Origin: a virus | DNA length: 32,367 bases | IMG/VR virus record: IMGVR_UViG_3300032294_001559 | Location: 1 to 32,367 of that record | Reading direction: 5' to 3' (one strand) | Shown here: positions 1 through 32,367 of the stretch, piece after piece | Position numbering within the stretch: the first letter of the stretch is position 1 | How the letters are laid out: each line of letters opens with the position of its first letter | Translations under genes and position numbers: made by a program | Notes under the pieces: model-generated | The model's database searches: none | What the model was told of the DNA's origin: nothing | What the model saw: only the letters and a program-made list of their open reading frames with translations

Positions 1-360
1 GGTCTTAAGTATGCCGCTTCTACTATCATTTATCTCAGTAAGAAAAAGGAAAAGGATGGAACAGAAGTCATTGGAAACATTATCAAGGCAAAGACTGCTA
101 AGTCGCGTTTGAGTAAAGAAAATCAGAGCGTTGATGTTCGTTTGTTCTATGATGAGAGAGGACTTGACCGTTACTATGGTCTTCTTGAACTTGGTGAAGA
201 AGCGGGAATGTGGAAGAATGTTGCTGGACGTTATGAGATAAACGGAAAGAAACTTTATGCCAAGGAGATTCTAAAAAACCCAGAACAATATTTTACCGAA
301 GAAGTAATGCAGCAACTTGATGCTGCCGCGAAACAACAATTCTCTTATGGAACGAATTGA
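1..360 (+). CDS. uvsX: UvsX RecA-like recombinase, C-terminal part
   Basis: The reading frame is open from base 1, so the gene starts upstream of the window; about 119 C-terminal residues are present. The segment E-K-D-G-T-E-V-I-G followed by K-A-K-T-A-K-S-R and R-Y-Y-G-L-L-E-L matches the C-terminal part of T4-type UvsX, the phage RecA homologue that pairs DNA strands in recombination-dependent replication. The Walker A region lies outside the window. The stop at 358-360 overlaps the start of the gp41 gene by 14 bases, which fits a co-transcribed replication operon. Assignment rests on these motifs and on the neighbouring gp41 gene. Confidence 0.9.
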
Positions 361-1726
361 GACAACTATTCTCAGAAATCTAGTATTCAATGAAAATTAT
401 TCACGAAAGGTAATTCCTTTTATACAACCAAATTATTTTGAACAAAGAACTGAAAAAATAATCTTTCAAGAAATAGTAAATTTTATTGTCAAGTATGGTT
501 CTGCTATTACTATTGAAGCACTCAATATTGAAGTAGAAAATCGTACTGATCTTTCTGATATTGAAATTAAAGAGATTCGTGAAATTGCAAAATCTCTAAA
601 TAATTTTCCTGTTGATGGGCAATGGTTGTTGGATACTACTGAGAAGTGGTGCCGTGATCGCGCTATATATCTGGCACTTATGGAATCAATCCATATTGCA
701 GATGGTGAAGATGAAAAAAAGAACAGGGATGCAATTCCGTCAATTTTATCTAATGCCCTAGCAGTATCTTTTGATAACCATATTGGACATGATTATCTTC
801 AAGATTATGAGGAACGCTATGAGTCATATCATAGGAAAGAAAACCGTATTCCTTTTGATATCGAATACTTTAATAAAATTACAAAAGGTGGTCTTCCTAA
901 TAAGACTCTTAACATCGCTCTTGCTGGCACAGGTGTTGGTAAGTCTCTTTTCATGTGTCATATGGCTAGCGCCTGTGTGCTTGACGGACGTAATGTACTT
1001 TACATTACAATGGAGATGGCAGAGGAGAAAATTGCTGAACGTATTGATGCAAACCTTCTTAACGTCCCGATTCAACAACTGGTAGATCTACCTAGACAGA
1101 TGTTTGAAACTAAGGTTACAAATATCTCAAAGAAGACACAAGGAACTTTAATTATCAAAGAGTATCCAACTGCTTCTGCTCATTCGGGACATTTCAAGGC
1201 ACTTCTCAATGAACTTGCTCTCAAGAAGTCATTTAGACCTGATATTATTTTCATTGATTATCTTAATATTTGTGCTTCCAGCAGGTATAAGTCAAACCTT
1301 TCCGTCAATTCATATTCATATATTAAAGCAATTGCTGAGGAACTTCGTGGACTTGCCGTTGAGTTTAATGTTCCTATTGTGAGTGCTACTCAAACTACTC
1401 GTAGTGGTTATGGTAATTCTGATGTGGAATTAACTGACACTAGTGAGTCCTTTGGTCTTCCTGCTACTGCTGATCTTATGTTTGCCCTTATTAGTACTGA
1501 AGAGTTGGAGGGGTTGGGACAGATTATGGTGAAGCAGTTGAAGAATCGATATAATGATCCCACTATCTACAAGCGTTTCATTGTGGGTATTGACCGTGCT
1601 AAAATGAGACTGTACGATTGTGAGCAGTCTGCACAAAAAGATATACTTGACTCTGGAAACGAAGACGAGTATAATGATTACGAAGACAAGAAACCCAAAA
1701 AGTCATTTGAAGGATTTAAATTTTAA
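347..1726 (+). CDS. gp41: Replicative DNA helicase, T4 gp41 (DnaB type)
   Basis: The protein has 459 residues. It should unwind DNA 5' to 3' at the phage fork as a hexamer and partner the gp61 primase encoded at 8662. A Walker A loop A-G-T-G-V-G-K-S lies near residues 192-200 and a Walker B strand D-I-I-F-I-D-Y near 297-304, both as in RecA/DnaB-fold helicases. The N-terminus ([14 protein letters not shown]) resembles the DnaB-like N-domain. I chose the ATG at 347 over an in-frame start at 317 because the protein then begins like other gp41 proteins and overlaps uvsX by only 14 bases. The acidic, lysine-rich tail is usual for the family. The stop overlaps the next ATG (TAATG). Confidence 0.93.
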
Positions 1727-2142
1727 TGGAAACCGCTAAACACGTTAATTTTGATAAGTATGCTGAGTTTGTCGATGCCGTAACTTCTGATGCATCGAAG
1801 GACTTTCTTGCCCTCTCCGATCGTCTAGTTGCTCTGGATGAAAAGGGTGCTAATATTGAACGACTCCTAACTGCTTCTGTTGGTATCAATGCAGAAGGTG
1901 GTGAGTTTATGGAAATCGTCAAGAAGATGATCTTTCAAGGTAAACCTTATAATGAGGACAACCGTGAGCACCTGATTATTGAACTGGGTGATATTATGTG
2001 GTATGTTGCTCAGGCTTGTATGGCACTGGATACTACACTTGATGATGTAGTTGCTCGCAACGTTCAGAAACTTCTGAAGCGTTATCCTGAGGGTGCTTTT
2101 GATGTCTATTTCTCCGAAAACCGTGCTGCTGACGACCGATGA
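1726..2142 (+). CDS. MazG-like all-alpha NTP pyrophosphohydrolase
   Basis: This 138-residue protein has the metal-binding signature of all-alpha NTP pyrophosphohydrolases: E-x-x-E (in E-G-G-E-F-M-E) followed about 26 residues later by E-x-x-D (E-L-G-D-I-M-W-Y), then a conserved Asn in A-R-N-V-Q-K-L. Such enzymes split NTPs or dNTPs to the monophosphate and pyrophosphate. In a phage, next to helicase and reductase genes, it could sanitise or rebalance nucleotide pools or lower alarmone levels; the substrate cannot be read from sequence. Its start overlaps the gp41 stop and its end overlaps the next gene by four bases (ATGA), so translation is probably coupled. Confidence 0.8.
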   Translation: METAKHVNFDKYAEFVDAVTSDASKDFLALSDRLVALDEKGANIERLLTASVGINAEGGEFMEIVKKMIFQGKPYNEDNREHLIIELGDIMWYVAQACMALDTTLDDVVARNVQKLLKRYPEGAFDVYFSENRAADDR

Positions 2143-2324
2143 GTAAAGAAAAGAAAGTAACAATCAAGATGGATGCTCGTTCTGCAGCAGCAGTTCGTCA
2201 AGTTCTATTCGAATCCCAAGTAGGATATACTTATGATGAAGGAAGTGTTCCTCCTCGTATCTCTGATATCAGAACTGTGATTCGAGATATTGATGATAAT
2301 CTTGCTTCTGTTCTAGGAGTCTAA
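2139..2324 (+). CDS. Small conserved phage protein of unknown function
   Basis: This 61-residue protein starts with an ATGA overlap on the previous gene. It has a basic start (K-E-K-K-V-T-I-K) and an acidic amphipathic C-terminal half with D-I-R-T-V-I-R-D-I-D-D-N. I see no catalytic motif, membrane segment or cysteine. It is the last gene of the uvsX-gp41 run; a hairpin terminator begins seven bases after its stop. The function is unknown. Confidence 0.75.
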   Translation: MSKEKKVTIKMDARSAAAVRQVLFESQVGYTYDEGSVPPRISDIRTVIRDIDDNLASVLGV

Positions 2325-2330
2325 ATATTT

Positions 2331-2349
2331 GACCCCTTTGGGGTCTTTT
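2331..2349 (+). terminator. Rho-independent terminator after the uvsX-gp41 operon
   Basis: Stem GACCCC (2331-2336) and GGGGTC (2340-2345) are separated by a three-base TTT loop and followed by TTTT at 2346-2349. The T-tract abuts the first base of tRNA-Ala, so the tRNA pair either depends on read-through or on a promoter overlapping this segment. Confidence 0.8.
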
Positions 2350-2422
2350 GGGGATATAACTCAGTTGGTAGAGTGCGACCTTTGCAAGGTTGAAGTCAGG
2401 AGTTCGAGTCTCCTTATCTCCA
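2350..2422 (+). tRNA. tRNA-Ala (anticodon TGC)
   Basis: The acceptor strands GGGGATA (2350-2356) and TATCTCC (2415-2421) pair with one G-T at position 3-70, the known identity element for alanine. Discriminator A is at 2422 and no CCA is encoded. The anticodon loop TTTGCAA gives TGC, and the T loop TTCGAGT is canonical. It reads GCA codons, which are frequent in this AT-rich phage. Confidence 0.95.
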
Positions 2423-2427
2423 CTTAT

Positions 2428-2500
2428 GCCCGTGTACTCCAACGGTAGAGAGGGTGGACTTAGAATCCATACAGTGGAAGTTCAAATCTTCTCACGGGCA
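2428..2500 (+). tRNA. tRNA-Leu (anticodon TAG), short variable loop
   Basis: Acceptor strands GCCCGTG and CACGGGC pair fully, with discriminator A at 2500. The anticodon arm GTGGA-CTTAGAA-TCCAT gives TAG, reading CTA. The T arm GGAAG-TTCAAAT-CTTCT folds with one wobble. The variable region is only about five bases, whereas bacterial leucine tRNAs normally carry a long type II variable arm. No CCA is encoded. Confidence 0.9.
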
Positions 2501-2507
2501 CTAAATA
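2501..2507 (+). promoter_or_regulatory. T4-type late promoter (CTAAATA)
   Basis: CTAAATA lies ten bases upstream of the ATG at 2517, directly after tRNA-Leu. The same heptamer or its NATAAATA form precedes many genes in the window. The spacing is short for a leader, so the transcript would begin close to the start codon. Confidence 0.5.
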
Positions 2508-2516
2508 TTTTAAAAA

Positions 2517-3779
2517 ATGGCAAGTTCAAGTTACGGAGTTGATAATTGGAATAGAAATTGGAAAGGTAGTGATCACCAATCTACTGTGAAAAAGACTGTT
2601 AGCGTTTTCATTAAAAATGATAACGATGATTTTGAATCGGCGGGAGCATTATCACCAGGAACCGCAGTTACTTATATTGATTCATTAACTGAGAATCATT
2701 TGAGAGCAGCATTCAGAACTGCTGACGGCGAAGTTTATTATGGGAATGTAGATTATTTTGTTAAACCAAATTCTGCTCAGGCGCAGGCAATAAGATTGAC
2801 CCCATCGAGTTTCGGATTAGCAAATCAAACATTTTTTTCAAGTGTTGACTATTATAATAGTATAATTTCCGCATTAAATTCTAGAAATGATATTCCTGGC
2901 GAATTATTTGATTATCTTTATGAATTATTAGATTATGCCTATCAAGGTTATGGTAATTATAATGGTATAAAAATGGATAATTTTCCTTGGGGTCCATTGC
3001 AAAATTCTTTTGGAGAAGTGATTGGGGCACTAGCTTGTGCTAGAAACAGAGATGGTATATTGAGTGGAATAGTAAATACTGCTGGTTTGGGTGGAGCATC
3101 GATTTATATATCTCCTGAGAGTGGAGCGCTATATGATTATAAATTAATAGTTGGTAATGATGAATATTTGATATCTGCTAAGTCTGCAAGAGGTGTTTCT
3201 AACCAGGTTAAACCTCAATTCGTTATTCCTTATATTACAGAATATAATTTAACTTCAACGACTGAGTATAGAGTTCTTCAATCACTGGCAGATGAGAGGG
3301 GTAGAAAGTCCACCGTACACGGTCCTTTTTACACTTGGAGAATTATTCAAAGTAACAATGAGATAACTGATGCTTGTATTGCTGATATAAACGCAAATTA
3401 TACAAGTGGACCACAATCAAATAAAAAGATATCTGATCCTTCTATTTGGCAGAATTTTGTGAATATACATATTCCTTCTAAAAAAAGTAAATTAAATATA
3501 AAAAATGTTACCTATGGTGAAATTAGATATCAATGTGAACAATCTATTGAAAGTTGGTCAAAGAGTGGATCGCAAAATAGGGTCTTGAAAGAAATATTTG
3601 AAGTTTTTTTGAACAAATCTAGAATAATCTATGCTAAACTGAATTTGAACAAAACGACTGGAAGACCAACATTTACCGCCTCTGCTGGTGGTGGAACATC
3701 TTTGGTAAGAAACCTTTATTTAAGAACATCTAACTATGCAACAAGAACAGGCGATAGAATTGGTTTTCAGGTAAGTTAA
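2517..3779 (+). CDS. Unknown 420-aa protein, possibly a diverged PD-(D/E)xK nuclease
   Basis: I do not recognise this protein with certainty. Residues about 25-80 look like a small beta-barrel (S-P-G-T-A-V-T-Y-I ... V-Y-Y-G-N-V-D-Y-F-V-K-P), possibly SH3-like. The middle contains, in order, a helix with Glu167 (F-G-E-V-I-G-A-L), Asp207 at the start of a strand (Y-D-Y-K-L-I-V) and S-A-K at 220-222 ending the next strand. That order and spacing resemble PD-(D/E)xK nucleases, but the acidic residue of the ExK motif is replaced by Ser, so activity is uncertain. Base composition is clearly more AT-rich than in gp41 or nrdA. A late-type promoter lies just upstream, and the following gene starts one base after its stop. 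Confidence 0.7.
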   Translation: MASSSYGVDNWNRNWKGSDHQSTVKKTVSVFIKNDNDDFESAGALSPGTAVTYIDSLTENHLRAAFRTADGEVYYGNVDYFVKPNSAQAQAIRLTPSSFGLANQTFFSSVDYYNSIISALNSRNDIPGELFDYLYELLDYAYQGYGNYNGIKMDNFPWGPLQNSFGEVIGALACARNRDGILSGIVNTAGLGGASIYISPESGALYDYKLIVGNDEYLISAKSARGVSNQVKPQFVIPYITEYNLTSTTEYRVLQSLADERGRKSTVHGPFYTWRIIQSNNEITDACIADINANYTSGPQSNKKISDPSIWQNFVNIHIPSKKSKLNIKNVTYGEIRYQCEQSIESWSKSGSQNRVLKEIFEVFLNKSRIIYAKLNLNKTTGRPTFTASAGGGTSLVRNLYLRTSNYATRTGDRIGFQVS

Positions 3780-3992
3780 ATGAATAATCAACTCAAACCA
3801 TTAATTAAAAATTTCAAAGGTAAAGATTTTAAAGACTTTGCTTTATATGTTTACTCCACATTGCAGAAGGAAATTGATTTAAAGAAGAAAAACCAGGACA
3901 AAGATAAATATATAAAGATTAGACAAAGTGTCTTAAACTACATTATTGCAAACGAACGAGCAATATCAGTTGAACTTAATAAAAAAAAGTAA
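3780..3992 (+). CDS. Small basic protein of unknown function
   Basis: This 70-residue, lysine-rich, probably helical protein starts immediately after the preceding stop codon (TAAATG), so the two are likely translated together and may work together. It has no cysteines, membrane segment or recognised motif. If the 420-residue neighbour is a nuclease, this could be a partner subunit or an immunity-like protein, but that is speculation from gene order alone. Confidence 0.7.
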   Translation: MNNQLKPLIKNFKGKDFKDFALYVYSTLQKEIDLKKKNQDKDKYIKIRQSVLNYIIANERAISVELNKKK

Positions 3993-3995
3993 GTA

Positions 3996-5213
3996 ATGAA
4001 AAATTTTTTCCAGTTTTTAACCGAAACAACTGCTACCCAACAAGCAGCAAGACTTGGGTTGCAGGGAGATGGTCACGGCGGTTGGTATAAGGATGGAGAG
4101 TTTGTTGCAAAGACTGAAAAAGGTAGATTAAAATTTTACAATAAGCGTCAAGGAGTTGGTAAAGATCCTGCTCAGACAGAGACAGAAAAAAATATCTCAG
4201 ATCCAAATTTTGTAGATCCTGCATTACAGCAGCAGGCACCTGCACCTCAACCAGTTGCTCAGGAAGCACCACCTGTTAATTTCCTTCCTGTTGAAAAAAC
4301 AAAGGGAACTCTAACAGTTGCATTTGGTAGATTTAATCCTCCTCATTTGGGGCATCTTCAATTGATGGATACTGCTGCCGCATCAGCAGAACAAGAAGGT
4401 AGTGATTATATGATTGTTCCTTCTCGTAGACAGGATAAGAAAAAGAACCCACTTGATCCTGATACAAAAGTGTCACTTATGAGATCTATGTTTCCTCAAC
4501 ATAGTGAGAGGATTATGAATGATGCAAGCACTATAACTATTTTTGATGTTCTGAAAAAAGCACACAATGATGGATATACTAATGTGAGAATCGTTGGTGG
4601 TGCTGATACGGTAAATGAGTTTAATAAACTTGCCAACAATTATAATGGTAATCTTTATGCATTTGATAATATTGAAGTAGTTTCTGCTGGTGATCTTGAT
4701 CCAGATTCCGAAGGTGTGGAAGGTCTTTCTGCTTCAAGAATGAGACTTGCTGCTGCGGAGGGAGATTTTAAAACATTTCGTTTGGGAATGCCTCCGGAAA
4801 TGAGACCAAAAGATGCAAGAGCAGTTTTTGACATGGTTCGTGCTGCAATGGGTGTTCCTGATCAAGTTGCAGAAGTTTGGGAGATTGCTCCTAAGTTTGA
4901 TCAAAGAACTCTCCGTGAAAATTACGTTAGTGAAGCAATTTTTAAGGTTGGGCAATTGGTTGAGAATCTTAATACTGGTTTAATTGGAAGAATCATTCGC
5001 AGAGGAACAAATTATCTTATTTGTGTCACAGAAGATCATATTATGTTCAAGTCTTGGATTAAGGATGTAATGGAATCAAAACTTACAAATATAAGTGGTG
5101 TTCCTTCTGATCAAAGACTTGTTGGAACTGATGCTTATCGTGAATATGTTGAGACGATGGTTCCTGGACGTATTTGGGGAAGACAATTCATAAATAAGTA
5201 TAGAAAAAAGTAA
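3996..5213 (+). CDS. Cytidylyltransferase-like nucleotidyltransferase with capsid-targeting-like N-terminus
   Basis: The 405-residue protein has a nucleotidyltransferase core. G-R-F-N-P-P-H-L-G-H at about residues 111-120 is the nucleotide-binding HxGH motif, and G-L-S-A-S-R-M-R near 242-249 matches the S-x-S-x-x-R signature of the same fold (NMN adenylyltransferase, cytidylyltransferases). The substrate is not certain; NAD synthesis is one possibility. The first ten residues, M-K-N-F-F-Q-F-L-T-E, closely resemble the T4 internal-protein capsid-targeting peptide and end in L-x-E, the gp21 prohead-protease site. A linker rich in Gln, Ala and Pro (about 65-100) follows a Gly-His-Gly-Gly-Trp module. 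The C-terminus holds a small beta-rich domain and a basic tail. It may be packed in the head and enter the cell with the DNA. Confidence 0.85.
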   Translation: MKNFFQFLTETTATQQAARLGLQGDGHGGWYKDGEFVAKTEKGRLKFYNKRQGVGKDPAQTETEKNISDPNFVDPALQQQAPAPQPVAQEAPPVNFLPVEKTKGTLTVAFGRFNPPHLGHLQLMDTAAASAEQEGSDYMIVPSRRQDKKKNPLDPDTKVSLMRSMFPQHSERIMNDASTITIFDVLKKAHNDGYTNVRIVGGADTVNEFNKLANNYNGNLYAFDNIEVVSAGDLDPDSEGVEGLSASRMRLAAAEGDFKTFRLGMPPEMRPKDARAVFDMVRAAMGVPDQVAEVWEIAPKFDQRTLRENYVSEAIFKVGQLVENLNTGLIGRIIRRGTNYLICVTEDHIMFKSWIKDVMESKLTNISGVPSDQRLVGTDAYREYVETMVPGRIWGRQFINKYRKK

Positions 5214-5231
5214 GTAAACAATCTTTCTCCA

Positions 5232-6722
5232 ATGAGTAACAATATTTTTGAGGAACTTCCATCCAGAAAAGGTGGTAAAGCAAAACCTGGTGCTGATGCT
5301 GCTGCTGGTATTGAAAAGAAGGCAAGACAACTTGTTTATGACGCTCGTTATGAAACTAAAGAAATGCTGGTAGGTAAAGATCCAGCAACTCAGGAAAGAC
5401 TAATTCTTCAAAGAATTGCCAAATCAAATGCAATTCCTGCTGTAAAGTTAAGAGCAAGGCAAATGGTTTCTAAAAGAGCCGCTGTTGCAGAAGACTTTAT
5501 TCCTATGATGGAGGATGCTGCTGCAATTAATATTGCAAATGCAATGTTCAAAGTATTTGTTGAGGGTGTTGAGGAAGTTGTTCCTGATTACTTAGAGGAA
5601 CTCAATTCACTTGGAGATAAGAAGTATAAAATTAGAGTTACTGATACTAAAACTGGAAACTCTTATGTAAGATATGGAACTCGTGATAAGATCACTCAAC
5701 TAAGAGCAAAAGGTCTTAAAGTTGAATTGACTGAATATGGTGAACCAAGAGAAGGTGAAAGAAAGCGTGGGGAGGAAACTGCTCGTGCTACTGGTGGCGG
5801 CCGCCGTAGTGGTAAAAAACCAAAACTAGATCCAGTTGGTAAGGAAGATAGTGATCCAGATAATGATGGTAATCATAATGATCCAAATGACAAATACATT
5901 ATGAAGCGTCGTGCTGCAATTGGTAAGGCAATATCCATAAGAAACGAAGAGTTTCTTGCTGATGGAACCGAAAGTACAGAGGGGCAAGGTAAGAAACTAA
6001 ATCCAACCAAAGTTGACAATTATTCTTCTGGTGTTGTTAAAATTTCTCCAGAAGATGGGACTCAATCTGATACGAAGGGTCCAAAAGCAGTTTATGCACA
6101 TACAGAACTTGAAGGTGAATTGATTGCTGAAAAGGCGATGAGTAAATCGCAGCAGCGTTTTATGGGAATGGTTTATGCCCGTAAAAAGGGTGAGATGAAA
6201 AAAGGTGAGGCATCACCTGAGGTTGAAGCATCCGCTAAGGGTATGACTAAAAAAGAGGCAAAGAAGTTTGCTAAAACAAAGCATAAAGGTCTTCCTGAAA
6301 AAGTAAAGGAAGAAAAGGAATGTGATTATGATGAGAAGAAGGATACTCGTGGAGATTATACGAAAATTAATTTAATTAAAAATAAGTTGAGATCAATGGG
6401 TGCTAAAAATCCTATCGTAATGGTCGCTAATGAAAATGTTGAAAAGGGTCCAATTCTTCCTGGTGAAAAAGGTAAGAGAATTTATCCTAAGGGTCAAGAA
6501 CCAAAGGCAACTGGTGCAAAACTTCCCCCCCTTCAAAATGCTGGTTTTGAACCAACAGGTAATGTAATCTCTGAAAGAGAGTTTGATGAACCAGGTGAAG
6601 AGGATTGGAGACCAGATGTTCGTGCTCACAATAAAGCAGTAGGATATAACAAGTATAGAGGACCTCGTAAACCAAAACCAGAAAATCCTGGACCTGGATC
6701 ACAAGCTAAACCAGCAGATTGA
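5232..6722 (+). CDS. DUF3008-containing phage protein, possible head-associated protein
   Basis: This 496-residue, very charged, largely disordered-looking protein carries near residues 303-355 the DUF3008 signature S-K-S-Q-Q-R-F-M-G-M-V-Y-A, then K-G-M-T-K-K-E-A-K-K-F-A and T-K-H-K-G-L-P-E. DUF3008 has no established function. Residues 206-221 include D-S-D-P-D-N-D-G-N-H-N-D, which resembles a calcium-binding loop. The start M-S-N-N-I-F-E-E contains I-F-E, which fits the gp21 cleavage consensus, though it lacks the M-K-x-F pattern of the other candidates. It follows the nucleotidyltransferase by 18 bases and precedes small membrane proteins. A structural or head-internal role is inferred. 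Confidence 0.8.
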   Translation: MSNNIFEELPSRKGGKAKPGADAAAGIEKKARQLVYDARYETKEMLVGKDPATQERLILQRIAKSNAIPAVKLRARQMVSKRAAVAEDFIPMMEDAAAINIANAMFKVFVEGVEEVVPDYLEELNSLGDKKYKIRVTDTKTGNSYVRYGTRDKITQLRAKGLKVELTEYGEPREGERKRGEETARATGGGRRSGKKPKLDPVGKEDSDPDNDGNHNDPNDKYIMKRRAAIGKAISIRNEEFLADGTESTEGQGKKLNPTKVDNYSSGVVKISPEDGTQSDTKGPKAVYAHTELEGELIAEKAMSKSQQRFMGMVYARKKGEMKKGEASPEVEASAKGMTKKEAKKFAKTKHKGLPEKVKEEKECDYDEKKDTRGDYTKINLIKNKLRSMGAKNPIVMVANENVEKGPILPGEKGKRIYPKGQEPKATGAKLPPLQNAGFEPTGNVISEREFDEPGEEDWRPDVRAHNKAVGYNKYRGPRKPKPENPGPGSQAKPAD

Positions 6723-6728
6723 TAAATA
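6721..6728 (+). promoter_or_regulatory. T4-type late promoter (GATAAATA)
   Basis: GATAAATA begins inside the stop codon of the upstream gene and lies about 30 bases ahead of the 57-codon gene at 6759. Confidence 0.5.
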
Positions 6729-6758
6729 AGCCAGGACACTCTTCGCACGGAGGCCATT

Positions 6759-6932
6759 ATGGGCGCAGTAGTAGCAGTGGTAAAACCACTTCTGATTCAG
6801 ATTGCGACACACCCAGCAGTTAAAAATCTTGTTGTTGAACTTTTAACTAAGTATGTAAAATCCACTGATAATAGTATTGATGATGTGGTTCTTGAATTGG
6901 TTAAAGAGAAACTCTTTACACCACAAGCATGA
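6759..6932 (+). CDS. Small protein of unknown function, 57 aa
   Basis: The reading frame runs from ATG 6759 to TGA 6930-6932, preceded by a good ribosome-binding site (CGGAGG). The first half is hydrophobic (M-G-A-V-V-A-V-V-K-P-L-L-I-Q-I-A), and the second half is amphipathic with many Val, Leu and charged residues. The next gene starts four bases before its stop (ATGA). A membrane-associated role is possible, but no family is recognised. Confidence 0.7.
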   Translation: MGAVVAVVKPLLIQIATHPAVKNLVVELLTKYVKSTDNSIDDVVLELVKEKLFTPQA

Positions 6933-7093
6933 TTACTTGCTTTGTAACTAACTGGGGAGTAACCATTGTTCTTGGTCTATTACTAACTGCTTCCGAGTGG
7001 TTAGCAAAAACAAAAAGATTTGAGGAAAATGGATTACTTGATTTAACAACAAATTTTCTAAGATTAGTTTTACGTAAAGGAGGCCAAAAGTAA
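6929..7093 (+). CDS. Small membrane protein, 54 aa
   Basis: The gene overlaps the previous one by four bases. One transmembrane segment is likely at residues 9-24 (W-G-V-T-I-V-L-G-L-L-L-T-A-S), followed by a basic, soluble tail ending in R-K-G-G-Q-K. The pair 6759/6929 looks like a translationally coupled membrane unit. A holin or holin partner is conceivable but not supported by a specific motif. The stop codon lies in the loop of the downstream terminator. Confidence 0.7.
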   Translation: MITCFVTNWGVTIVLGLLLTASEWLAKTKRFEENGLLDLTTNFLRLVLRKGGQK

Positions 7094-7108
7094 AGGTCTC
7101 CTTTTTTT
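7079..7108 (+). terminator. Terminator overlapping the stop codon
   Basis: GGAGGCC (7079-7085) pairs with GGTCTCC (7095-7101) with one G-T, followed by seven Ts. The stop codon at 7091-7093 sits in the loop, and the last T of the tract is the first base of the late promoter TATAAATA. Confidence 0.8.
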
Positions 7109-7115
7109 ATAAATA
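7108..7115 (+). promoter_or_regulatory. T4 consensus late promoter TATAAATA
   Basis: This is an exact match to the T4 late promoter box, 31 bases upstream of the ATG at 7147 and fused to the terminator T-tract. It should be read by host RNA polymerase with the phage gp55-type sigma, whose gene is not in this window. Confidence 0.75.
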
Positions 7116-7146
7116 TCAATATAAAAGAATTATAGGGTAAGGAAAC

Positions 7147-7707
7147 ATGTCTCTTTGGGGCAATAAAGATTTAGTTGGACAGGCTGGAACCGTTCAAATC
7201 AACCTTTCAACAGAAGTTATCACTGGTACTGGAACTACTTTTGCTACTACTGGATTTACTGTAAGTGAAGGTGATGTTATTGTAGTTGGTGCTGGCGCAA
7301 CCTATGGTCACGCAGTTATCTCATCTGTAACAAGTAACACTATTGCATCGATCGCAACAACTCAATATTTGATTCCTCACCCAACAACTGGAATCATCAC
7401 AGCAGCATCTTATTTCATTACACAAAGACCTATCTATTCAATTGAAGATTCTGTTTATAAAGCACCTGATGCAAAATCAAACAGATATTCTTCAGTCTTT
7501 GGTGTAGATACGGCTGAGGCGACAGTTGCTGGTGTAACAACTGTTAGCGGTAAAGCAGCGGCATATAAAGTTGCTCACGCTGGTTGGGTTGGAGTTACTA
7601 CATATACTGATATGCATGGTAACTTCAGAGTTAAGTCTGAAACGTTAGTTGCTGGAAGTATGATAACTGGTGACGCCGTTGATGATACCAGATTCCCAGA
7701 CGCCTGA
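7147..7707 (+). CDS. Probable virion structural protein
   Basis: The 186-residue protein is rich in Thr, Ser, Val and Gly with alternating beta-strand patterns. It starts M-S-L-W-G-N-K-D and ends with A-H-A-G-W-V, a segment resembling F-R-V-K-S-E-T-L-V-A and the tail D-D-T-R-F-P-D-A. I recall this layout from a family widespread in marine T4-like phages and usually annotated as structural or unknown. A consensus late promoter directly upstream supports expression with virion genes. No enzyme motif is present. It may decorate the head or tail; which is not decidable here. Confidence 0.75.
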   Translation: MSLWGNKDLVGQAGTVQINLSTEVITGTGTTFATTGFTVSEGDVIVVGAGATYGHAVISSVTSNTIASIATTQYLIPHPTTGIITAASYFITQRPIYSIEDSVYKAPDAKSNRYSSVFGVDTAEATVAGVTTVSGKAAAYKVAHAGWVGVTTYTDMHGNFRVKSETLVAGSMITGDAVDDTRFPDA

Positions 7708-7716
7708 TAATATGGT

Positions 7717-8088
7717 ATGAGATTTGACGAGTTGAATGAGGGCAACTATTTGCTCTTTGCTATAAAATTCTACAATAACCCTCAGGCAGTCACCAGAGAT
7801 GATTTTGAGGCGGATTTGAAACGTATTCGTTATATTAAAAGATTGCTGAAAAGATATAAAAATACTGGTGAGTTGAAGGTTCATTTAATATTAAATCATC
7901 TTATCATCTTGTTTAATGTATTTGATGATGCGACAGTTCCTCTGCTTTTTTATCATCTAGAACAAGATCTTTGGCCAGCAATTAAAAGTTTTTTAGTTTT
8001 TCTGAATCGTATTCCAGAATATCCTAGAACTAGAATTAATGAAATTGATTTAGATGATAATTGTTTAAAACAACTGCAAACAATCTAA
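7717..8088 (+). CDS. Conserved phage protein of unknown function (DUF7207-like)
   Basis: This 123-residue, mostly helical protein starts M-R-F-D-E-L-N-E-G-N-Y-L-L-F-A-I-K and contains R-Y-I-K-R-L-L-K-R-Y-K followed by L-I-L-N-H-L-I-I-L-F-N-V-F. The pattern matches a small protein common in marine myoviruses that I associate with DUF7207; its function is not established. It lies ten bases after the probable virion gene and overlaps the next start by one base (TAATG), so it is part of a late operon with 7147-8649. Confidence 0.75.
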   Translation: MRFDELNEGNYLLFAIKFYNNPQAVTRDDFEADLKRIRYIKRLLKRYKNTGELKVHLILNHLIILFNVFDDATVPLLFYHLEQDLWPAIKSFLVFLNRIPEYPRTRINEIDLDDNCLKQLQTI

Positions 8089-8291
8089 TGGATATCGAAA
8101 GAGTTATTGATATTGTTCGTACTCTTAAAGAGGAAAACGGCGGAATGAGTCTTGGTGCTGGGCAGATTGCTGGAACAGTAGAGGCGGGTGATGATCCCCC
8201 AGTTGATTTAAGGAAAAAGAATGCAAGAGGTTGGAATATCTTTTTTAGAGGTCTTGTAAAACAAAATCGTAAAAAGAAAAGGAAGTCCTAA
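8088..8291 (+). CDS. Small basic conserved phage protein, 67 aa
   Basis: The start at 8088 overlaps the upstream stop by one base and is preferred to an in-frame ATG at 8061 buried in the previous gene. The N-terminal helix (M-D-I-E-R-V-I-D-I-V-R-T-L-K-E-E) leads to a Gly-rich segment, then E-A-G-D-D-P-P-V and a strongly basic tail (K-Q-N-R-K-K-K-R-K-S). The tail suggests nucleic-acid or membrane contact. No function is known. Confidence 0.75.
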   Translation: MDIERVIDIVRTLKEENGGMSLGAGQIAGTVEAGDDPPVDLRKKNARGWNIFFRGLVKQNRKKKRKS

Positions 8292-8292
8292 A

Positions 8293-8649
8293 ATGTTCGG
8301 CAATAATTCTGAGGTTCAACTAGCCGTGCTTCAAGAAAGATTTAAAGCACATGAGCAGATTATTGATAAAGTCGATACTGCTATTCAAACTCTAAGTGAA
8401 ACAAATCAGAATATTTGTAAAATGCTTGCCGTTCATGATGAAAGAATAAGTGTTCAAGCAAAAGTAGATGAAGATATTTGTAAAAAGGTTGATGATATTG
8501 AATTAAAGGTTGATGGATTATATAAATTTAGGTGGCAAGCTGGTGGAGTTATTGCTGTAATAGTTGCTCTGATTGGGATTATAAACGCATTTGTTCCCAG
8601 ACTATTGACTCCTGCCCCTGCCCCTGCTACAATAGAGCGAACGAAGTAA
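8293..8649 (+). CDS. Coiled-coil protein with a C-terminal membrane anchor
   Basis: The 118-residue protein has heptad-rich helices over residues 8-75 (E-V-Q-L-A-V-L-Q-E-R-F and K-V-D-E-D-I-C-K-K-V-D-D-I-E), then one transmembrane segment at about 83-101 (G-G-V-I-A-V-I-V-A-L-I-G-I) and a short Pro-Ala tail. This layout resembles XhlA-like haemolysin or spanin-type small phage proteins, but the similarity is only architectural. It starts two bases after the previous stop and closes the operon before the primase gene. Confidence 0.75.
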   Translation: MFGNNSEVQLAVLQERFKAHEQIIDKVDTAIQTLSETNQNICKMLAVHDERISVQAKVDEDICKKVDDIELKVDGLYKFRWQAGGVIAVIVALIGIINAFVPRLLTPAPAPATIERTK

Positions 8650-8661
8650 TATCCTTTCATA

Positions 8662-9633
8662 ATGGATTTGGTTGATTCCAAGTATATTGGATTAGTTTCA
8701 TCACGCCTACAAAAATTTAAGAGGGTCAAAGCGGATCTCTACAACTTCCGCTGTCCTATCTGTGGGGATTCCCAACGTAATAAAAACAAGGCACGTGGGT
8801 ACATTTACTCGGTCAAGAACAATACCAACTTTAAGTGCCACAACTGTGGCGCTAGTTTGTCCTTCAATAACTTTCTAAAAGAGATTGACCTTACACTTCA
8901 TAAGCAATACACACTTGAAAAGTTTAAAGAAGGGCATACTGGAAAAAACTTTGTTGTTGAAGAACCAAAGTTTGATTTTAAGAAACCAGTATTTAAAAAA
9001 TCACTGGATTTGCCAAAAGCATCTACTAATCCAGTTGCAAAAGAATACTTGGAGAAAAGAAAACTTAATCCAGAAAAGTTTTACTTTGCTAACAAATTTA
9101 AGGAGTGGACTAACTCTCAAAAGAAAACTTTTGATACTATTGGTAAGGATGAAAGACGCATAGTTATACCAATGTACGATCAAAATCATGATCTTATTGG
9201 TTTTCAAGGAAGAGCACTCGGTCCAAACTCTGTTAAATATATCACTGTGATGCTTGATGAGGAGGCACCAAAAATTTATGGTCTCAATACAGTCAATGAA
9301 AAATTACCAATCTATGTGGTTGAAGGACCCTTTGACAGCACTTTTGTTGACAATGGCGTGGCTTTATGTGGTAGTGATGGTGATGTTAGTTGTCTTCAAG
9401 GAAGCAGTATTGTTTTTGTTTATGATAATGAGCCCCGTAATAGAGAAATTGTCAATCGCATTAGCAAATGCATATCAAGAGGAGAAAAAGTCGTCATCTG
9501 GCCAAGCGAAATTGTAGAAAAGGACATTAATGATATGGTCCTCTCTGGACTTAATATTATGGATGTGTTAAAATCAAATACCTACTCGGGTTTAGAGGCA
9601 AAAATTAAGTTTAACAACTGGAAGAAAATATGA
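8662..9633 (+). CDS. gp61: DNA primase, T4 gp61 type
   Basis: This 323-residue primase has an N-terminal zinc-binding site, C-P-I-C at 31-34 and C-H-N-C at 59-62, and a TOPRIM catalytic domain with V-V-E-G-P-F-D (Glu about 221) and V-F-V-Y-D-N-E (Asp about 255). It lays RNA primers for lagging-strand synthesis in complex with the gp41 helicase. The length fits T4 gp61. It overlaps nrdA by four bases (ATGA), linking primer synthesis with dNTP supply in one transcript. Confidence 0.93.
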   Translation: MDLVDSKYIGLVSSRLQKFKRVKADLYNFRCPICGDSQRNKNKARGYIYSVKNNTNFKCHNCGASLSFNNFLKEIDLTLHKQYTLEKFKEGHTGKNFVVEEPKFDFKKPVFKKSLDLPKASTNPVAKEYLEKRKLNPEKFYFANKFKEWTNSQKKTFDTIGKDERRIVIPMYDQNHDLIGFQGRALGPNSVKYITVMLDEEAPKIYGLNTVNEKLPIYVVEGPFDSTFVDNGVALCGSDGDVSCLQGSSIVFVYDNEPRNREIVNRISKCISRGEKVVIWPSEIVEKDINDMVLSGLNIMDVLKSNTYSGLEAKIKFNNWKKI

Positions 9634-11927
9634 GTAACGGAACTAAGGTTATCAAGAGAGATGGTAAAACAGAACTTCTTGATTTGAATAAACTCCACAT
9701 CATGGTGGAAGAGGCATGTAAGGATCTTGCTGGGGTTTCTACATCTCAAGTTGAAATGCAATCAGGCATTCAATTTTACGATGGCATCACAACAGCAGAG
9801 ATTCAGGAGATTCTGATTCGTTCTGCTTCTGATCTGATTGATTTGGACCATCCTAACTATCAATTCGTTGCTGCCCGTCTACTGCTGTTTGCTCTTCGTA
9901 AACAATTGTATGGGCGTATGCATGAATGCCCAACAGTGAAGCAGCACGTGCTTCGTGCAGTTGATAGGGGTGTGTATGATGCTGAAATTCTTGATCTTTA
10001 TACTGATGAAGAGTTTGATAAACTTGAATCGTTTATTGATCATAGTCGTGACTATTTGTTCACGTATGCTGGACTTAGGCAAGTAGTGGACAAGTATCTT
10101 GTACAAGACAGAAGTACTGGAGAACTTTATGAAACTCCACAGTTCATGTATCTCTTGATTGCTGCTACTATTTTTTCTAAGTATCCAAAAGAAACACGTT
10201 TAGATTACGTCAGGAAATACTACGATGCAATCTCAAAGCACAAAATCAATATCCCAACACCAATCATGGCGGGAGTGCGAACTCCACTTAGACAATATGC
10301 TAGCTGTGTCCTTGTTGATGTTGATGACACCCTCGATAGTATCTTTACTAGTGATATGGCTATTGGCAGATACGTTGCACAGAGGGCGGGGATCGGCATC
10401 AACGCTGGTCGCATCCGTGGCATCAACAGTAAAATCAGAGGGGGAGAAGTTCAACACACGGGTGTTGTACCATTTCTCAAGAAGTTTGAAGCAACTGTCA
10501 GATGTTGCACGCAAAATGGCATACGAGGTGGATCCGCGACAGTACACTTCCCAATCTGGCACCAAGAAATAGAAGATATTCTAGTATTGAAAAATAATAA
10601 AGGAACTGAGGATAATCGTGTTCGTAAGTTAGATTACTCTATTCAAATCTCTAAACTGTTCTATGAACGATTCATCCGCAACGAAGAGATTTCCCTCTTC
10701 TCGCCCCACTCAGTTCCTGGTCTGTATGATGCTTTTGGAACTGATTCTTTTGACGACTTATATGTACGTTACGAACGAGATCAGTCTATTCCAAGAAAGA
10801 CTATCGGAGCTCAAGAACTATTTCTAGATCTACTCAAAGAACGTGCAGAAACTGGTCGTATTTACATTATGAATATTGATCACTGTAACTCTCACTCATC
10901 TTTTATTGATAAAGTTGAGATGAGTAATCTGTGCCAAGAAATTACTCTTCCAACTAAACCACTTCAACACATTGATGATATTGATGGTGAAATTGCTCTT
11001 TGCATTCTTAGTGCTATCAATGTTGGCAAAATCAAGAGTAATGAAGATCTTGAAGTTCTTTGTGATCTTGCCGTTCGCTCTCTTGATGAACTCATTGATT
11101 TTCAAGGATACCCAGTTAAAGCAGCAGAAATCGCCACCAGAGCACGTCGTTCACTTGGGGTAGGTTTTATTGGTTTAGCACACTATCTTGCCAAGCACGG
11201 CGAGCACTATAATGATCCTGGTGCCTGGAAACTGGTACACGATCTCACTGAGGCGTTCCAGTATTATCTGATTCAAGCAACAGTAAACCTTGCAAAAGAA
11301 AAGGGTGCTTGTGAGTATAGTCACAGAACCAAGTATGGGCAGGGAATTCTCCCAATTGATACATACAAGAAGGACGTTGACGAAATCGTCCCCAACGAGT
11401 TAAAATATGATTGGGAAGGTCTTAGAGCACAGGTTAAACAATATGGAGTCAGGAACAGCACTCTGTCCGCACAGATGCCATCGGAGAGCAGTTCCGTTGT
11501 GTCAAATGCCACCAATGGCATCGAACCTCCTAGGGGATACTTGTCCGTTAAGAAATCGAAGAAAGGACCACTTAAGCAAATTGTTCCACAGTATCAAACT
11601 CTTAAGAACAATTATACGCTTCTTTGGGATATGCCTAGCAATCGTGGTTACATTCATATTGTTGCTGTTATGCAAAAGTTCTTCGATCAAGCGATTTCTG
11701 GAAACTGGTCATATAATCCAGAAAATTATCCCGATAATGAAGTTCCTACTTCAGTAATGGCGCAGGACCTTCTGACTACATATAAGTACGGTTGGAAAAC
11801 CAGTTATTATCAAAATACTTATGATAATAAAACTGATGAAGTTGAAGAAACTCGTCAGTCACTTGAAAATTTAATTTCCGATATTCTAGAAACGGAGGAG
11901 GAAGATTGTGAGTCTTGTAAGATTTAA
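9630..11927 (+). CDS. nrdA: Ribonucleotide reductase class Ia, alpha subunit
   Basis: The 765-residue protein reduces ribonucleotides to deoxyribonucleotides together with NrdB. An N-terminal ATP-cone-like stretch (V-I-K-R-D-G-K) is present. The active-site parts are all visible: A-S-C-V-L-V, N-I-D-H-C-N, S-N-L-C-Q-E-I-T-L-P, A-L-C-I-L-S-A, and the radical-transfer tyrosine pair in T-S-Y-Y-Q-N-T. The C-terminal C-E-S-C-K-I is the redox-shuttle cysteine pair. It looks complete and functional. The start overlaps the primase gene, and the end overlaps nrdB by 20 bases. Confidence 0.97.
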   Translation: MSNGTKVIKRDGKTELLDLNKLHIMVEEACKDLAGVSTSQVEMQSGIQFYDGITTAEIQEILIRSASDLIDLDHPNYQFVAARLLLFALRKQLYGRMHECPTVKQHVLRAVDRGVYDAEILDLYTDEEFDKLESFIDHSRDYLFTYAGLRQVVDKYLVQDRSTGELYETPQFMYLLIAATIFSKYPKETRLDYVRKYYDAISKHKINIPTPIMAGVRTPLRQYASCVLVDVDDTLDSIFTSDMAIGRYVAQRAGIGINAGRIRGINSKIRGGEVQHTGVVPFLKKFEATVRCCTQNGIRGGSATVHFPIWHQEIEDILVLKNNKGTEDNRVRKLDYSIQISKLFYERFIRNEEISLFSPHSVPGLYDAFGTDSFDDLYVRYERDQSIPRKTIGAQELFLDLLKERAETGRIYIMNIDHCNSHSSFIDKVEMSNLCQEITLPTKPLQHIDDIDGEIALCILSAINVGKIKSNEDLEVLCDLAVRSLDELIDFQGYPVKAAEIATRARRSLGVGFIGLAHYLAKHGEHYNDPGAWKLVHDLTEAFQYYLIQATVNLAKEKGACEYSHRTKYGQGILPIDTYKKDVDEIVPNELKYDWEGLRAQVKQYGVRNSTLSAQMPSESSSVVSNATNGIEPPRGYLSVKKSKKGPLKQIVPQYQTLKNNYTLLWDMPSNRGYIHIVAVMQKFFDQAISGNWSYNPENYPDNEVPTSVMAQDLLTTYKYGWKTSYYQNTYDNKTDEVEETRQSLENLISDILETEEEDCESCKI

Positions 11928-13092
11928 AACAGGTTTGGAGGAAAAAGTAGTGGTCGAATCAATGACCGTTTTCAATCCTCAGGAAGTAGATACTAAAAAG
12001 CAACCTATGTTTTTTGGTCAACCACTAGGAATTCAAAGATATGATTCTTACAAATACCCAATCTTCGACAAACTAACAACACAACAACTGGGTTATTTTT
12101 GGAGACCTGAAGAAGTTTCTCTTCAAAAAGATAGAGGTGATTATCATATGCTTCGCTCTGAGCAGAAGCATATTTTCACCAGTAATTTGAAATATCAAGT
12201 TATGCTTGATTCTGTTCAGGGTCGTGGTCCTGGTATGGCGTTCGCGCCTTACTGTTCTCTCCCTGAACTGGAAGCGTGTATGAAAGTTTGGGAGTTTATG
12301 GAGATGATCCACTCCCGCTCATATACTTACATCATCAAGAATGTTTATTCAGATCCTTCTGAGGTTTTTGATACTATTCTTAGTGATGATCGTATCGTAG
12401 AACGTGCTGTTAGTGTTACTGAGGCATATAACGATTTCATCAATAGTGCTCAGCATTATGGTTCAACTAATGAATGGATTCATGCATTAGAACAAGTACC
12501 ATACGCACAAGAGGCAAGGTATGAACTTAAAAGAAAACTATTCAGAGCAGTTGCAAACGTTAATATTCTTGAAGGTATTCGCTTTTACGTCAGTTTCGCT
12601 TGCAGTTTTGCGTTTGGCGAACTCAAGCTTATGGAAGGAAGTGCAAAGATCATCTCACTAATTGCTAGGGATGAAAATCAACATTTAGTTATCACTCAGA
12701 ATATTCTAAACAAATGGAAAGAGGGTGATGATCCTGAGATGGCACGTATTTCCAAAGAAGAAGAGCAGTGGGTCTACAAGACCTTTGAGAATGCAGTAAA
12801 TCAAGAAAAACTTTGGGCAGAGTATCTGTTCAAGGATGGATCGATGATTGGTCTCAATGACAAACTGTTACAGCAGTATGTTGAATGGATTGCAAACCGT
12901 AGAATGAAGGCAATTGGACTTAAACCACTTTATGATATTTCTGCAAAAAATAATCCACTTCCTTGGACTGAGCATTGGATTAGTTCTAAGGGTCTTCAAG
13001 TTGCACCACAAGAAACAGAAGTCGAATCTTATATTGTCGGGGGAATCAAGCAAGATGTTACCAAAGATACTTTCTCAGGATTCCAATTATGA
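11908..13092 (+). CDS. nrdB: Ribonucleotide reductase class Ia, beta subunit
   Basis: The 394-residue radical-generating subunit has its iron ligands in E-M-I-H-S-R-S-Y (with the radical tyrosine), N-I-L-E-G-I-R-F-Y and A-R-D-E-N-Q-H-L. I give the GTG at 11908 because a very strong ribosome site (GGAGGAGG) lies six bases upstream. An ATG at 11962 (protein starting M-T-V-F-N-P-Q-E-V-D) is the alternative; it would match how related NrdB proteins begin but has poor ribosome-site spacing. The gene sits in an operon with nrdA and overlaps the following small gene by 38 bases. Confidence 0.95.
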   Translation: MSLVRFKTGLEEKVVVESMTVFNPQEVDTKKQPMFFGQPLGIQRYDSYKYPIFDKLTTQQLGYFWRPEEVSLQKDRGDYHMLRSEQKHIFTSNLKYQVMLDSVQGRGPGMAFAPYCSLPELEACMKVWEFMEMIHSRSYTYIIKNVYSDPSEVFDTILSDDRIVERAVSVTEAYNDFINSAQHYGSTNEWIHALEQVPYAQEARYELKRKLFRAVANVNILEGIRFYVSFACSFAFGELKLMEGSAKIISLIARDENQHLVITQNILNKWKEGDDPEMARISKEEEQWVYKTFENAVNQEKLWAEYLFKDGSMIGLNDKLLQQYVEWIANRRMKAIGLKPLYDISAKNNPLPWTEHWISSKGLQVAPQETEVESYIVGGIKQDVTKDTFSGFQL

Positions 13093-13216
13093 TGAATGGG
13101 TAGAACAAGAAATTATTAGTGCTTATAAAGATGCTGCTGAAGCAGATCTTTTTTTATTTGGTGATTATGATTACTCTTATGTTTGGAAAGATTCTAAAAG
13201 TAACGATGTGTATTAA
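13055..13216 (+). CDS. Small acidic protein of unknown function, 53 aa
   Basis: The frame begins within nrdB at ATG 13055, behind a purine-rich GGGGGA, and ends before the terminator. The protein is acidic and rich in Asp, Tyr and Ser (D-E-W-V-E-Q-E-I-I-S-A-Y-K-D; F-G-D-Y-D-Y-S-Y-V-W-K). The same frame extends upstream to an ATG at 12914, but that part is nrdB in another frame and I leave it out. As the last gene of the primase-nrdAB run it might modulate reductase, but nothing in the sequence proves this. Confidence 0.6.
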   Translation: MLPKILSQDSNYDEWVEQEIISAYKDAAEADLFLFGDYDYSYVWKDSKSNDVY

Positions 13217-13224
13217 ATTTATAG

Positions 13225-13251
13225 GGGGGATCTTCGGATCCCCCTTTTTTT
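13225..13251 (+). terminator. Strong terminator after nrdB operon
   Basis: GGGGGATC (13225-13232), a TTCG tetraloop and GATCCCCC (13237-13244) form a perfect eight-pair stem followed by seven Ts. The last T is also the first base of the next late promoter. Confidence 0.9.
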
Positions 13252-13258
13252 ATAAATA
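13251..13258 (+). promoter_or_regulatory. T4 consensus late promoter TATAAATA
   Basis: An exact late box fused to the terminator T-tract, 23 bases upstream of the ATG at 13282. It separates the replication operon from the head-internal protein cluster. Confidence 0.75.
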
Positions 13259-13281
13259 CCTAAAAAGGTAGTCGGTAGGCG

Positions 13282-14961
13282 ATGAAGTCGTTTCAGAATT
13301 TTGCATATAATATTGTAGAGGAACCTCGCAAAGCATATGGTAAACCGAGTCATTTTGATGCACAAGGTGAACCAATGTATACAAAAAGACCTGGACCAAA
13401 TGAACCAGGTCGTAGAGCACAGGTTCAAAAATCACCTAAAACAGTTACACAAGTAAAGGGTGAAATTGCAGCAGCAAAAAGATTTGCTGGTGCAAGATCT
13501 GGTGGATTGGATACTAGAAATGTACCATCTTTTGTAACTCAAAGAAGACAAGAAAGAGCAAGTAAATTACTTGGACCAAATCCTTGGGATATGCCAGGTG
13601 GTGCTGGTGCTGGTCAAAAAACTTTTGATCGTGGAATGAGAAAACTTGTTCCATCACCTAGTCCTTCAAGAGGTCATAGAGAAAGAGCACTTAGAGATTT
13701 CATTAATCAGTCATCAAAAGAACTCGGAACTTCTACTGATGATATTATTGCAGATGTGATACGTGGAAAATCTGCATCACCAGATCCTTGGAAATCATCC
13801 GAAACTGCAACAACACCCCCAAAACCAAAACCAGTAAGTCAGGCTGAAGTTTCTAAGAAGCAGGCATCATATAGAGCTTCTCAGAAACCTCCATCACCAC
13901 CTAAGACTGAACTTGGTGGAACTAAAAAAGCAGTTTCTTTTTCTACTCCAACTAGATCAAAATCACCTAGTTCTTCGAGAACTTCTGTTTTAGATGTTAA
14001 GGCAACAGAAGTAAAGGGAACTAAGGTTGTAGAACCAAAAGCAAAAACATTACCAGGTTTAAAACTAGGTACAGAACCTGCTGGTCCATTAGTATCTAAT
14101 CGTCCAGGCGAGTCTAAAACAATTAGACCACAAAAAGGACCTGGAAGAACTGGTATTCTTGGAAAACCAAAAGCTGGACAAATGGTTGGTGCAAAGATTG
14201 AACCAGTAAAAGTTGCTGACGTTACTCCTAAGACTCCGAAGATTACTGGTCAAGGCGTTGTAAAAACAAAACCTCTTTCTATACCAGCACCACCTAAACC
14301 TGTTGTGCAGGCAAAGACTAATTTAAAACCAGCACCAGTAAAAGTACAGAAACCAACAGCATTAAAAATTCCAAGTCCTGCTGCACCAAAAATTAAACCA
14401 CTTTCTGCCACAAGAACTACACAGTCGCAAAGACTTGCTGATACCGTAATTAAAGCATCTAAACAAATTAGATCTGATATCGCAGCAGAAAGAGCATCAG
14501 AAAGAGCAAAGATGATGAAGGGTCTTGGCACTGCTGGAAAAGTTCTTGGTGCTGTTCAAACTGGAATTGAAGCGAAGAAAGGTTATGATATTGCTAAGGC
14601 AATGGGTAGTAGTGAAAGAAGATCAATAGGTGCTGGTGCCGCAAGAGCTACTGGAAGCGTTCTTGGTGGTGTAGTTGGGGGAACACTTGGATCTGTTGCT
14701 GGACCAATTGGATCTGCTGTTGGTGCAACTGCTGGAATAACCATAGGATCGCAACTTGGATCAAGAGCATATGATGTAATTACTGGTGATCCTAAGAAAA
14801 AGGTAACGACTCAGGGTGTTCTCACTAATATTAGAAAGGCAGTTCCACAAGAAATCAGAGCACAAGTACCTCAAAATGTAAGAAAAGGATTTACTGATTT
14901 TGTAAAGTCTGCTGGAAGAACTTATGGTGATTGGCAGAGATCACAACAACCCAATAAGTGA
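13282..14961 (+). CDS. Putative head-internal (ejected) protein, basic, with glycine-zipper segment
   Basis: I do not recognise an enzyme in this 559-residue protein. It starts M-K-S-F-Q-N-F-A-Y-N-I-V-E-E; I-V-E is a gp21-type cleavage site, and the M-K-x-F start resembles T4 capsid-targeting peptides. Residues 40-400 are low-complexity, rich in Lys, Pro, Ser and Thr and strongly basic, which suits packing among DNA. Residues about 445-493 are Gly/Ala-rich with repeated G-x-x-x-G spacing (G-S-V-L-G-G-V-V-G-G-T-L-G), a glycine-zipper pattern found in membrane-inserting proteins. A consensus late promoter stands directly upstream. The internal-protein role is inferred. Confidence 0.75.
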   Translation: MKSFQNFAYNIVEEPRKAYGKPSHFDAQGEPMYTKRPGPNEPGRRAQVQKSPKTVTQVKGEIAAAKRFAGARSGGLDTRNVPSFVTQRRQERASKLLGPNPWDMPGGAGAGQKTFDRGMRKLVPSPSPSRGHRERALRDFINQSSKELGTSTDDIIADVIRGKSASPDPWKSSETATTPPKPKPVSQAEVSKKQASYRASQKPPSPPKTELGGTKKAVSFSTPTRSKSPSSSRTSVLDVKATEVKGTKVVEPKAKTLPGLKLGTEPAGPLVSNRPGESKTIRPQKGPGRTGILGKPKAGQMVGAKIEPVKVADVTPKTPKITGQGVVKTKPLSIPAPPKPVVQAKTNLKPAPVKVQKPTALKIPSPAAPKIKPLSATRTTQSQRLADTVIKASKQIRSDIAAERASERAKMMKGLGTAGKVLGAVQTGIEAKKGYDIAKAMGSSERRSIGAGAARATGSVLGGVVGGTLGSVAGPIGSAVGATAGITIGSQLGSRAYDVITGDPKKKVTTQGVLTNIRKAVPQEIRAQVPQNVRKGFTDFVKSAGRTYGDWQRSQQPNK

Positions 14962-14971
14962 AGGTGTTTTT

Positions 14972-14979
14972 TATAAATA
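14972..14979 (+). promoter_or_regulatory. T4 consensus late promoter TATAAATA
   Basis: An exact late box in the 43-base gap between two candidate head-internal protein genes, 25 bases before the ATG at 15005. Confidence 0.75.
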
Positions 14980-15004
14980 AATTTATAGGAAAAAAGTAAT
15001 TAAA

Positions 15005-16210
15005 ATGTCCGATTTTACATCAAAAGACCATAAAGGTTTGATGGAGGCGTATGCTTCGATTTATCAACAACCAGAACAAGTAATTGAAGAACGAGTAGAT
15101 CAAGAGATTTATTATGAAAATGTAGAAATTGATTTAGATTTTCTTGTTGATGTAGTTGTTGAGCATTTAATTGCTGAGGGGTATACCAAAACAGAAAATC
15201 AAGCACTTGATATTATTCCACACATTAGCGATGCTTGGTTGGATAACATTATTGAATCTATTGTTATCAAAGAACATTTTCTTGATTGTGTAAACTCTCT
15301 TGTAGAAGAAGGATACGATCTGAGTTCATATACTTGGGATGAGTTATACGAAAACTATAATTCACATTTAACTACTTGTTTAAATGAGGTTGCTCCCGCA
15401 CTAGCAGCAGCTCCACTTGCTTGGCCTGCAATTGCTGCTGGCGGCACAGCTCTCATTGGTGGTGCTGCAAAATTGTTGCAGGGTATGCAGAGACAAAAAA
15501 CAGATCCAGCATCCCAAAGATGGTTAGAAACTGGTTCTTATGCTTCTAAAAAACAAACACCTAAGCAACGAAGAGATACTTCCCAACAAAGAAGGCAGCA
15601 GGCAGCAGAGAGACTGAGACAGAAACAGCAGGCACAACAAACAGCACAAAAACCACCTGCACAACCTGCACAACCATCAGGACAACCATCAGGTAGCGCA
15701 ACGTCAGGTGGTGCTTCCTCAACTCCACCAAGTGGTCCAACCCCACCAAAAGGACCAAAAATTGATCCATTACAAACTGTAAAAGATCTTTTTAAATCCG
15801 GCAAAGAATTTGTTGGTAAGGGTAAAGGACCACTAAGTCAAGTTTTAGGAAAACCAGCACGTGAAAGATTTTTTGGAACAACTCGTGCTGGGCAAATAAC
15901 CAGAGGTGCAACAGTAGGTGGATTATCTGCTCTCGATATCGGTGGAAAAATTGCAGATCCTTCCAAACCAAGTTTAGTTTCTAAGTTGGGTTCTTTTGGA
16001 CCAGGTGCTACTGGAACAGTTTTACAAGGTTTAGGTAATATTCCTGGTGTTAAGGGAACTTCTTTGGGAACAGGTACGAGAGGTACAGGTCAAGCATTTA
16101 GACAAGTTGGTAGGGAGATGAGGGATCAAGGAAAAACGACACCATCTTCTTCTGGTAGTCAAGGTTCAACTCCTGTTATTAAAAACGGACAAATCGTAGG
16201 ATGGAAATAA
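15005..16210 (+). CDS. Putative head-internal or structural protein with helical module
   Basis: The function of this 401-residue protein is not recognised. The start M-S-D-F-T-S-K-D-H-K-G-L-M-E-A-Y contains L-M-E, a gp21-type site. Residues 47-85 form a helical module (V-V-V-E-H-L-I-A-E-G-Y then I-S-D-A-W-L-D-N-I-I-E) that recurs in the next gene. A hydrophobic Ala/Gly segment lies near 130-158 (A-P-A-L-A-A-A-P-L-A-W-P). A Gln/Pro/Ser-rich linker follows, and the C-terminal third is Gly-rich and basic. It lies two bases before the next gene and behind its own late promoter. Together with its neighbours it forms a three-gene virion cluster. Confidence 0.75.
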   Translation: MSDFTSKDHKGLMEAYASIYQQPEQVIEERVDQEIYYENVEIDLDFLVDVVVEHLIAEGYTKTENQALDIIPHISDAWLDNIIESIVIKEHFLDCVNSLVEEGYDLSSYTWDELYENYNSHLTTCLNEVAPALAAAPLAWPAIAAGGTALIGGAAKLLQGMQRQKTDPASQRWLETGSYASKKQTPKQRRDTSQQRRQQAAERLRQKQQAQQTAQKPPAQPAQPSGQPSGSATSGGASSTPPSGPTPPKGPKIDPLQTVKDLFKSGKEFVGKGKGPLSQVLGKPARERFFGTTRAGQITRGATVGGLSALDIGGKIADPSKPSLVSKLGSFGPGATGTVLQGLGNIPGVKGTSLGTGTRGTGQAFRQVGREMRDQGKTTPSSSGSQGSTPVIKNGQIVGWK

Positions 16211-16211
16211 A

Positions 16212-18032
16212 ATGAAAAATAAATTTTCTTTACACGAGGCAGCAGCAGAAGGATCTTTTGTTTTACAAAATCAAAGACCAGGTAAAATTGTTAATGGAAA
16301 GTTTGTTCAGATTAATGTTGGCGCTTTGTCGGCAGCAGATAGAAAAAAATTAGAATCTGATTTAAGTCGATATGCTGCTGAAAGAGAGCGTAAATTTGGT
16401 AAGGGTCAACTGCAAAAAGACCTTCAAACATCTCAAAGAGTAGCAAAAGAGCAGCAAGCAAAAAGAAAAGCAGAGGCTGAAGCAAAAGCGAAAGCACAAA
16501 AACCTGCTACTACCCCCGCTAAACCCGCTACAACCACACCAGCAGCACCTTCTCCTGCGCCCGCTAAACCCTCTGGAACAACCCCTGCACCCGCTCCTGC
16601 CCCCGCTAGACCCTCTGGAACAACCCCTGCGCCCGCTCCTGCCCCCGCTAGACCCTCTGGAACAACCCCTGCGCCCGCTCCTGCGGCGCCCAAATCATCA
16701 CCAGTAGCGGCGTATATGAAGGCTGCTGCCGATGCTAGAAAGAGCGGAGACCCTGCTCAGATGGCGAAGGTAAGGGATATGGGTATGGATATTTGGAGAA
16801 AATCAAATCCAAAACTTGCTGCTGCCGCTGATGAAAGAGCAAGAATTCGTGGAACTGCTCAGACTGATAATCCTCTTATGAAAGATATGAGAGGTGGTCT
16901 TTCTCTCACTCCTAGTGTTCAGGCACCAGCAGTTAAGAATCTTGGATCTGGGCAACAATCACTTTCCCAGAATCCTAATGCAGCAATTGCCGCAACTCCA
17001 AAACCACAAGTTCCACCAGTCACTGTAAGTAAGGATGCTACAATGAACAAAACTGCTGATGAATTATCTAAGAATCCATTAAAAAAACAAGAAGTAAAGA
17101 AAGAGGCATATGATATTGTTCTAGATTATCTTCTTTCTGAGGGTCACGCTGATACCCTTTCAGAAGCACATTATGTAATGCTGCAAATGGATGCTGAGCA
17201 TATTCAGAATATTGTTATTCAAGAGCGTGCTTGGTGGGATCCTGCTGGTCTTTTTATGACTAAAAATGAAAAAGCAGTAGAAAAGGCAAAATCAACTGCA
17301 ACTGGTGCTGGTGGATCTTATAATCCCAATACTGGTAGAACTTACAATCCAACAGCAAAAGATCAATCTCGTGCAACTGGTGTGATTGCACCAAGAGGTG
17401 GTATTGTTGGAACTATGGAACCAGGCAAACCAGAAACTTGGCAGAGATATGCACCAGGTTCTGATGCTTTTAGAAGACAGAACATTGACCGATATGTAAC
17501 TGTTCGTGGTCGTGATCAAATAATACAAGATGGTTTAAAAAATCGTGCAATGGCAGATAAGGCAAAAAGAGATGCTGCTGCTGATGCTGCGTTTGATAGA
17601 AAGTATGGTGTAAATCAACCAGCTGGAGATGAATTTGCAGGTGCTCGTAAAAATACGAGAACTGTTTCACAACCTGGTGCTTCTACACCTGCCGCTACAA
17701 GACCTAGCACAAGACCTGCTGTAAAACCAGTTGCTACTGCACCAAAACCAAAACCTCAACCACCAACCATTCAGTCTAAGAATGTAACTGCTACTGGAAC
17801 TTCTTATGAAAGAAGAACTCCAACTTCGGCAGAACTTGCCGCCGCTAAGGCAGCAGGTGGTGGTGAGGCAGGTGTAAAGGCGGCGGTTGATGTTGCCAAA
17901 TCAAATAAAGTTGCTGCAACGTCACCAACTCCCGACCTCAAACCAGAGGCACCCAAAAAGAGAGAAAGTCTTGCTGCTCAGGTGAAAGATCTTCAAACAA
18001 TGCGAAAAGCAGCAGAAGAGAGAAACAAATAA
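16212..18032 (+). CDS. Putative head-internal protein with Pro/Ala repeats
   Basis: This 606-residue protein starts M-K-N-K-F-S-L-H-E-A-A; L-H-E matches the gp21 consensus. A charged Lys/Ala helix (A-K-E-Q-Q-A-K-R-K-A-E-A-E-A) leads into three 14-residue Pro/Ala repeats encoded by 42-base direct repeats. Residues about 187-215 hold M-G-M-D-I-W-R-K-S-N-P-K-L and D-E-R-A-R-I-R-G-T, a segment I associate with other cyanophage virion proteins. Residues 300-338 carry the helical module also seen in the 15005 gene (L-D-Y-L-L-S-E-G-H-A-D-T). No catalytic motif was found. A strong terminator follows. Confidence 0.75.
   Translation: MKNKFSLHEAAAEGSFVLQNQRPGKIVNGKFVQINVGALSAADRKKLESDLSRYAAERERKFGKGQLQKDLQTSQRVAKEQQAKRKAEAEAKAKAQKPATTPAKPATTTPAAPSPAPAKPSGTTPAPAPAPARPSGTTPAPAPAPARPSGTTPAPAPAAPKSSPVAAYMKAAADARKSGDPAQMAKVRDMGMDIWRKSNPKLAAAADERARIRGTAQTDNPLMKDMRGGLSLTPSVQAPAVKNLGSGQQSLSQNPNAAIAATPKPQVPPVTVSKDATMNKTADELSKNPLKKQEVKKEAYDIVLDYLLSEGHADTLSEAHYVMLQMDAEHIQNIVIQERAWWDPAGLFMTKNEKAVEKAKSTATGAGGSYNPNTGRTYNPTAKDQSRATGVIAPRGGIVGTMEPGKPETWQRYAPGSDAFRRQNIDRYVTVRGRDQIIQDGLKNRAMADKAKRDAAADAAFDRKYGVNQPAGDEFAGARKNTRTVSQPGASTPAATRPSTRPAVKPVATAPKPKPQPPTIQSKNVTATGTSYERRTPTSAELAAAKAAGGGEAGVKAAVDVAKSNKVAATSPTPDLKPEAPKKRESLAAQVKDLQTMRKAAEERNK
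16560..16685 (+). repeat. Three tandem 42-base repeats (Pro/Ala coding)
   Basis: Three copies begin at 16560, 16602 and 16644 with only a few substitutions. Each encodes 14 residues around A-R-P-S-G-T-T-P-A-P-A-P. The block is far more GC-rich than its surroundings. Near-identity at the DNA level suggests recent expansion by slippage or recombination. Confidence 0.9.
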
Positions 18033-18037
18033 TTCAA

Positions 18038-18060
18038 AGAGGGTTTCGACCCTCTTTTTT
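18038..18060. terminator. Terminator between convergent genes
   Basis: AGAGGGT (18038-18044), a TTCG loop and ACCCTCT (18049-18055) are followed by a T-tract on the plus strand. It ends the 13282-18032 cluster. The hairpin also faces the end of the minus-strand gene at 18062, though the minus-strand side lacks a long U-tract. Confidence 0.85.
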
Positions 18061-18061
18061 A

Positions 18062-18403
18062 TTACCTAGTAATTGCCTTTTTAACTAATGCAGTGCCTTC
18101 TACAACTCTTGTTGCAGTTCCATCTGATTTTTTTAAAAGTACATCATAAAAATATTTTCCAGGTTTTATAGAAGAACTTGTTGAAGAACTTAGAGAAATT
18201 TTGACCCTTCCACTTTCTCTGTCATTTCCAAAATCTATTGCAAAATCAGCACTTTTTGTAGAAGACTCATACTTCTTAAGTTGAGCACATCCTTGATATC
18301 CAGTTAAATTTAAAGCACTATTAGTTTGACTATCTTCTAAAAGAAAAGTTTGTTCAAAATCTGTTCCTGTATGAATTACAATATTGCTAGTATATACTGT
18401 CAT
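18062..18403 (-). CDS. Probable phage structural protein, paralogue of its neighbour
   Basis: The 113-residue all-beta protein begins M-T-V-Y-T-S-N-I-V-I-H-T-G-T-D-F and carries L-N-L-T-G-Y, then S-I-K-P-G-K-Y-F-Y-D-V-L-L and a C-terminal V-V-E-G-T-A-L-V. The layout (D-F at the start, L-T-G in the middle, P-G-x-Y-x-Y-D near the end) is shared with the gene at 18426 and recalls small beta-sandwich domains of phage baseplate or fibre-attachment proteins. No enzyme motif is present. Upstream on the minus strand lies AATAAATA (18417-18424), a late-type box. Confidence 0.7.
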   Translation of the reverse strand: MTVYTSNIVIHTGTDFEQTFLLEDSQTNSALNLTGYQGCAQLKKYESSTKSADFAIDFGNDRESGRVKISLSSSTSSSIKPGKYFYDVLLKKSDGTATRVVEGTALVKKAITR

Positions 18404-18416
18404 TTTTCTTTTTAAT

Positions 18417-18424
18417 TATTTATT
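18417..18424 (-). promoter_or_regulatory. Late-type promoter, minus strand (AATAAATA)
   Basis: On the minus strand this reads AATAAATA, about 13 bases before the start at 18403. The spacing is short and the match is one base off the TATAAATA consensus, so it is weak. Confidence 0.35.
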
Positions 18425-18425
18425 T

Positions 18426-18770
18426 TTAGAAACATCCCGTTGAAATTCCTCCTCTAACTAAAACATTTCCCTCTACACCAATTGTTTTACTTCCATTCGG
18501 ACGCACTAACAAGAGATCATAAACATATCTTCCAGGTTTTATAGTTGTAGTAATTGTACTTGCCATTGATATTTGAACTCTACCTTCCGCAGCACTTGTA
18601 ATTCCAACAGTAAACGCTTTAAAAGAACTTGTCTCTGGGCTTTTTCTCATATAACAACTTGCACCAAAACCAGTGAGATTTACTGGCAGTCCTCCTGACT
18701 GTTCAAGTTCAAATATTTCACTAAAATCGTCATTGGTATCTATTACAAGATTTCTTACATATACTGACAT
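18426..18770 (-). CDS. Probable phage structural protein, paralogue of its neighbour
   Basis: The 114-residue protein is related to the 18062 gene: V-Y-V-R-N-L-V-I-D-T-N-D-D-F at the start, V-N-L-T-G-F in the middle and T-I-K-P-G-R-Y-V-Y-D-L-L-L near the end, followed by V-E-G-N-V-L-V. The two lie in tandem 22 bases apart, which points to gene duplication and then divergence. A GATAAATA late box on the minus strand is 23 bases upstream. A role in baseplate or fibre attachment is inferred only from fold-like patterns. Confidence 0.7.
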   Translation of the reverse strand: MSVYVRNLVIDTNDDFSEIFELEQSGGLPVNLTGFGASCYMRKSPETSSFKAFTVGITSAAEGRVQISMASTITTTIKPGRYVYDLLLVRPNGSKTIGVEGNVLVRGGISTGCF

Positions 18771-18793
18771 TTCTAGTATAAGACTTTATTGAA

Positions 18794-18801
18794 TATTTAT
18801 C
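18794..18801 (-). promoter_or_regulatory. Late promoter, minus strand (GATAAATA)
   Basis: The minus strand reads GATAAATA 23 bases before the ATG at 18770. It is divergent from, and only six bases away from, the plus-strand sigma70 promoter at 18808. Confidence 0.6.
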
Positions 18802-18807
18802 AAGCCC

Positions 18808-18836
18808 TTGACAAACACTCAAAATATAAGTAGAAT
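18808..18836 (+). promoter_or_regulatory. Sigma70-type promoter TTGACA-N17-TAGAAT
   Basis: A consensus -35 at 18808-18813 and TAGAAT at 18831-18836 with ideal 17-base spacing point to the nuclease gene at 18886. A late box GATAAATA at 18855-18862 follows, so the gene may be read both early and late. Confidence 0.75.
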
Positions 18837-18854
18837 CCCTTTGTTCCCGTTGAA

Positions 18855-18862
18855 GATAAATA
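18855..18862 (+). promoter_or_regulatory. Late promoter (GATAAATA)
   Basis: A late-type box 23 bases upstream of the ATG at 18886 and downstream of a sigma70 promoter for the same gene. Confidence 0.5.
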
Positions 18863-18885
18863 ATAGCTCATAAAGATCTTATAGT

Positions 18886-19335
18886 ATGAGTTATGAAAAC
18901 CCTTGGAGATTCAATGGAGAAATTTTTGAGTCTTCTGATATTCAAGACAATTTTGGTTTTGTATATCATATTCATTGCAATAAAACTGGTCGTAGTTATA
19001 TTGGTAGAAAATATTTCTGGAGTTTCCGCACACCAAAAGGAAAATCTAGAAAGGTTAAATCAGAGTCAGATTGGAAGAATTATTATGGATCATGTCCCGA
19101 ACTCAAAGTCGATGTTAAACTTTGGGGCAAAGCATCCTGCAACAGAACAATACTTAGCCTCCATAGAACAAGAGGACAATGTAACTACGAAGAGACAAAA
19201 CAGCTCTTCCTAAATAATGTGTTGATCGAGTCTCTTGACGATGGAACGCCGGCGTACTACAATAGCAATATTCTAGGACGCTACATGCGAAAAGATTATG
19301 GAAACTTTGGAAAAGACTCTTCAGACAACTCATGA
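18886..19335 (+). CDS. GIY-YIG-like endonuclease
   Basis: In this 149-residue protein, F-G-F-V-Y-H-I (residues about 23-29) and S-Y-I-G-R-K-Y-F-W are the two strands of a divergent GIY-YIG nuclease module. They are followed by a basic patch (K-G-K-S-R-K-V-K) and W-K-N-Y-Y-G-S, a pattern I know from putative Seg-like endonucleases of T4-like phages. Such enzymes make DNA breaks and may act as free-standing homing endonucleases or in host DNA breakdown. It sits at a strand switch behind its own sigma70 promoter, consistent with an independently mobile gene. The catalytic Glu is not clearly assignable. Confidence 0.7.
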   Translation: MSYENPWRFNGEIFESSDIQDNFGFVYHIHCNKTGRSYIGRKYFWSFRTPKGKSRKVKSESDWKNYYGSCPELKVDVKLWGKASCNRTILSLHRTRGQCNYEETKQLFLNNVLIESLDDGTPAYYNSNILGRYMRKDYGNFGKDSSDNS

Positions 19336-19486
19336 TTGGGCAGTTGACCGCATTCATACTCTCTGTGAAGAAAATATTGAGAATGCCCATGCGATTCAAT
19401 CTGAATTTAGTGAATGGTTGAATCCAGATATTTTAAATCATGATATTTTCTCATTAGAGTTCATAGGAGAGGAAGATGACACTTGA
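19298..19486 (+). CDS. Small acidic protein of unknown function, 62 aa
   Basis: The start overlaps the nuclease gene by 38 bases and the end overlaps the next gene by 11. The protein is acidic and probably helical (M-E-T-L-E-K-T-L-Q; I-Q-S-E-F-S-E-W-L). No motif is recognised. The tight overlaps on both sides argue for a real, co-translated gene. Its last codons contain a GGAGAGGA-like ribosome site for the following peptidase gene. Confidence 0.65.
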   Translation: METLEKTLQTTHDWAVDRIHTLCEENIENAHAIQSEFSEWLNPDILNHDIFSLEFIGEEDDT

Positions 19487-20147
19487 CCTTCACAACTTTT
19501 TTAAGTTTTACGACGAAAACAATTCAAATCATGTAGCAGCAGTTCAATGGTTAGAGGATAACCTACCTGCTCAATTTCTGGATGATTCAGAGACTGATTG
19601 GATTGGAATGTATAGAACTAAACCACCAACTCCGGAAGTTCTTGCAGTTCCATACTTTAATCAAGTAGACAACTACAGAGATGCACAAAGAACTTGTAAC
19701 AGTTCATCGTGTGCTATGTGCCTTGCTTTCCTCAAACCAGGGAGCATTAAAGGTGATGATGAATATGTTAAGAAAGTATTTGCAATTGGTGATACTACCG
19801 ACCATGCTGTACAGACGAAAGTTCTCTCAGGTTATGGTATTAAGTCACATTTTAGTTACAATCTTTCTTTTTCAGATATTGATAAGAGCCTTGATAGAGG
19901 AAAACCAGTTGTCATCGGTATCCTTCATAGAGGCTCTTTAACTAGTCCAACTGGTGGACATATGTGTGTAGTCATCGGTAAAACACCAGATGGTAAGGGG
20001 TATTATATCAATGACCCATATGGTTCACTCAACGATAACTATACTGGTCCAGTCACAAATGGTAAGAAGACCATTTACACCAAAGCAGTTCTCAAGCATC
20101 GTTGGTGCCCAGGAGGAAATGATGGCTGGGGAAGAATCTTCGACTAA
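19476..20147 (+). CDS. C39-like cysteine peptidase with shared phage N-terminal domain
   Basis: Residues 1-45 of this 223-residue protein (D-L-H-N-F-F-K-F-Y-D-E ... A-V-Q-W-L-E-D-N-L-P) are nearly the same as the start of the lysozyme gene at 20246. The rest resembles the peptidase C39 family: T-C-N-S-S-S-C-A-M with the likely nucleophile Cys74, His162 in G-G-H-M and Asp180 in N-D-P-Y-G. It probably cuts a peptide bond, perhaps in peptidoglycan cross-bridges or a precursor protein. The common N-domain could target both enzymes to the same place, either virion or wall. There is no signal peptide, so export would depend on a holin or on the virion. Confidence 0.8.
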   Translation: MTLDLHNFFKFYDENNSNHVAAVQWLEDNLPAQFLDDSETDWIGMYRTKPPTPEVLAVPYFNQVDNYRDAQRTCNSSSCAMCLAFLKPGSIKGDDEYVKKVFAIGDTTDHAVQTKVLSGYGIKSHFSYNLSFSDIDKSLDRGKPVVIGILHRGSLTSPTGGHMCVVIGKTPDGKGYYINDPYGSLNDNYTGPVTNGKKTIYTKAVLKHRWCPGGNDGWGRIFD

Positions 20148-20259
20148 TTTCAAAAGAAAGATACTTAAAGTAATTAAGGATCTTACAAATCATGGTAAGC
20201 ATGTAGAAGCAAATCAATTGTATCAAAAGTATTTCGGAGAATCAAATGGCAAGAATTGA
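20122..20259 (+). CDS. Small protein between peptidase and lysozyme, 45 aa
   Basis: ATG 20122 lies five bases after AGGAGG; an adjacent in-frame ATG at 20119 is possible but too close to the ribosome site. The protein is helical and basic (F-K-R-K-I-L-K-V-I-K-D-L), with E-A-N-Q-L-Y-Q-K-Y-F-G. It overlaps the 3' end of the peptidase gene and the 5' end of the lysozyme gene, so it bridges the two in one translated unit. The function is unknown. Confidence 0.6.
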   Translation: MAGEESSTNFKRKILKVIKDLTNHGKHVEANQLYQKYFGESNGKN

Positions 20260-20917
20260 CCTGCACAACTTCTTCAAGTTTTATGACGAGAAGAATCCTA
20301 ATCACGTGAAAGCAGTTCAGTGGTTAGAAGATAACCTACCTGTTAAGTTTCTTGAGGATGACGTAGATTGGGCGGACATTTATCGTGGAAAAAAGGGTAA
20401 TGCGGCACCAGCATCAGCACCATCTGCTGCCGCTTCTGTATCTGGTGGTGACGATATGCCTATGATGGGTCTTAAATTAATCAAAGAGTTTGAAGGATGC
20501 CATCTTAAAGCATATCCAGATCCTTTGAGTGGTGGACTTCCAATCACAATTGGTTGGGGTTCAACTCGCAAGAAGGATGGTGGACCATTCCAACTTGGAG
20601 ATCAAATCACGCAACAAGAAGCAGATGAACTACTGATTAGTCAGTGCAAGAACCAATTTCTTCCTGCACTTCGTAAAATCCCACATTGGAATGAAATGTC
20701 AGATGGAAAAAGAGGCGCTCTGCTCAGCTTTGCTTATAATCTTGGTGCCGGTTTTTACGGTGGTGATAACTTTAATACTATTACTAAACGCCTGAAGAAT
20801 AAGGAGTGGGACTTAGTTCCCGATGCGCTTTATCTCTACCGCAATCCTGGTTCAAATGTAGAAGCAGGACTAGCACGTAGAAGAAAGGCAGAAGGTGAAG
20901 CATGGAAAAAAGGATAA
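20246..20917 (+). CDS. GH24 lysozyme (T4 lysozyme family) with shared N-terminal domain
   Basis: Residues 1-45 of this 223-residue protein repeat the N-domain of the upstream peptidase. After an Ala/Ser linker (about 52-70), a muramidase domain follows, with I-K-E-F-E-G (catalytic Glu), A-Y-P-D-P and I-T-I-G-W-G-S-T matching the GH24 Glu-Asp-Thr active site, then G-A-L-L-S-F-A-Y-N-L-G and N-V-E-A-G-L-A-R-R-R. It should cleave the glycan strands of peptidoglycan, for lysis or for local wall opening at entry. The N-domain is absent from T4 lysozyme. A late promoter box overlaps its stop codon. Confidence 0.9.
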   Translation: MARIDLHNFFKFYDEKNPNHVKAVQWLEDNLPVKFLEDDVDWADIYRGKKGNAAPASAPSAAASVSGGDDMPMMGLKLIKEFEGCHLKAYPDPLSGGLPITIGWGSTRKKDGGPFQLGDQITQQEADELLISQCKNQFLPALRKIPHWNEMSDGKRGALLSFAYNLGAGFYGGDNFNTITKRLKNKEWDLVPDALYLYRNPGSNVEAGLARRRKAEGEAWKKG

Positions 20918-20919
20918 AT
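20912..20919 (+). promoter_or_regulatory. Late promoter (GATAAATA)
   Basis: It overlaps the lysozyme stop codon and would give the gene at 21060 an untranslated leader of roughly 130 bases. Confidence 0.5.
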
Positions 20920-20973
20920 AGTTAAAATCAATACTGATTCTTGATCTTAAATGGTCTGAATCTACATACCCCG

Positions 20974-21055
20974 AGTCCTCTGTGACTTGGTGAATACTTT
21001 ACTTTTAAACAACTTTAGTTTGTTTCGTTTAGTACACACTGAGTCATAGAGGACT
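20974..21055 (+). promoter_or_regulatory. Leader hairpin covering the ribosome site of the 21060 gene
   Basis: AGTCCTCTGTGACT (20974-20987) and AGTCATAGAGGACT (21042-21055) can form a 14-pair stem with one G-T around a 54-base loop, which contains a smaller AAACAA/TTGTTT hairpin. The right arm includes AGAGGA (21048-21053), the likely ribosome-binding site of the ATG at 21060, so the stem could hide it. Confidence 0.6.
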
Positions 21056-21059
21056 TTTT

Positions 21060-23213
21060 ATGTCTTACGCTAAGAAGGCGCTTGTTTTAGCGTCTGCTCT
21101 TTTAATGGGAGCACCAACTGCATTTGCAGATACTATTTCTGGTACAGATTTTGAGTCTGGAAATACGTCAGGATGGAATACTGGAACTCAAACGGGAACA
21201 TTAGACAGCACAATCACAGGACAGGGAACAGGTGTTAGTGTTGTCGATAATCCAGTAATCTTTAATGCACCTTCTCACGGAGCAGTAGGAAGTCCAACTC
21301 TCCAAGATGGTTCTCCTAACCCATACCACGCACCCGCAGTAACACCAACAACTTGGGAGTTTGCTCCTTATGGAGATGCTGGTGCTGCATTACAACCAAA
21401 TGGTCAAGCAACATTTAACCAAGCAACAGAAGCACTTGGATTAACTGTGGCAGAAAACCAAGCAATCAAAGATCTTCTTATCCAACAACAACAAGCATCT
21501 GGATTAGGAAATCCAAATCCAACTGATGCTGCTTGGATTACAAAGTCAGTGACTTTGCAAACTGGGACAGTTTATACAATGTCTTGGAACTATATTGGAA
21601 CTGATTATGTTCCTTTCAATGATGGTTCTATCACATCACTTGTTTATCAGGGAACAGGTTCATCTCCAACAGTAACAGTTAATAATCAACTTCAAAACTA
21701 TGCATTACTTGGATTTACCAATCCAGGAACAGGTGACTATTCAACTGGAACTTATGGTTCTACTGGATGGCAGTATTCGACATATCAAGTAGGATCTGAT
21801 GGTGATTATCTCTTAGGATTTGCAGTATTCAATCTTGGAGACACTGCATTATCACCAGTTCTCTTAGTTGATAGTCAGCCTGGAACTACAACACAGAATG
21901 GTCAAGCATTTACACCTGTTGCTCCAAACAATCCAGATGCACCATCTGTTGATGAAGTAGCACCAACCCTAACTCCTGAACCAGAACCTACACCAGAACC
22001 AGAACCTACACCAGAACCAGAACCTACTCCTGAACCAGAACCCACTCCTGAACCAGAACCCACTCCTGAACCTACACCTGATTCAACTCCAACCCCAGAT
22101 CCCACATCAGAACCCACTCCAACACCTGAACCTACACCTGAGACAACACCAGAACCAGAGCCAACACCAGAACCAGAGCCCACTCCTGAACCACAACCAC
22201 CAACATTATTAAACTCTGTAACTGTTCCTGCACCTGGACTTCCTGTTGTTGTCACTACTGAGGTGACTCATACTTCATCTGAAAAGGATGGAGTTCAAAA
22301 GATTAGAAGAAATTTTGCAACTACAAGTCAAACTCCTCTATTACAGCAAGACACGTATAGTGATGGAACTGTTATAAGTTCATTACTTCTTTCTGTTGAT
22401 ACAAACAATACTCACGATGTTCTTTCTGGACGTATTGATCAACACGAAATTTTAGATAAAATTGGTGGTGGATTACAAAATCTTTTCATTCACGAACCAT
22501 CTCAACCAACCACAGATAAAGTAAGAGTATTCAGCAACAATTATTATGCTTGGTCTTATGGTGATTATGGATACACTGGTAAATCTCTGATTATTGGTGG
22601 TGGATTAGAAATTGATATCAAACCAACTTGGACTATTGGTGGTCAGTATAATAATGTTAATATTGATTTAGGTGGTGTTGATAGTACTTCTAGTCTTGTT
22701 AAAAGTCATTATGGTTTCTTTAATATGTTCCGTGGAAATACATTCTCACTCTTAACTAATGCTGGTTTCTCTCAGAACAAATATAATGTATCAAGAAATA
22801 TTCAGGGTATCTTTAATAACGAAAGTTCAACACAAGGAAAAGAATGGTTTGTAAATAACAGATTATTCTGGCATTTCAATAAGAACATAACTCCATTTGT
22901 TGGATATACTGTTGGTAATTACCAGAGAGATGGGTTTACTGAAACTGGTTCTATTCAATCAAGAAGAACCGTAGATGCTATAAACAAAACTTCACATTCT
23001 GGTGAGGTTGGTCTAAATATTTCGCATCGTTTTGGTGGTAAGAAGAAGGATTTATTCGGCATAACTGTCGGTGGTTCTTATGAAACCAGTGGAATGACTG
23101 AGGCAAATGCTTCTGTTGATTATAAAGAAATGGTAATCATTGAAGGAATTCATCAAATTAATGATGGAGTTTCTAACACAGCAGTATCTGCAAAGGTTAA
23201 ATTTAAGTTCTAA
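21060..23213 (+). CDS. Exported outer-membrane protein, autotransporter-like
   Basis: A clear signal peptide ([18 protein letters not shown], cut after A-F-A at about residue 23) begins this 717-residue protein. A Gly/Thr/Asn-rich beta domain covers about 25-300. Then comes a stiff Pro-Glu-Thr repeat linker at about 306-379 and a C-terminal region of about 250 residues with alternating aromatic strands ending in V-K-F-K-F. The terminal Phe and strand pattern are typical of outer-membrane beta-barrels. The parts resemble a passenger, linker and barrel, as in autotransporters. Virions do not need signal peptides, so it should act on the infected cell's envelope. The specific role is unknown. 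Confidence 0.75.
21974..22195 (+). repeat. Pro-Glu-Thr coding repeat tract
   Basis: Short units of 12 to 18 bases encoding P-E-P-T-P-E-P-E are repeated about a dozen times with varied codons. This is a rigid linker between the exported domain and the barrel of the 21060 protein. Reading frames seen on the other strand here are by-products of the repeat. Confidence 0.85.
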
Positions 23214-23217
23214 AATC

Positions 23218-23224
23218 CTAAATA
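23218..23224 (+). promoter_or_regulatory. Late promoter (CTAAATA)
   Basis: CTAAATA lies 26 bases before the ATG at 23251, five bases after the stop of the outer-membrane protein gene. Confidence 0.5.
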
Positions 23225-23250
23225 AGACAGACTTCATCACACGGACACTG

Positions 23251-23589
23251 ATGGACAAGAAAAAGGAGAATGCTTTGGGGCAAGTGATTCGTATTGCCAT
23301 CCTTGGATGGTCTGCTGCTCTTCTTACTGCAAGTTATGCTGGGGCTCTATCCAAGATGGACCCCACTTTTATTGCTACTGTTTTTACTGCCTCTGCTGCA
23401 ACCTTTGGAATTAATACTATGAAGAAAGGTGGAGATGAAGAAGATGAAAAAAAAGCAGAACCTAAAAGGGAAGAGTTTGTAGAAACTCCACCAGAACCAC
23501 CTGCTCCCGAAGCAGCAGCTCCATCTCTTGAAGAAAGAGTTGAAGCTCTTGAAGAGGGGCAAGTTCAACCACGTACTCCAGGAGCATAA
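23251..23589 (+). CDS. Two-span membrane protein with acidic Pro-rich tail
   Basis: I place the start of this 112-residue protein at ATG 23251, where the hydrophobic protein begins M-D-K-K-K-E-N; an in-frame ATG at 23140 lies inside the previous gene. Two membrane segments fall at about 10-32 (V-I-R-I-A-I-L-G-W-S-A-A-L-L) and 38-54 (T-F-I-A-T-V-F-T-A-S-A-A-T-F-G). A charged Pro-rich tail and a short coiled coil (L-E-E-R-V-E-A-L-E-E) follow. The topology would suit a holin, and lysozyme and peptidase genes lie about 2.5 kb upstream. The assignment is tentative. Confidence 0.7.
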   Translation: MDKKKENALGQVIRIAILGWSAALLTASYAGALSKMDPTFIATVFTASAATFGINTMKKGGDEEDEKKAEPKREEFVETPPEPPAPEAAAPSLEERVEALEEGQVQPRTPGA

Positions 23590-23705
23590 TGTCTAAGTCA
23601 CCAAACAAAGGTAAGAAAGGTTCTGCTGGAGGTCAAAAGAACTCCAAACAGAATCAGGGTAATGCTACTGCTAAGAAAGCAAAGAATGGTGGTAAGAAAA
23701 AATAA
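23589..23705 (+). CDS. Very basic 38-aa peptide
   Basis: It starts on the last base of the previous stop (TAATG) and ends at TAA 23703-23705. The product is almost only Lys, Gly, Asn, Ser, Ala and Gln (M-S-K-S-P-N-K-G-K-K-G ... K-N-G-G-K-K-K), with roughly a third lysine and no hydrophobic core. It should be unfolded and could bind DNA, RNA or acidic surfaces. Coupled translation with the membrane protein and the next gene supports that it is real. Confidence 0.65.
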   Translation: MSKSPNKGKKGSAGGQKNSKQNQGNATAKKAKNGGKKK

Positions 23706-23714
23706 TGAGGTTTT

Positions 23715-23906
23715 ATGCCACGTGAATGGAATACTCCAATTCGACAACCTTGGAATCCTGTGATTAAAAAATGCCTTGATGCTGTTGATGAGCACGTCAA
23801 GGCATATGTTAAAACAGGAGATGAGTGGCATTTATCACAAGCAGAAATATTAAGAAAATATGTAAAAGATTTGAAAGTTTGGATACATAAAGAAGAGGGA
23901 AGATAA
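23715..23906 (+). CDS. Small conserved phage protein, 63 aa
   Basis: This probably helical protein starts M-P-R-E-W-N-T-P-I-R-Q-P-W-N-P and contains A-E-I-L-R-K-Y-V-K-D-L-K-V-W-I-H-K. The upstream AATGAGG gives a ribosome site. It overlaps the next gene by one base (TAATG). No enzymatic or membrane feature is seen and the function is unknown. Confidence 0.7.
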   Translation: MPREWNTPIRQPWNPVIKKCLDAVDEHVKAYVKTGDEWHLSQAEILRKYVKDLKVWIHKEEGR

Positions 23907-24058
23907 TGGATCAGTTTCCTTATGGTGTTGTGATAATCTTGTCTTGTGGACTTACTTTTACTGCATACATCATTTACTACATATTAAAGTTAGCATCTGA
24001 GGAGATGAAAGATGAAACATCTGAGTCTAATTCTATCAATCACAAGTCTAGGCATTAG
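23906..24058 (+). CDS. Small membrane protein, 50 aa
   Basis: The frame runs from ATG 23906 to TAG 24056-24058. One transmembrane segment spans about residues 7-29 (G-V-V-I-I-L-S-C-G-L-T-F-T-A-Y-I-I), followed by a short hydrophilic tail. It overlaps the next gene by 47 bases and the previous one by one base. It belongs to the run of small membrane proteins 23251-24224, for which no individual function is known. Confidence 0.65.
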   Translation: MDQFPYGVVIILSCGLTFTAYIIYYILKLASEEMKDETSESNSINHKSRH

Positions 24059-24224
24059 TGCTGCTATTGGCGTGGGTGCTTATATCACTTACCAGAAAGC
24101 ACAAAAGATTCTAGATAATCCAGAAGCATTTGTTGGTGCTGTTGTAGAGAAGCAAGTCACCAAAGCATTTGAGAAACTACCTATCCCCAAACTAAATACT
24201 AATAACTTCAAACTGCCCTTCTAA
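24012..24224 (+). CDS. Small membrane protein, 70 aa
   Basis: The N-terminal hydrophobic helix (M-K-H-L-S-L-I-L-S-I-T-S-L-G-I-S) could be a membrane anchor or uncleaved signal; G-V-G-A-Y-I-T-Y-Q-K-A-Q-K follows. The remaining 45 residues form an amphipathic helix and a Pro/Asn-rich end (L-P-I-P-K-L-N-T-N-N-F-K). It overlaps the previous gene by 47 bases, with GAGGAG upstream as a ribosome site. The function is unknown. Confidence 0.7.
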   Translation: MKHLSLILSITSLGISAAIGVGAYITYQKAQKILDNPEAFVGAVVEKQVTKAFEKLPIPKLNTNNFKLPF

Positions 24225-24227
24225 AAG

Positions 24228-24773
24228 ATGAAAACTTTTAAACAGTTTTTGGAAGAATCTTATTTTTCAGTTAGTGAGGGGTGGGTTTCGCCAAATTTAT
24301 CTAGGATTGTTTCTAGAATGGGGAGTTTAGAAAAAGCAATTACTGGTCGCAGAGATTCGCCAGAATATGCTAGATATAGAAGAGTTGCTGATGTAGCATC
24401 ACAAACTAGAAATAATCCCAATACTCCATTTAAGAGACCAGATGGAGATAATTATTTAAATTCTGTTTGGAATAAATTTTCAAGTAAAATAAAACCACAA
24501 TCGTCAAATAATTCAGTAAAACCATCTTCACAAACTACAAAAACTTTATCATCAAATAACAATAGATTTGGGGGTAGTACAGGTGGAGCACTTTTTAGAG
24601 ATAGAATGGGCGATTATTCAAATGCTTTAAAATCTAGAGGTGCAGCATCTGGTGGTTTGATTGATATTCGTCCTGTTGATAGTCAATCTGATCCTATGCC
24701 TGACATTCAAAATATTGCTAGACGCCGTGCTGAAAGACAGTTTACTTCTAGAGGTGGAGTTGGGGGAGTTTAA
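24228..24773 (+). CDS. Putative head-internal protein with capsid-targeting-like N-terminus
   Basis: In this 181-residue protein the first ten residues, M-K-T-F-K-Q-F-L-E-E, are the closest match in the window to the T4 internal-protein targeting peptide and end in L-x-E, the gp21 site. The mature part would be basic and rich in Ser, Arg and Asn, with no recognised domain; P-E-Y-A-R-Y-R-R-V-A-D-V-A and R-R-R-A-E-R-Q-F are examples. Size, charge and the N-terminus together resemble T4 IPI to IPIII, which enter the host with DNA and can block host defences. That role is inferred. Confidence 0.75.
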   Translation: MKTFKQFLEESYFSVSEGWVSPNLSRIVSRMGSLEKAITGRRDSPEYARYRRVADVASQTRNNPNTPFKRPDGDNYLNSVWNKFSSKIKPQSSNNSVKPSSQTTKTLSSNNNRFGGSTGGALFRDRMGDYSNALKSRGAASGGLIDIRPVDSQSDPMPDIQNIARRRAERQFTSRGGVGGV

Positions 24774-24776
24774 GTA

Positions 24777-24784
24777 AATAAATA
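24777..24784 (+). promoter_or_regulatory. Late-type promoter (AATAAATA)
   Basis: One base off the TATAAATA consensus, 25 bases before the thermonuclease start at 24810. Confidence 0.45.
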
Positions 24785-24809
24785 CTGGGAGTATTAAGTT
24801 TCCTTTCTA

Positions 24810-25229
24810 ATGGACAATAAAGATCCCTATATCTATAGAATACGTCAAATTCACAAGGTTGTAGATGGCGACACTATTGACGCTGATATTGATTTGGGTT
24901 TTGATATCTCCCTTACTAAGCGAATTCGTCTTGCTGGTGTCGATACCCCAGAAAGTCGCACGGCAGATGCGAATGAAAAGAAATATGGACTCGAATCAAA
25001 AGAATGGTTGAAAAAGCGTTGTGAAAACGCAAAAAATATTCTTATCAAGACTGAACTTCCAGACTCCACAGAGAAGTATGGAAGAATTATCGGACATCTG
25101 TTTATTAATGATGAACCAACTTCATTGAATGACCAGATGATTGTTGAAGGTTATGCTTGGACTTATGATGGTGGCACAAAGAAGAAGAACTTTGCTGAGT
25201 TAGACTCAAAAAGAAAGTCGAGCCGCTAG
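24810..25229 (+). CDS. Thermonuclease-like (staphylococcal nuclease family) enzyme
   Basis: The 139-residue protein has V-V-D-G-D-T-I-D-A, then R-I-R-L-A-G-V-D-T-P-E with the catalytic Arg and Glu, and later E-K-Y-G-R-I-I-G with the second Arg, all as in staphylococcal nuclease. It should be a calcium-dependent DNA/RNA endonuclease, useful for host DNA scavenging. No signal peptide is visible, so it would act in the cytoplasm. Its 3' end overlaps the end of the minus-strand gene at 25206 by 24 bases. Confidence 0.88.
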   Translation: MDNKDPYIYRIRQIHKVVDGDTIDADIDLGFDISLTKRIRLAGVDTPESRTADANEKKYGLESKEWLKKRCENAKNILIKTELPDSTEKYGRIIGHLFINDEPTSLNDQMIVEGYAWTYDGGTKKKNFAELDSKRKSSR

Positions 25230-26072
25230 TTTCTTGGCAATCTTTTTAGCAGGGGCATAGAGAGATTTAAATCTTTCTTGCCCCTCTTTTGTAAATCTAT
25301 CTTTGATTACATCATCAATAATAATCTTATTTTCAATTTCATATAATACATTCTTTTCTACTTCATCACGAAGATATTGCTCCACATTAGTTGTTTGAGC
25401 AATTAGTCGTGTTCCTTCCGATGAGTATTCAAATATATCAATATGTCCACCTTCTGCCATAACATAATGAAGAACAGGTTTGACTTGTTTGATTTTAATC
25501 TTGAACTTATTTTTTGTTGCTTCCTTAATGAGTGGTTCGGCAGCATTTTTGAGAACATTAAGAACCGCTGATGATGCCATCGTAGCGGCAGTTGTTACTA
25601 TTGCGACAGCACCAGCCGTAGCAACAAGAGAAGGGTCAGGTAGATTAATATTGACTCCATAAACACTAAAAGTTGGTGTGGTTGGTTTATCTGCTGGTAT
25701 CTCCACAACAGGCGTTTCAGGAATGGGGGTTTGAGCAACCTGAGGCAATTGAGGAGGAGGGGTAGTATCAGGTAACCCCCTAGTTTTTTCTTGCGGTGGT
25801 TGTTGTTCCTGCTGCTTTTGGGCATTTACATCAGCATCAAATTCTGCCTGGGTTGGAACATTAATAACTGGATACTTAATAGAAGTATTTGGCATTTCAA
25901 ATACTGGAACTGCCATTCCACGAACAACGGGAACTTCTACACCGTGAAGTACTGGTGGTTCTAATGTTGAAATAACACTAGGACCATTAATACCAACTTT
26001 TGGTATTTGGTTGGCATTGTTTTTTATATTGGCAATTTCGTTGGCATTATTTATTGGTTGTATTAGATCCAT
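25206..26072 (-). CDS. Pro-rich protein with one membrane segment, unknown function
   Basis: The N-terminal half of this 288-residue protein is Asn-, Pro- and Gln-rich (E-V-P-V-V-R-G-M-A-V-P-V; Q-Q-E-Q-Q-P-P-Q-E-K). A hydrophobic Ala/Thr-rich segment at about 150-178 (A-T-A-G-A-V-A-I-V-T-T-A-A-T-M-A-S) is likely membrane-spanning. The C-terminal domain is basic and helical with a beta strand pair (K-F-K-I-K-I-K-Q-V-K). It is the last gene of a minus-strand operon whose other members have signal peptides. The membrane link suggests an envelope-associated function. No family is recognised. Confidence 0.7.
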   Translation of the reverse strand: MDLIQPINNANEIANIKNNANQIPKVGINGPSVISTLEPPVLHGVEVPVVRGMAVPVFEMPNTSIKYPVINVPTQAEFDADVNAQKQQEQQPPQEKTRGLPDTTPPPQLPQVAQTPIPETPVVEIPADKPTTPTFSVYGVNINLPDPSLVATAGAVAIVTTAATMASSAVLNVLKNAAEPLIKEATKNKFKIKIKQVKPVLHYVMAEGGHIDIFEYSSEGTRLIAQTTNVEQYLRDEVEKNVLYEIENKIIIDDVIKDRFTKEGQERFKSLYAPAKKIAKKLAARLSF

Positions 26073-26619
26073 TAGGATACCTCACAACTACGTCAGCACA
26101 GATTTTATAATATGGACTATCTGGATGAAATGTAATTCCCGACTTAATTGCTTCGCCACACTTTAATAATCTAACTAATTCAAAATCAAGACGGGATTTA
26201 TCAGTTTCTGCCTGTTGTCTTTTGATTTCTGTTCGTGCTCTTTCTTTGCACAATTCAGTCAATCCACCATCCAAAGGAAAATTGAAACCCATACTGAGTC
26301 CAGCATTGCCATTATGTGTTTGAAATGCTTCTGGGTCAGCACTACCATTCATATTACCCAATAAGAATGGTGATAAACTCATCGTTGGACCCTGACAAGA
26401 AACACCACCACCATATGTATTCATAGCATAAGGACCTTGTAGTACTTGAACTGCTTGATTGGTTACGTTACCAGTAGCAGATGCAGAAGGTCCTGCAATA
26501 TTGGTATTACTTGGTGCTTGTTGGGCTCTACCTGATGCGGTCAATAAAAGAATTATTATTGGGTAAATACAGAAACTGAGTTTGTGGTAGATTGTTGCTC
26601 TGTTGTTCTGTCTATCCAT
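26047..26619 (-). CDS. Exported cysteine-containing protein of unknown function
   Basis: A hydrophobic stretch (Y-P-I-I-I-L-L-L-T-A-S-G-R-A-Q-Q) near residues 19-34 of this 190-residue protein looks like a signal peptide, preceded by an unusually long n-region. The mature part starts Asn/Ala/Ser-rich, then has G-G-G-V-S-C-Q-G-P, a charged helix (E-L-C-K-E-R-A-R-T-E-I-K-R-Q-Q-A-E) and two more cysteines (L-K-C-G-E; K-I-C-A-D). Disulfides would fit a periplasmic or surface protein. It overlaps the genes on both sides, so the four genes 25206-27373 are one operon. Confidence 0.7.
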   Translation of the reverse strand: MDRQNNRATIYHKLSFCIYPIIILLLTASGRAQQAPSNTNIAGPSASATGNVTNQAVQVLQGPYAMNTYGGGVSCQGPTMSLSPFLLGNMNGSADPEAFQTHNGNAGLSMGFNFPLDGGLTELCKERARTEIKRQQAETDKSRLDFELVRLLKCGEAIKSGITFHPDSPYYKICADVVVRYPNGSNTTNK

Positions 26620-26915
26620 GTTTCTTTGGCCACTCCAGTGCCTAATATTGTCTCACTGAATTGAAATGGAGCACCCTGAGTCATAATGCTGTAATTTGCA
26701 CCTTGTTGAGGAGTGCCAGGGATGTTAATATTAGTTCCAGTGACAGTATAAGACGTGCCAGTTGTATATTCAACTTGACGAATAGTTTCTACAATCTTTG
26801 TAGTTGTTTCTGTTGTAGAGTTGATAGTGCCTCTGGTAAAATTAGGCACAACGGATTCTGCTAGGGCAGGACAAGAAAACCCTAGCAGGAATAAACCTGC
26901 TAGGATATGTCTCAT
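26556..26915 (-). CDS. Small exported protein, paralogue of the 26912 gene
   Basis: The 119-residue protein has a typical signal peptide, M-R-H-I-L-A-G-L-F-L-L-G-F-S-C-P-A-L-A, cut before E-S-V. The mature 100 residues are Thr/Ser-rich with beta-strand patterns. G-T-S-Y-T-V-T-G-T-N-I-N-I and T-Q-G-A-P-F-Q-F-S-E-T-I are mirrored in the neighbouring gene (G-A-S-Y-S-A-S-G-T-N-I-Q-S; N-T-A-G-Q-A-F-S-F-S-E-S-F). The two are therefore diverged duplicates. Threonine-rich repeated beta patterns could form an adhesin or fibre. The gene overlaps its upstream neighbour by four bases. Confidence 0.75.
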   Translation of the reverse strand: MRHILAGLFLLGFSCPALAESVVPNFTRGTINSTTETTTKIVETIRQVEYTTGTSYTVTGTNINIPGTPQQGANYSIMTQGAPFQFSETILGTGVAKETWIDRTTEQQSTTNSVSVFTQ

Positions 26916-27373
26916 TTGAATACGCTTAGTTCAATACTACGTTGTGCAGTTGCGGTAGTTCCAGGACCACCAGCAGTTACAGTAGGAACACTAGTAGGTG
27001 ATAATGTACCAGCGAGAGAACCCTTGTCTCCTGCTAACTGAGTAACACTATCCCCATAAAGGTTGGGAGAAGCAATAACTCCACCATTGACCGACTGAGT
27101 GGTGACTGGTGTATCAGCAGCATTGAAACTTTCTGAGAAACTAAATGCTTGACCTGCTGTATTGATATCATAGGATCCAGCACCACCTACACCACCAAAG
27201 GAGGTTGATTGAATATTTGTTCCAGAGGCAGAATATGAAGCCCCAATTCTTGTTGATTGCACCGCAGCACCCTGGACACCAAGTTGAACAGAATCAGTAA
27301 TTCTTGATGTAATTTCAGCAGCACTTACAGGAGTAATAAAGAATAACGAAGAGATTAGAAGTAATCTTTTCAT
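26912..27373 (-). CDS. Small exported protein, paralogue of the 26556 gene
   Basis: I start at the ATG at 27373, giving a 153-residue protein with signal peptide M-K-R-L-L-L-I-S-S-L-F-F-I-T-P-V-S-A-A; a GTG at 27397 would add eight residues. The mature protein is Gly/Ser/Thr-rich and lacks cysteine. Its central 50 residues align with the 26556 protein, and its tail is Gly/Thr/Pro-rich. It is the first gene of the minus-strand operon, 31 bases behind a CTAAATA late box on that strand. Function is unknown; location should be periplasm or cell surface. Confidence 0.75.
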   Translation of the reverse strand: MKRLLLISSLFFITPVSAAEITSRITDSVQLGVQGAAVQSTRIGASYSASGTNIQSTSFGGVGGAGSYDINTAGQAFSFSESFNAADTPVTTQSVNGGVIASPNLYGDSVTQLAGDKGSLAGTLSPTSVPTVTAGGPGTTATAQRSIELSVFK

Positions 27374-27403
27374 TTTTCTTATTTTTGTGATAAACACTAC
27401 AAG

Positions 27404-27410
27404 TATTTAG
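27404..27410 (-). promoter_or_regulatory. Late promoter, minus strand (CTAAATA)
   Basis: The minus strand reads CTAAATA 30 bases before the ATG at 27373. It is divergent from the sigma70 promoter at 27436. Confidence 0.55.
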
Positions 27411-27435
27411 TATATCGTCATTTAATCGGGGGCAC

Positions 27436-27464
27436 TTGACAAATCCTAAATAAAAACTTAATAT
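27436..27464 (+). promoter_or_regulatory. Sigma70-type promoter TTGACA-N17-TAATAT
   Basis: Consensus -35 (27436-27441) and TAATAT (27459-27464) at 17-base spacing. A G5 tract lies four bases before the -35. Transcription should start near 27471 and give a leader of about 117 bases before the ATG at 27588. Confidence 0.8.
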
Positions 27465-27467
27465 GGA

Positions 27468-27587
27468 AAATCCCATATCAGGGATTTCATTATGAGTCTG
27501 TGATGTGACATTAGAGCCGTGGAAGGTGCCCTTCGAGAGAGGTGGTGTACCCCCCTTCTATACGGATGTAGAGTTCAATTAAAATTA
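27468..27587 (+). promoter_or_regulatory. Structured leader of the exported lysozyme gene
   Basis: Right after the promoter, AAATCCC (27468-27474) and GGGATTT (27481-27487) form a perfect hairpin. Further on, CCGT (27517) with GAAGG (27522) can pair with CCTTC (27554) and ACGG (27562-27565), enclosing smaller stems. An in-frame extension of the downstream gene into this region has no ribosome site and looks non-coding. The fold is inferred by eye. Confidence 0.45.
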
Positions 27588-28220
27588 ATGCAACAATTCT
27601 TTACTGTAGCCCTGCCCCTTCTGGCATCGGTTACAACCAATATGGCAACACTGCCTGTATTTCCTCCTTTGACGACACCACCAGCGCCATTTTCTGTTGT
27701 TAAGGAGTTTGAAACTACGACAGCGATCCGAGAGGTTGCTCCCGAAAAGCCAAAAGAGAAAAGGCTAATTTGTAAAGGGTGTTCAGAACATGAACAACTT
27801 GCTGTGGATTATTTCCAAGAGCAAGGAATTAAAGACAGAAACGCCCTTGCTACTATCCTGGGCAATATTAAGCAAGAATCTATGTTCGTGCCTAATATTT
27901 GTGAAGGTGGTAGTAGGACTCAGTACCATCACTGCGGTCGTGGTTATGGTCTGATCCAATGGACATCTGCCGATCGTTATTATGGATTGGGTGAATTTGC
28001 TAAGAAGTTTGGTGGTTCTCCATCAGCACTTCCAACGCAACTTCGTTATCTGACGAATGAAGTTCAATGGAAACGAATCGAAGACCGAATGAAAACTCCT
28101 GGTAAGTCTATCGATCGCTACATGAACTATGCGTACAGTTGGATTGGTTGGGGCATTCATGGTGCTCGTACATCTTATGCTCATGAATATGCTAACCGAC
28201 TGATCACGGTAGAAGTTTGA
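27588..28220 (+). CDS. Exported or anchored lysozyme-like protein (phage tail lysozyme family)
   Basis: I choose ATG 27588, which gives this 210-residue protein an N-terminal hydrophobic segment (M-Q-Q-F-F-T-V-A-L-P-L-L-A-S-V), followed by a Pro/Thr-rich linker to about residue 60. The rest matches the phage tail lysozyme (Phage_lysozyme2) pattern: A-L-A-T-I-L-G-N-I-K-Q-E-S with the likely catalytic Glu, R-G-Y-G-L-I-Q-W-T, Q-L-R-Y-L-T-N-E-V. It should cut peptidoglycan from the periplasmic side. The N-terminus suggests Sec-dependent export or membrane anchoring rather than incorporation in the tail. A sigma70 promoter and structured leader precede it. Confidence 0.8.
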   Translation: MQQFFTVALPLLASVTTNMATLPVFPPLTTPPAPFSVVKEFETTTAIREVAPEKPKEKRLICKGCSEHEQLAVDYFQEQGIKDRNALATILGNIKQESMFVPNICEGGSRTQYHHCGRGYGLIQWTSADRYYGLGEFAKKFGGSPSALPTQLRYLTNEVQWKRIEDRMKTPGKSIDRYMNYAYSWIGWGIHGARTSYAHEYANRLITVEV

Positions 28221-28234
28221 CAAACTGAATAGGT

Positions 28235-28261
28235 GAGGGGGGCTTGACAGATGCCCTCCTC
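28235..28261 (+). terminator. Hairpin after the lysozyme gene with -35 box in its loop
   Basis: GAGGGGGGC (28235-28243) pairs with GCCCTCCTC (28253-28261) with one G-T. The loop holds TTGACA of the next promoter. No T-tract follows, so termination is uncertain. Confidence 0.45.
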
Positions 28262-28272
28262 CCATCTATAAT
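28244..28272 (+). promoter_or_regulatory. Perfect sigma70 promoter for the tRNA array
   Basis: TTGACA (28244-28249), 17 bases, TATAAT (28267-28272): an exact consensus promoter 17 bases ahead of tRNA-Arg. It should give strong, early transcription by unmodified host RNA polymerase. Confidence 0.9.
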
Positions 28273-28288
28273 AAGCAAGTAAGCAAAT

Positions 28289-28362
<74 letters not shown>

Positions 28363-28389
28363 TTGAAGATTTATTCTTCAAATTTATAT

Positions 28390-28461
28390 TCCCCTGTGGC
28401 GCAGCGGTAGCGCGAGAAACTGTTAATTTCCAGGTCACAAGTTCGAATCTTGTCGGGGGAG
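28390..28461 (+). tRNA. tRNA-Asn (anticodon GTT)
   Basis: Acceptor TCCCCTG pairs with CGGGGGA with one wobble. D arm GCGC-AGCGGTA-GCGC, anticodon loop CTGTTAA (GTT), T arm ACAAG-TTCGAAT-CTTGT. The outermost anticodon-stem pair is an A-C mismatch. Discriminator G at 28461 fits asparagine. Confidence 0.92.
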
Positions 28462-28463
28462 TT

Positions 28464-28735
28464 GAAAGGATTGGAAACGTCCGATTCTTTCATATTGGTT
28501 CTGGGTGGAATTCCCAGCAGTTCCGTTAGGGACTGTCCTTTGTAGGTTCGATACCTACATCTTCCTTATGGGAGATAAGAACGGCTATTGGAGACCACTC
28601 TAAATCCTAAGTTCGCTTAGGTCGGGGACTTGATCACCCCCGCCAGTAACTAAAAACAGGTCAATAGCGTGTCTATTGACTCTTCACGAAAGTGAAGCCT
28701 TTGCGGAGAGTGTCTTCCGCGAGTGGTGGGCACTC
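28464..28735 (+). ncRNA. Candidate structured RNA: eleven consecutive stem-loops
   Basis: Stems found by hand: 28464-28491 (12 pairs), 28501-28517, 28518-28535, 28542-28558 (a canonical T-arm with loop TTCGATA), 28559-28576, 28606-28621 (TTCG tetraloop), 28623-28642, 28660-28680 (8 perfect pairs), 28682-28697 (GAAA tetraloop), 28703-28720, 28721-28735. No protein-coding frame of note crosses the segment. It lies in the tRNA array transcribed from the consensus promoter at 28244. It may be one structured RNA, several processed pieces, or remains of decayed tRNAs. I could not match it to tmRNA, RNase P RNA or a group I intron by eye. Confidence 0.6.
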
Positions 28736-28746
28736 ACTACTCTTCA

Positions 28747-28820
28747 ACCTCTGGTAGTCTATTGGTAAGGACGGGTGGACAACACACATGGAAACTAGGT
28801 TCGATTCCTAGACAGAGGTA
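28747..28820 (+). tRNA. tRNA-like sequence with defective or unusual anticodon arm
   Basis: Acceptor strands ACCTCTG (28747-28753) and CAGAGGT (28813-28819) pair perfectly, the D stem GTCT/GGAC and T arm CTAGG-TTCGATT-CCTAG are good, and discriminator A follows. The anticodon arm GGGTG-GACAACA-CACAT has one mismatch and one wobble and lacks the conserved T at position 33, so the apparent CAA anticodon (Leu) is unreliable. It is either a decayed tRNA or a tRNA-like element with another role. Confidence 0.6.
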
Positions 28821-28822
28821 AT

Positions 28823-28895
28823 GCCCTTGTAGCTCAGCTGGTAGAGCACCGCTTTTGTAAAGCGGTTGTCGCAAGTTCAAGTCTTGTCGGGGGCT
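28823..28895 (+). tRNA. tRNA-Thr (anticodon TGT)
   Basis: Acceptor GCCCTTG/CGGGGGC with two wobbles, D arm GCTC-GAGC, anticodon arm CCGCT-TTTGTAA-AGCGG giving TGT, T arm GCAAG-TTCAAGT-CTTGT. The discriminator base T is also the first base of the downstream -35 box. Confidence 0.94.
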
Positions 28896-28923
28896 TGACA
28901 TAATATTCATTATGTCTTATACT
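28895..28923 (+). promoter_or_regulatory. Sigma70-type promoter TTGACA-N17-TATACT
   Basis: The -35 (28895-28900) begins at the tRNA-Thr discriminator; TATACT is at 28918-28923. It should drive tRNA-Gly. A perfect hairpin GGGAGA-GAAA-TCTCCC at 28951-28966 lies in the transcript before the tRNA. Confidence 0.75.
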
Positions 28924-28971
28924 TCATATGTCCGTGTGAAGGAAAGTGCTGGGAGAGAAATCTCCCACATT

Positions 28972-29043
28972 GCGGAAGTAACTCAACGGTAGAGTCCCTG
29001 CCTTCCAAGCAGGTTGTTGCGAGTTCGAATCTCGTCTTCCGCT
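28972..29043 (+). tRNA. tRNA-Gly (anticodon TCC)
   Basis: Acceptor GCGGAAG/CTTCCGC is perfect, D arm ACTC-GAGT, anticodon arm CCTGC-CTTCCAA-GCAGG gives TCC, and the T arm is GCGAG-TTCGAAT-CTCGT. It reads GGA. Confidence 0.96.
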
Positions 29044-29059
29044 TATAAAACCAAAAAGC

Positions 29060-29088
29060 TTGACTGATCCCAAAGAAAATGTTAAGAT
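29060..29088 (+). promoter_or_regulatory. Sigma70-type promoter TTGACT-N17-TAAGAT for the porin gene
   Basis: TTGACT (29060-29065) and TAAGAT (29083-29088) at ideal spacing. In the leader, CCGTGC (29105-29110) and GCACGG (29122-29127) form a hairpin around the GTG at 29107, arguing against that codon as the start. Confidence 0.75.
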
Positions 29089-29157
29089 GATTGACCTGAG
29101 GTTACCGTGCCTCAACTACTTGCACGGATACTCAGTATGTCGTTTAGTAAAATTTTT

Positions 29158-30654
29158 ATGAAACTCAATCAACTGATGCTTGCACCTGTTGCTCTGGGAA
29201 TGGTTGCACCTGTTGCTGCGAATGCCGCAGATCTGAATATGGCAGCAGTCAACCAATACTCTTCACAGCAACAAGTTACTAGTATCACTCAATTGTCTGA
29301 TGTTCAACCTTCTGATTGGGCATATCAGGCACTCAGCAACCTTGTAGAGCGTTATGGTTGCGTTGCTGGTTATCCTAACGGCACCTACGGTGGTGGTAAG
29401 GCAATGACCCGTTTTGAAGCAGCAGCACTTCTGAATGCTTGTCTGGATCGTGTAACAGAAGTTACTGATGAACTTCAACGTCTTGCAAAAGAGTTTGCTG
29501 ATGAACTTGCAGTAATTCGTGGACGTGTAGATAAACTGGAAGCAAAAGTGGGTGCTCTGGAAGCAACTCAATTCTCCACCACTACCAAACTAAAAGGTGA
29601 AGCATCTTTCGTTCTTGGCGGTGTCGATAATGCTTGGACGCCTGGTAAACCTTCTAGCACCAATGTAGGCAATACTGCTTTCAATTACGATCTTCGTCTG
29701 AATTTTGACACTTCGTTCACTGGTAAGGACCTGCTTCGCACTCGTCTGCGTTCTGGTAATTTCTCTTCTCAACCCTTTGGTTCCAGTTCTTCGCTGTTCA
29801 AACTGGATAAGGCAGAGAGCACTGCTGATGTAGTTAAACTGGATCGTCTGTATTATAGTTTCCCTGCTCTTGCTAAGGGTGTAACTCTGACTGCTGGTGC
29901 TCTGGTTCGTAACACTGAGATGACCTGGATTCCTTCTGCTTATAAGTCGGATGTTCTGGACTTCTTCCAACTTGCTGGTGCTCCTGGTGTCTATAACAAG
30001 GCAACTGGTTCTGGTTTCGGTGCCCAATGGGTGCAAGGTAAGAAAGGTTTTGTTGCTGGTCTGAACTATGTTGCACAAGGTGGTTCTGATTCCACCAAAG
30101 GTGAGTTCAACGAAAAGGGTGCTCTGAACACTCTTGCTCAGATTGGTTACCGTGCTCCTCAGTGGGGTGCTGCTTTCGGTTATCGTTATGGTACTGAGGG
30201 CACCCGTGTTCGTACCTTTAATGGTGTTCTGGGTAGTTCTGGTGCTCTTGCTCCTGGTCAAACCTCTAATGGTTATGCTCTGAGTGCTTACTGGCAACCT
30301 TCTAAGTCTGGCATCATTCCTTCTGTGAGTGGTGGTTATGGTTGGAATACTGTAAGTCTGAATGCAGAAGGTCAAGCAACTCCTGCTGGTGCTACCGATT
30401 CCCAAACTTGGTATGCTGGTCTCCAGTGGTCCGATGTGTTTGCTAAGGGTAACTCTGCTGGATTTGCTATCGGTCAGCCTGGTAATGCAGAAGGACTTGA
30501 TAAGGAAGCAACGATGTGGGAAGTCTTCTACAAGTATAAGGTTTCCGACAACATCACTGTTACTCCTGCTGTGTTCTATGTGTCGAACAATCAGGCACTT
30601 GCCGATACCTCTTCTAACTATGGTGGTGTAATTCAGACGACTTTCCGTTTCTGA
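29158..30654 (+). CDS. Cyanobacterial-type SLH/OprB porin carried by the phage
   Basis: From ATG 29158 (498 aa) the protein begins M-K-L-N-Q-L-M-L-A-P-V-A-L-G-M-V with cleavage after A-A-N-A, as in Synechococcus Som porins; in-frame starts at 29137 (ATG) and 29107 (GTG) are alternatives. Next come an SLH domain (V-Q-P-S-D-W-A-Y-Q-A-L then G-Y-P-N-G-T-Y and M-T-R-F-E-A-A-A-L-L-N), a coiled coil (R-G-R-V-D-K-L-E-A-K-V) and an OprB-type barrel ending in T-T-F-R-F. The SLH domain binds peptidoglycan-linked polymers and the barrel forms a channel. The gene is more GC-rich and uses CTG codons far more than its neighbours, a sign of host origin. It should insert in the host outer membrane. Confidence 0.92.
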   Translation: MKLNQLMLAPVALGMVAPVAANAADLNMAAVNQYSSQQQVTSITQLSDVQPSDWAYQALSNLVERYGCVAGYPNGTYGGGKAMTRFEAAALLNACLDRVTEVTDELQRLAKEFADELAVIRGRVDKLEAKVGALEATQFSTTTKLKGEASFVLGGVDNAWTPGKPSSTNVGNTAFNYDLRLNFDTSFTGKDLLRTRLRSGNFSSQPFGSSSSLFKLDKAESTADVVKLDRLYYSFPALAKGVTLTAGALVRNTEMTWIPSAYKSDVLDFFQLAGAPGVYNKATGSGFGAQWVQGKKGFVAGLNYVAQGGSDSTKGEFNEKGALNTLAQIGYRAPQWGAAFGYRYGTEGTRVRTFNGVLGSSGALAPGQTSNGYALSAYWQPSKSGIIPSVSGGYGWNTVSLNAEGQATPAGATDSQTWYAGLQWSDVFAKGNSAGFAIGQPGNAEGLDKEATMWEVFYKYKVSDNITVTPAVFYVSNNQALADTSSNYGGVIQTTFRF

Positions 30655-30676
30655 TAATCACTACATAATGTAAATT

Positions 30677-30700
30677 GGGGGTTGACAAAACCCCCTTTTT
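30677..30700 (+). terminator. Porin terminator with an embedded -35 box
   Basis: GGGGGTT (30677-30683) and AACCCCC (30689-30695) form the stem, followed by five Ts. The TTGACA of the next promoter (30682-30687) spans the stem end and loop. Confidence 0.75.
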
Positions 30701-30710
30701 AATGTATTAT
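30682..30710 (+). promoter_or_regulatory. Sigma70-type promoter TTGACA-N17-TATTAT
   Basis: The -35 lies within the porin terminator; TATTAT is at 30705-30710. It leads to a strong ribosome site (AGGAGG) and the ATG at 30732. Confidence 0.8.
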
Positions 30711-30731
30711 AGATAACGAGTTAGGAGGTTT

Positions 30732-30890
30732 ATGTCTCTTATTTCCCAAACAGACCGTCAAATGGTCATTGAGGCACTTGAATTTTATATTCAAGATATG
30801 CAAAAGAATAATTGCAATGAAGCGGCAATCTATTCTTATAATACGCTTCTTCGCTGGATAGAACTAGAATATTTCAAGAATGAAAATTAA
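30732..30890 (+). CDS. Small protein of unknown function, 52 aa
   Basis: ATG 30732 follows TTAGGAGGTTT, one of the best ribosome sites in the window, and its own sigma70 promoter. The protein is helical and acidic (D-R-Q-M-V-I-E-A-L-E-F-Y; A-I-Y-S-Y-N-T-L-L-R-W-I-E-L-E-Y). Strong early signals with such a small product suggest a host-takeover peptide, but no target can be named. It overlaps the next gene by 11 bases. Confidence 0.75.
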   Translation: MSLISQTDRQMVIEALEFYIQDMQKNNCNEAAIYSYNTLLRWIELEYFKNEN

Positions 30891-31044
30891 TTTGTGGTAT
30901 TGTAATGATATGAAGCAGTGGCGTTGGACTCTGACGGATGATCATCGTCCAATTATCAAACAAGAATCGGGGCAAAGAGAAAATCTCCGTGACGCTATGA
31001 ATGATGTAGCAAATACAGTTGAATATCTTATGAGTCAATCTTGA
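30880..31044 (+). CDS. Small protein of unknown function, 54 aa
   Basis: It starts inside the previous gene (ATG 30880; the upstream TTTCAAGA is a weak ribosome site) and ends at TGA 31042-31044, eight bases before tRNA-Val. The sequence begins with a likely beta pair (M-K-I-N-L-W-Y-C; K-Q-W-R-W-T-L-T) followed by a helix (N-L-R-D-A-M-N-D-V-A-N-T-V). No family is recognised. Confidence 0.65.
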   Translation: MKINLWYCNDMKQWRWTLTDDHRPIIKQESGQRENLRDAMNDVANTVEYLMSQS

Positions 31045-31052
31045 CTTTTTAT

Positions 31053-31124
31053 GGGCGATTGGCGCAGCGGTAGCGCAGCTGCTTTACACGCAGACGGTCA
31101 TTGGTTCGAATCCGATATTGCCCA
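31053..31124 (+). tRNA. tRNA-Val (anticodon TAC)
   Basis: Acceptor GGGCGAT/ATTGCCC with one wobble, D arm GCGC-AGCGGTA-GCGC, anticodon loop TTTACAC giving TAC, T loop TTCGAAT. Discriminator A is at 31124; no CCA is encoded. Confidence 0.93.
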
Positions 31125-31125
31125 T

Positions 31126-31133
31126 TATAAATA
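31126..31133 (+). promoter_or_regulatory. T4 consensus late promoter TATAAATA
   Basis: An exact late box immediately after tRNA-Val, 36 bases before the ATG at 31170. A small perfect hairpin GTATAA-CTGA-TTATAC (31152-31167) sits just before that ATG. Confidence 0.65.
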
Positions 31134-31169
31134 TTTAAAAAAATTGAAGAAGTATAACTGATTATACAA

Positions 31170-31427
31170 ATGGAAAATTTAAGAATCAGATGCCGCTCCT
31201 GTAATAGGGAGTTAGAAGGGCATCCTACGAAAACTGTGTCTTGTGGTTGCTCTAATATGGCATCCATTCGTGGTGATAAGATTTCAGCAGTTGACTTATC
31301 TGCTGTTATTATGTTAAACTCTTATGGTCATAAATCAAAACCTGGTGTTCTGACTAATGAAGATCTTGCCTTTCAGGAGGCAAGGAGACAACGTAAAGTA
31401 AGACGTTTAGATTTTGAAGTCCGCTGA
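31170..31427 (+). CDS. Small zinc-ribbon-like protein
   Basis: C-R-S-C at residues 8-11 and C-G-C at about 25-27 of this 85-residue protein form a likely four-cysteine metal site. A hydrophobic helix (A-V-D-L-S-A-V-I-M-L-N) and a strongly basic tail (R-R-Q-R-K-V-R-R) follow. A zinc ribbon plus basic tail suggests nucleic-acid binding, perhaps in transcription or RNA handling. It lies between two tRNA genes behind a consensus late promoter. Confidence 0.75.
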   Translation: MENLRIRCRSCNRELEGHPTKTVSCGCSNMASIRGDKISAVDLSAVIMLNSYGHKSKPGVLTNEDLAFQEARRQRKVRRLDFEVR

Positions 31428-31437
31428 GGACTTATTT

Positions 31438-31520
31438 GGAAGGAGTCCGGTTGGTCGAGGACACCGCCTTGAAAGCGGCTGGGTTTAAAAGCTTCGCAGG
31501 TTCGATTCCTGTTCCTTCCG
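31438..31520 (+). tRNA. tRNA-Ser (anticodon TGA)
   Basis: A type II tRNA: acceptor GGAAGGA/TCCTTCC, anticodon loop CTTGAAA (TGA), a long variable arm, T arm GCAGG-TTCGATT-CCTGT and discriminator G as expected for serine. It reads TCA. Confidence 0.95.
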
Positions 31521-31531
31521 TTACAAATATT

Positions 31532-31566
31532 ACAAAAATTTAGATTTTCTTAATCTATATTTTTGT
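31532..31566 (+). terminator. AT-rich hairpin after tRNA-Ser
   Basis: ACAAAAAT (31532-31539) with AGATT (31542-31546) pairs with AATCT (31552-31556) and ATTTTTGT (31559-31566). The distal arm is T-rich. It probably ends the tRNA-Ser transcript. Confidence 0.55.
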
Positions 31567-31578
31567 ATCAACACAAAC

Positions 31579-31613
31579 TTGACATAGTAAAAGTACTTAC
31601 TAGAATAACTAGT
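31579..31613 (+). promoter_or_regulatory. Sigma70-type promoter with palindrome over the -10
   Basis: TTGACA (31579-31584), 16 bases, TAGAAT (31601-31606). The -10 lies inside the interrupted palindrome ACTAG-AATAA-CTAGT (31599-31613), which could be a repressor or activator site. Confidence 0.6.
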
Positions 31614-31633
31614 AGTATTCAACCTAAAACCCT

Positions 31634-31783
31634 ATGGATCAGCACACCTATGACAATTGGGTGAAGATCAAGGAGACTTTTGAATCTTCTGGGAACACCG
31701 ATAATATGTTCTATAAGAGAGCAGTAGAAATCGTTAAAACCAGAAGAGATCCTCTGGCAAAGTTTCTTGGAGATGAGAAATGA
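31634..31783 (+). CDS. Small protein of unknown function, 49 aa
   Basis: ATG 31634 to TGA 31781-31783, behind the promoter at 31579. The protein is charged and helical (Y-D-N-W-V-K-I-K-E-T-F-E; A-V-E-I-V-K-T-R-R-D-P). It overlaps the next gene by one to four bases. It begins a run of small genes leading into gnd, all linked by overlapping stop and start codons. Confidence 0.65.
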   Translation: MDQHTYDNWVKIKETFESSGNTDNMFYKRAVEIVKTRRDPLAKFLGDEK

Positions 31784-31986
31784 TGGAACCATTTGACGAT
31801 GATTATGTAACTCGCACAGAAGTGCAGGAGATGATTGATGCAGCAATACGACGACACAACCGTAATGCTTCTATCATTAGTATGTGCGTCGGTTGGGTGG
31901 TTCTTGCTTTATTTGCTGAGGGACTTTTAAGGTTGATTGGGGTTATTCCCCCGTTACTTCCATTTCTTAAAATTACTTTAAACTAA
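31780..31986 (+). CDS. Small membrane protein, 68 aa
   Basis: The acidic N-terminal part (F-D-D-D-Y-V-T-R-T-E-V-Q-E-M-I-D-A-A-I-R-R) is followed by a hydrophobic stretch from about residue 32 to the end (I-S-M-C-V-G-W-V-V-L-A-L-F-A-E-G-L-L), probably one or two membrane passes. The start could be ATG 31780 or the adjacent ATG 31783. No family is recognised. Confidence 0.7.
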   Translation: MMEPFDDDYVTRTEVQEMIDAAIRRHNRNASIISMCVGWVVLALFAEGLLRLIGVIPPLLPFLKITLN

Positions 31987-32099
31987 TGGGGATAATTACA
32001 GAAAAAGATTTGCAAGAACTCCAAAGGAGAGTTTTACAACAGAAGATCGACGAACTATTTGAAGAACCTTCAACTTATGAGGATGAGGACGATGAGTAA
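31986..32099 (+). CDS. Small acidic protein, 37 aa
   Basis: It starts on the last base of the previous stop (TAATG) and ends at TAA 32097-32099. A helix (E-K-D-L-Q-E-L-Q-R-R-V-L-Q-Q-K-I-D-E-L) is followed by a very acidic tail (Y-E-D-E-D-D-E). It is probably real because it is overlapped on both sides. The function is unknown. Confidence 0.6.
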   Translation: MGIITEKDLQELQRRVLQQKIDELFEEPSTYEDEDDE

Positions 32100-32187
32100 T
32101 TTGTTTATATCTTCATTTTTACTTTTTGGTTCTATTATACTATTCATTTATTGGGGACTTACACACGCATATCCAGGAGTTGTATGA
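32092..32187 (+). CDS. Single-span membrane peptide, 31 aa
   Basis: ATG 32092 overlaps the previous gene by eight bases, and its TGA overlaps the gnd start (ATGA). Nearly the whole product is one transmembrane helix (S-S-F-L-L-F-G-S-I-I-L-F-I-Y-W-G-L) with a short A-Y-P-G-V-V tail. The size is like that of small thylakoid subunits, but I cannot match it to a named one. Confidence 0.6.
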   Translation: MSNLFISSFLLFGSIILFIYWGLTHAYPGVV

Positions 32188-32367
32188 AAGTAGGATTAAT
32201 TGGTTTGGGAAGAATGGGTGAGGGCATGTCTCGCCGTATGATGAAAGCAGGAATAGAAGTTTGGGGTTATAGGAGAAATTATGAAAAAGCAAACGAAGCA
32301 TACGAAAACGGATATGTTAATGGTATTACAACTTCTATACAAAGCCTTGTTCAAGTAGTTAAACAAA
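32184..32367 (+). CDS. gnd: 6-phosphogluconate dehydrogenase, N-terminal part
   Basis: About 61 residues are present before the window ends. M-K-V-G-L-I-G-L-G-R-M-G-E-G-M-S-R-R is the NADP-binding Rossmann start of 6-phosphogluconate dehydrogenase, followed by V-W-G-Y-R-R-N. In cyanophages this enzyme is a known auxiliary metabolic gene. It would push host carbon through the pentose phosphate pathway to make NADPH and ribose 5-phosphate, feeding the ribonucleotide reductase encoded at 9630-13092. It overlaps the upstream peptide gene by four bases. Confidence 0.85.
   Translation, partial: MKVGLIGLGRMGEGMSRRMMKAGIEVWGYRRNYEKANEAYENGYVNGITTSIQSLVQVVKQ

Follow-up and report, generated by a model that had tools for sequence, protein, structure and literature searches.

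Does the phage of IMG/VR record IMGVR_UViG_3300032294_001559 carry into its host an enzyme that has been packaged in the head? The question is raised by a gene near one end of the window (the whole 32,367-nucleotide stretch of DNA analyzed here), in which a leader resembling a capsid-targeting sequence was originally predicted to be joined to a complete HxGH/S-x-S-x-x-R nucleotidyltransferase core. An enzyme that entered in this way would be active ahead of phage transcription, at the time when host defences meet the incoming DNA.

Gene layout and family

Leader and core were both found in one complete open reading frame, with MKNFFQFLTET as residues 1-11 of a 405-residue protein and the motifs H117-L-G-H120 and S245-A-S247-R-M-R250 further downstream. 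The division into leader and enzyme describes the protein only in part, as a 40-residue module (13-52) and an SH3-like C-terminal domain are also present. The features are as follows (a slash marks the candidate cleavage point):

3996..5213, + strand: complete open reading frame with ATG start, T4-GC190-type 'cytidyltransferase' (nucleotidyltransferase), 405 aa
3996..4028, + strand: capsid-targeting-like leader MKNFFQFLTE/T, residues 1-11, candidate T4-type prohead protease site after E10
4032..4151, + strand: 40-aa 'DGHGxW' module, residues 13-52, also on S-CREM2 gp12 and gp14
residues 53-102: linker
4302..4862, + strand: nucleotidyltransferase domain of the HIGH superfamily, residues about 103-289
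4344..4355, + strand: [T/H]xGH motif, H117-L-G-H120
4728..4745, + strand: SxSxxR motif, S245-A-S247-R-M-R250
4902..5210, + strand: C-terminal domain, residues about 303-405, SH3-like barrel at about 319-360 (AlphaFold2 model)
5232..6722, + strand: next gene, 496 aa, parts matching S-SCSM1 gp280 (47% over 68 aa) and gp279 (66% over 58 aa)
7147..7707, + strand: 186-aa gene, 40% over 179 aa to S-SCSM1 gp277

The protein matched phrog_395 ('cytidyltransferase') with an E-value of 3.5e-101, and relatives were detected by tblastn in 529 of 50,697 phage records, mostly from Synechococcus and Prochlorococcus phages; the open reading frame is therefore not a chance pattern. Genes in the window follow the order DnaB/gp41-like helicase, MazG, nucleotidyltransferase, virion-like block, primase, nrdA and nrdB, and the syntenic orthologues in S-SM2 and S-SM1 are labelled T4-LIKE GC: 190. 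Orthology, and synteny between gp41-mazG and gp61, identify the gene as T4-GC190, the nucleotidyltransferase gene known from T4-like phages of the sea. In the corresponding block of S-SCSM1, the label virion protein is given to each of gp089, gp282, the NMNAT, gp280, gp279 and gp277. The window gene at 2517 had no match among the 21 proteins compared.

Matches to the C-terminal domain in the phage collection came from cyanophages, marine virus records, and Methylophilales and Pelagibacter phages. In phages such as S-PM2, S-RSM4 and S-CAM4, the annotation given to the same SH3-like domain is ribonucleotide reductase (NrdB or alpha subunit), which is probably wrong.

Catalytic core and predicted fold

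PF01467 (CTP_transf_like) was matched by residues 109-210 (E 6.1e-10, 39.9 bits against a cutoff of 21) and, at E<=0.1, by 61/61 members of an alignment comprising the group of the window protein (w), the S-SM1 group (s) and the Melnitz group (m). All 61 members share G111-R-F-N-P-P116, G119, H120, K150, P152, G202, S245, S247 and R250, and D204 is kept in 60 of them. This invariance suggests that the protein is a working enzyme. Residue 117 is T in 35 members and H in 26, and the family signature is therefore [T/H]xGH; the strict HxGH of the original prediction applies to the window protein but not to the family. With the Pfam cutoff passed and both [T/H]xGH and SxSxxR in place, the protein is, as judged from its sequence, a nucleotidyltransferase of the HIGH superfamily. 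The HxGH and SxSxxR pair of catalytic motifs is known from NadD, NadM, NadR and CoaD.

The AlphaFold2 model of the protein had a mean pLDDT of 74.7 and a pTM of 0.48, with pLDDT values of about 80-92 across most of residues 103-284. Its best Foldseek matches were NadD (8aih, E 8.8e-6) and PPAT (1o6b, E 1.6e-5), and structure comparison aligned it with PPAT 3k9w (Z 13.8, rmsd 3.1, 156 residues aligned), NadD 4s1o_B (Z 13.0, rmsd 3.1, 157 aligned) and NadM 2r5w_B (Z 12.6, rmsd 3.1, 159 aligned). The structure prediction that had been proposed as a check thus gave a well-modelled domain with adenylyltransferase matches and, at this level, no sign of the lost active-site geometry that was to refute the prediction. 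These whole-model searches were little informative for the 40-residue module and the C-terminal domain. Sequence searches of the PDB returned weak matches, namely 2qjo with the single sequence (E 0.15) and 3gmi (0.21), 6gye (0.52) and 9rpk (0.98) with a profile.

At E<=0.01, the NCBIfam profiles nadR_NMN_Atrans, TIGR00482 and CoaD matched 42/61, 35/61 and 30/61 members, respectively. The window protein stayed below the equivalog cutoffs for NMN/NaMN adenylyltransferases (TIGR00482, 22.3 bits against 112.45; TIGR01526, 18.2 against 341.15) and for phosphopantetheine adenylyltransferase (TIGR01510, 19.7 against 103.3). In Pfam and NCBIfam, its catalytic region matched nucleotidyltransferase-type families alone and no ADP-ribosyltransferase domain. 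On the model and the profile scores, NaMN/NMN and phosphopantetheine adenylyltransferases are tied and neither equivalog level is reached; the predicted class, a nucleotidyltransferase/adenylyltransferase fold, is therefore firm and the substrate is not. A best guess, slightly backed by the profile counts, is that the acceptor may be NMN or NaMN, which would yield NAD.

A T4-type leader at the N-terminus

The T4 internal proteins IPII and IPIII both begin with MKTYQEFIAEA, and published work on T4 describes a capsid targeting sequence, roughly 10 residues long, that sends such proteins into the core (PMC9958956, PMC5694885). The N-terminus of the window protein, taken as sequence, fits a T4-type leader of this length. 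It includes a prohead protease-type site (hydrophobic-x-Glu) at L8-T9-E10, after which the leader is probably trimmed. A second site near residue 313 (VSE/A) was dropped, the E being present in just 18/61 members.

M1 and F4 are found in 61/61 members and K2 in 60/61. All 81 unique homologue N-termini (44 w, 21 s and 16 m; 3/80 m loci that were cut at the start were skipped) carry MKxFxx[FIL], with K replaced by R or I at least once. In the m group the leader precedes the enzyme domain directly (MKKFSEIIEA-RGD) with nothing else before the enzyme. The leader is kept in three clades despite differing downstream sequence. When IMG/VR DNA was scanned for the leader alone, with Ala after Glu, at least 120 stretches were obtained, with 80 loci among the matches listed; a GRFNPPxxGH-type motif was present in 49/80 ORFs among these listed matches, and about 8 more of the 80, which are truncated or diverged, look on inspection like nucleotidyltransferases of the same family.

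A narrow leader pattern, MK.[FYL]..F[LIVMF].E, was tried at each Met with at least 60 residues to the next stop. Over 20 kb of T4 it matched 2/134 Met positions, those of IPII and IPIII and no others; the counts were 3/1064 in S-CREM2, 2/1358 in S-SCSM1 and 2/196 in the window (the gene at 3996 and one at 24228). With GTG starts included, four S-CREM2 proteins carry the narrow leader (gp6, a SAM lyase; gp13; gp14, an APH-like kinase; gp154, the nucleotidyltransferase), and all four are among the 52 virion-detected proteins of 219 ORFs (Fisher p=0.0029, for a pattern that was set after the S-CREM2 matches were known). A broader pattern chosen beforehand gave virion detection for 4/5 proteins in S-CREM2 (p=0.012) and 5/9 when both phages were pooled (p=0.018); S-SCSM1 alone demonstrated no enrichment with this pattern (1/4, p=0.52). 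The S-SCSM1 tally used 47 of 282 CDS labelled virion protein, the published figure being 45, and gp030 of this phage has the leader yet lacks the label.

The articles on S-CREM2 and S-SCSM1 nowhere use the words leader, targeting, N-terminal, signal peptide or cleavage in their main text. In the openly readable literature searched, capsid targeting in connection with cyanophage led to one T4 review. Within this literature, we consider the match of the leader to IPII/IPIII, and its tie to virion detection in S-CREM2, to be new here. The leader also offers a means of predicting what other proteins the heads of abundant marine phages may carry.

A clear T4-type leader, MKTFKQFLEES, also opens the 181-aa protein encoded at 24228-24773 of the window, which belongs to no known family and is by its sequence a second candidate for head cargo. 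A looser leader-like start, MKSFQNFAYNIVEE, is found on the 559-aa protein at 13282-14961, which has a weak match to a tail-associated lysin family. Leader-like sequences (TLKEFLENI/TFKEFLEYIE) were also observed at the C-terminal ends of small proteins, namely S-SM2 SSM2_163 (NC_015279) and S-SCSM1 gp279 (L082:6644-7117, L093:8808-9017), the latter bearing the virion protein label.

A 40-residue module shared with other virion proteins

A profile of residues 13-52 was run against 4,683 ORFs, which came from the window, from S-SCSM1 and S-CREM2 and from parts of further phages. It recovered the nucleotidyltransferases of the window (3.6e-23), S-SCSM1 (1.6e-20) and Syn9 (2.8e-16), and in S-CREM2 two copies on gp14 (4.7e-6, 1.7e-5) and one on gp12 (1.9e-10), the next match having an E-value of 3.3. 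Both S-CREM2 proteins are reported among the virion proteins in the article on this phage (PMC10665884). A search of 24 records placed the module in 15, with one copy per positive record except for three in S-CREM2, whose scores there are circular as its copies were included in the model; in the same search the module was not found in T4, Melnitz-2, P-HM2 or GAP32. Residues 29-47 are predicted by AlphaFold2 to form a three-stranded beta meander.

In the S-CREM2 record (OR473000), the two module-bearing genes (L088:7704-10313 and 10579-12846) are annotated as Cas9 (gp12) and an APH-like kinase (gp14). The name 'Cas9' was set aside, as gp12 matched no Pfam family at E<=0.01. The occurrence of one module on the window protein and on two unrelated virion proteins of S-CREM2 is new here. 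In S-CREM2 the nucleotidyltransferase carries the leader but no module and was nonetheless found in virions; the common denominator is therefore the leader rather than the module.

Detection of orthologues in virions

Published mass spectrometry of virions has detected the orthologue in three phages. A 'putative citidylyltransferase (T4-GC190)' is named among the proteins of purified S-SM1 virions by Sullivan et al. (2010), who also place the gene within a cyanophage core set of 25 genes and give the protein as not detected in S-PM2 (PMC3037559). The NMNAT of S-SCSM1 (ORF91), which is 49% identical to the window protein over 414 columns, was reported in the virion proteome of that phage in 2022, where S-CBWM1 and another phage are also cited (PMC9602691). 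S-CREM2 ORF154 followed in 2023, identified by 3 unique peptides that cover 11.2% of the sequence (PMC10665884). For S-CREM1, the article text refers to 14 detected proteins without naming the NMNAT among them, the latter being named only in a figure legend (PMC9964418). The spelling 'cytitidyltransferase' in combination with 'phage' gave no literature match.

The S-SCSM1 authors suggest an effect on NAD if the NMNAT enters the cell (PMC9602691), and the S-CREM2 authors propose that the enzyme, carried by the virion, acts when infection begins (PMC10665884). The idea of a head-packaged, early-acting nucleotidyltransferase is therefore not new but already published in substance. The packaging suggested by the original prediction is well supported for the orthologues of S-SM1, S-SCSM1 and S-CREM2, and for the window phage itself we infer it from these and from the IPII/IPIII-like leader. 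Overall, the finding is sound, although largely known already; what is added is the link through the leader, the module found on other virion proteins and a predicted ligase-like neighbour.

Proposed role

We favor, with somewhat more confidence than doubt, an enzyme that is made late, targeted by its leader, carried in the head and brought into the host with the DNA, where it would perform adenylyl transfer. In this scheme the nucleotidyltransferase would be synthesized late in infection and drawn into the prohead core by its T4 internal-protein-type leader, which the prohead protease would probably trim after E10. The enzyme would then be carried within the head and, most likely, be ejected with the DNA into the next host, where AMP (CMP being less likely) from a nucleoside triphosphate would be joined to a phosphorylated acceptor, presumably to the benefit of the phage. 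Several results speak against this scheme: the scores below every equivalog cutoff, PPAT scoring as high as NadD by fold, the lack of leader enrichment in S-SCSM1 alone, the results for S-PM2 and S-CREM1, the possibility of co-purification raised by the proteome authors, and the leaderless bare-domain relatives in jumbo phages such as GAP32. The word CTAAATA, which we take to be late-promoter-like, likewise showed no enrichment: the window has 9 matches where 6.5 are expected, and 22/100 shuffles reached as many.

An unlikely alternative, which nevertheless deserves some weight, is that the protein is a component of the prohead core: the leader would place it in the scaffold, the fold would serve for binding only or for late action, and nothing useful would be injected. 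Leader and virion data speak for presence in the particle and no more, the gene lies within a block of virion proteins, and membership in the core set reported for cyanophages is what would be expected of a structural part. However, catalytic residues that are invariant in 61/61 members from three clades suggest a working enzyme, and relatives in jumbo phages such as GAP32, which consist of the bare domain without a leader, argue against a structural role.

A predicted ligase-like gene upstream in two other clades

The motif K[WYF]DG[AST]P was found upstream of the nucleotidyltransferase gene in 67/67 s-group and 59/60 m-group loci (those with at least 1,400 nt upstream), but in just 5/76 w-group loci. 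The gene that carries it is DUF6267 by Pfam. An alignment of 22 members has K58-x-D60-G61, E368-G369-x-V371 and K383-x-V385-D386-R387 invariant, which we take to be ligase motifs I, IV and V. The model of the protein (pLDDT 84.6, pTM 0.81) aligned with a Naegleria RNA ligase (Z 9.3, rmsd 3.4, 184 aligned), and its best 35 structure matches are all RNA, tRNA or DNA ligases; Foldseek gave no match at E<=0.001, with a DNA ligase on top at 0.062. DUF6267 is accordingly predicted, from motifs and model, to be RNA-ligase-like. Some copies open with a T4-type leader, MKSFQTFLNEA, or with the similar MIDFSNFLAED. The literature searched does not name DUF6267, and the position of the nucleotidyltransferase gene directly downstream of it in two other clades is new here. 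DUF6267 loci include L279:6418-7623 (- strand) and the upstream genes of s and m loci, e.g. L099:540-1511. A fusion of the two proteins (phrog_455, metaG-MbCM1) was considered as a functional link; at the MbCM1 junction, two genes that usually lie side by side seem to have been joined into one frame, and the fusion was therefore not used.

This neighbour would suit an early function linked to RNA, in which the targets of the nucleotidyltransferase and DUF6267 would be tRNA or the ends of RNA, for repair or end modification, rather than NAD. The near-constant pairing in the s and m groups, the predicted ligase motifs and matches, and the leader on some DUF6267 proteins are in its favor, but the w clade mostly lacks the upstream motif, phrog_455 was matched among the window proteins scanned by the nucleotidyltransferase alone, through its enzyme half, and the lack of a DUF6267 match in Foldseek at E<=0.001 also counts against it; we regard this function as improbable. 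Little credence is likewise given to a general cargo system, in which a T4-type leader, sometimes with the module, would load unrelated enzymes (nucleotidyltransferase, SAM lyase, kinase, a large nuclease-annotated protein and the predicted RNA ligase), with the nucleotidyltransferase and the DUF6267 ligase co-injected and acting on host or phage RNA before phage expression.

Cargo or contaminant, and comparison with known systems

The cyanophage proteome papers left the choice between cargo and contaminant open, and the shared T4-type leader offers an answer based on sequence. That an abundant soluble enzyme, acting late (e.g. in NAD supply for replication), merely co-purifies with virions is allowed for in the discussions of both the S-SCSM1 (PMC9602691) and the S-CREM2 authors (PMC10665884) and would suit the few S-CREM2 peptides, but it is very improbable given separate detections in S-SM1, S-SCSM1 and S-CREM2 and a leader common to T4 internal proteins and three other detected S-CREM2 proteins, which is unexpected for abundant soluble proteins.

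The head-carried nucleotidyltransferase that we favor is closest to the T4-GC190 proteins of S-SM1, S-SM2 and S-SCSM1, with which it shares similarity along its length, the leader, the catalytic motifs and the position between gp41-mazG and gp61, and from which it is not known to differ in function. In the S-CREM2 nucleotidyltransferase, by contrast, the leader is kept, whereas the 40-residue module and part of the C-terminus are missing and the gene is located elsewhere. NadD, NadM, NadR and CoaD have a fold in common with it across residues about 103-288 (Z 12-14), although identity in the structural alignments is only 10-20%. Its leader agrees with that of T4 IPII and IPIII (MKTYQEFIAE/A) in position, length and pattern, but what it would carry here is an enzyme domain with no relation to those two proteins, and the cleavage site is only a candidate. 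The resemblance to T4 Alt that was originally drawn holds for the proposed head-borne entry with the DNA and for the timing, and does not extend to fold or chemistry: T4 Alt is an ADP-ribosyltransferase, whereas the window protein is a nucleotidyltransferase of the HIGH superfamily.

What the first reader, a model, noticed from the sequence alone, without database searches (positions are those of the whole stretch)
28464..28735. Eleven back-to-back stem-loops between tRNA genes: possible new phage RNA
Within 272 bases almost every base lies in a small hairpin, several with perfect stems of 6 to 8 pairs and stable TTCG or GAAA tetraloops. The segment sits in a tRNA array behind an exact-consensus promoter and contains no reading frame of note. 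This density of compact stems is far above what the rest of the window shows. It does not look like tmRNA, RNase P RNA or a group I intron by eye.
Basis: partly seen in the sequence, partly recalled or inferred. Interest (0 to 1): 0.75.

Follow-up and report, generated by a model that had tools for sequence, protein, structure and literature searches.

The report
Mosaic hairpin RNAs in cyanophage tRNA array
Between two transfer-RNA genes of a virus that infects cyanobacteria lies a string of small, conserved RNA folds that related viruses shuffle like cassettes; several sister viruses keep a known toxin-neutralising RNA in the same place, so the string is probably a set of RNA decoys against bacterial defences.

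Summary
In detail: 28464-28735 is the most strongly folding stretch of the window (MFE -106.1 kcal/mol, z about -5.7), and about eleven hairpins can be assigned. It is not one RNA but a tandem of at least five independent modules: A, X, K, Y and D. A tRNA-like module F follows (ARAGORN's 'tRNA-Leu'). None of A, X, K, Y or D matches Rfam. Searches of IMG/VR gave hundreds of cyanophage arrays in which these and other modules (B, C, E, G, I, J) sit between tRNA genes in about 70 different orders. Stems change in a compensatory way in the modules that vary enough, while loops stay fixed. The cultured phage S-PM2 carries A-K-C-F. In some contigs module A starts right after its own promoter. Many such arrays also carry the abiF RNA, the RNA antitoxin of the AbiF toxin, without any AbiF gene. 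Best explanation: a cassette array of small structured RNAs, processed with the tRNAs, acting as decoys (antitoxin-like and tRNA-like) against host toxins. Existence and conservation of the RNAs are well supported; function is inferred from the company they keep. No host counterpart of A, K or D was found; no transcript was examined.

The parts
28244..28272 (+). Consensus sigma-70-type promoter TTGACA-17-TATAAT for the tRNA/hairpin operon
   Evidence: 12 of 12 match
28288..28462 (+). tRNA-Arg(tct) and tRNA-Asn(gtt), first genes of the operon
   Evidence: ARAGORN, Rfam tRNA 71.7 and 62.6 bits
28464..28491 (+). Module A: hairpin directly after tRNA-Asn, 12-bp stem, AACG loop
   Evidence: Same position in most relatives; unselected stem versions GAAAG/CTTTC, GGAAG/CTTCC, GATAG/CTATC, GAATG/CATTC; 7 of 11 pairs with double changes (pattern partly constrains the stem)
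28497..28596 (+). Module X: four-hairpin tRNA-like unit; read as a circle it is a cloverleaf (acceptor ATCTTCC/GGGAGAT capped by TTAT, T arm GTAGG-TTCGATA-CCTAC, anticodon-like arm CTGGG-TGGAATT-CCCAG, long variable arm)
   Evidence: ARAGORN in circular mode: 13 of 24 variants positive, 2 of 400 shuffles, 1 of 384 tiles
28600..28642 (+). Module K: CTAAATCCTAAG-TTCG-CTTAGG-TC-GGGG-ACTTGATCAC-CCCC, two hairpins, the most conserved module
   Evidence: More than 119 viral stretches by exact pattern; loop variants in L007/L047 and further contigs; S-PM2 variant
28660..28697 (+). Module Y: two hairpins GTCAATAG-CGTGT-CTATTGAC and CTTCAC-GAAA-GTGAAG
   Evidence: Found in 9 loci, e.g. L168, L247
28701..28742 (+). 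Module D: two adjacent hairpins with partly complementary loops (AGTGTC / GGCACT)
28747..28820 (+). Module F: tRNA mimic called tRNA-Leu(caa) by ARAGORN; GACAA pentaloop in place of an anticodon loop
   Evidence: Rfam tRNA only 30.7 bits; 26 distinct versions with compensatory changes in the 3-bp stem around GACAA; present in S-PM2, S-CREM1, S-RIM32, DSL-LC03
28823..28895 (+). tRNA-Thr(tgt), last gene before a second promoter (28895-28923)

Best explanation
The segment is a cassette array of small structured RNAs inside a cyanophage tRNA operon. It is co-transcribed with the tRNAs from the promoter at 28244 and probably cut into separate short RNAs by the tRNA-processing enzymes. Each module most likely works as an RNA decoy against a host defence: hairpins with fixed loops and freely changing stems (A, K, D and, elsewhere, C) would bind and silence RNA-binding toxins in the way the abiF antitoxin RNA does, while the tRNA-like modules X and F would occupy enzymes that cut or sense tRNAs. 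Phages swap modules by recombination as host toxins differ. Shown: structure, conservation, mosaic exchange, position, and company with solitary abiF RNAs. Inferred: processing, binding and anti-toxin action.
For: Strong fold. About 70 module orders across relatives, so modules are separate units (some strings are cut by contig ends). Stem changes with fixed loops. 115 of 132 distinct K contexts have a tRNA within 300 nt upstream and 125 of 132 downstream. Own promoter directly before module A in L159, L110 and L189. abiF RNA above Rfam's threshold in the same arrays; 93 of 138 abiF-motif loci lie within 400 nt of a tRNA and 27 share a locus with K or D. No Abi_2 toxin in 20 large records, 12 of which carry abiF RNA. 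Positive control: the one record with the toxin gene has its abiF RNA about 120 nt upstream of it and not near a tRNA. abiF RNA is a proven antitoxin active in trans (PMC12373285). Phages do use RNA mimics: PhiTE against ToxIN (PMC3475682), RNA anti-CRISPRs (PMC10651486), tRNAs against retrons (PMC11555353). Protein antitoxins also sit in or next to these clusters (RB11-B Phd-like, S-CAM4 PhdYefM).
Against: No host RNA resembling A, K or D was found: an exact K pattern over 85,000 species gave two chance hits inside coding genes, and plasmids gave nothing. Host cyanobacterial genomes could not be searched with a structure model. The window itself has no abiF match. No transcript or processed end was seen. 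Association in a tRNA cluster is not proof of function.
Confidence: 0.42

Rival explanations
1. The modules are stable phage RNAs of a structural or metabolic role unrelated to defence, comparable to the T4 RNAs C and D made from the T4 tRNA cluster (from own knowledge), for instance in translation or particle assembly.
For: Same genomic setting; fixed loops and many copies.
Against: A core function would predict a constant set; here the set differs from phage to phage and several relatives have none of K or D.
Confidence: 0.22
2. The hairpins are spacer elements that help maturation or stability of the tRNA transcript (RNase E/P or exonuclease barriers).
For: They abut tRNA genes on both sides.
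Against: Loops and whole 40-100-nt modules are conserved in sequence, not just paired; relatives have tRNA-Asn and tRNA-Thr 1-2 nt apart with no spacer (L057, L062); modules also occur right after a promoter without tRNA upstream.
Confidence: 0.13
3. The modules are trans-acting regulatory sRNAs or antitermination (put-like) elements acting on transcription.
For: Paired hairpins such as D and K downstream of the promoter resemble the general layout of put RNA (own knowledge).
Against: Position within the array varies, several different modules follow one another, and no constant distance to the promoter or a downstream gene exists.
Confidence: 0.12
4. Decayed tRNA genes and repeats without function.
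For: X and F are tRNA-derived in look.
Against: Compensatory stem changes, fixed loops and exact conservation across many contigs.
Confidence: 0.04

Closest known systems
abiF RNA (Rfam RF03085), antitoxin of AbiF (Abi_2)
   Same: Short hairpin with a fixed loop and free stem, found in the same cyanophage tRNA arrays
   Different: No window module matches the family; phage copies lack the toxin gene
PhiTE pseudo-ToxI escape RNA (PMC3475682) and RNA anti-CRISPRs (PMC10651486)
   Same: Phage RNAs that imitate a host defence RNA
   Different: Those copy one known host RNA; here several unrelated modules with no known host model stand in tandem
T4 tRNA-cluster RNAs C and D
   Same: Extra RNAs encoded inside a T4-type phage tRNA cluster (own knowledge)
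   Different: T4 has a fixed pair; here interchangeable cassettes. No sequence comparison was made
GOLLD/ROOL RNAs (PMC12286853)
   Same: Phage RNAs next to tRNAs
   Different: Those are single large RNAs; here 30-100-nt units; no Rfam match
Cyanophage tRNA-cluster ncRNAs of S-CREM1 (wcaG, manA, abiF; PMC9964418)
   Same: Structured RNAs between cyanophage tRNA genes, including module F
   Different: A, K, D, X were not described in the passages read and abiF was not read as an anti-toxin decoy there

Membership tests
tRNA (module F, 'tRNA-Leu') | 7-nt anticodon loop with U33 and 5-bp anticodon stem | tested here: not met
   GACAA pentaloop on a covarying 3-bp stem in 26 versions; A at position 33 in ARAGORN's reading
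tRNA (module F, 'tRNA-Leu') | Rfam tRNA model above gathering score | tested here: inconclusive
   30.7 bits, barely above 29 when searched in a short stretch, absent in the whole-window scan
   13 of 24 variants, 2 of 400 shuffles, 1 of 384 tiles, at a relaxed ARAGORN threshold
Circularly permuted tRNA (module X) | Produces an aminoacylated tRNA through a circular precursor | not testable with these tools
   No RNA data; G33 in the anticodon-like loop and a long variable arm with a Phe-type anticodon argue against
abiF RNA RF03085 | Covariance-model match above 37 bits | tested here: not met
   No match in the window; met in relatives' arrays
Type III antitoxin (ToxI-like) | Rfam match or tandem identical repeats | tested here: not met
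   No Rfam match up to E 5; modules are unlike each other
tmRNA, RNase P RNA, group I intron | Rfam match | tested here: not met
RNA anti-CRISPR (Racr) | Copy of a host CRISPR repeat | not tested
   No host repeat set was searched

The most novel reading that the evidence does not exclude
Cyanophage tRNA arrays are swappable arsenals of RNA decoys: more than ten unrelated small RNA families, including a circularly permuted tRNA mimic and a tRNA mimic without an anticodon, each neutralising a different host RNA-binding toxin or tRNA nuclease.
Probability: 0.3. Interest if true: 0.92.

Novelty: new variant of a known kind. Interest (0 to 1): 0.74.

Why it matters
The array would point to a store of unknown RNA antitoxins and, through them, unknown toxins of cyanobacteria. 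It would explain in part why phages keep tRNA clusters. It is testable in a cultured system: S-PM2 on Synechococcus WH7803 carries A-K-C-F, and strand-specific RNA-seq of that infection already exists (E-MTAB-5840, PMC5931967).

Tried and rejected
Known Rfam families for the segment: only tRNAs and chance matches. Direct BLAST of the segment against 50,697 phage records: nothing meaningful. Host origin of K by exact pattern over 85,000 species: two chance hits in an ABC-transporter gene and an archaeal coding region. Plasmids: one chance hit. Kissing of the two D loops: only AGTG/CACT is kept throughout, so it is not claimed. Structure-pair counts for A and C were made on sequences selected for a stem and are not used as proof; the K alignment there shows hardly any two-sided change. 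First attempts at pattern extraction failed (in part).

Full report
The observation. The segment 28464-28735 folds far better than shuffled copies of itself (MFE -106.1 against -78.4 +/- 4.9, z -5.65). Among 190 windows of 272 nt along the contig it has the lowest energy and the second-lowest z. It lies behind a perfect sigma-70-type promoter (28244-28272), after tRNA-Arg and tRNA-Asn and before tRNA-Thr, and holds no reading frame of 40 codons. Rfam finds only tRNAs.

What it is. Eighty IMG/VR loci around the neighbouring phage lysozyme gene (PF18013) gave the matching tRNA-Asn to next-tRNA intervals of relatives. These intervals range from 1-2 nt to about 280 nt and are built from recurring blocks. 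The window reads A (28464-28491), X (28497-28596), K (28600-28642), Y (28660-28697), D (28701-28742) and F (28747-28820). Other arrays use B, C, E, G, H, I and J as well. Reading the held loci as strings of modules gives 70 different orders, some cut short by contig ends. The modules are therefore separate, exchangeable units.

Conservation and pairing. Module A follows tRNA-Asn in nearly all cases, with stems that differ but still pair (GAAAG/CTTTC in the window, GGAAG/CTTCC, GATAG/CTATC, and GAATG/CATTC in S-PM2). Counts: A 92.6% of cells paired with 7 of 11 pairs changed on both sides; D 100% with 5 of 15; F 99.4% with 6 of 18; E 99.2% with 7 of 24. The patterns used for A and D constrain some stem letters, so these numbers lean upward; the anticodon-like stem of F and two stem pairs of D were left free and still show two-sided changes. 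K and X vary too little for a strong statement, but K exists in two loop versions on the same frame (GGGG-ANTTGATCAC-CCCC and AGGGG-GATGGCC-TCCCCT). Module C keeps the loop CCTCTAAY on unrelated stems (copies in S-PM2 and S-SRM01 were found through position).

tRNA-like parts. ARAGORN's tRNA-Leu(caa) is module F. Across 26 versions its anticodon arm is a GACAA pentaloop on a covarying 3-bp stem, so it cannot read codons in the normal way. Module X contains a T arm with a normal T loop and an acceptor-like stem whose two strands stand in reversed order, joined by TTAT. Treated as a circle, ARAGORN folds it into a cloverleaf at a relaxed threshold: 13 of 24 variants, against 2 of 400 shuffles and 1 of 384 other tiles of the window. 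The test depends on where the circle is closed. X looks like a circularly permuted tRNA mimic; a junction of two tandem tRNA genes with like acceptor stems is a plausible origin (such junctions appear in L238 and L314).

Company. Rfam's abiF RNA, whose bacterial form is a proven antitoxin RNA acting in trans (PMC12373285), sits in the same arrays: in S-SRM01 just before tRNA-Arg (49.3 bits, threshold 37) and in S-CREM1 between tRNAs (PMC9964418). Of 20 large records, 12 carry abiF RNA and none an Abi_2 toxin gene; some of the 20 were chosen for abiF, but six of the 14 chosen by K, D or the lysozyme gene carry it as well. In a further 30 abiF records the toxin gene turned up once, about 120 nt from its abiF RNA, outside a tRNA array: the normal antitoxin-toxin layout. 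Cyanophage abiF RNAs are thus, as far as these records show, solitary antitoxins. Protein antitoxins are annotated in or next to such clusters too (RB11-B, S-CAM4).

Expression. In L159, L110 and L189 module A begins right after a TTGACA-TAATAT promoter with no tRNA before it, which argues that the modules are wanted products and not only tRNA spacers. S-PM2, a laboratory phage of Synechococcus WH7803, has A-K-C-F between tRNA-Thr and tRNA-Ala, and RNA-seq of its infection is public (E-MTAB-5840). I could not map those reads.

Mechanism. Fixed loops on free stems, cassette exchange, tRNA mimics and solitary antitoxin RNAs in one place fit a set of RNA decoys against host toxins and tRNA nucleases. 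Precedents are the PhiTE escape RNA (PMC3475682), RNA anti-CRISPRs (PMC10651486) and phage tRNAs that defeat retrons (PMC11555353). The step from company to function is an inference: no host RNA like A, K or D was found, though cyanobacterial genomes could be searched only with one exact K pattern.

Verdict. The structured RNA array is real, conserved and new to Rfam. The decoy function is the most likely single explanation (0.42), with a defence-unrelated stable-RNA role as the main rival.

Noticed in passing
L119, L134, L166, L179 (tRNA-Asn-like) and L088 (tRNA-Val-like): tRNA-like genes in these arrays with a non-canonical T loop (GGTAGGGGCRGNACC in place of GGTTCGANNCC), missed by ARAGORN; possibly further tRNA mimics.
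   Followed up: no
L378 2490-2672 (S-PM2, AJ630128.1 164547-164729): Cultured phage S-PM2 carries A-K-C-F between tRNA-Thr and tRNA-Ala; no RNA feature is annotated there in the record.
   Followed up: partly
L451 4422-4595 (RB11-B); L449 3857-4060 (S-CAM4): Annotated Phd-like and PhdYefM antitoxin genes inside or next to cyanophage tRNA clusters.
   Followed up: no
L352 / L453: Viral contig with an Abi_2 gene and an abiF RNA about 120 nt upstream, the normal toxin-antitoxin layout.
   Followed up: yes
window 31438-31520: Weak tRNA match (30.2 bits, threshold 29) not called by ARAGORN.
   Followed up: no
Module C, e.g. L023 around 4350; L378 2574-2600: Loop CCTCTAAY on unrelated stems recalls part of the abiF loop (CCTCTCAACGAT); possibly a compact relative.
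   Followed up: no
window 29107-30654: Phage-encoded OprB/SLH porin directly downstream of the tRNA array, also in S-SRM01.
   Followed up: no
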